Shown in pieces: positions 1-28,440 of a stretch of DNA of 28,440 bases. This DNA is from a virus: IMG/VR virus record IMGVR_UViG_3300043449_000274, positions 1 through 28,440 of that record; one strand, written 5' to 3'. Both the position numbers and the translations under genes were made by a program. Position 1 is the stretch's first letter; every line of letters starts with the position of its first letter. The notes beneath the pieces are model-generated. The model had not been told where the DNA came from. It saw only the letters and a program-made list of their open reading frames with translations, and ran no database searches.

Positions 1-2
1 TG

Positions 3-779
3 TTACCACTCAATCAGGCAATCAATCAGGCACTTTCGACAAGTACAGGGACAGGCTCGAACAATCCCGGAAGTTTGCAGAAGAACTTGACAAGCAGCGA
101 GGCTTTAGACCTTGAACGCTTCCAGCTTGCACGGGCTTCAACTATGTTTAAAAACGTTAGCATGGCAATGGCTTTTGAATTGCTTTTAGGTGGTATGTAC
201 AAGCTGGGTGTAAAACCCGAAAAAGCACCTAATGACCATGATTTAGCTTTGATGCAGGCGGCTATTGTTGCGGAATACCCAAACATAAAAATAGGCGAAA
301 TCGGGTTAGCTTTTGATTTAGCGAGTAAAGGAAAGTTAGACATGGATGCAGAAACATATCAGAACTTTTCAATGCTTTACCTTCATCGTATCCTGCGAGC
401 CTTTGCCCGTTATGGTATTGTAAAGCTGAACGAGATTAAACCTGTACAGGAGCAGAAATGGAATCCTGAAGTAGTAACCGATAGGGAAAAGATGGAGATT
501 GCGTGGGATTGCTACAAGAAGTTCAGGAAGTGGGACAGCATCGTTTTCGGGCTTGACGTGTTTAAAATCCTGCACAAAGAAGGAAAGATAGTAGTCACAC
601 CAGCAGCAACTTTACAAAAGGTTAGAACTGCGATGAACGACCAGATGATTACAGGAAGCAGCAGGAGAAAGGCTGAAATTGCCAGCCTGCTTAATGATGA
701 TGATTATATGGAACACCAATGCTACCGTATGGCGGTTGCAGATTATTTTGATACTTTTTTAAAAAAATCTGAAAAATAA
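3..779 (+). CDS. Conserved phage protein, 5'-truncated by window edge; possibly replication-associated
   Basis: The reading frame is open from base 3 to the TAA at 777-779 with no ATG before the conserved part. An apparent start at 75 is only a TTG inside the continuous frame, so the gene almost certainly begins upstream of the window. About 258 codons are visible. After a low-complexity Gln/Ser/Thr/Gly linker comes an alpha-helical domain with a conserved-looking stretch (IGEIGLAFDLASKGKLD, then ETYQNFSMLYLHRILRAF). I associate this pattern with proteins in the replication region of Bacteroidota phages, but I cannot name a family. No enzymatic motif is visible. It lies just before a strong promoter, so it probably ends an upstream transcription unit. 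Role: unknown; replication or helicase-loader function is only an inference from position and general look. Confidence 0.7.
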   Translation, partial: LPLNQAINQALSTSTGTGSNNPGSLQKNLTSSEALDLERFQLARASTMFKNVSMAMAFELLLGGMYKLGVKPEKAPNDHDLALMQAAIVAEYPNIKIGEIGLAFDLASKGKLDMDAETYQNFSMLYLHRILRAFARYGIVKLNEIKPVQEQKWNPEVVTDREKMEIAWDCYKKFRKWDSIVFGLDVFKILHKEGKIVVTPAATLQKVRTAMNDQMITGSSRRKAEIASLLNDDDYMEHQCYRMAVADYFDTFLKKSEK

Positions 780-810
780 TTTGGTAAATAAAATAATACC
801 CTTATCTTTG
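780..810 (+). promoter_or_regulatory. Bacteroidota-type sigma-A promoter (-33 TTTG / -7 TATCTTTG)
   Basis: TTTG at 780-783, a 19-nt spacer and TATCTTTG at 803-810 match the Bacteroidota primary-sigma consensus (TTG/TTTG, about 19-21 nt, TAnnTTTG) exactly. It begins one base after the stop codon of the preceding gene, and transcription would start a few bases downstream, giving a leader of roughly 25 nt before the ATG at 841. It is the best promoter in the window and probably drives the early accessory genes from 841 onward. Confidence 0.8.
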
Positions 811-840
811 ATATATCAAATCACAATCAAACACAACACA

Positions 841-1152
841 ATGAACACAACTAAGAAAATCACAATGGCAACTTTGAAAAGTTTTGTAAAGAAAAATTCA
901 AATGAACTGCACATTAATTTAAAAAGCGCATTCAGCGGTTATACTGATTGCGTTGAAAGCGTAGGTAATACTTTTCAAAAAACATCAGTAAAAACTTCAG
1001 ATGTTAATTATAAGCATACTTTAGGTGTAGATGGTGCATGGTTTGTTGGTTCTTCAAGAGATTACCTGAATGCTTTTGAAAATGATTCTTTTATAGGTAT
1101 TGAGGTTTACAATTCATGCGGCTGCTTTATATTGGCAGTATCTAAAAACTAA
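841..1152 (+). CDS. Small conserved hypothetical protein (103 aa)
   Basis: ATG at 841 follows the A/C-rich leader AACACAACACA and lies just downstream of the promoter at 780-810; an in-frame TTG at 781 is rejected as a start because it sits inside the promoter. The protein begins with Lys/Thr-rich residues, then a segment with LKSFVKKNSNELHINLKSAF and TDCVESVG, and ends in a hydrophobic tail with a Cys pair (SCGCFILAVSKN). Its size and N-terminal pattern recall small unassigned proteins of Bacteroidota phages and mobile elements. No catalytic motif is visible. It is the first gene of the early unit. Function unknown. Confidence 0.75.
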   Translation: MNTTKKITMATLKSFVKKNSNELHINLKSAFSGYTDCVESVGNTFQKTSVKTSDVNYKHTLGVDGAWFVGSSRDYLNAFENDSFIGIEVYNSCGCFILAVSKN

Positions 1153-1201
1153 TCACTACCGGGGTGCAGCATCCGAACAACTGCAAATAAAACTAAACAC
1201 A

Positions 1202-1417
1202 ATGAGCGCACAAGAAAAAGCAGAACAGATTTACACCTACATGAACCATAACTTTGTTGCAGCCGAATCAGCTATATGTCTCCTGCATCAGCATGGTGAA
1301 AATAAGGATTATTGGGAGTTAGTTTGGGAAGCATTACTTGATGCCCATGGTGAAAGGTGGCAGCAGATAGAATTTGAACACCAGAGGGAAGAATACATAA
1401 AAGCCTGTCAATTATGA
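1202..1417 (+). CDS. Small hypothetical protein (71 aa)
   Basis: ATG at 1202 is preceded by AAAACTAAACACA, the same leader style as the gene at 841, and is preferred to a longer frame that would start inside the previous gene. The 71-residue product is helical and rich in Glu, His and aromatic residues (YWELVWEALLDAHGERWQQIEFEHQREEY), with no membrane segment. Its stop overlaps the ATG of the next gene (ATGA), so translation is probably coupled. No family recognised. Confidence 0.65.
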   Translation: MSAQEKAEQIYTYMNHNFVAAESAICLLHQHGENKDYWELVWEALLDAHGERWQQIEFEHQREEYIKACQL

Positions 1418-1587
1418 GCAAAAAAAATAAAGCAGCATCAATTACATTTTTAATTATTTTATTTTTTGGATTATTTTGTTATGCAGCTATAAAACATAAA
1501 ACAATTGTATTATATATTTTAACATCAATAATTGTTATTGCTTTTATTATCTTTTTATATAAAGCTATCTTAATAATTATAGATTAA
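1414..1587 (+). CDS. Small two-helix membrane protein (57 aa)
   Basis: ATG at 1414 overlaps the preceding stop (ATGA) and the frame ends with TAA at 1585-1587, one base before the ATG of the Mom-like gene. After a basic start (MSKKNKAAS), residues about 10-26 and 30-56 are almost entirely hydrophobic and separated by the charged turn KHK, giving a hairpin of two transmembrane helices with a short basic N-terminus. The DNA is very AT-rich. Holins can have this size and shape, but no lysis gene is adjacent and the neighbours are early accessory genes, so a membrane-associated superinfection or host-takeover role is equally possible. Function unknown. Confidence 0.6.
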   Translation: MSKKNKAASITFLIILFFGLFCYAAIKHKTIVLYILTSIIVIAFIIFLYKAILIIID

Positions 1588-1588
1588 A

Positions 1589-2176
1589 ATGAAAAGCTGT
1601 AATCAAACAAAGCAACAATTTTATCTTAATCAATCATTAAAAGATGGCACTTGCTTATTTTGCGAATGTTCTTGGGTAAGCGTAAAACATTTGTTTTTAA
1701 ATTACCACTATCTAAAATCTATGCCAGCAGGTATAATGTCAGTATATGGTTTATTTGATGAATCAAATCTTTCACAGGCAGTAGGTGCAGCAGTTTTTTG
1801 TAATGGCAGAATACAATACGATAAAAGGTTTATAGAATTTAGCAGGATGTGGGTATCTGATGCTTATGGGAAAAATACAGAAAGTTGGTTTATATCTAAA
1901 TGCATGAAGGCTTTAAATTATAAATACCCTACATACGAAGGTGTTGTAACTTGGGCAGATATGGGTAGAGGTCATAATGGTGTTATTTACTTAGCTTCAA
2001 ATTTTGTATACGATGGGGAAAGTAGAAAAGTTAAAAAGTACACAGGTAAAAATAAAAAGATAATATATCAGCGTACAGCAACTTCAGATGACATTTGTAT
2101 AGGTGAAGACCTGCCAAAAAAAAGATTTATATACTACTTTGATAAAAAGAAACGTGAAAAAATGAAATTGATATGA
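1589..2176 (+). CDS. Mom-like DNA modification protein (putative adenine hypermodification, GNAT-like fold)
   Basis: This 195-aa protein shows the conserved layout of the phage Mu Mom family, which converts adenine in phage DNA to a carbamoyl-methyl derivative and so protects it from restriction. The visible signature in order is HY at 40-41, YGLF at 53-56, a core strand ending in EFSRMWVSD (83-91), KNTES (95-99), a helix, VTWADMGRGHNG (120-131) and IYLASNFVYDG (133-143). The R..V.D...KN.ES block and the AD...GH.G.IY.A.NF.Y.G block are the family hallmarks. It begins one base after a small membrane-protein gene, and its stop overlaps the start of a zinc-knuckle protein. DNA is AT-rich compared with the structural genes, which suggests separate acquisition. 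Family assignment is confident; the exact modified base is not. Confidence 0.8.
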   Translation: MKSCNQTKQQFYLNQSLKDGTCLFCECSWVSVKHLFLNYHYLKSMPAGIMSVYGLFDESNLSQAVGAAVFCNGRIQYDKRFIEFSRMWVSDAYGKNTESWFISKCMKALNYKYPTYEGVVTWADMGRGHNGVIYLASNFVYDGESRKVKKYTGKNKKIIYQRTATSDDICIGEDLPKKRFIYYFDKKKREKMKLI

Positions 2177-2649
2177 AAACCTGCAAAACCTGTAAGCAAC
2201 AGAAACAATTAAAGGAGTACAATAAAAACAAGCTGCAAAAAGACGGGCATGATTACATTTGCAAAGATTGCAGAAACGAGAAAAAAAGAAGTTACAACTT
2301 GGTAGGTGGTAAAAAAGTATGTAGTAAATGCCGGAAGACAAAAGAACTAACGGACTACTGCAAAAAGGCTTATAGCAAAACGGGGTATAATAGCCAATGC
2401 AAAGAATGCGCTAAATTATATCAAAAATCAAAACGACCTGAAAAGCCTGAAGTAATCCACCCAGAAGGAGAAAAAGAATGCACGGGGTGTAAGCAGTCTT
2501 TACCTTACCCGTCTTTCCATCGCAATAAAGCAAGTAAGGATATGTACATGAGCAAATGTAAAGTTTGTGAAAGTGATATGGCAAAGGCGAGGAAAGCAAA
2601 ACAAGATATTAATTATGCGGCTTTTTATTATCCAGTAGCGTTAGATTAG
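2173..2649 (+). CDS. Triple zinc-knuckle protein (three CxxC-x22-CxxC repeats), coupled to Mom-like gene
   Basis: The 158-aa protein has three internal repeats, each CxxC, a basic helix-like middle with K.L..Y.K and a KDG/KTG/KDM turn, then C-K-x-C. The cysteines are at 4/7 and 30/33, 50/53 and 76/79, and 103/106 and 129/132, so each pair is separated by exactly 22 residues. Each repeat should bind one zinc. The repeat unit resembles the N-terminal zinc-binding part seen with phage HNH/endonuclease VII-like proteins, but no HNH or other catalytic motif follows; residues 133-158 are a short basic tail. Its ATG overlaps the mom-like stop, so the two are coupled. In Mu, the zinc protein Com controls mom translation; a comparable regulatory or partner role here is inference. 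It could also be a nucleic-acid-binding protein unrelated to Mom. Confidence 0.75.
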   Translation: MKTCKTCKQQKQLKEYNKNKLQKDGHDYICKDCRNEKKRSYNLVGGKKVCSKCRKTKELTDYCKKAYSKTGYNSQCKECAKLYQKSKRPEKPEVIHPEGEKECTGCKQSLPYPSFHRNKASKDMYMSKCKVCESDMAKARKAKQDINYAAFYYPVALD

Positions 2650-2650
2650 T

Positions 2651-2718
2651 ATCATATCGTTGAGTTCAACGAAATGGTCAACTATTCGGAAATTCCGAAC
2701 AATTCAAAAACAAATAAC
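2651..2718 (+). promoter_or_regulatory. Structured intergenic repeat, copy 1 (double hairpin plus A-rich leader)
   Basis: Hairpin 1 spans 2651-2678: five outer pairs (one T-G), an A/A mismatch, then TCGTTG pairing with CAACGA around the loop AGTT. Hairpin 2 is the palindrome TTCGGAAATTCCGAA at 2685-2699. A leader with AAAAACAAATAAC follows and abuts the ATG at 2719. Copies 2 and 3 lie at 3715 and 4006. No T-run follows either hairpin, so they are not terminators. Confidence 0.8.
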
Positions 2719-3132
2719 ATGACACAAGAATTTATTCCATACGAACAAGCATTAGAACTTAAAGAGCTGGGATTTGATGAAGAGTGCTTAGGATGGTACC
2801 CTAAAGATACTGCAGCCTTATCATTACATGGTGTCTTTATTGGCAAACCATCTTCTGGTAGTTATAAACTACTTGCTTATGCACCATTATACCAACAAGC
2901 ATTTAGATGGTTTAGGGAGAAGTATAATATTCAAAGTTGTATTAAGTTTACTCATGCAGAATACTCTTTTGAAATTCATTTTGAAAAACTTGCAAATGGT
3001 GAACCCAACCCTATAATGGTTGGGCATTTTGTAGATAGTTGGTTAGGATTAAATTTACCTTTGTTTAAAACCTACGAAGAGGGGGAAGTTGCTTGTTTGA
3101 AGAAACTCATTGAAATAATTAAAAACAAATAA
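2719..3132 (+). CDS. Conserved hypothetical phage protein (137 aa)
   Basis: I place the start at ATG 2719, directly after AAAAACAAATAAC, and not at the in-frame ATG 2674, because 2674-2718 is part of an intergenic repeat that recurs before other genes. The protein starts MTQEFIPYEQALELKELGFDE and carries FEKLANGEP and a C-terminal Lys-rich end (LKKLIEIIKNK). The opening pattern (YEQALELKELGFDE) is common in small Bacteroidota phage proteins. It looks soluble, with no membrane segment or catalytic motif. The next gene starts two bases after the stop and reuses the same 13-nt leader. Function unknown. Confidence 0.75.
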   Translation: MTQEFIPYEQALELKELGFDEECLGWYPKDTAALSLHGVFIGKPSSGSYKLLAYAPLYQQAFRWFREKYNIQSCIKFTHAEYSFEIHFEKLANGEPNPIMVGHFVDSWLGLNLPLFKTYEEGEVACLKKLIEIIKNK

Positions 3133-3133
3133 C
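3121..3133 (+). promoter_or_regulatory. Recurrent translation leader AAAAACAAATAAC
   Basis: This 13-mer lies directly against the ATG at 3134 and overlaps the end of the preceding coding region. The identical 13-mer abuts the starts at 2719, 3783, 7619 and 7803. It probably acts as an A-rich, SD-independent translation initiation region. Confidence 0.6.
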
Positions 3134-3712
3134 ATGGCACACAAAATAATTAAAACAGACAACTATTTATTTGTATTAGAGCATTCAAGAATTAAAAGAG
3201 GTGATACTGTTAAATATGATAATGGATATTTTACCGCAACACATGATAACTATCATGATTCATTAATGAAAATTATCGCCCACCTCCCACTAAACGGTTC
3301 ACCTATCCTTGAAGGTGTAGACTTACTACCACCATATTCCCGACATCAGGAAGATGGTCTTGATGAATTTGAATTATTTTTAAATAGGGAGGTAGAATTT
3401 AATCTTTGTCCAAAAGATATTATAGAAAGAATTAAATGGTACTATCAAACATATTTTAAACCCAAAGAAAAGTACAAATACACAGAGGAGGATATGAGGA
3501 AGGCTATTGATATGGCAACTACTTCCAAACATGATTCTACTCTTATCCTTTTTAATGCGGAAGAGATTATCCAATACCTCCACCAATACCCAACAGAGTT
3601 TGAGTGTGAGATGGAAATTATTGGTGTTACTGATGATGGAATAAGCACTATTGAAGAAATCAAAACAATTACAACTGCCAAAGGAGTACAATGGGTAGGT
3701 AAATACAAATGA
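3134..3712 (+). CDS. Conserved hypothetical Bacteroidota phage protein (192 aa)
   Basis: Starts at ATG 3134 behind the recurrent leader. The N-terminal part (residues 1-65) has KIIKTDNYLFVL, then KRGDTVKYDNG and KIIAHLPLNGSPILEGVDLLPP, a pattern that recurs in many unassigned proteins of Bacteroidota phages and mobile elements. The middle has KYKYTEEDMRKAIDMA, and the C-terminus (about 155-188) resembles a small beta unit ending in GVQWVGKYK. I see no catalytic motif or membrane segment. It forms a pair with 2719-3132, enclosed by copies 1 and 2 of the structured repeat. Function unknown. Confidence 0.75.
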   Translation: MAHKIIKTDNYLFVLEHSRIKRGDTVKYDNGYFTATHDNYHDSLMKIIAHLPLNGSPILEGVDLLPPYSRHQEDGLDEFELFLNREVEFNLCPKDIIERIKWYYQTYFKPKEKYKYTEEDMRKAIDMATTSKHDSTLILFNAEEIIQYLHQYPTEFECEMEIIGVTDDGISTIEEIKTITTAKGVQWVGKYK

Positions 3713-3714
3713 AT

Positions 3715-3782
3715 ACCATTTCGTTGAGTTCAACGATATGGTCAACAAATTCGGAAATTCCGAATAATTAAAAACAAATAAC
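3715..3782 (+). promoter_or_regulatory. Structured intergenic repeat, copy 2
   Basis: Hairpin 1 spans 3715-3742: ACCAT pairs with ATGGT, a T/T mismatch follows, then TTCGTTG-type pairing around the loop AGTT. Hairpin 2 is TTCGGAAATTCCGAA at 3750-3764, extended by one A-T pair. The leader AAAAACAAATAAC (3770-3782) abuts the ATG at 3783. The element starts two bases after the previous stop codon. Confidence 0.8.
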
Positions 3783-4004
3783 ATGGCACAGACAACAATG
3801 CAGGAAATGATAGAATGGGCAACATCGTTAAAAAATAAACAGCAACAATGTATTGATTGGGTTGCTATAAAAAGCAAAGCAGAAGAATTATTGGTATTGG
3901 AGAAGGAGCAGATGATTGATTTTGCTAAACAATGGGAAGCAAGAAAAAACGATGGTAATTTAGATAGTATAGAAATGCTTTACAATGAAATATATAATAA
4001 ATAA
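3783..4004 (+). CDS. Small acidic-helical phage protein, paralogue family member (73 aa)
   Basis: The 73-aa product begins MAQTTMQEMIEWATSLKNK and carries the core AEELLVLEKEQMIDFAKQW, ending LYNEIYNK. The same architecture (short helical N-terminus, K-x-x-E-K-E-Q/N helix, then a terminal Y-N-E-x-Y-N/K) is seen in the products of 7369-7607 and 7803-8015, and in part at 4075-4314. These appear to be diverged paralogues. It sits alone between copies 2 and 3 of the structured repeat, forming a neat one-gene cassette. No enzymatic signature; function unknown. Confidence 0.7.
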   Translation: MAQTTMQEMIEWATSLKNKQQQCIDWVAIKSKAEELLVLEKEQMIDFAKQWEARKNDGNLDSIEMLYNEIYNK

Positions 4005-4005
4005 A

Positions 4006-4074
4006 ACCATATCGAGGACTTGCTCGAAATGGTAAACTATTCGGGAATTCCGAACAATTCAAAAATAGATAACA
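4006..4074 (+). promoter_or_regulatory. Structured intergenic repeat, copy 3 (covarying hairpin)
   Basis: Hairpin 1 spans 4006-4033: ACCAT pairs with ATGGT, an A/A mismatch follows, then TCGAG pairs with CTCGA around the loop GACTTG. Both arms of the inner stem differ from copies 1 and 2, but pairing is kept. Hairpin 2 is TTCGGGAATTCCGAA at 4040-4054, with one G-T wobble. The leader is a variant (AAAAATAGATAACA) before the ATG at 4075. Confidence 0.8.
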
Positions 4075-4314
4075 ATGGAACAAGAAACCGCAGTAGATTA
4101 CATTTTTAGAAAACTTGACGTTTTGTGTAGGCTTACCCCACAAACAAGAGTAACAGGAACAAGCGAGGAATGGCAAAACCTATTTGAACAAGCCAAAGAA
4201 ATTGAGAAGGAGCAGTCACATAATTATGCTGATTTTTGCGTAAGATGTGATAGAGACCAAATGAAACTACTTGACTTTAATGATTATATGAAAATTTACA
4301 CCAATGGACTTTGA
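4075..4314 (+). CDS. Small hypothetical phage protein, distant paralogue of 3783-4004 (79 aa)
   Basis: ATG at 4075 follows the third structured repeat. The 79-aa protein begins MEQETAVDYIFRKLDVL and has a central helix EQAKEIEKEQSHNYADFC, matching the A-K-x-x-E-K-E-Q core of the neighbouring small proteins; the C-terminus differs (DYMKIYTNGL). Its last codons are read from GGACTTTGA, which overlaps the ATGGACTTTGA that begins a 27-bp repeat. The original C-terminus may have been altered by the rearrangement that made that repeat. No motif or function recognised. Confidence 0.65.
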   Translation: MEQETAVDYIFRKLDVLCRLTPQTRVTGTSEEWQNLFEQAKEIEKEQSHNYADFCVRCDRDQMKLLDFNDYMKIYTNGL

Positions 4315-4330
4315 AACCATCGCAACCGAT
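4304..4330 (+). repeat. 27-bp direct repeat, left copy
   Basis: This 27-bp segment matches 5267-5293 at 25 of 27 positions. It encodes MDFETIATD and overlaps the stop of the preceding gene in exactly the way the right copy does. It looks like a leftover 5' end of the gene now at 5267. Confidence 0.7.
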
Positions 4331-4636
4331 ATGAATAAAATATATAAATACTCAATACCTACTAAAGAAAAGTATGTAATAGAATTGCCTAAAGGTTCTA
4401 AAATAATCAGAGTTGAAGATGTAGATGGTTTATTTTACCTATGGGCTATTGTAAACACATCAGAAGATTGTGAAAAAGAGTTTAGGGCATTAGAGTTTTA
4501 TAAAACTGGTCAAGAAATAAAAACTCCATTAGATAGGTTAATCTATTTAGGTACTTGCAAATTATTTATTATGCAGGAGTTATGTTTATACGTATTTGAA
4601 AACATACATGAAACACAAAACTTAAATAAAAAATGA
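4331..4636 (+). CDS. DUF7352-like small protein (101 aa)
   Basis: I choose ATG 4331, not the in-frame ATG 4304, because residues encoded by 4304-4330 (MDFETIATD) are a copy of the start of the gene at 5267 and do not belong to this family. From 4331 the protein reads MNKIYKYSIPTKEKYVIELP, then KIIRVEDVDGLFYLWAIVN, a later KTGQEI and LIYLGT. This order matches the small phage proteins I know as DUF7352 (basic Y/K start, I-x-L-P-x-G, W-A-x-V, G-T near the end). The function of that family is unknown. It overlaps the next gene by four bases. DNA is AT-rich. Family call is moderately sure; a fused product from 4304 cannot be excluded. Confidence 0.65.
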   Translation: MNKIYKYSIPTKEKYVIELPKGSKIIRVEDVDGLFYLWAIVNTSEDCEKEFRALEFYKTGQEIKTPLDRLIYLGTCKLFIMQELCLYVFENIHETQNLNKK

Positions 4637-5277
4637 ATTACGGTGAACTTCCAAAATCATTAGGATTACATCAAATTGATGTAAATGAAATGATGTTTTA
4701 CCAATACTTACCTATAAAATTTCCTGAAAAAACAGATATTATATATGAAGAAAGATTAAGGTGTTTTGATAAAATTATAGGAATTATTTGTTGTGATTAT
4801 ATTGGAGAATATGGGTTAGATAGGTACGTTAATAGTTATGTTTATTTGACTGCTAAAAATATGTACCAAAACAATAATTGTTTATATAATAGACCAAATT
4901 GGCATAGTGATGGATTTTTAACAGATGACATTAATTATATATGGTCTAATAAATTACCAACAACATTTAATGGTAGTACATTTAATTTATGTCATGATGA
5001 TTCACAATCATTGATACAAATGGAAGCACAAGCCTTGCCAATTAATGATAAATTTTATTCAGAAAATGAGTTATTGAGATTAAATCAATATTGTATTCAT
5101 AAAGTATCTGATATAAAAGAAGGATGCATAAGAGCATTTTTAAAAATATCATTTAGTTTAGATAAATATGATTTAGTAGGTAATTCACATAACTACTTAT
5201 TAGACTATAACTGGCAAATGAGAAATAGAGAAATATCAAGAAATATGCCACAAAACAAATCTATATATGGACTTTGA
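4633..5277 (+). CDS. Candidate Fe(II)/2-oxoglutarate-dependent dioxygenase-like protein (214 aa)
   Basis: No family is certain, but the residue layout fits a double-stranded beta-helix dioxygenase. It has HSD at 91-93 (iron ligands H-x-D), a distal His at 156 and Arg at 167, eleven residues later, where the 2-oxoglutarate-binding Arg is usually found. The surroundings are RPNWHSDGFLTDDINYIW (87-104), then LPTTF, and RAFLKISFSLDKY (167-179) followed by GNSHNYLLDYNWQM. Aromatic-rich strands in between agree with the fold. Such phage enzymes may modify nucleobases, proteins or metabolites; the substrate here is unknown. The gene is strongly AT-rich and lies in a two-gene insert between 27-bp repeats. 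It could instead be a non-enzymatic protein whose HxD...H...R spacing is coincidental. Confidence 0.55.
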   Translation: MNYGELPKSLGLHQIDVNEMMFYQYLPIKFPEKTDIIYEERLRCFDKIIGIICCDYIGEYGLDRYVNSYVYLTAKNMYQNNNCLYNRPNWHSDGFLTDDINYIWSNKLPTTFNGSTFNLCHDDSQSLIQMEAQALPINDKFYSENELLRLNQYCIHKVSDIKEGCIRAFLKISFSLDKYDLVGNSHNYLLDYNWQMRNREISRNMPQNKSIYGL

Positions 5278-5293
5278 AACCATCCCCACCGAT
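5267..5293 (+). repeat. 27-bp direct repeat, right copy
   Basis: It matches 4304-4330 at 25 of 27 positions. It carries the authentic start of the 71-aa gene beginning here (MDFETIPTD) and overlaps the stop of the upstream gene through the shared GGACTTTGA. Confidence 0.7.
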
Positions 5294-5482
5294 GACCCGA
5301 TAGTGTCGGCAGTCATCAGGAAAATGTACCAACGCAGCCAAGTTGGGATAAAGAAGTACGGCACGACAATGGATCGAGATGACTTGTCATTTACGGATTG
5401 GATCACACATTTGCAGGAGGAATTGATGGATAGTATTATTTACCTTGAAAAATTGAAAAACGAATCAAAAAATATTTTATAA
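5267..5482 (+). CDS. MazG-like small phage protein (71 aa)
   Basis: The protein reads IVSAVIRKMYQRSQVGIKKYG, then LSFTDWITHLQEELMDSIIYLEKL. The R-S-x-x-G-x-x-K-Y-G-T block followed by D-W-x-x-H-L-Q-E-E-L-x-D is a recurring form in many phages. The EELMD (51-55) recalls the first metal-binding EExxD/E helix of MazG-like nucleotide pyrophosphohydrolases. At 71 aa it contains only half of a normal MazG four-helix unit and would need to dimerise; catalysis is not demonstrated. The start overlaps the upstream stop by 11 bases. Nucleotide-pool sanitising is the best guess. Confidence 0.6.
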   Translation: MDFETIPTDDPIVSAVIRKMYQRSQVGIKKYGTTMDRDDLSFTDWITHLQEELMDSIIYLEKLKNESKNIL

Positions 5483-5492
5483 AAACATATAT

Positions 5493-5744
5493 ATGACACA
5501 AGAAAAACTGGAAAAAGGTAGATATTTATTTATAGCTATTAAAGATTGTGAGCATGAAATAAAAGACATACTTGAAATGTTAGAAACAGAATTTAAGTAT
5601 TTTTATTTAACTGGTGAAACTAAACATTATCAACGTAAGACAGTTAAATTGGACGTAAAAACATTTGATATTTTTTTAGATACAGTATTGAATAATTACA
5701 AAAAAAGATTATCAGAACTCGAAACAGAATTTAAAAACCTATAA
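5493..5744 (+). CDS. Small coiled-coil-like hypothetical protein (83 aa)
   Basis: ATG at 5493 begins a protein starting MTQEKLEKGRYLF, mostly charged helix (HEIKDILEMLETEFKYF, later NNYKKRLSELETEFKNL). It has two E-T-E-F-K repeats near residues 28-32 and 78-82. The N-terminal MTQEKLE is shared with the gene at 7619, so the 5' ends are related by descent or by copying of the start region. AT-rich, no membrane segment, no catalytic motif. The stop is one base before the next ATG. Function unknown. Confidence 0.65.
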   Translation: MTQEKLEKGRYLFIAIKDCEHEIKDILEMLETEFKYFYLTGETKHYQRKTVKLDVKTFDIFLDTVLNNYKKRLSELETEFKNL

Positions 5745-5745
5745 C

Positions 5746-5955
5746 ATGAAAAAAGTAAAAACGCAAGCAGAGCAAATCCAAAAGCATTTGGAATCAGGAA
5801 AGAAAATAACAGCTGCACAGGCTTATGAGAAATACGGCTGCCTTCGATTAGCAAGCAGAATATTTAACCTAAAGAAAGCAGGGCTGCCAATCATTACCGA
5901 AATGGTTACAAAAAACGGAAGTACCTTTGCTTCATATCAAATTGTAAAAAAATAG
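5746..5955 (+). CDS. Winged-helix/HTH DNA-binding protein (69 aa)
   Basis: The 69-aa protein reads TQAEQIQKHLESGKKITAAQAYEKYGCLRLASRIFNLKKAGLPI and ends with a beta-wing (ITEMVTKNGSTFASYQIVK). This is the small helix-turn-helix protein found in many phages: helix 1 carries the I-x-x-H-L-x-x-G-K-x-I-T motif, the recognition helix G-x-x-R-L-A-x-R-I-x-x-L-K-K-x-G, and a two-strand wing follows. It would bind DNA, but whether it regulates transcription or aids replication is not visible. It is followed two bases later by the SNase-like gene. Assignment confident, role not. Confidence 0.75.
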   Translation: MKKVKTQAEQIQKHLESGKKITAAQAYEKYGCLRLASRIFNLKKAGLPIITEMVTKNGSTFASYQIVKK

Positions 5956-5957
5956 TC

Positions 5958-6266
5958 ATGTACAATTACAAAGCGATAGTTAACCGGGTCGTAGATGGTG
6001 ATACTGTAAACCTTACAATAGATTTGGGGTTTAGGTTATCCTACACAGCAAATTGCCGGATGGCTGGTATTAATGCGCCCGAAATGTCAGAAGATGCAGG
6101 AAAGAATTCAAAGGCTGCGTTAATGGAGCATTTACAAGTCGGACAGGTAGTAGACATAATAAGCACAGGTTTAGATAAATACGGCAGACCTTTGGTGATT
6201 GTAAAAGCAAACGGAACAGACATTAACATTAAAATGATTACACAGGGCTTTGCAGTTAAAATGTAA
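5958..6266 (+). CDS. Staphylococcal-nuclease-like (SNase/thermonuclease) protein (102 aa)
   Basis: A compact SNase domain. Visible motifs are VVDGDT (11-16), the Arg at 34 in CRMAGINAPE ending with the Glu at 42, and DKYGR with Arg at 77. These are the positions of the two catalytic Arg residues and the catalytic Glu of Ca2+-dependent SNases, so the enzyme should be active on DNA or RNA. At 102 aa it is shorter than staphylococcal nuclease, lacks a signal peptide and so acts in the cytoplasm, and ends right after the conserved core. Likely roles are host-DNA breakdown, recombination or nucleotide recycling. It directly precedes a VRR-NUC nuclease gene, separated by three bases. Confidence 0.85.
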   Translation: MYNYKAIVNRVVDGDTVNLTIDLGFRLSYTANCRMAGINAPEMSEDAGKNSKAALMEHLQVGQVVDIISTGLDKYGRPLVIVKANGTDINIKMITQGFAVKM

Positions 6267-6269
6267 ACA

Positions 6270-6590
6270 ATGGCAGACCTTACAGCTTCACAGATAACAA
6301 AACACGCTTTGGAAGTACTTAACGCATGGGGTTATTATGTATGGCGTAACAATAATATATCTGTTCCGGGGCGCAAGTTTATAGGGGAAAAAGGCGTGAG
6401 CGACATTATAGGCTACCATAAGCAAACTGGTCAGGCTGTGTATTGTGAGGTCAAAACAATTAACGACAAGTTCAGCGAATCGCAAATGCTATTTATAAGT
6501 AGAGCGAAGCAGGCAGGGTGTATCTGTTTAGTGGCTCATCAGGTTAACAAGCAAATAAAGCTGGACTATTGGACAGACGAGATGAAATAA
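6270..6590 (+). CDS. VRR-NUC family nuclease (106 aa)
   Basis: The protein has the small phage VRR-NUC layout of the PD-(D/E)xK superfamily: an N-terminal helix, WRNNN (25-29), GEKGVSDIIGY with Asp45, YCEVKT with Glu60 and Lys62, and DKFSESQMLFISRAKQAG (66-83) holding the conserved Gln72. Together D45, E60-x-K62 and Q72 form the expected metal-dependent catalytic set. Stand-alone VRR-NUC enzymes of phages cut branched or structured DNA, fitting recombination or resolution before packaging. The coding region runs 22 bases into the next gene. Confidence 0.85.
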   Translation: MADLTASQITKHALEVLNAWGYYVWRNNNISVPGRKFIGEKGVSDIIGYHKQTGQAVYCEVKTINDKFSESQMLFISRAKQAGCICLVAHQVNKQIKLDYWTDEMK

Positions 6591-7075
6591 TTACAAGGCT
6601 TTACAATGATGCAGACATAACCGAAGCAATAGGGAAAATGCGCCCGGTAGAACTGCAAGACGACCTGAGAAGTGAAATGTTTATGGTGCTTTGTCAGATG
6701 GATGCAGCCAGGCTGATAGACCTGCACGAAAGGAAGATATTAAAGTTCTATTTGGTGCGTACAATGCTCACCATGATAAAATCAGACCGAAGCACTTTCT
6801 TCAAAGTATACAGGCGATATTTGGATGAACTGCCTGAAGGTTTTACCGAAATGCAGGATAAGCAGGAAAGCAATGAAGAAGCCTTTGCACGGGTTGAACA
6901 GGCAATGGATGGGCTGCATTGGTATGAGAAAAGTGTAATGGAGCAATTTGCGGAACTTAAAAATATCAGCGAATTGTCAAGGCGTACAAAAATACCATAC
7001 AGGTCTTTGAGCAAAACCATCAGCGATGCCCGAAAGAAAATAAAGAGCGATATAAAAAGTAATATAAAAGAATAA
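6569..7075 (+). CDS. RNA polymerase sigma-factor-like protein (168 aa)
   Basis: No ATG lies between the upstream stop (6545) and the conserved N-terminus, so a TTG at 6569, overlapping the previous gene, is the likeliest start; an ATG at 6638 would remove conserved sequence. Residues about 5-80 (ITRLYNDADITEAIGKM, LQDDLRSEMFMVLCQM) look like a sigma region-2-type helical domain. Residues about 116-160 (LHWYEKSVMEQFAEL, ISELSRRTKIPYRSLSKTISDARKKIK) form a region-4-like helix-turn-helix. Many Bacteroidota phages carry such a protein. It may direct transcription of the late genes, since it sits before a -7-like element and the packaging/structural block. Specificity is not known, and it might be an anti-sigma or other HTH protein. 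Confidence 0.7.
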   Translation: MDRRDEIITRLYNDADITEAIGKMRPVELQDDLRSEMFMVLCQMDAARLIDLHERKILKFYLVRTMLTMIKSDRSTFFKVYRRYLDELPEGFTEMQDKQESNEEAFARVEQAMDGLHWYEKSVMEQFAELKNISELSRRTKIPYRSLSKTISDARKKIKSDIKSNIKE

Positions 7076-7078
7076 CAC

Positions 7079-7086
7079 TAACTTTG
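7079..7086 (+). promoter_or_regulatory. Possible Bacteroidota -7 element (TAACTTTG)
   Basis: TAACTTTG matches TAnnTTTG and lies in the intergenic gap, 14 bases before the ATG at 7101. No TTG/TTTG is present at the proper distance upstream, so the promoter is incomplete by the primary-sigma rule. It may be weak, or be read by an alternative sigma factor such as the one encoded just upstream. Confidence 0.4.
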
Positions 7087-7100
7087 TTAAAACCTACTAA

Positions 7101-7367
7101 ATGACCGAATTTATACACCAGCTTCAGATATTATTTGCGGCTATATTATCAGCCGTTTACTTTATAGAAATGGCACGAATGCACAAGGTTTTACGGCTTG
7201 ATTTTAAGCCTTTCAATTGCCTAATGTGTTTATCTACATGGTTAGCGTTAGGCTTTCAATTTGTGCCTTCTTTTGTGCTTACATACATAATTGTTTCATG
7301 CCTTGCTGGGGCATTGGTTAACCCGATAAAAAACTTTATTGAAAATATTAATTTTAAAACACAATAA
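7101..7367 (+). CDS. Small phage membrane protein (88 aa)
   Basis: Hydrophobic segments lie at about residues 8-24 (LQILFAAILSAVYFIE), 44-60 (LSTWLALGFQFVPSFV) and 60-75 (LTYIIVSCLAGALV), broken by the motif KPFNCLMCLSTW with a C-x-x-C pair. The K-P-F-N-C-x-x-C-L-x-x-W motif marks a small membrane protein common in Bacteroidota phages. The Cys pair faces the membrane boundary and could bind metal. Function unknown; the size would fit a holin-like protein, but no endolysin is adjacent. Preceded by a -7-like element. Confidence 0.75.
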   Translation: MTEFIHQLQILFAAILSAVYFIEMARMHKVLRLDFKPFNCLMCLSTWLALGFQFVPSFVLTYIIVSCLAGALVNPIKNFIENINFKTQ

Positions 7368-7368
7368 C

Positions 7369-7607
7369 ATGAAACAGACAGTAGTAAATTTTTTGTACAC
7401 CGAATTTTTGAAGTATTGGTATGGCAATTCAGAATACAATCTTCAAATGAAATAATCGAAAAAGCAAAACAAATTGAGAAAGAGAATATATCAAAAGCAT
7501 GGGATGCAGGTAAGCATCAATATTTTTCTTTAGGAATACCTGAAATAGAATTTAATGATGGCAAAGAGTATTATGATATAAATTACAACGAAACATATAA
7601 CAATTAA
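7369..7607 (+). pseudogene. Frameshifted small paralogue (gene of the 3783/7803 family)
   Basis: ATG 7369 follows the leader ACAATAAC and reads MKQTVVNFLYTEFLKYW, then stops at 7453-7455 after 28 codons. The -1 frame is open across this region to the TAA at 7605-7607 and encodes IIEKAKQIEKENISKAWDA and, at the end, EYYDINYNETYNN. These are the core and C-terminus expected for the paralogue family seen at 3783 and 7803. An unbroken family member would join the two frames, so either a single-base indel has broken the gene, or a -1 shift occurs (T TTT TTG at 7392-7398 or a later site). A TTG at 7416 could start the second part alone but would drop the family N-terminus. Confidence 0.55.
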
Positions 7608-7618
7608 AAACAAATAAC
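7606..7618 (+). promoter_or_regulatory. Recurrent translation leader AAAAACAAATAAC
   Basis: Identical 13-mer directly before the ATG at 7619; it overlaps the stop of the preceding frame. Other copies abut 2719, 3134, 3783 and 7803. Confidence 0.6.
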
Positions 7619-7801
7619 ATGACACAAGAAAAATTAGAAGAAATTATGGATTACAAAAAACCAGTTGGCTGGTATTGTCTGGGTACTAAAGAAAAAAGCA
7701 AAACAGCTGCATTTGCGACATATAAAAAGCCTAATGCTATAAAGAGATTTTTTATGAGAACACTTTTGGACTTTTATTGGATTAAAGATAAAAACAAATA
7801 A
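7619..7801 (+). CDS. Small conserved phage protein (60 aa)
   Basis: The 60-aa protein begins MTQEKLEEIMDYKKPVGWYCLG and continues with EKSKTAAFATYKKPNAIKRFFM and a terminal W-x-K-D-K. The K-P-x-G-W-Y-C-L-G, K-S-K-T-A-A-F-x-x-Y-K-K-P and final aromatic/basic segments are familiar from tiny unassigned phage proteins. It is basic and has no membrane span; the aromatic-rich C-terminal helix may be amphipathic. The stop overlaps the leader of the next gene. Function unknown. Confidence 0.7.
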   Translation: MTQEKLEEIMDYKKPVGWYCLGTKEKSKTAAFATYKKPNAIKRFFMRTLLDFYWIKDKNK

Positions 7802-7802
7802 C
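7790..7802 (+). promoter_or_regulatory. Recurrent translation leader AAAAACAAATAAC
   Basis: Fifth identical 13-mer, directly against the ATG at 7803, and partly coding for the end (DKNK) of the preceding protein. Confidence 0.6.
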
Positions 7803-8015
7803 ATGGAAAAGACAGCAGTAGAATCAATAATTATAGACTTGGATAATGAATGTAAAGAAAGAGGGATGTTTGTAAATTGGGATATGTACTTAGCAAAAGA
7901 GAAGAAGCACATAATAAAAGCATTAGAAAGAGGGTTTGATGAAGGGTGTAAATATCCAGAAGATATGATTTTAAAAGATGCAGAAGAATACTACAACGAA
8001 ACATATAAAAAATGA
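7803..8015 (+). CDS. Small phage protein, paralogue family member (70 aa)
   Basis: Starts MEKTAVESIIIDLDNECKERG and carries YLAKEKKHIIKALERGFDEGC, ending DAEEYYNETYKK. The T-A-V-E start, the A-K-E-x-x-x-x-I-I helix and the Y-Y-N-E-T-Y end define the paralogue family also present at 3783-4004 and in the broken gene 7369-7607. The 17-nt stretch encoding YNETY is identical to that of 7369-7607 (7583-7599 versus 7991-8007). The stop overlaps the next ATG (ATGA). Function unknown; it is highly charged and presumably a cytoplasmic helical protein. Confidence 0.7.
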   Translation: MEKTAVESIIIDLDNECKERGMFVNWDMYLAKEKKHIIKALERGFDEGCKYPEDMILKDAEEYYNETYKK

Positions 8016-8329
8016 CACAAAAAGAAATAGATTTTTGTCAGCAGCATATTATAAATTTTGAATCTGTAAAGTTGGGTTTTACCCGTAATATTCCTCATGG
8101 CGTTTTAGCCGAATATGAAAGGCTTTACCAGTCCTATCTTGACCCGTACTTTGCTTTGACTTATTACTGCTCATCCTGCGTATTTGATATGCTTTTAAGA
8201 TTAAGTAACCATTTCGATAATGAGAAAGCCAAAAATTTCACCTTTCCTGATGATTTGGATACGATACAAGCTGACCCGAATGCCGCACCTGTGGAATTAA
8301 AAAAGCGTGGAAGAAAGCCAAAGCAATGA
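8012..8329 (+). CDS. Hypothetical phage protein with basic AT-hook-like tail (105 aa)
   Basis: Residues 1-75 are helical with several Cys and aromatic residues (YYCSSCVFDMLLRLSNHF). The C-terminal tail ends LKKRGRKPKQ, whose R-G-R-K-P core matches an AT-hook that binds the minor groove of AT-rich DNA. The overall form (short helical protein with a Lys/Arg tail) recurs in Bacteroidota phages before the packaging genes. Start and stop both overlap neighbours by four bases. DNA binding is inferred from the tail only; no catalytic motif is visible. Confidence 0.65.
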   Translation: MTQKEIDFCQQHIINFESVKLGFTRNIPHGVLAEYERLYQSYLDPYFALTYYCSSCVFDMLLRLSNHFDNEKAKNFTFPDDLDTIQADPNAAPVELKKRGRKPKQ

Positions 8330-8874
8330 CAATAACACCAGCCGAGTTTTTGAAGTTAGAATTAGAAATGGGCATAAGTGCTGATAACCCTGCATTCAGG
8401 GAATTGGCACGCAAAACGGCTGAATCAATTACAGAACGCTATGCAGATGTTTTTGATTTTGGAGCAGGTACGGGGTTGTATAGTAACGCCTTCTATGAAC
8501 TCGGCAAGCCTGTTTACGCTTATGAGATATGGGATGAACACCGAACATATATGCGCAAGCACTTTCCGCACCTTGTACAAACACTACATATTTTTACAAC
8601 CGACCTGCTACTTATGATTGAGGTGGCAGAACACCTGACCGAAAAAGAATTAAGATATTTTTTTAGCAGGGTACAACCGAGGCTAATTTTATTTAGCAGC
8701 ACACCATATAAAAACCCGGAGTTTGATGAAATGTGGGGTCACATAAATGTCCGTGAAACTGAAGAATGGGTATTGTTTTTTAAAGAGTTAGGATATAAAG
8801 TAAAGAGGATGCCGGGACTGCCAACGCCTTGGACATTGCTATTAGAAAGAACACAAAACACAAAACAAATATGA
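8326..8874 (+). CDS. SAM-dependent methyltransferase-like protein (182 aa)
   Basis: A Rossmann-type class I methyltransferase domain is visible. Motif I is FDFGAGTG (43-50), an acidic residue (Glu67) ends strand 2 in VYAYEIWDEH, and strand 4 with its following segment reads DLLLMIEVAEHLTE (93-106). Strand 5 is LILFSSTP (120-127), with a final WTLLLE strand. The E-V-A-E-H-L-T form resembles small-molecule or sugar O/C-methyltransferases (Methyltransf_23-like) and not DNA methylases; no DPPY or PCQ motif is present. The next gene but one is a glycosyltransferase, so glycan or nucleotide-sugar methylation is a reasonable guess. Target unknown. Confidence 0.75.
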   Translation: MTITPAEFLKLELEMGISADNPAFRELARKTAESITERYADVFDFGAGTGLYSNAFYELGKPVYAYEIWDEHRTYMRKHFPHLVQTLHIFTTDLLLMIEVAEHLTEKELRYFFSRVQPRLILFSSTPYKNPEFDEMWGHINVRETEEWVLFFKELGYKVKRMPGLPTPWTLLLERTQNTKQI

Positions 8875-9230
8875 AAGGAAGCGTAATGTCAGCTATTCAT
8901 CACCTACGGGCAGCCATTGAGTACATGGATGATTTTGTAAGGGAATCGAATAAGAAATCAGGCGGCTCACGGGGGGCGGCAAAGTTCGGGGAGTATTCAA
9001 AAAAGATGCAGTGGATTTTATTAGACATGAGAACCTACCCACATTTTTGCGATGAGGTACGGGAAGGATTTCGTAAAGAAATGCAAAGCGATGTCTTTGC
9101 TTATGTTTCTATTGCTGAAAAGTGCAGCCTACTAGAACCACAGCAGCGTGAAATGTTAGACGATGTTCTTGATAGGATACTATCAGGTGAGACGATTGAG
9201 GTTAACCTAAAAGCTGAATCATGCGAATAA
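8871..9230 (+). CDS. Hypothetical helical protein (119 aa)
   Basis: ATG 8871 overlaps the methyltransferase stop as ATGA and is preferred to an upstream in-frame start at 8829. The protein is helical: SAIHHLRAAIEYMDDFVRES, then a Gly/Ser/Lys-rich loop (KKSGGSRGAAKFGEYSKKM), then IAEKCSLLEPQQREMLDDVLDRIL. Nothing catalytic or membrane-spanning is visible. It overlaps the glycosyltransferase start by ten bases, so the three genes 8326-10252 are translationally linked and may act together. Function unknown. Confidence 0.65.
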   Translation: MKGSVMSAIHHLRAAIEYMDDFVRESNKKSGGSRGAAKFGEYSKKMQWILLDMRTYPHFCDEVREGFRKEMQSDVFAYVSIAEKCSLLEPQQREMLDDVLDRILSGETIEVNLKAESCE

Positions 9231-10252
9231 TGGCGGTAGGTGATAGGTTCAGCGGTGTAAGTTATCACAGGCTTTTTTTGCCGATAGCTTTTCTTAAACG
9301 TGAGAAGGCTTTCTTTTCGGATACGCTTTATGAAAAGGAACTTGCTGAAGGTTACGACATCGTTCTGATTAATCGCTGCATATTTGAAGAAAACAAGGTT
9401 AAGCCCGTTCATAAGGTAATGCAAACAAAGGCGAAGTATGGCTTTAAATTGGTTGTAGATGTGGATGATTATTGGCATCTTGACCAATGGCATATTTTAA
9501 AGCACGGCTACCCTACGCAGTTGATAATGGACTACATCATTGCAGCGGATATGGTAACGACAACAAACGAAAAGTTAAGGGATAGAATTACCAGCCTTAA
9601 TAAGAACGTTTATGTAGTGCCAAACGCTTTACCATACGGGCAAGACCAATTTATCAAAGATGTAGTTCAAACGGAAGGAAAGGAAGGAAGGTGTCGCTTT
9701 GTTTATGCTGGAGGCGTTACACATCAGCGTGATCTTGATATACTGCACAACCCGATGAAAAGGGTGGCAACGGATACCGAACTGAATAAGCTAACACATT
9801 TTACTATTTGCGGCTATGACGGAAGCAATGCGAGAAGCAAGGATATTTGGGATAGGATGGTACACAACTACACGGCAGGTCTAAAAGTTAGCTGCCATGT
9901 AAAATCTGCACTTCCAGTTGCACAATACATGAATTTTTATTCTGAAGCTGAAGCAGCGTTAGTGCCATTGGTAGGTTCTGATTTTAATAGCATGAAGAGC
10001 AACCTAAAAGTATTGGAAGCAGCTTGTAAAAAGATTCCAGTAATTGCTTCAGATGTTTCACCTTATGCCGAATGCCCACACGTTTTAAAAGTATCAAAAC
10101 AGGGTGATTGGTATAAACATATTAAAACATTAGCCAAATCTGAATCATTAAGAAAAACAATCGGAACAGCTAATTATGAATGGGCAACCGAAAATCATAA
10201 CCTGCACAAATGGAACGAGGTGAGGGAACAACTGTTTAAATATTTGATATGA
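9221..10252 (+). CDS. Glycosyltransferase, GT4-like (GT-B fold), 343 aa
   Basis: The N-terminal domain has a first strand MRIMAVGDRFSGVSYHRLF, and VVDVDDYWHLD (78-88). The C-terminal nucleotide-sugar domain has FVYAGG (160-165), FTICGYDG (194-201) and the donor-binding segment SMKSNLKVLEAACKKIPVIASDV (about 257-279), with Glu266 in the E-x-x-A position typical of GT4-type retaining enzymes. Length agrees with a complete two-domain enzyme. No signal or membrane segment is seen, so it acts in the cytoplasm, on phage DNA bases, phage proteins or host surface precursors. It follows a methyltransferase and precedes packaging genes; the VDVDDYW motif is common in phage-borne glycosyltransferases. 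Acceptor unknown. Confidence 0.8.
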   Translation: MRIMAVGDRFSGVSYHRLFLPIAFLKREKAFFSDTLYEKELAEGYDIVLINRCIFEENKVKPVHKVMQTKAKYGFKLVVDVDDYWHLDQWHILKHGYPTQLIMDYIIAADMVTTTNEKLRDRITSLNKNVYVVPNALPYGQDQFIKDVVQTEGKEGRCRFVYAGGVTHQRDLDILHNPMKRVATDTELNKLTHFTICGYDGSNARSKDIWDRMVHNYTAGLKVSCHVKSALPVAQYMNFYSEAEAALVPLVGSDFNSMKSNLKVLEAACKKIPVIASDVSPYAECPHVLKVSKQGDWYKHIKTLAKSESLRKTIGTANYEWATENHNLHKWNEVREQLFKYLI

Positions 10253-10605
10253 TAATCACGGGGGCGATAGTCGAAAGGATAGCGACACGAAAAGACAAGA
10301 CAGCTGCTATAACAATAGGAACGCAAGAACTAAATCCTAAACTCGCCAGCGACCTTTTTGGACTTATGCAGACATACTGTTATGTAGGTTTTAAATCAGA
10401 AAGTTTTACGAGCAAAGAAATAGACGAAATTGAAAAGATAAAAACAGACATACCAAATTTAAAGACACCAAGCCAAAGACTACGAGCAGTTTTGTTTCTA
10501 AACTTTACAACAGACCCGAAAGGTTACGAAACATTTGACAGCTACTATATGGCAAAGATGGAGCAGATAATAGAACATTTTAAAAATAGTATAAACGGCA
10601 TCTAA
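10249..10605 (+). CDS. Conserved hypothetical phage protein (118 aa)
   Basis: Begins MIITGAIVERIATRKDKTAAITIGTQELNP, an opening beta unit, then a helical half (LFGLMQTYCYVGFKSESFTSKEIDEI, later SQRLRAVLFLNF and DSYYMAKMEQIIEHFKNS). The beta start plus helices and its place immediately before the small terminase gene recur in Bacteroidota phages, where it is unassigned. Its ATG overlaps the glycosyltransferase stop and its own stop overlaps the small terminase start (TAATG). No enzyme motif; a packaging or replication accessory role is only positional inference. Confidence 0.65.
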   Translation: MIITGAIVERIATRKDKTAAITIGTQELNPKLASDLFGLMQTYCYVGFKSESFTSKEIDEIEKIKTDIPNLKTPSQRLRAVLFLNFTTDPKGYETFDSYYMAKMEQIIEHFKNSINGI

Positions 10606-11054
10606 TGGCTAAGTTTCATAATAACAGGAAAAAAGACGGGAGGAGTAAGATGTTCACCCCTGAAGAATTGCAAGAACTGTTTGAAGAATACAAAGAACAC
10701 GTCAAAAACAACCCTTTTTTAATCCATGAGTTTGTTGGAAAAGATGGAACAAGCGTAATGAGAGCAAAGGAAAGACCACTAACAAAAGACGGGTTTGAAT
10801 TATTTGTAAGGCAAAAAGGTAAGGCGAAAGGGTTAGACCAGTATATTTATAATCAAAATGGTGCGTATAATGATTTTTTGGGATTTCTTAAAGATTTCGA
10901 TTTGGAAATAAGAGACAACCAACTAAGCGGAGCAATGGCAGGAATCTTTAACCCAACGATAACTGCAAGGATTAACAACCTAACCGAAAGCACAAAGCAG
11001 GAGCATGACGGGAAAATAGAAGTAGTATTTGTTGACAATAAGACGATACTTTGA
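10605..11054 (+). CDS. Putative terminase small subunit (149 aa)
   Basis: The gene abuts the large subunit (stop TGA overlaps the TTG start at 11051), as small subunits usually do. The protein begins with a basic N-terminus (NNRKKDGRSKMFTPEELQELFEEYKEH), a helical DNA-binding-like domain that includes a K-R-P-L-T-x-x-G-F-E-x-F segment, and the C-terminal block GIFNPTITARINNLTEST, which matches the oligomerisation end seen in terminase small subunits of the terS type in Bacteroidota phages. It would recognise the packaging site (cos or pac) and regulate the motor. Length is normal. Assignment rests on pattern and context, and is good but not certain. Confidence 0.75.
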   Translation: MAKFHNNRKKDGRSKMFTPEELQELFEEYKEHVKNNPFLIHEFVGKDGTSVMRAKERPLTKDGFELFVRQKGKAKGLDQYIYNQNGAYNDFLGFLKDFDLEIRDNQLSGAMAGIFNPTITARINNLTESTKQEHDGKIEVVFVDNKTIL

Positions 11055-12202
11055 GGTTAGAACTACCAAACCCACATATTAACCAAATACCTATACTGAC
11101 ATCAAAAAGGAGGTTTAGAGTGGTTATGTGTGGTCGCAGATTTGGCAAGAGCGAACTATCACAGATAGAAATCATAACCGAATCACTAAAAGGGCATCAG
11201 GTCGCATACATTACGCCTACTTATAACCTCGCAAAGACTTTCTTCGATAAGTTAGCAAAGGCTGTACCCTTCCCGGCAAATAGGTCGGAATTAACCATCA
11301 GCCTACCGACAAAGGGCAGCATCCAATTTTTCACAGGTGAGCGGCTTGATAACCTACGGGGTAGGAAATTCCATTTAGTTGTAGTGGATGAGGCTTCGTT
11401 TATACCGAATCTTGAAGACGGCTGGTTAAATTCGATAAGACCAACATTAACGGACTATATCGGTCGTGCTTTGTTTCTATCCACGCCAAAGGGTAAGAAC
11501 TACTTTTATAGCCTATTCATGAAAGGCGGTGAGCAAGACTGGGAAGCGTTCAGGTTTACCACATACGACAACCCACACATAAACAAAACGGAAATAGACG
11601 ATGCAAGAACACAGCTTCCCGAAGCAGTATTTGAACAGGAATACATGGCTAACCCGATGGAGAACGCGGCTAATCCTTTCGGTAGTGCTTTTATTCAGCA
11701 ATGCACCTACCCGATTAGTACGTCAGCCCCGGCAGTCTACGGAATAGACCTTGCTAAATCTACGGACTGGACTGTTATTATAGGGATGGACAGAATGGGA
11801 GCGGTTTGTTACTTTGACCGATTCCAAAACGATTGGCGTACAACAAAGCAGAAAATAAAGTTACTACCCAAAGCACCGATGTTGATAGATAGCACGGGCG
11901 TAGGTGACCCGATAACAGAAGAATTGCAGCACGATGGAATGGAGGTAACAGGGTTTAAGTTCAGCCAAACAAGCAAACAGCAACTAATGGAAGGTCTGCA
12001 AGCGGCTATTCACCAGCGGAAAATAACCTTTCCTTCAGGTATAATAACGCAGGAGTTGGAAATATTTGAATACCAATACCACAGCGGAGGCGTTAGGTAT
12101 TCTGCACCATCGGGCTTTCATGATGACTGCGTGGCTGCGCTTGCTTTAGCCTGCCAACATATAAAAATGTTTAGTAACAAAGGAAAATATTCATTCGCAT
12201 GA
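11051..12202 (+). CDS. terL: Terminase large subunit (packaging ATPase/nuclease), 383 aa
   Basis: The packaging motor that translocates DNA into the prohead and cuts it. The start is TTG 11051, overlapping the small-subunit stop. Walker A is CGRRFGKS (27-34), Walker B with catalytic Glu is LVVVDEAS (109-116), and the coupling motif is STPKG (144-148). The RNase H-like nuclease domain follows: Asp233 in YGIDLAKSTDW, Asp280 in LIDSTGVGDP, and Asp358/359 in GFHDDCVAALALAC supply the metal-binding triad. At 383 aa it is short for TerL but complete in both domains. It anchors the structural module and is translated directly with the next gene (overlap 12199-12202). Confidence 0.95.
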   Translation: MRLELPNPHINQIPILTSKRRFRVVMCGRRFGKSELSQIEIITESLKGHQVAYITPTYNLAKTFFDKLAKAVPFPANRSELTISLPTKGSIQFFTGERLDNLRGRKFHLVVVDEASFIPNLEDGWLNSIRPTLTDYIGRALFLSTPKGKNYFYSLFMKGGEQDWEAFRFTTYDNPHINKTEIDDARTQLPEAVFEQEYMANPMENAANPFGSAFIQQCTYPISTSAPAVYGIDLAKSTDWTVIIGMDRMGAVCYFDRFQNDWRTTKQKIKLLPKAPMLIDSTGVGDPITEELQHDGMEVTGFKFSQTSKQQLMEGLQAAIHQRKITFPSGIITQELEIFEYQYHSGGVRYSAPSGFHDDCVAALALACQHIKMFSNKGKYSFA

Positions 12203-12807
12203 AATGGAGTAATGTAACAGTAGGACAATATCAGCAGTTAGCCGAAATAGGTAAAATGGGTTTAGATGACATTGAGGCTACCCATGAAACAATATCTGTG
12301 CTTTTTGGGCTTACCATTAATCAGGTGCGACAGCTGAAAGCTACCAAAATAGCAAAGTATGTGGAGCAGATGGATTTTTTGAAAACGGAGATAGTGCCGA
12401 AGAAAAGAACCATTCTGTATTGTAAAGGCTACTTTTACGGGGTGGATTATTCATTTGTTGATTTCCCAACAAGTAAATACATTGAAAGTAAATATTTCAT
12501 GCAGGATTATGTAAGTAATATTCACAACCTGCTGGCGGTCTATACGCATCAGTTGAAGTACGGAATAATCAAAAAGAAGCCTAAAGTATCCGATTTTGAA
12601 AAGGATGCCGAAAGATTAAAAGGAGCGAATATTGAAGAAGCAATGGGAGTGCTGGTTTTTTTTTATCCAACATTCGACAACTTGATGAAAATTATTCAAC
12701 CCTATTCGGAACTGAACAAGAAGACCCAGAGGCTGAACAATCTGATAGAGAAATCAGTCATCCTTTCCTTGAACAATACGGATGGATATACCAAGCCAAC
12801 CTTGTAA
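12199..12807 (+). CDS. Putative tail assembly chaperone, zero-frame product (202 aa)
   Basis: Begins MKWSNVTVGQYQQLAEIGK, the W-x-x-V-T-V-x-Q-Y opening I associate with tail-chaperone-like proteins of Bacteroidota phages, then a helical domain with YFYGVDYSFVDF and NIHNLLAVYTHQLKYG. At codon 154-155 a run of nine T (12656-12664) offers a perfect slip site. The -1 frame is open from 12636 and encodes a conserved-looking C-terminal domain, as in lambda gpG/gpGT. The zero-frame tail (residues about 156-202) is basic and low in conserved pattern. In lambda-like phages this protein and its frameshifted form line the tape measure before tail-tube assembly. Here three genes lie between it and the tape measure, which is unusual. 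Confidence 0.7.
   Translation: MKWSNVTVGQYQQLAEIGKMGLDDIEATHETISVLFGLTINQVRQLKATKIAKYVEQMDFLKTEIVPKKRTILYCKGYFYGVDYSFVDFPTSKYIESKYFMQDYVSNIHNLLAVYTHQLKYGIIKKKPKVSDFEKDAERLKGANIEEAMGVLVFFYPTFDNLMKIIQPYSELNKKTQRLNNLIEKSVILSLNNTDGYTKPTL
12657..12663 (+). other. Slippery site for -1 programmed frameshift (T TTT TTT)
   Basis: In the zero frame the codons are GTT TTT TTT TAT, so T-TTT-TTT fits the X-XXY-YYZ rule perfectly inside a run of nine T. After slipping, reading continues TTA TCC and stays open for a further 94 codons. The long T-run also permits transcriptional slippage. Confidence 0.7.
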
Positions 12808-12947
12808 GCGAATTTGAGCGGGTTTCTTTGGATGATGTATACAAGATGAGTGCTATACACTTCCTAAATGATTTGGCTTACCTAAAGGCTAAAAACGCTC
12901 ATGATGACTATTTAAATAAAAAAGCCCGTGGCAAAACAATCGCTTAA
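12663..12947 (+). CDS. -1-frame extension of the tail chaperone (gpT-like part; fusion product about 249 aa)
   Basis: This frame is open from 12636 to the TAA at 12945-12947 but has no credible start codon: the first ATG is at 12846, deep inside the domain. Read as a -1 extension of the gene at 12199 it gives an acidic linker (GTEQEDPEAEQSD) and then PFLEQYGWIYQANLVSEF, SLDDVYKMSAIHFLNDLAYL and KAKNAHDDYLNKK. The Y-G-W-x-x-x-x-L and F-L-N-D-L-x-Y-L-K-x-K-N features are those of the second protein usually found after the chaperone in Bacteroidota phages. The fusion would have 155 residues from the first frame and 94 from the second. Its end overlaps the GTG start of the next gene by 20 bases. 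Confidence 0.7.
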   Translation, partial: LSNIRQLDENYSTLFGTEQEDPEAEQSDREISHPFLEQYGWIYQANLVSEFERVSLDDVYKMSAIHFLNDLAYLKAKNAHDDYLNKKARGKTIA

Positions 12948-13635
12948 AAGTATACAGGCTGAATTATTAAATGAATCCTTACTTAATGACCTCGGCAATG
13001 ATAAAACAAGCTATGCAGATATTAATACCCTGCCTGTAATTGAGCAGCTTTTAATTAAAACAGTAGGAAATTTCCTTTTACAAGTTGAAGAAAATATAAA
13101 AGAAGCTAATAAAGTTGACACAGGTAGGTTAACTGAAGAATTAGCAAAGAGCGACCTAATAAGCAATAAAGGCTTTTACAGCATTGAAGCAGGTTACCCA
13201 TTGACAAGCAAAGCGGCTGATTACGCTTCCTTTGTAAATCAGGGTGTAAAGGGTTTTACATCTGGTGAGCCATCTGATAGCCCGTTTAGTTTTAAATCAG
13301 CCCGACCAAAGTATGACGGAGTAATGGTGGATGCAATGCTGCAATGGATTAGGCGCAACGGGGTAAGTAATAGAAACGAAGACCAACGAACAGATTTAAG
13401 CCAACTGCAAACAAAGCGGCAATCTGTGGGGAATATTGATGTAGAAAGACAAGGCGCATTTTTAGCAGCAAGTGGCGTAAAGCAAAGAGGTCTACCCAAA
13501 ACGGACTTTTTCACTTCCGCTGTACGTCAGTATTTCGGTGATGAGTTTGTGGCGGCTGTCGGTTCTGCTTTCCTTTCGGATGTCAGGGTATACATAAAGC
13601 AGGCGAATCAGCTAATTAATAAAGAGAATCAGTAA
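12928..13635 (+). CDS. HK97 gp10-like neck/tail completion protein (235 aa)
   Basis: GTG at 12928 is the start; it overlaps the chaperone extension and lies behind an A-rich stretch. Conserved features are KVDTGRLTEELAKSD (about 63-77), the YASFVNQGVKG block (about 100-110), MVDAMLQWIRRNGVSN (about 133-148) and GLPKTDFFTSAVRQYF near the C-terminus. The D-T-G-R-L start, Y-A-x-x-V-x-x-G-x-x-G centre and G-x-P-x-x-x-F-F-x-x-A-V end are typical of the HK97 gp10 family, which joins head and tail or completes tails. It is longer than the usual 130-150 aa because of an N-terminal helical extension. It is part of the tail module here. Confidence 0.7.
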   Translation: MAKQSLKSIQAELLNESLLNDLGNDKTSYADINTLPVIEQLLIKTVGNFLLQVEENIKEANKVDTGRLTEELAKSDLISNKGFYSIEAGYPLTSKAADYASFVNQGVKGFTSGEPSDSPFSFKSARPKYDGVMVDAMLQWIRRNGVSNRNEDQRTDLSQLQTKRQSVGNIDVERQGAFLAASGVKQRGLPKTDFFTSAVRQYFGDEFVAAVGSAFLSDVRVYIKQANQLINKENQ

Positions 13636-13637
13636 TT

Positions 13638-14819
13638 ATGGCGATAACAGTAAATAGTACACCTGAAGCATACCCTTCTGCTCATGATGATTTGTGGTTT
13701 GTTACGACAAGCACAAACATTGCACAGGCTAATTTTAAATTCGTTTACGATGTATACATTAACAGCGTATTGGTTGCACGGGTAAAGCAATTTCCTGACC
13801 CTGCGACATCCAAAGGCGTTTTTAATGCTGCTGGTATTGTTCGTAGCTATTTGTCTTCAGGCTTTAAGCCAAATGCAACAAGCACCCTGTTTTCATATAA
13901 CGGGGCTGATATTTACGTTAGCTACCAAATACAATACGGGGAAGAATACGGAGGTACAACGTACACGAACTTAACAAACGCAACATATCAGGCTTATAAC
14001 TTTTATGCACCTATCTTCCGTGACCCTTCAGCTTCTTACTTTACAAGCAGATTGAGTAATTGGCTAACCTTCCGGGATATTACAAAGGTAGAATGCGGTT
14101 TTACTGACCCTTTATTTGTTTCATGGGCAAATCCTTTCGGTGCAAATATCAACATGACGGCAACAGTTAGGGTTATTAATGAGGCAGGCGGCACAGTAGG
14201 CAGCGCATCCACTACGACAACGCAATCAATAGGCAACTTTTTGTTATTAGATATTTCACCGGGAGCAATTAACACCCACTTTGGAAGTACTATAATTCCT
14301 TCATCTGCTTACGGCTACGGAATTAAATTAAACTACGCATCCACAAGCAGCAGCGAAATTATTGTGACTTTGGCGTGCGGTGCTAAATTCACGCCTTCCA
14401 TTTTGACCTTTCAGAATAGCTTGGGCGGTTATGAATCATTCGGGTTTAGATTAGTAAATAAAGAAGTACGCAATTATGAACGACAAGAATATTCTTTGGA
14501 CAAATACCAATACGTTTCCTCCGCTTTGGCTATGCGTCAGTACGACAGCTTCAAAAGATATAATCCGGGTTCTGTATCATTTTACACCAAACAAGATGTA
14601 TTGTTTCAGTTGAGGTCTTCCATGCTTAACGTGCAGAATTACAACTGGCTAAAGGATTTAATCGGTAGCCCGGAAATATACCTAACAAATGGCGGCTATC
14701 ATTACCCTGTAGTGGTTACAAGTGGAAATTTTGTTTCCAAAGTGCAATATGCAGATAAAGCAAATTTCATGGAGTTAGAAGTTAAGTATGCTAATGCCGT
14801 AAATTCGCAATACCGATGA
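13638..14819 (+). CDS. Phage tail structural protein (393 aa), Bacteroidota type
   Basis: A beta-rich protein: NFKFVYDVYINSVLVARVKQFPDP (about 33-56), GIVRSYLSSGF, IYVSYQIQYGEEYGG, then a central WLTFRDITKVECGFTDPLFVSWANPFGANI and a C-terminal KYQYVSSALAMRQYDSFKRY. The V-x-x-K-x-F-P-D-P segment and N-P-F-G block are shared by tail proteins of Bacteroidota phages. It lies between the gp10-like gene and the 681-aa tail protein and overlaps the latter (ATGA). It could be the distal tail or a baseplate component; no enzymatic motif is present. Precise role unknown. Confidence 0.65.
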   Translation: MAITVNSTPEAYPSAHDDLWFVTTSTNIAQANFKFVYDVYINSVLVARVKQFPDPATSKGVFNAAGIVRSYLSSGFKPNATSTLFSYNGADIYVSYQIQYGEEYGGTTYTNLTNATYQAYNFYAPIFRDPSASYFTSRLSNWLTFRDITKVECGFTDPLFVSWANPFGANINMTATVRVINEAGGTVGSASTTTTQSIGNFLLLDISPGAINTHFGSTIIPSSAYGYGIKLNYASTSSSEIIVTLACGAKFTPSILTFQNSLGGYESFGFRLVNKEVRNYERQEYSLDKYQYVSSALAMRQYDSFKRYNPGSVSFYTKQDVLFQLRSSMLNVQNYNWLKDLIGSPEIYLTNGGYHYPVVVTSGNFVSKVQYADKANFMELEVKYANAVNSQYR

Positions 14820-16861
14820 GAACGGAAATTTACATAGAAGACCAACGACTTGATTTAACGCAGGATATTAGCGCAGAATTAACGTACTCAATAGACGAGA
14901 TACAGGACTTCGGCACTCGTAACACATCTTTCAGTAAAACTATTATCCTTCCCGGTAATGCAAACAATAACAAGATATTTGGACATGTTTTCGATTTCAA
15001 TAGGTCAACCCCTTATGACCCAGAAGAGCAGAACTATGGCTATAATTTTAATCCTGCTGCGACTGCCCGGTGCGTTATCCTTATAGACAAGATTCAGGTC
15101 TTTAAAGGCGTTTTAAGGCTTTTAGAAATCGTTATAGATAATCAGCTGATAGAATACGAATGTGCAGTATTTGGGGAGTTAGGCGGCTTTGTATCGGCAT
15201 TGGGTAACAATAGATTGGAAAACCTTGATTTTTCAGCTTACAATATTGCGTGGAATTTTACCAATATCCAAAATAGTTGGAATAATGTAACGGGTGGCGG
15301 TGTTTACTTTCCTTTAATTGATTACGGAGGTCTTTCCGGTAATAAAGTTGACTTTGATTTTAAAGCCTTCCGACCTGCTTTTTATGTGCGTGAGATACTG
15401 AACAAGATAATAACGGCTTCAGGTTATACATGGGACTTCCCTTTATTATCTACGGCTTTGTTTGATAGGCTTGTAATACCGAATAACCAATTACGGATTA
15501 ACAGCTTGACTACACAGGTATTTGATGCTGACTTCACCATTGGAACGTACAGTAACCCTACTTATATACCGATGACTGTGGTAACTGCTGGGTCGTTTAC
15601 GGGAACTAATCCTATAACCTACACAGCAACAGAACCGTTAAACCTTAATATAACGTGCAGACCTATTGGGCAGGTAAACACATTGACAAGCACACCGGGA
15701 ACAGTTACTTTTAGGCTAAAGAAAAACGGGGCAATACTTCGTGAAGAAAGCCGATTTGTACCGACATCAAACTTCTACGTTAATTTTAATCTTGATGTTG
15801 CAGGCGTTAACGTTGTGCAGTCTGATGTTATATCTGTTGAGGTAAGCAGTAATATTGTTTCTTATCAGTCTTTTGGTGGGCAGTTTACCCTTGATAGTTC
15901 TGTACCTGTTGAAGTGCCGATAGCATATAACGATGTTATACGAATGAATGATTGTTTACCAAAGGGCATCTTCCAGCGTGACTTTTTTAGCAGTATAGTA
16001 AAGATGTTTAACCTGTATGTGGTAGAAGATAAGTTTGTTGATAAAAAGCTGGTGATAAAGCCATTCATCGACTTTTACAGCTATACAGCTTCAGCACAAT
16101 ATGATTGGACTAATAAAATGGATAGGGCAAAGCCGATTCGTTTAAAGCCTATGTCTGAAGTAAACGCAAGGTATTACCAGTTCGCATATAAGCCTGATTC
16201 TGATTATTACGGAGATAATTACAGAAAAAAATACAATCAGGGCTATGGTGATTTTATAGAAGATACAGAGAGCGAGTTTGTGAAGGAGACGGAAAAGGTT
16301 GAAGTGATATTTGCAGGCACGGCACTTTATCAATATTTAGGTACTGATAAAATATATTCCGCAATCTATAAGCTATCCAACACAAAGCAGAGTGAAGACC
16401 CGATGGACAGCGTAATACGCATATTGCAGGCGCAAAAGATAACTAATCGTGTTAGCTGGGCAATAAAGAACGGAGGCACTACTCTTGCAACTTATAATGA
16501 TTACGGCTATGCAGGGCATCTGTTTTTTGATTCTGCAAGCTTTACGGCTACTAATTTAAACCCGACATCAGATATCAATTTTGGCGCACCTGCTGAAATC
16601 TATTTTAGGGTACAGCAATATACATCGGCTAACCTTTTTAATAGCTACTGGAGTGAATACATAGCAGAAATAACCGACAAGGATAGTAAGCTATTAACAG
16701 CTCAAATTAAGCTGAATGACACAGATATATATAATCTTGATTTCGGAAAGTTGCTATATATAGATGGAAGCCTTTGGAGGTTAAACCGGATTTTAGATTA
16801 TAACCCGATTGCATTGCAGACAACTAAATGTGAATTTCTTAAAGTAATTGAACTGATATAA
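14816..16861 (+). CDS. Large tail/baseplate hub-like protein (681 aa), Bacteroidota type
   Basis: Begins MRTEIYIEDQRLDL, followed by AELTYSIDEIQDFGTRNTSFSK and TIILPGNANNNKIFGHVFDF. This N-terminal segment is a hallmark of a tail protein widespread in Bacteroidota phages and prophages. Further on, RCVILIDKIQVFKGVLRLLEI and AVFGELGGFVSALG resemble the first barrel of baseplate-hub (tail-associated lysin-like) proteins. Central beta domains and a C-terminal LDFGKLLYIDGSLWRLNRI follow. No peptidase or lysozyme motif is visible. It probably sits at the tail tip. The end overlaps the tape measure start (TAATG). Confidence 0.7.
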   Translation: MRTEIYIEDQRLDLTQDISAELTYSIDEIQDFGTRNTSFSKTIILPGNANNNKIFGHVFDFNRSTPYDPEEQNYGYNFNPAATARCVILIDKIQVFKGVLRLLEIVIDNQLIEYECAVFGELGGFVSALGNNRLENLDFSAYNIAWNFTNIQNSWNNVTGGGVYFPLIDYGGLSGNKVDFDFKAFRPAFYVREILNKIITASGYTWDFPLLSTALFDRLVIPNNQLRINSLTTQVFDADFTIGTYSNPTYIPMTVVTAGSFTGTNPITYTATEPLNLNITCRPIGQVNTLTSTPGTVTFRLKKNGAILREESRFVPTSNFYVNFNLDVAGVNVVQSDVISVEVSSNIVSYQSFGGQFTLDSSVPVEVPIAYNDVIRMNDCLPKGIFQRDFFSSIVKMFNLYVVEDKFVDKKLVIKPFIDFYSYTASAQYDWTNKMDRAKPIRLKPMSEVNARYYQFAYKPDSDYYGDNYRKKYNQGYGDFIEDTESEFVKETEKVEVIFAGTALYQYLGTDKIYSAIYKLSNTKQSEDPMDSVIRILQAQKITNRVSWAIKNGGTTLATYNDYGYAGHLFFDSASFTATNLNPTSDINFGAPAEIYFRVQQYTSANLFNSYWSEYIAEITDKDSKLLTAQIKLNDTDIYNLDFGKLLYIDGSLWRLNRILDYNPIALQTTKCEFLKVIELI

Positions 16862-18906
16862 TGGCGAAGACCGAACCGATAAATATTAAAATTAATTTAG
16901 ACAGCAAAGATGCGCAACAAGGCGTAGACAAGCTGCAAGAAGGTGTAAAGCAAACGGGTGATGCTGCAAAAAAAGCGGAAGCAGGAGCAAAGAAGGCAGG
17001 CGGTGCTTTTGCATCTATTGGGAACGCTTTAAAATCACTCGGCATTATTGGGCTTGTTGTTAAGGGCTTTGAGTTTTTACAGGAAATCCTGATGAAGAAC
17101 CAAAAGGTAGCTGATGCTTTTGCAATTGCTGGCGAGTTTATTAGCCGGGTTCTTTCTGATTTGGTAGAGTTTGTGGTTAATAACTTCGGGAAAGTTGTAG
17201 ACCTATTTACAAAGGTATTCAACGACCCGATGAAGTACGTTAAGGAATTAGGTGAGGCGATAAAGAATAACCTAATAGAAAGGGTTAAAAGCCTGATAGA
17301 TGCATACGGGTTTTTAGGTGAGATTATAAAAAACGTATTTACGGGTGAGTTTGATGCAGCAGCGGAAGCAGCAAAGAAGTTTGGTAAAGAGGTTGTTGAT
17401 GTTGCTACTGGAGTAGATGATGCCTTTGATAAAACAGTTGAAGTTATTGGAAATGTAGTTGATGCTACAAAGGAATATGTTACTACAAATATAGAGGCTT
17501 CAAAAATAGCTGTAAAATTGCGCAATGATGCAAAACTTGCGGCAAGTGAGGCTGAACTTGCAGCGGCAAGATTTAAAAAGGATGCTGAAGAACAAAGGCA
17601 AATTAGAGATAATGAATTTGCAAGTTTACAGGATAGAATTGCTGCAAATCAGAAACTTGGAGTAATTCTAAATAATCAATTAAAAGCTGAAGAGAGGGCG
17701 GCTGAATTAGCAGTAGCAGCTGCACAATACGAACTAAATAAAAATAAAACTCTTGATAATCAAATAGCATTGAATCAGGCGTTAGCTGCTTTGGAGGGTA
17801 AGCGTGAAGAAATAACGGGGCAACGTTCAGAACAGCTTGTTAATGAGATTGCGTTGACAAAGGAACTGCAAGAACTCAATAAAACAAGAATAGCGGCTGA
17901 AAATAAACTTGACATAGATGCACGCAAAGCGGCAGCGGATAGGATTAAAGACGAAAAAGAAAGGCTGGAAGTAAAGCGGCAGATTGCAGTAGATGAAGCA
18001 GCTATTGAACTTAAAAGACTTGAAGATAATATTAATTCAACAACTGAAGGAACAACTGCAAGGGTAGCGGCAGAAATAGAATACAAAGAGAAAAAGGCGG
18101 CTATTGCAAATGAAATAATCGCATTAGACGAAAACATACAAGCTGAAACATTTAAGCGAAGCACGGAAGCACTTGAAAAATTAATAAACGATCAAAACCT
18201 TGATTTTGAATTTAGAAGGGAGGCAATAGAAAAGGAACAGGAGCAATTACAACAAGCACTTGACGCAAAACTAATTTCACAACAGGACTACAATAATAAA
18301 TATCAAGACCTCGCAAATAGAAGAATGCAGATTGATGCTGAAGAGGTAGCAGCACAGCAGGCATTACAAGAAAGGAAAAACGATTTAGTATTTGCAGGAT
18401 TGGAGATATTACAAGCAGCAGCAGGGCAGAATGAAAAGATAGCAAACGTTATTTTTGCTATTCAAAAGGCTATTGAGATAGGTAGAATTATCACTTCTAC
18501 GGCTTCAGCTATTGCACAGGTTCAAGCAGGTGTTGCAGCTGTACCAGCTATATTACCCCCGGGTATTCCTAACCCTGCATTTGCAGCGGCACTTGCTATT
18601 GGTGTAAAAAAGACGTTAGCTTTAAAATTGGGAGCAGCGGCACAACTTGCAGAAATTGCAGCGGCATCTATTTCTAAATTTAAAAATGGTAATGGACAAG
18701 CACCAAATGCAACGGGTGCTGGTGGAGGTATTTCTACGGCTGCACCAATCACGCCACAGGCAGCACTACCAACAGTTACCCAATTAGACAACCAAACAAT
18801 TAACAGAATGGGGTCTGCAACGAATAGGGCATACGTTTTAGAATCAGATATTAATAACAATCAGGAAAGGCTTATAAGAATAACAAGGGCGGCAAGGCTC
18901 GGATAA
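16861..18906 (+). CDS. Tail tape measure protein (681 aa)
   Basis: The typical layout is present: an N-terminal helix with a Lys/Ala-rich start (KINLDSKDAQQGVDKLQEGV), a hydrophobic segment (about 58-78, LKSLGIIGLVVKGFEFLQEI), a very long Ala/Glu/Lys/Arg coiled coil (about 210-510), and a hydrophobic C-terminal part (about 520-620) including AGVAAVPAILPPGIPNPAFA. The tape measure fixes tail length and probably helps DNA entry through the host envelope. At about 1.5 angstrom per residue, 681 residues predict a tail near 100 nm. It ends the tail module and is followed after nine bases by the protease gene; in most phages head genes come before, not after. Confidence 0.85.
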   Translation: MAKTEPINIKINLDSKDAQQGVDKLQEGVKQTGDAAKKAEAGAKKAGGAFASIGNALKSLGIIGLVVKGFEFLQEILMKNQKVADAFAIAGEFISRVLSDLVEFVVNNFGKVVDLFTKVFNDPMKYVKELGEAIKNNLIERVKSLIDAYGFLGEIIKNVFTGEFDAAAEAAKKFGKEVVDVATGVDDAFDKTVEVIGNVVDATKEYVTTNIEASKIAVKLRNDAKLAASEAELAAARFKKDAEEQRQIRDNEFASLQDRIAANQKLGVILNNQLKAEERAAELAVAAAQYELNKNKTLDNQIALNQALAALEGKREEITGQRSEQLVNEIALTKELQELNKTRIAAENKLDIDARKAAADRIKDEKERLEVKRQIAVDEAAIELKRLEDNINSTTEGTTARVAAEIEYKEKKAAIANEIIALDENIQAETFKRSTEALEKLINDQNLDFEFRREAIEKEQEQLQQALDAKLISQQDYNNKYQDLANRRMQIDAEEVAAQQALQERKNDLVFAGLEILQAAAGQNEKIANVIFAIQKAIEIGRIITSTASAIAQVQAGVAAVPAILPPGIPNPAFAAALAIGVKKTLALKLGAAAQLAEIAAASISKFKNGNGQAPNATGAGGGISTAAPITPQAALPTVTQLDNQTINRMGSATNRAYVLESDINNNQERLIRITRAARLG

Positions 18907-18915
18907 ATTAACCAC

Positions 18916-19503
18916 ATGGAGAAAGAATTACCGATTTACGAATTACAAATAGATGACATAAACGGCAGCGCAGAAGTTGACTTTGTTGCTTTGGTTGACA
19001 GACCTGCTGTGCAGCGTAACTTTTTAAAGTTTGCAGAAGACAAGAAAATGAGGTTTCAAATTGATGACGAAGAACAGCGTATTATTTCAGGCGTTCTGAT
19101 GTTAGCAGATACACCAATTTACAGAAACGATGGTGTGCAAGAATATTATGTAGTTTTCACAGCTGAAACGATAGCCGAAATAGTACAAAAGTTTTTCAGT
19201 AAAGGTTATCAAAACAATGTTAACCTGATGCACGACAGCGGTCAGCAGCTTGAAGGCATCACCATGTTTGAATCATGGATAAAGGATAGTAAACGTGGTG
19301 TTAGGGCTTTAAAAGGTTTTGATGACGTGCCTGAAGGTAGCTGGTTTGCTTCTTACAAAGTTTATGATGATGAAACGTGGGGGAAGGTAAAGAGGGGTGA
19401 GGTGTTAGGTTTTAGTGTAGAAGGTGATTTTATTTATAAGAAAAAGGTGAGTAAGGAAGAACAGATGATGAAAGATATTATTAAAATCCTGCAATCAGTT
19501 TAG
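18916..19503 (+). CDS. XkdF-type putative prohead serine protease (195 aa)
   Basis: The domain reads IYELQIDDINGSAEVDFVALVDRPAV (about 7-32), then ISGVLMLADTPIYRNDG, EYYVVFTAETIAEIVQKFFSKG, VNLMHDSGQQLEGITMFESW and VPEGSWFASYKVYDDETWGKV, ending GEVLGFSVEG. This is the XkdF family (named after PBSX), thought to be a prohead serine protease related to phage S78/U35-type proteases. Its His near 108 and Ser near 164 in the G-F-S-V-E-G block are plausible catalytic residues. It precedes scaffold and capsid genes, as expected. A terminator follows 31 bases after the stop, so downstream expression is separate or attenuated. Confidence 0.8.
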   Translation: MEKELPIYELQIDDINGSAEVDFVALVDRPAVQRNFLKFAEDKKMRFQIDDEEQRIISGVLMLADTPIYRNDGVQEYYVVFTAETIAEIVQKFFSKGYQNNVNLMHDSGQQLEGITMFESWIKDSKRGVRALKGFDDVPEGSWFASYKVYDDETWGKVKRGEVLGFSVEGDFIYKKKVSKEEQMMKDIIKILQSV

Positions 19504-19533
19504 TCTTTTTCTGTTTTGTGTACAGTAGGTTTC

Positions 19534-19568
19534 ACCCTGCCCGTCTCTACGGGTGGGGTTTCTATTTT
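19534..19568 (+). terminator. Rho-independent terminator between protease and scaffold genes
   Basis: ACCCTGCCCGT (19534-19544) pairs with ACGGGTGGGGT (19549-19559) over all 11 positions with two G-T wobbles, around the loop CTCT. A T-rich tail (TTCTATTTT) follows. The GC-rich stem contrasts with the AT-rich surroundings. It probably reduces read-through from the protease into scaffold and capsid genes. Confidence 0.8.
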
Positions 19569-19611
19569 GCCTATATTCTTAATGGTTACTAATTAGTTGT
19601 AAATATTATAT

Positions 19612-20196
19612 ATGACAGCTGTTGAAGCACTAAACAAAATCAAAGCCATGTTTGCCGAAGCAGGCGAACTTCCAGCGGTAGCACCCGCATTGGCATTGGC
19701 TGAATATGTCCTTATGGGCGGTACAAAAGTAAACATAGACAAGTTGGAAGTAGGCGGTAAAGTTGAGGTAATCGGTGAAGATGGCAGCCTTTCCCCTGCA
19801 CCTGTTGGCGAACATGAACTTGCTGATGGTAGCAAAATCGTAGTTGATGAGGCTGGAATTATTACCAGCGTTTCTGTACCCGAAGCAGCTCCTTCTGTTG
19901 AGGTTGAAGTTGAAGCAAAGGTTGATGAAGAAAAAGAAATGATGAAGAAGAAAATAGCTGAAATGGAAGCTGAACTTTCTGCAATAAAATCAAAGTTTTC
20001 AGAGGTTGAAGGTGCAGCAATTGCACAATCTGAAAAGTTTTCTTCAGCAATTACACAGCTGACTGATGTAGTTGTCGGTCTTTGTAATACTCCATCTGTT
20101 GACCCATTACCAGCAGCAGACAAATCTTATAAGTTTATCGAATCAAAGCAAAGCAAGATTGATAAGTTTTTAGACATGGCGAAAAATCTTAAATAG
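19612..20196 (+). CDS. Putative capsid scaffolding protein (194 aa)
   Basis: The N-terminus is a helical and beta mix (ALNKIKAMFAEAGEL), followed by GGKVEVIGEDGSLSPAPVGEHELADGSKIVVDEAGIITSV, a beta segment I recognise in scaffold-like proteins of Bacteroidota phages. Then comes a long acidic coiled coil (VEVEVEAKVDEEKEMMKKKI through SAIKSKFSEVEG) and a basic C-terminal helix (KQSKIDKFLDMAKNLK), as in scaffolds that bind the inner face of the capsid protein. Position between the protease and the major capsid protein supports this. It starts from ATG 19612 behind the AT-rich TATTATAT. No enzymatic motif. Confidence 0.75.
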   Translation: MTAVEALNKIKAMFAEAGELPAVAPALALAEYVLMGGTKVNIDKLEVGGKVEVIGEDGSLSPAPVGEHELADGSKIVVDEAGIITSVSVPEAAPSVEVEVEAKVDEEKEMMKKKIAEMEAELSAIKSKFSEVEGAAIAQSEKFSSAITQLTDVVVGLCNTPSVDPLPAADKSYKFIESKQSKIDKFLDMAKNLK

Positions 20197-20232
20197 TAGC
20201 ATCACTTTAATAACAAATAAAAATTCATAACA

Positions 20233-21189
20233 ATGGCTTTTGACGTATCAACTTTGGCTAACTATACCAAAGACAACTGGAGAGAACTCGTAACATCTTC
20301 CGTACTTGGCAGCAAGACTGCTAACCTAATTAAGCAAAGTGGTAATGTTTTGGTATCTGTAAAATCCGCAGAAAACATTACAATCATGGACACCGATGCT
20401 TTTTTCCAATCAGGAACAAGCTGCGGATTTAATGCTTCAGGTACTACCACTTTTACACAGCGTGCTGTAACTGTTGGTAAAATCAAAATTAACGAAGCAC
20501 TTTGTTTGAAGGATTTGGAAAGAACATTTTTGCAGAATGCACTACCACAGGGTAGCCGTTATTCTGAAATGATTTTCGCAGAGCAGTTTGCAAATCGCAA
20601 ATCTGAAAAAGTTGCAGAACAACTTGAAATCGCTTTATGGCAGGGTGACACAGCTTCTGCGAATGGTAACCTGAACAAGTTTGATGGTTTGCTGAAACTC
20701 ATTACCGCTGCTGGTGGTTCTGTTGTTAACGCTAACACATCAACTTTCATTTCAGGCGGTCCAATTTCATCTATTACAGTTGCAAACGTAATCAGCGTAT
20801 TTGATGCAATCTACACTGCAATACCTGCAAAGGTTGTTGCAAAGGATGACATTACTATATTCTGTGGTATGGATGTTTTCAGGCTTTACACAATCGCCCT
20901 GAAGAACGCTAACCTGTTTGCTTACAATCTTGACATTAAAGCTGATAGCGAGTTCTTCCTGCCCGGCACTACTGTGAAGGTAGTAGCTGTACAAGGACTG
21001 AACGGAACTAACGACCTCGTAGCTGCAAGAGTATCAAATATGTTCTTTGGAACAGACCTTCTTGATGAGCAAGAATCTCGTTTTGAGATATTCTATGCTA
21101 AAGAGGCTGACCAAATTCGTTATGTTAACGAGTTCAAGGCTGGCATCAACTTTGCCTTCCCTGACGAGATAGTGAAGTTCTTCATCTAA
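20233..21189 (+). CDS. Major capsid protein (318 aa), HK97-fold candidate
   Basis: The abundant shell protein. It begins MAFDVSTLANYTKDNWRELV, has the spine-like helical stretch FAEQFANRKSEKVAEQLEIALWQGD (about 116-140) and the GLLKLITAAGG loop, FCGMDVFRLYTIALKN, then FFLPGTTVKVVAVQGLNG and a C-terminal beta part with EIFYAKEADQIRYVNEFKAGI. Length, position after protease and scaffold, and the trailing terminator all fit. The leader AACAAATAAAAATTCATAACA is A-rich, a strong style in Bacteroidota. HK97 fold is inferred from pattern and context; the N-terminal scaffold is separate here. Confidence 0.85.
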   Translation: MAFDVSTLANYTKDNWRELVTSSVLGSKTANLIKQSGNVLVSVKSAENITIMDTDAFFQSGTSCGFNASGTTTFTQRAVTVGKIKINEALCLKDLERTFLQNALPQGSRYSEMIFAEQFANRKSEKVAEQLEIALWQGDTASANGNLNKFDGLLKLITAAGGSVVNANTSTFISGGPISSITVANVISVFDAIYTAIPAKVVAKDDITIFCGMDVFRLYTIALKNANLFAYNLDIKADSEFFLPGTTVKVVAVQGLNGTNDLVAARVSNMFFGTDLLDEQESRFEIFYAKEADQIRYVNEFKAGINFAFPDEIVKFFI

Positions 21190-21198
21190 ATATAAACG

Positions 21199-21227
21199 GG
21201 GGCAGCTAATAACTGCCTCTACTTTTT
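21199..21227 (+). terminator. Rho-independent terminator after the capsid gene
   Basis: GGGGCAG (21199-21205) pairs with CTGCCTC (21213-21219), one G-T pair, around the 7-nt loop CTAATAA. TACTTTTT follows. It begins ten bases after the capsid stop codon and probably sets a high capsid-to-downstream ratio. Confidence 0.7.
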
Positions 21228-21247
21228 AAAATAATAAATTTTAAGTC

Positions 21248-21748
21248 ATGCCCTGCGTTCTCACCCAAGGATTTACATTAGACTGTCGGGACTCGATAGG
21301 CGGAGTAAAGGCTGTGTGGTTTATCGCTCATGCTAATGTTACAGCTGTAACACAGGCTTCAGGAGTGGTAACTGCAATAACCGATACATCGAACTGGTTC
21401 AAATATAATTTAGTCAAGAATACTGCGAGCCTGACAGAGAATATCACAGGCACAGTTGAAAACGGAACTGTTCAGTATGCTCCTGAATTAAACATTATCA
21501 TTAACAAACTGCAAGCGAATACCCGTAACGAAATTTTGTTACTTGCTCAAAATACGCTTATGGCTATTGTGCAAGACCAAAACAATAAGTACTGGTTGCT
21601 CGGTGTACAAAATGGCATTGACCTCACAACGGGTTCAGCTGCCACAGGTGTTGCAGGCGGTGACCGAAATGGTTACAGCTTAACCTTCACAGGTACAGAA
21701 CCAGCACTTGCTCCTGAAGTTCAGGCTTCAGTTGTTACAGGTTTGTAA
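21248..21748 (+). CDS. Probable major tail tube protein (166 aa)
   Basis: The protein reads MPCVLTQGFTLDCRDSIGGV, then AVWFIAHANVTAV, SLTENITGTVENGTVQYAPELNI, RNEILLLAQNTLMAIVQDQN, YWLLGVQNGIDLTTGSAATG and DRNGYSLTFTGTEPALAPEV. This is a small all-beta protein of the type usually annotated as structural or tail-tube in Bacteroidota phages. The N-G-x-x-L-T-x-G-x-A-x-T-G with D-x-N-G-Y-x-L-T-F-T-G-x-E end is the distinctive part. Two terminators flank it, so it is a separate transcription unit by read-through or by an unseen promoter, in keeping with high dosage. Assignment by pattern; a head decoration protein is the main alternative. Confidence 0.65.
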   Translation: MPCVLTQGFTLDCRDSIGGVKAVWFIAHANVTAVTQASGVVTAITDTSNWFKYNLVKNTASLTENITGTVENGTVQYAPELNIIINKLQANTRNEILLLAQNTLMAIVQDQNNKYWLLGVQNGIDLTTGSAATGVAGGDRNGYSLTFTGTEPALAPEVQASVVTGL

Positions 21749-21772
21749 AAATCAATTCCGTGAAATACTAAG

Positions 21773-21799
21773 GGCTGTCCAAATCGGGCAGCCTTTTTT
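21773..21799 (+). terminator. Rho-independent terminator after the tail tube gene
   Basis: GGCTGTCC (21773-21780) pairs with GGGCAGCC (21786-21793), one G-T pair, around AAATC, and six T follow (21794-21799). It is the clearest terminator in the window. Confidence 0.85.
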
Positions 21800-21833
21800 G
21801 CGTAATTTAGCCCGATACACTATTTAGTAATAG

Positions 21834-22214
21834 ATGATAACGATTAAGAAAGGCAATACCGAAACAATAGTATTAACGCTGACGGAAAAACAAACGTTAG
21901 TTAATCCAAACTATTTGTTTGTATTCAAAAGCAGGATGCCCGAACAGGTTGTTAGCTTTGTGCTATTAAATGCAGCGGATACGAGTGCTTATAAGTATAG
22001 GTACAACCAATTCAGTCTTGTAGTAAATAATTATTTCAGCAATAGCCCACAGGGTGAATGGCGGTATTATATTTACGAACAAGCAAGCGCAACAAATAAA
22101 GATGAAACAAAGACGGGTGGACTATTGGAAGAAGGGATAATGAGGTTAAATGAAGCAGAGGCGTTCGGTTATGTTAGCTATCAAACAGAAACGGAATTTA
22201 TTACGCATGGATAA
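21834..22214 (+). CDS. Conserved phage structural-type hypothetical protein (126 aa)
   Basis: Starts MITIKKGNTETIVLTLTEKQTL, followed by YLFVFKSRMPEQVVSFVLLN, a polar stretch with RYNQFSLVV, then GEWRYYIYEQASATN and EEGIMRLNEAEAFGYVSY. It is a beta-rich sandwich of the type that begins many Bacteroidota phage proteins (I-x-x-G-x-T-x-T-x-V-L-T-L-T-E) and recalls the BppU-like fold of the gene at 25332. Its role, a head or tail accessory protein, is inferred from place alone. The stop overlaps the portal start by eight bases. Confidence 0.65.
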   Translation: MITIKKGNTETIVLTLTEKQTLVNPNYLFVFKSRMPEQVVSFVLLNAADTSAYKYRYNQFSLVVNNYFSNSPQGEWRYYIYEQASATNKDETKTGGLLEEGIMRLNEAEAFGYVSYQTETEFITHG

Positions 22215-24207
22215 TTTATTTATATTAAAATTTGCGGAGGCGAGGCAGCCTGAGTACCGAGAGAAAAAAGGTACTTATGGCGGTTATATGGAGTTCGGTT
22301 ACCATAACGATTACCCTAAATACCTGCTTGACCTTTACAATAAATCAGCAAAGCACAACGCAATAGTAAAAGGTAAGGTTAACTATATAATAGGCAATGG
22401 CTGGAAGTCAAACGAACCCGATGCAGTTGCTGAAGCATTCATAAAAAAGCCTAACCAATACGAAAGTTTAGCAGACTTAACCCGTAAAGTTAGCACAGAC
22501 ATTGAGGTTTTCGGTGGTGCGTATTTGGAGATTGTATGGAGTGCAGCAGGTGGGCAGCTTTATTCTGTTGGTCATATTGATTATACCAAAATCAGAACAA
22601 ATAAGGATAACACCCAGTTTTGGTTCAAAAACGATTGGCAGGATAGGAAAGAGGAACCTGTTGTTATCAATGCTTTCAATAGCCAATTAAGGCAGGGCAG
22701 ACAGATTCTTTACATGAAAGAATACAGACCCGGATTAGAAACTTATAGCCTGCCGGGTTACATGGGTGCGTTAAATTACATCGAATCAGACATAGAAGTA
22801 TCAAAGCACGTTTTGGGTAATGCTCAAACAGGGTTCAGTGCATCAAAGATGGTAACGCTTCCGAATGGCGAACCTACGCCTGATGAAAAGCGTAATATTG
22901 AAAGAAGATTTACTGATAGGTTTACGGGAAGTGATGGTAAGAAGCTGATACTTTCTTTTGTTGATAGGATAGACCAAAAGCCAATAGTTGACGATTTAGG
23001 GCAAAGCGATTTGAGCAAAGAAGACTTTGCCAATGTTGATACTTTAATTCAGACAAATATTTTTGCAGGTCATCAGATTGTAAGCCCAATGTTATTTGGT
23101 ATCAAAACTGAAGGACAGCTGGGGGCTACAACAGAATTGCAGTCAGCTTATGAGATTTTTAAAAACACATATGCCAACGATAAGCAGCACTTTATCGAAT
23201 CGGTTTTCAATGAGTTAGCAACCATAAAAGGTGCGACTTCTGAAATTGTTATTATTCCTGTTGAGCCAATCAGCTTCCAATTAACGGAAGCAGCTTTATT
23301 GCAGATTGCACCAAAGGAATATTTACTTGAAAAAGCAGGAATTGATTTGAGTAAATATGCACCTGTTGACAGCAATACAGGCGAATTGGCGGCATCACCT
23401 GCAAATGTGAACGAATCCTTGAAGAATCTAACAGGGCGGCAATATCAGCAGCTTATGAGGGTTGTACGCCAATTCAGTCAAGGTAAGATAACAAAGCAGC
23501 AGGCAAGCGTTATGCTTTCGGGTGGGTTAGGGTTAAGTGAGGCTGAAATTAACACTATGCTTGGCGTGGATGATGACCCTGCAACCGAAGACCAATTTAG
23601 TGAGCATGAAGATGAAGCGGTAAAGGTTTTTGAGGAATACGGAGAACAAAGAGAGTTTTTTAATGTGTTTCGTGACAAACCAGTGTATAGCAGTTTTGAA
23701 GCGTTTGTGATAGATAATAGCATTGACGGGGCAAGTGATAAAAAGATATTGGAACTGATAAAGAAAGACCCTTTAATTGCTGCTGCGGTACTTGCAAAGG
23801 CTATTGGGAAAGAAATTGAGTTTGTTTACGATAGGTTGCAGCACTTGCAGGACATTGGTGCGATTGTAAAGGATGAAGTAACTCAAGCGAGAACGCTGAC
23901 AAGACCCATTAACGAAATTATAGACGAGCCTTTGCGGACTACTATTGAGGTGCGTTATTCTTATGAATGGAAGAAGGTCGTACCACAAGGGCAGCGCAAT
24001 TCAGCTACGCATCCATCACGCCCGTTTTGTGCAAGGCTTATGCAGTTGGACAGGTTATATACAAGGCGAGAAATAGAGGCAATAAGTTCAAGACTGGGAT
24101 ATTCTGTTTTTGACCGAGGCGGTGGATGGTGGACAAGACCAAGCGGATACCATAGCCCATCATGTAGGCACGAATGGAGAGCCAACGTTGTAGTAAAGAA
24201 AAAATAA
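22207..24207 (+). CDS. Portal protein with winged-helix-like insert and Mu gpF-like C-terminus (666 aa)
   Basis: ATG 22207 is chosen over 22150; upstream codons overlap the previous gene and lack family pattern. The portal part covers about 1-420: YMEFGYHNDYPKYLLDLYNK, AKHNAIVKGKVNYIIGNGW, LADLTRKVSTDIEVFGGAYLEIVW, GSDGKKLILSFVDR and IFAGHQIVSPMLFGIKTEGQLG. Residues about 510-560 look like a winged helix (KKILELIKKDPLIAAAVLAK and VYDRLQHLQDIGAIV). The last 85 residues (VPQGQRNSATHPSRPFCARL, FDRGGGWWTRPSGYHSPSCRHEW) match the C-terminal part of Mu gpF-like minor head proteins. The portal would form the dodecameric DNA channel; the fused end acts inside the prohead. Unusually, it lies downstream of the capsid gene. 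Confidence 0.8.
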   Translation: MDNLFILKFAEARQPEYREKKGTYGGYMEFGYHNDYPKYLLDLYNKSAKHNAIVKGKVNYIIGNGWKSNEPDAVAEAFIKKPNQYESLADLTRKVSTDIEVFGGAYLEIVWSAAGGQLYSVGHIDYTKIRTNKDNTQFWFKNDWQDRKEEPVVINAFNSQLRQGRQILYMKEYRPGLETYSLPGYMGALNYIESDIEVSKHVLGNAQTGFSASKMVTLPNGEPTPDEKRNIERRFTDRFTGSDGKKLILSFVDRIDQKPIVDDLGQSDLSKEDFANVDTLIQTNIFAGHQIVSPMLFGIKTEGQLGATTELQSAYEIFKNTYANDKQHFIESVFNELATIKGATSEIVIIPVEPISFQLTEAALLQIAPKEYLLEKAGIDLSKYAPVDSNTGELAASPANVNESLKNLTGRQYQQLMRVVRQFSQGKITKQQASVMLSGGLGLSEAEINTMLGVDDDPATEDQFSEHEDEAVKVFEEYGEQREFFNVFRDKPVYSSFEAFVIDNSIDGASDKKILELIKKDPLIAAAVLAKAIGKEIEFVYDRLQHLQDIGAIVKDEVTQARTLTRPINEIIDEPLRTTIEVRYSYEWKKVVPQGQRNSATHPSRPFCARLMQLDRLYTRREIEAISSRLGYSVFDRGGGWWTRPSGYHSPSCRHEWRANVVVKKK

Positions 24208-24211
24208 GGCA

Positions 24212-24811
24212 ATGAGCAGAAACATTTTATTTATTTCGGTTGATACCATAAAGGACAGAACAGGTCTGCATTTTAATGTTGACCCGAAACTGGTTTATCC
24301 TGACATACTATTTGCGCAGGATGCCTATATTCTGCCAATGCTTGGCACGGCTTTGTACAATCGTTTACAGGATGGTATTGATTGCAAAGACCTTGACTGC
24401 GATGAAGAAACGCTATTGAATGAGTACATCACGCCTACGCTTGTTTATCAGGTTATGGCTGAACTTCCAATGGCTTTGTCTTACCAATTTTATAATAAAG
24501 GTGTAGTAAAGAAATCAGGCGAAGGTCAGACAGAACCGAGCGCATCAGAACTAACAGAGGTTGCCCAAAGATATCAGGTAAGGGCTGAATTTTACAGGCA
24601 GCGACTTATGAAATATCTACGACAAAATGCAAGTCAAAATGTTGTAAGCTGGGCGCAGCTTTATCAGAATCCCGGAAGCGGATTTGATACTGTTGTCCCT
24701 GATGCTGAAGCGTATACTATTAGTGTATGGCTTGGTGATGATGAGTGCTGTGCAGGTAAAACTTTTGAAGAAAAATATCAAGGAAACATAAATAGATGCT
24801 GTGGCAAATAA
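24212..24811 (+). CDS. Head-tail connector-like protein (DUF6712-like), 199 aa
   Basis: Begins MSRNILFISVDTIKDRTGLHFNVDPKL, followed by ILFAQDAYILPMLGTALYNRLQDG and a helical part with EYITPTLVYQVMAELPMALSYQFYNKGVVKK, then YRQRLMKYLRQN. The A-Q-D-x-Y-I-x-P-x-L-G-T-x-L-Y-x-x-L motif is characteristic of the DUF6712-type connector proteins found next to the portal in Bacteroidota phages. The end is Cys-rich (DDECCAGKTF, NRCCGK). It follows the portal by four bases and should sit on the portal ring. Assignment by pattern and place. Confidence 0.7.
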   Translation: MSRNILFISVDTIKDRTGLHFNVDPKLVYPDILFAQDAYILPMLGTALYNRLQDGIDCKDLDCDEETLLNEYITPTLVYQVMAELPMALSYQFYNKGVVKKSGEGQTEPSASELTEVAQRYQVRAEFYRQRLMKYLRQNASQNVVSWAQLYQNPGSGFDTVVPDAEAYTISVWLGDDECCAGKTFEEKYQGNINRCCGK

Positions 24812-24962
24812 AACGTTTCACAAAAAGAATCAAGAAAAGCTGAAAATTTATTTAGCAAAAATCGAAAAGAATGCTAACACTAAACCAACTGGTAAAGAAG
24901 ATACAGGACATAGGGGAAGCGCACAAACAGATAAAAACAACGTACAACGGGAGCGTATTTGA
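24801..24962 (+). CDS. Possible small basic overlapping ORF (53 aa)
   Basis: A GTG at 24801 overlaps the stop of the connector gene and opens a 53-codon frame that runs past the start of the next gene to 24962. It reads MANKTFHKKNQEKLKIYLAK and continues in basic polar residues without a clear domain. Small basic proteins are sometimes found between connector and tail-terminator genes of these phages, but the long overlap (92 bases) with the clearer gene at 24871 weakens the call. It may be non-coding. Confidence 0.3.
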   Translation: MANKTFHKKNQEKLKIYLAKIEKNANTKPTGKEDTGHRGSAQTDKNNVQRERI

Positions 24963-25314
24963 TTTTTTAAGTAAGGGAAGTGATAATGTTTACCCTGCTT
25001 TTGTTTATGATGTTTCACAGGGGAATATTAACGGGACTGTGCTTACTATTGATTTTTTGCTTTTCTTCTTTGACAGGGTTTTACCGGAGCAGTATAACGA
25101 AACGGAAGTACTTTCCGACCAAGTGCTAATCTGTACGGATATTATCGCCCAGTTACGTTATCAGCTTTTTGATTTTTATTTGACGGGTAATAACAATATC
25201 CAATTTTTCAGGGAAGAAACGCCTGATGTTCTTGCTGGTGTTAGGGCTACTGTGAGTTTTGAAATTCCATACGATGCTGATAGGTGTGCAGTACCGACAA
25301 CTTTTGCTTATTAA
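24871..25314 (+). CDS. Tail terminator/tail completion-like protein (147 aa)
   Basis: The protein has an alpha/beta pattern: LNQLVKKIQDIGEAHKQIKTTYNG, then YPAFVYDVSQGNINGTVLTIDFLLFFFDRV, NETEVLSDQVLICTDIIAQLRYQL and NIQFFREETPDVLAGVRATVSFEIPY. The F-F-D-R-x-L-x-x-x-x-N-E-x-E-V-L-S-D run, then a helix and F-x-E-E-x-P-D-x-L-A-G-V, are seen in tail-completion proteins of Bacteroidota phages next to DUF6712-type connectors. It would cap the tail tube at its head end. Assignment by pattern and place; no direct motif proof. Confidence 0.65.
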   Translation: MLTLNQLVKKIQDIGEAHKQIKTTYNGSVFDFLSKGSDNVYPAFVYDVSQGNINGTVLTIDFLLFFFDRVLPEQYNETEVLSDQVLICTDIIAQLRYQLFDFYLTGNNNIQFFREETPDVLAGVRATVSFEIPYDADRCAVPTTFAY

Positions 25315-25331
25315 CTATTTATAGATATACT

Positions 25332-25682
25332 ATGGCTTCAGATTTTAGACCGGGTAAAAATGATGTTCAGATATGGCGCAATGATACATGGCGGCAGACT
25401 TTTGTCTTGACTGCTAACAATGTCGCTATTAACTTGACTGGTGCGGTTATTACCATTCAGGTGCGTAAGGGGTGCGGTGGTGTATTAGCATTAACGGCAA
25501 GTACTACTGATGGAGCGGTGACCATAGGAGGCGCAAGCAATAATGAGATAACTGTAAATAAGTTGGTAAATATCGAAAAAGGGAAATACCTATATGATAT
25601 GAACGTGGCTTTTGCCAGCGGTTATGTGCGGACTTACTTAGAAGGTGATTTTATTGTTTACGATGATGTGACAAAACCATGA
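25332..25682 (+). CDS. Baseplate/BppU N-terminal-like protein (116 aa)
   Basis: I use ATG 25332, not the in-frame start at 25284, which lies inside the previous gene. The protein has NDVQIWRNDTWRQTFVLTANN, VAINLTGAVITIQVRKGCGG, EITVNKLVNIEKGKYLYDMNVAF and VRTYLEGDFIVYDDVT. The sequence R-x-D-T-W-x-x-x-F-x-L-T, L-T-G-A-x-I-x-x-Q-V-R, G-K-Y-x-Y-D and T-Y-L-x-G-x-F-x-V-x-x-D-V-T follows the compact beta domain at the N-terminus of BppU-type baseplate upper proteins. It probably anchors fibres to the tail tip; the fibre gene follows with an ATGA overlap. Confidence 0.65.
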   Translation: MASDFRPGKNDVQIWRNDTWRQTFVLTANNVAINLTGAVITIQVRKGCGGVLALTASTTDGAVTIGGASNNEITVNKLVNIEKGKYLYDMNVAFASGYVRTYLEGDFIVYDDVTKP

Positions 25683-27394
25683 GTGATATAAACGTAATAG
25701 TAAATGACGAGATAGTAAACATTGACATAGTTGATGAACCCGTTTTAGTCAATGTTGTAAATAGTCCAGGTGTTCCCGGTGCGCCCGGTGTTGGTGTACC
25801 TGTTGGCGGTACTACGGGGCAGGTGTTGGCAAAGAATAGCGATACCAATTATGATACCGAATGGGTAGATGTAAGCGGTGGAGCATGGGGTACTATTACA
25901 GGCACGTTAAGCAATCAGACTGATTTGCAATCCGCTCTTGATGCAAAGTTCGATGACCCAACGGGTACATCATTACAATATATTGACGGAACGGGTGCAT
26001 TGCAGACATTTCCGCTTACTTTACCAGTCTTGCAGCAAGTACGCAATCAGACTGGTTCGACTTTAGATGTTGGCACAGTTGTTTATATCAATGGTGCAAC
26101 AGGTAATCTGCCAACAGTAACGAAGGCTATTGCTACAGGTGATGCCACTTCAGCGCAGACACTTGGAATAGTATCGGCTGCGATTGCTAATAACGGCAGT
26201 GGTTATGTGGTAGTGATTGGAACGTGCAGCGGATTGGACACTTCAGCATATACCGAAGGTCAGCAATTATATTTGTCAGGCACTACGGCAGGAGCGGTAA
26301 CGACTACCAAGCCTTATGCTCCTATACATTTGGTTTATGTTGGGATTGTGACACGTAGTCATCCCAATTTAGGGACTATTGAGGTACGTGTTCAGAACGG
26401 CTTTGAGATGGATGAAATCCATAATGCCGATGCACAGAATCCCAATAATAATGACGGATTATTCTACAATACGACCACATCTTTATGGGAGCATAAGCAG
26501 ATAAGCACGGCATTAGGCTATACTCCTGCAAATGCTGCGACTACACTCACGATAAACGGGGTGACTTACGATTTGAGTACCTCACGGACTTGGACTATTG
26601 CAGCAGGTATTTCTGGCAGCGGTGCGAGTGGGCAAGTGGCGTATTGGACTGGTGCGACATCGCAGGCGGGAAGCAATAATCTGTTTTGGGATAATGCGAA
26701 TGGAAGGTTAGGGATTGGGACTAATGCGCCAACAAATGCACTAACAGTACAAGCAAATTCGTCAGACGATGGCATTACTTTAAAAAGTAGTGCGGGAACT
26801 ACAATATTCCAAGTCAAAAGAGATGGTTCTTCAACAAATACCGCAGAATTATTTAGTTACGCAGCAGGAAATATTAGGTTAGCAATACGAAGCACTTCTA
26901 ATTTAAGCTATTTTAATGGAGGTAATTTTGCGTTCGGCTCAACCACCGATTCAGGCGAACGCCTTCAGGTGACGGGGACAATGAAGGTGACGGGGGCGAG
27001 TAGTTTTGGGGGGAATTTAACATTTAGTTCAACAACAACTGTTGGGTATTCGAATAATTCAAGGACTATAACATTTAATGATGCAAACTCTGGCATGCAA
27101 TATCAAGGGTTTGGTGGTCATAGGTTTACATCATTTAATGGCTCTATATATCAAGAGATGCTTACCATAACTGGTAACAATGCATCCCCAAAAATTGGTA
27201 TAAATAGTACTACACCAAACGCTTCAGCAATATTAGATGTCGCATCAACTACTTTAGGCTTCCTCCCACCACGCATGACAACCACACAAAAGAACGCTAT
27301 CAGTTCCCCTGCTGCGGGATTGGTTGTTTATGATACAACTTTAGCAAAACTATGCGTTTACACAACCGCATGGGAAACAATAACATCTATTTAA
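25679..27394 (+). CDS. Tail fibre protein with collagen-like segment (571 aa)
   Basis: A long, low-complexity, Thr/Ser/Gly/Ala/Asn-rich protein. The N-terminus has VNIDIVDEPVLVNVV and a short collagen-like GVPGAPGVGVP (about 30-40). The middle includes LQQVRNQTGSTLDVGTVVYI and the repeat TLTINGVTYDLSTSRTWTI (about 292-310). Later GRLGIGTNAP and RLQVTGTMKVTG resemble beta-helix-like fibre modules. The C-terminus GFLPPRMTTTQKNAISSPAAG with VVYDT is a fibre-end motif common in Bacteroidota phages. Attached via the preceding baseplate gene, it should bind host surface. Two more fibre-type genes follow. Confidence 0.75.
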   Translation: MSDINVIVNDEIVNIDIVDEPVLVNVVNSPGVPGAPGVGVPVGGTTGQVLAKNSDTNYDTEWVDVSGGAWGTITGTLSNQTDLQSALDAKFDDPTGTSLQYIDGTGALQTFPLTLPVLQQVRNQTGSTLDVGTVVYINGATGNLPTVTKAIATGDATSAQTLGIVSAAIANNGSGYVVVIGTCSGLDTSAYTEGQQLYLSGTTAGAVTTTKPYAPIHLVYVGIVTRSHPNLGTIEVRVQNGFEMDEIHNADAQNPNNNDGLFYNTTTSLWEHKQISTALGYTPANAATTLTINGVTYDLSTSRTWTIAAGISGSGASGQVAYWTGATSQAGSNNLFWDNANGRLGIGTNAPTNALTVQANSSDDGITLKSSAGTTIFQVKRDGSSTNTAELFSYAAGNIRLAIRSTSNLSYFNGGNFAFGSTTDSGERLQVTGTMKVTGASSFGGNLTFSSTTTVGYSNNSRTITFNDANSGMQYQGFGGHRFTSFNGSIYQEMLTITGNNASPKIGINSTTPNASAILDVASTTLGFLPPRMTTTQKNAISSPAAGLVVYDTTLAKLCVYTTAWETITSI

Positions 27395-27403
27395 AATATA
27401 AAT

Positions 27404-27697
27404 ATGAAACAAATAACCCCTTTCGCAGTTTGGTTCAACGGTGCAAACGTTGACGCAGAGTATTTCGCAATGAAATCAATAGACGATAACCTTGAAGACC
27501 AAGCGCAGTTCTATTGGCAGCTATTCGCCAAAACGCAGGATGCTGATGGTAATGACGTGGTTGGTCAGGCATTGAGCCAAGGTAACCTTACTATGAGCGG
27601 TGAGCAATATGTTGAGTGGGGTGAGCAAGGCGGTAGCGATATAAACAACTGGGCATATTCTTGGGCTTCAGGTTTGCTTAACATTAGCATTATATAA
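27404..27697 (+). CDS. Small conserved fibre-associated protein (97 aa)
   Basis: Reads MKQITPFAVWFNGANVDAEYF, then LEDQAQFYWQLFAKTQDADG, SQGNLTMSGEQYVEWGEQGG and NNWAYSWASGLLNISI. The aromatic-rich, W-x-x-x-x-x-x-A-x-x-F pattern recurs next to fibre genes of Bacteroidota phages. It lies between two fibre genes, ten bases after the first and directly before the second. It could be a fibre chaperone or a small tip protein. No membrane segment or enzyme motif; function unknown. Confidence 0.6.
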   Translation: MKQITPFAVWFNGANVDAEYFAMKSIDDNLEDQAQFYWQLFAKTQDADGNDVVGQALSQGNLTMSGEQYVEWGEQGGSDINNWAYSWASGLLNISII

Positions 27698-28440
27698 ATG
27701 GCGGTAGGGAATCCGATAACTGAATTAAGCACTACGGGCAATTTTGTGCCTGTAACACGAACGCTAACGATTAACGGGGTAAGCTATGACCTTTCAGCGG
27801 ATAGAAGCTGGAGCATAGCATCACCCGGTGGAGGTTCTGTTACATCGGTTGCAATGTCTGTGCCAACAGGCTTTAGCGTATCGGGTTCACCTATCACATC
27901 AGCTGGAACTTTAGCTGTAACATTTGCAAGTGGTTACGCTTTGCCTACAACTGTAAAGCAATCAAATTGGGATGATGCCTACACTTTCGTATCTAACTTT
28001 CCATCCCAAACGGGTAACAACGGGAAGTTTCTTTACACATCAGGCAGCGTTTTAAGTTGGCAAACGGCTTTGCAAAACCCTATGACCAATTACGGAGAAA
28101 TGCTCTTTGGAGGTACTTCGGGGGTCATTAGTGTTATCAGCCCAAATATTACCACTAACAGGCAATATCTGCAACAGATAGGCAACGGAACAACTGCTTC
28201 CGCTCCTGCGTGGGGTGGCATCGTTTCAACCGATATAAGCGGTCAAGCTATCACACGGGTTAATGATACAAACGTACAGATTACGTTAACAGGAACTCCG
28301 GGTAATAGCGTTTTAAATGCTGTCGGGTTAACGATGGGCTGGACAGGTCAACTGGCAGCAGGGCGAGGCGGTACAGGTACTTCAGGCGTTAGCGGAATCA
28401 TGCTCGGTAATTTAACTGCTCCTGTTACGGGTATAACGGG
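27698..28440 (+). CDS. Second tail fibre protein, 3'-truncated by window edge
   Basis: ATG 27698 directly follows the previous stop, and the frame is open to the right edge (about 247 codons). The protein starts MAVGNPITELSTTGNFVPVT and contains TLTINGVSYDLSADRSWSI, almost the same as the motif at about residue 292 of the upstream fibre. It continues with repeats of G-V-x-S-V-x-x-x-x-P and GRGGTGTSGVSG. The composition (Gly/Ser/Thr/Ala) and the shared T-L-T-I-N-G-V-x-Y-D-L-S motif mark a fibre or tip protein. The rest lies beyond the window, so its domain end is not visible. Confidence 0.7.
   Translation, partial: MAVGNPITELSTTGNFVPVTRTLTINGVSYDLSADRSWSIASPGGGSVTSVAMSVPTGFSVSGSPITSAGTLAVTFASGYALPTTVKQSNWDDAYTFVSNFPSQTGNNGKFLYTSGSVLSWQTALQNPMTNYGEMLFGGTSGVISVISPNITTNRQYLQQIGNGTTASAPAWGGIVSTDISGQAITRVNDTNVQITLTGTPGNSVLNAVGLTMGWTGQLAAGRGGTGTSGVSGIMLGNLTAPVTGIT

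Follow-up and report, generated by a model that had tools for sequence, protein, structure and literature searches.

Three gene junctions of a tailed phage carry copies of one structured element, and the question raised by this locus is what the element is and why its pairing is kept. The window analyzed here, 28,440 bases long, is the entire IMG/VR record of the phage. A sequence-only reading had placed the copies at 2651-2718, 3715-3782 and 4006-4074, each arranged as gene stop, hairpin 1, hairpin 2, A-rich leader and ATG (at 2719, 3783 and 4075), and this plan was confirmed. The reported change in the inner arms of hairpin 1, from T-A, T-A in copies 1 and 2 to A-T, G-C in copy 3, proved correct on checking the sequence, as did the like-like mismatch (A/A, T/T and A/A). 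The outer ACCAT/ATGGT stem, described as kept in every copy, holds generally, but copy 1 has ATCAT/ATGGT with one G-T pair. The pairing of hairpin 2 extends further, to a 25-nt palindrome with A-C mismatches among its outer pairs on the plus strand. The type-1 and type-2 sites abut exactly in copies 1 and 3, and one additional base separates the hairpins in copy 2.

The features of the locus are given below. Scores are those against two models, R1, built from 52 distinct bacterial dinD palindromes, and R2, built from 42 bacterial rhuM palindromes, with no window sequence included in either.

2173-2649, plus strand: gene for an endonuclease VII/HNH-like zinc-ribbon protein, upstream of copy 1 (PHROGs endonuclease VII, E 4e-23)
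2650-2679, plus strand: type-1 (dinD-type) palindrome of copy 1, TATCATATCGTTGAGTTCAACGAAATGGTC, arm type C9+GTT (R1 25.1 bits, E 3.5e-4 on the minus strand; 24.2 bits, E 5.6e-4 on the plus strand)
2680-2704, plus strand: type-2 (rhuM-type) palindrome of copy 1, AACTATTCGGAAATTCCGAACAATT, arm TCGG (R2 27.8 bits, E 4.6e-5)
2719-3132, plus strand: hypothetical gene with its ATG after copy 1 (ORF list and sequence)
3134-3712, plus strand: hypothetical gene between copies 1 and 2, containing the fourth type-1 palindrome
3330-3359, plus strand: fourth type-1 palindrome, missed by the sequence-only reading, CACCATATTCCCGACATCAGGAAGATGGTC (R1 30.9 bits, E 1.3e-5)
3714-3743, plus strand: type-1 palindrome of copy 2, TACCATTTCGTTGAGTTCAACGATATGGTC, arm C9+GTT (R1 34.4 bits, E 1.7e-6)
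3745-3769, plus strand: type-2 palindrome of copy 2, ACAAATTCGGAAATTCCGAATAATT (R2 17.6 bits, E 0.04, match 3747-3769)
3783-4004, plus strand: hypothetical gene with its ATG after copy 2
4005-4034, plus strand: type-1 palindrome of copy 3, AACCATATCGAGGACTTGCTCGAAATGGTA, arm C9+GAG (R1 27.4 bits, E 9.3e-5)
4035-4059, plus strand: type-2 palindrome of copy 3, AACTATTCGGGAATTCCGAACAATT (R2 23.1 bits, E 0.001)
4075-4314, plus strand: hypothetical gene with its ATG after copy 3
11051-12202: terminase
22150-24207: portal

A-rich leaders precede genes of this phage, as is usual in Bacteroidota. One of them, AATTAAAAACAAATAAC-ATG, is repeated at 3112-3133, 3761-3782, 7597-7618 and 7781-7802, and occurs also without hairpins. 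Just 5' of the element region, positions 1589-2176 encode a Mom-like DNA-modification protein (Pfam Mom, E 9e-23), while the protein encoded at 2173-2649 consists of three repeated zinc-ribbon units, each like phage endonuclease VII/HNH families. Two different genes have in common a 27-nt start (MDFETI-TD; 4304-4330 and 5267-5293, 93% identical).

Selection on pairing had been staked on further copies in related phages, and such copies with preserved pairing were seen. Scans for the exact pattern detected one composite copy in each of six further viral contigs. When these six and the three window copies were combined into a model of the whole element (R3), the model recovered all nine with E 4e-15 or better and gave no additional strong composite copy in ten related records. 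A copy follows the EndoVII/HNH-like gene in L004, L005, L006 and L008 as in the window. Nevertheless, a tie of the element to this gene was rejected despite the five contigs with the pair, since other genes precede the element elsewhere and the gene is present without it in L130, L132 and L133.

The source of the two hairpins was indicated by the bacterial models. R1 ranks the four type-1 copies of the window first (3714-3743, 3330-3359, 4005-4034 and 2650-2679, in that order), the next match having an E value of 0.95, and the top three matches of R2 are the type-2 copies 1, 3 and 2. The type-2 site of copy 2 is the weakest, with a marginal score and a decayed outer arm. The type-1 copies of the window have the outer ACCAT/ATGGT symmetry and the covarying inner arms of the dinD palindrome family, and copy 3 carries the arm of E. 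coli K-12 dinD. Judged by sequence, hairpin 1 is almost certainly a free copy of the palindrome of dinD genes and hairpin 2 a free copy of that of rhuM genes. They are free copies in that no DinD, Bro-N or RhuM protein is encoded in the window. The fourth type-1 copy brings the arm types in this phage to three. It lies within the coding sequence at 3134-3712, which reads it as PPYSRHQEDGL, the dinD frame being HHIPDIRKMV; at its position, the homologous gene in L225 carries a stretch of about the same size that is unrelated in sequence.

Genes for DinD were collected with NF008573 from about 800 genomes. Nearly all full-length sampled genes contain a palindrome of 28-30 bp at the motif DHFxxxxKMV, with arms that vary (GTTGAC/GTCAAC, CGTGGC/CACG, GCCGAC/GTCGGC, CGAGGAT/CCTCG and TCCCAA/GGGA); in E. 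coli K-12 it is the 30-mer GACCATTTCGAGGAGATCCTCGATATGGTC at record position 3817934. In an alignment that leaves out four clearly divergent members with no recognizable palindrome, 93.5% of cells were paired and double-change cells numbered 91, compared with 23.9 in shuffles. Shifting the partner columns by 1-3 abolished the covariation. Even the Asp codon tracks its partner, GACCAT occurring with ATGGTC (Val) and GATCAT with ATGATC (Ile). Synonymous-codon shuffles of all members retained 7.7 of 12 pairs against 10.6 observed, and 18 or more changes of arm type were counted on a 53-protein DinD tree from which the palindrome was excluded.

Similar results were obtained for two further families. 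In nearly all sampled rhuM genes, collected with PF13310, a 25-nt palindrome lies between EGEL and YNLD. Here 94.4% of cells were paired, with 142 double-change cells (41.2 shuffled), 10.2 of 11 pairs observed against 7.1 in synonymous-codon shuffles (Fisher p ~1.6e-64) and 31 changes of arm type on the RhuM tree. Most sampled ORF6N genes, collected with PF10543, contain a third palindrome, in nearly all of them 18 nt after FMFxLT; 94.4% of cells were paired and 45 were double-change cells (9.7 shuffled) when the palindrome was placed by best symmetry, a choice that favors pairing. Two ORF6N genes (L576 and L577) read the core palindrome in another frame, as LVTTCDRF instead of LRSQFVTS. The use of one core in two reading frames implies that the DNA is kept and not the peptide. 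Among unrelated ORFs, a perfect palindrome with 11-bp arms was found in 17 of 768, most of these being of dinD or rhuM type. In several bacterial genomes dinD and rhuM adjoin or lie within about 2 kb (G355:C12, G003:C2 and G023:C1), and one dinD gene (G667:C219:12962-13930) has its two matched halves about 124 nt apart in one open frame.

The palindromes are also widely dispersed. A degenerate pattern of hairpin 1 matched at least 120 viral stretches, against six in the entire viral collection for a scrambled control palindrome of equal degeneracy. The free type-1 unit is 28 bp long, A[CT]CATWTYGTTG...CAACRAWATG[AG]T, with asymmetric flanks, and throughout the hairpin 1 family its W-W position often shows the like-like mismatch, A/A or T/T. 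The 24 fixed bases CCATTTTGTTGANNTCAACAAAATGG were found in at least 116 bacterial stretches from many phyla, mostly within dinD at DHFVDVNKMV, at loci spanning 26-72% G+C. Distinct viral contexts of type 1 numbered 104, and the fetched DNA of only 2 of these roughly 104 contained a dinD gene. Bro-N was encoded in none of 14 contigs examined, some of which may be incomplete. Where ORFs overlap free type-1 copies, 42 of 57 use the dinD reading frame. For type 2, rhuM-like coding matches in gut contigs point to rhuM as the source family. For the ORF6N-type pattern, 29 of 34 viral stretches lie outside recognizable ORF6N genes; in L583-L616 free ORF6N-type palindromes are intergenic in phages, many being the variant CTTGAGGTCTCAATTTGAGACCTCAAG and one lying directly before an ATG. 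Tandem dinD-type palindromes about 30 bp apart occur in L123, L186 and L225, apparently translated as repeats such as HFVDTNEMIDHIVDANKMV. A tRNA lies within 60 nt in 6 of the 104 type-1 contexts (0.84 expected), several of the six being one locus; ARAGORN did not confirm a candidate tRNA that follows the L007 copy.

Two viral contigs are informative with respect to function. L276 has one site inside dinD plus one on each side, and in L269 a type-1 site stands immediately 5' of rhuM. R2 did not recover a free type-2 site that visual inspection had suggested in L269, so the rhuM case rests on the type-1 site. These arrangements favor regulation.

For DinD, residues that track the arms were found by comparing gene pairs of similar divergence having the same or different arms. 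Outside the palindrome, the best-tracking residues lie in the EWRN tetrapeptide, 22-25 residues upstream. Arm GTT is paired with EWRNF, CGT with RWENF (in two separate lineages), GCC and CCT with KW[DE]NF or QWRRF, TCC with SWDKF, GAG with [EQ][YF]RHF and GTG with E[FY]RNF; E. coli K-12 DinD, with EYRHF and CGAG, fits this correspondence. The tracking residues of RhuM are likewise in a helix-turn-helix, Glu going with xxGG, Leu with xAAG and CGAG, Tyr with xxGA, Lys with TGCA and TTCC, and Met with TAAG. DinD arms GTT or GTG occur with helix Arg-Asn in 54 of 55 genes, and in 57 of 58 RhuM genes GG at arm nucleotides 9-10 is accompanied by Glu at the position 15 codons upstream. This near-complete agreement is a stronger point than the independent-pairs comparisons (6:0, p 0.03 for DinD and 10:0, p 0.002 for RhuM), whose p values are optimistic and a guide only because the traits were picked after inspection of the arm-tracking columns.

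Searching the PDB by sequence with DinD yielded no useful match. In an AlphaFold model of DinD (pLDDT 91), two helices, the second starting at the EWRN tetrapeptide, are followed by a β-hairpin, with the palindrome coding for its first strand. Among PDB structures, Foldseek placed this model closest to DdrC, a DNA-binding protein from Deinococcus radiodurans (E 8e-5, TM 0.37-0.48), a weak whole-chain similarity. That the arms change in step with a DNA-reading helix suggests that the palindromes are the binding sites of the proteins. They are thus regarded, on sequence grounds, as quite likely candidate sites for proteins of the DinD/RhuM class.

The covariation had been taken to indicate selection on folding, at the RNA level or as a cruciform or operator, with a leaning toward an mRNA leader in which a pair of RNA hairpins governs how the downstream message is translated or how stable it is. 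That base-pair symmetry is selected is strongly supported. All three copies do lie between stop and start codons and fold well, beating 199-200 of 200 dinucleotide shuffles (z -3.2, -5.1 and -4.6). An mRNA hairpin, however, should tolerate G-U above A-C, and over all sets about 29 G-U and 27 A-C mismatches were counted with no overall strand preference (16:8 in dinD with the outermost pair excluded, 6:10 in rhuM, 6:3 in free hairpin 1 and 1:6 in free hairpin 2). This balance contradicts the use of covariation as proof of RNA folding, and the constraint looks DNA-level. Both R1 and R2 give the window sites slightly higher scores on the minus strand, which in copies 1 and 3 is also the better-folding one (-20.8, -20.0 and -23.3 kcal/mol for copies 1, 2 and 3, compared with -15.3, -19.8 and -18.0 on the plus strand). 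Rfam gave no match for the element at the gathering threshold. With the same palindromes inside coding sequences and free copies in many other contexts, an mRNA leader is very unlikely. Among the alternatives first listed, the evidence favors a DNA site read by protein and not specifically a leader RNA, because of the coding location, the G-U/A-C balance and a minus strand that folds as well or better. The element also lacks the T run after a stem that marks an intrinsic terminator: the tract after the stem is A-rich on the plus strand, and no T run follows hairpin 1 on the minus strand. A leader peptide or stop-codon read-through, considered because all copies are open in the frame YHIVDVNEMVN, was rejected, as this openness reflects similarity to the dinD frame and the reading frame shifts between the hairpins in copy 2.

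Spread as selfish mobile palindromes is a more serious alternative, yet still improbable. Units of 28-30 bp and 25 bp would spread like Rickettsia palindromic elements, landing intergenically and in frame inside phage and bacterial genes, and protein binding would be secondary. The 104 viral contexts, the dinD-frame bias of overlapping ORFs, the presence or absence of the element after the same EndoVII-like gene and the tandem coding repeats all agree with such spread. Neutral copies would decay, however, while the arms observed here stay exactly complementary as their sequence changes, in step with a helix found in another part of the encoded protein. As to clean insertion into genes, the two homologue comparisons (L178 with L005, and the window gene with L225) show the coding segment in place of sequence of about equal length and not as an addition. 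No target-site duplication was established; a candidate around L198 was unconvincing, the flanking repeat being of low complexity (AQPAQ). A mutational origin, in which template switching at quasi-palindromes perfects the symmetry of an inverted repeat supplied by the amino-acid motif with no selection, would account for arms that often change together on the DinD and RhuM trees. It leaves unexplained the helix-to-arm correspondence, the fact that each of three gene families has its own palindrome at a fixed position, the palindrome read in two frames and the free copies, and such palindromes are rare in unrelated ORFs. This origin is scarcely credible.

The locus is probably best explained by predicted binding sites of DinD/RhuM-class proteins, kept in the proteins' own genes, of which free copies are scattered through phages. 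We infer the binding, dimer geometry, regulatory effect and protein supplier as follows. Each junction copy would comprise two adjoining palindromic DNA sites, one DinD-type and one RhuM-type, most likely bound as double-stranded DNA by helix-turn-helix dimers of DinD and RhuM (Bro-N class). The recognition helix of each protein would read the arms of the palindrome that its own gene contains. The predicted readers are [ED]YRNF DinD for copies 1 and 2 (C at base 9, GTT), YRHF DinD for copy 3, KW[DE]NF DinD for the fourth copy and RhuM with K[AST]TxSEH for hairpin 2. Because the window encodes neither protein, DinD and RhuM would be supplied by the host or a co-resident element and act in trans. 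Placed some 15-40 bp before the start codon, the paired site may let them control or mark the following genes, with possible effects that include a transcription block of the downstream gene, titration of the protein or recombination at gene junctions. Control of the downstream genes by the junction sites is put forward only tentatively. Against the overall reading, dinD or Bro-N genes accompany so few of the viral copies that these would have to be acted on in trans, one protein is unlikely to serve the three type-1 arm types of this phage, and near-perfect symmetry is unusual for operators.

A bolder proposal, which we consider rather doubtful, is that DinD, RhuM and ORF6N genes carry the helix-read site as their own address label, and that the free, multi-specificity labels of phages recruit, titrate or sense these proteins. 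This would be a recognition system between mobile elements and not ordinary autoregulation, and the arm-to-helix correspondence would be a readable protein–DNA code. DinD and RhuM are widespread and poorly understood, and the sequences alone suggest sequence-specific DNA binding. The correspondence predicts the site read by each homologue, including DinD of E. coli K-12. It also suggests how an evolutionary conflict is resolved, the same DNA coding for the first strand of the DinD β-hairpin and, apparently, for DinD's target. An anonymous intergenic phage repeat thereby becomes a place where the phage is likely to meet regulators of the host or of prophages.

A literature search, with most subscription journals outside its coverage, found no description of the palindrome, or of palindromes linked to DinD, RhuM, ORF6N or Bro-N. 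Operators are a known kind, as are coding palindromes; no report was found of three regulator families with covarying in-gene palindromes or of free phage copies. PeSL cassettes of T4-type phages are small intergenic stem-loop units between small genes, defined by an early promoter plus a stem-loop. No conserved promoter or -7 element was seen by eye across the window copies, and the palindromes described here, in contrast to PeSL, occur in bacterial genes too. REP/BIME sequences are likewise dispersed palindromes of 20-40 bp (PMC3733652), but their tag, GTAG or CGTC, is absent from every window copy. The coding palindromes of Nematomorpha mitochondria are similar in that inverted repeats overlap conserved coding sequence; as summarized in the abstract, they reach 284 bp and affect many mitochondrial genes, and that abstract names no protein partner or free copies (PMC6649704). 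Rickettsia palindromic elements and PARCELs share palindromic DNA in coding sequences and horizontal spread, PARCELs being tandem 25-residue repeats of DUF285 type with other palindromes and no mention of dinD (PMC2996958). Unlike PARCELs, the in-gene palindromes described here have a single fixed position and covarying arms. Autoregulatory or intragenic helix-turn-helix operators are alike in being palindromic double-stranded sites near gene starts whose half-site tracks the recognition helix. In contrast to such operators, the sites found here lie within the genes themselves, immediately 3' of the codons for the helix, in almost every DinD and RhuM gene sampled and in the majority of the ORF6N genes sampled; they are nearly perfect in symmetry and recur as free copies in phages with no such gene nearby.
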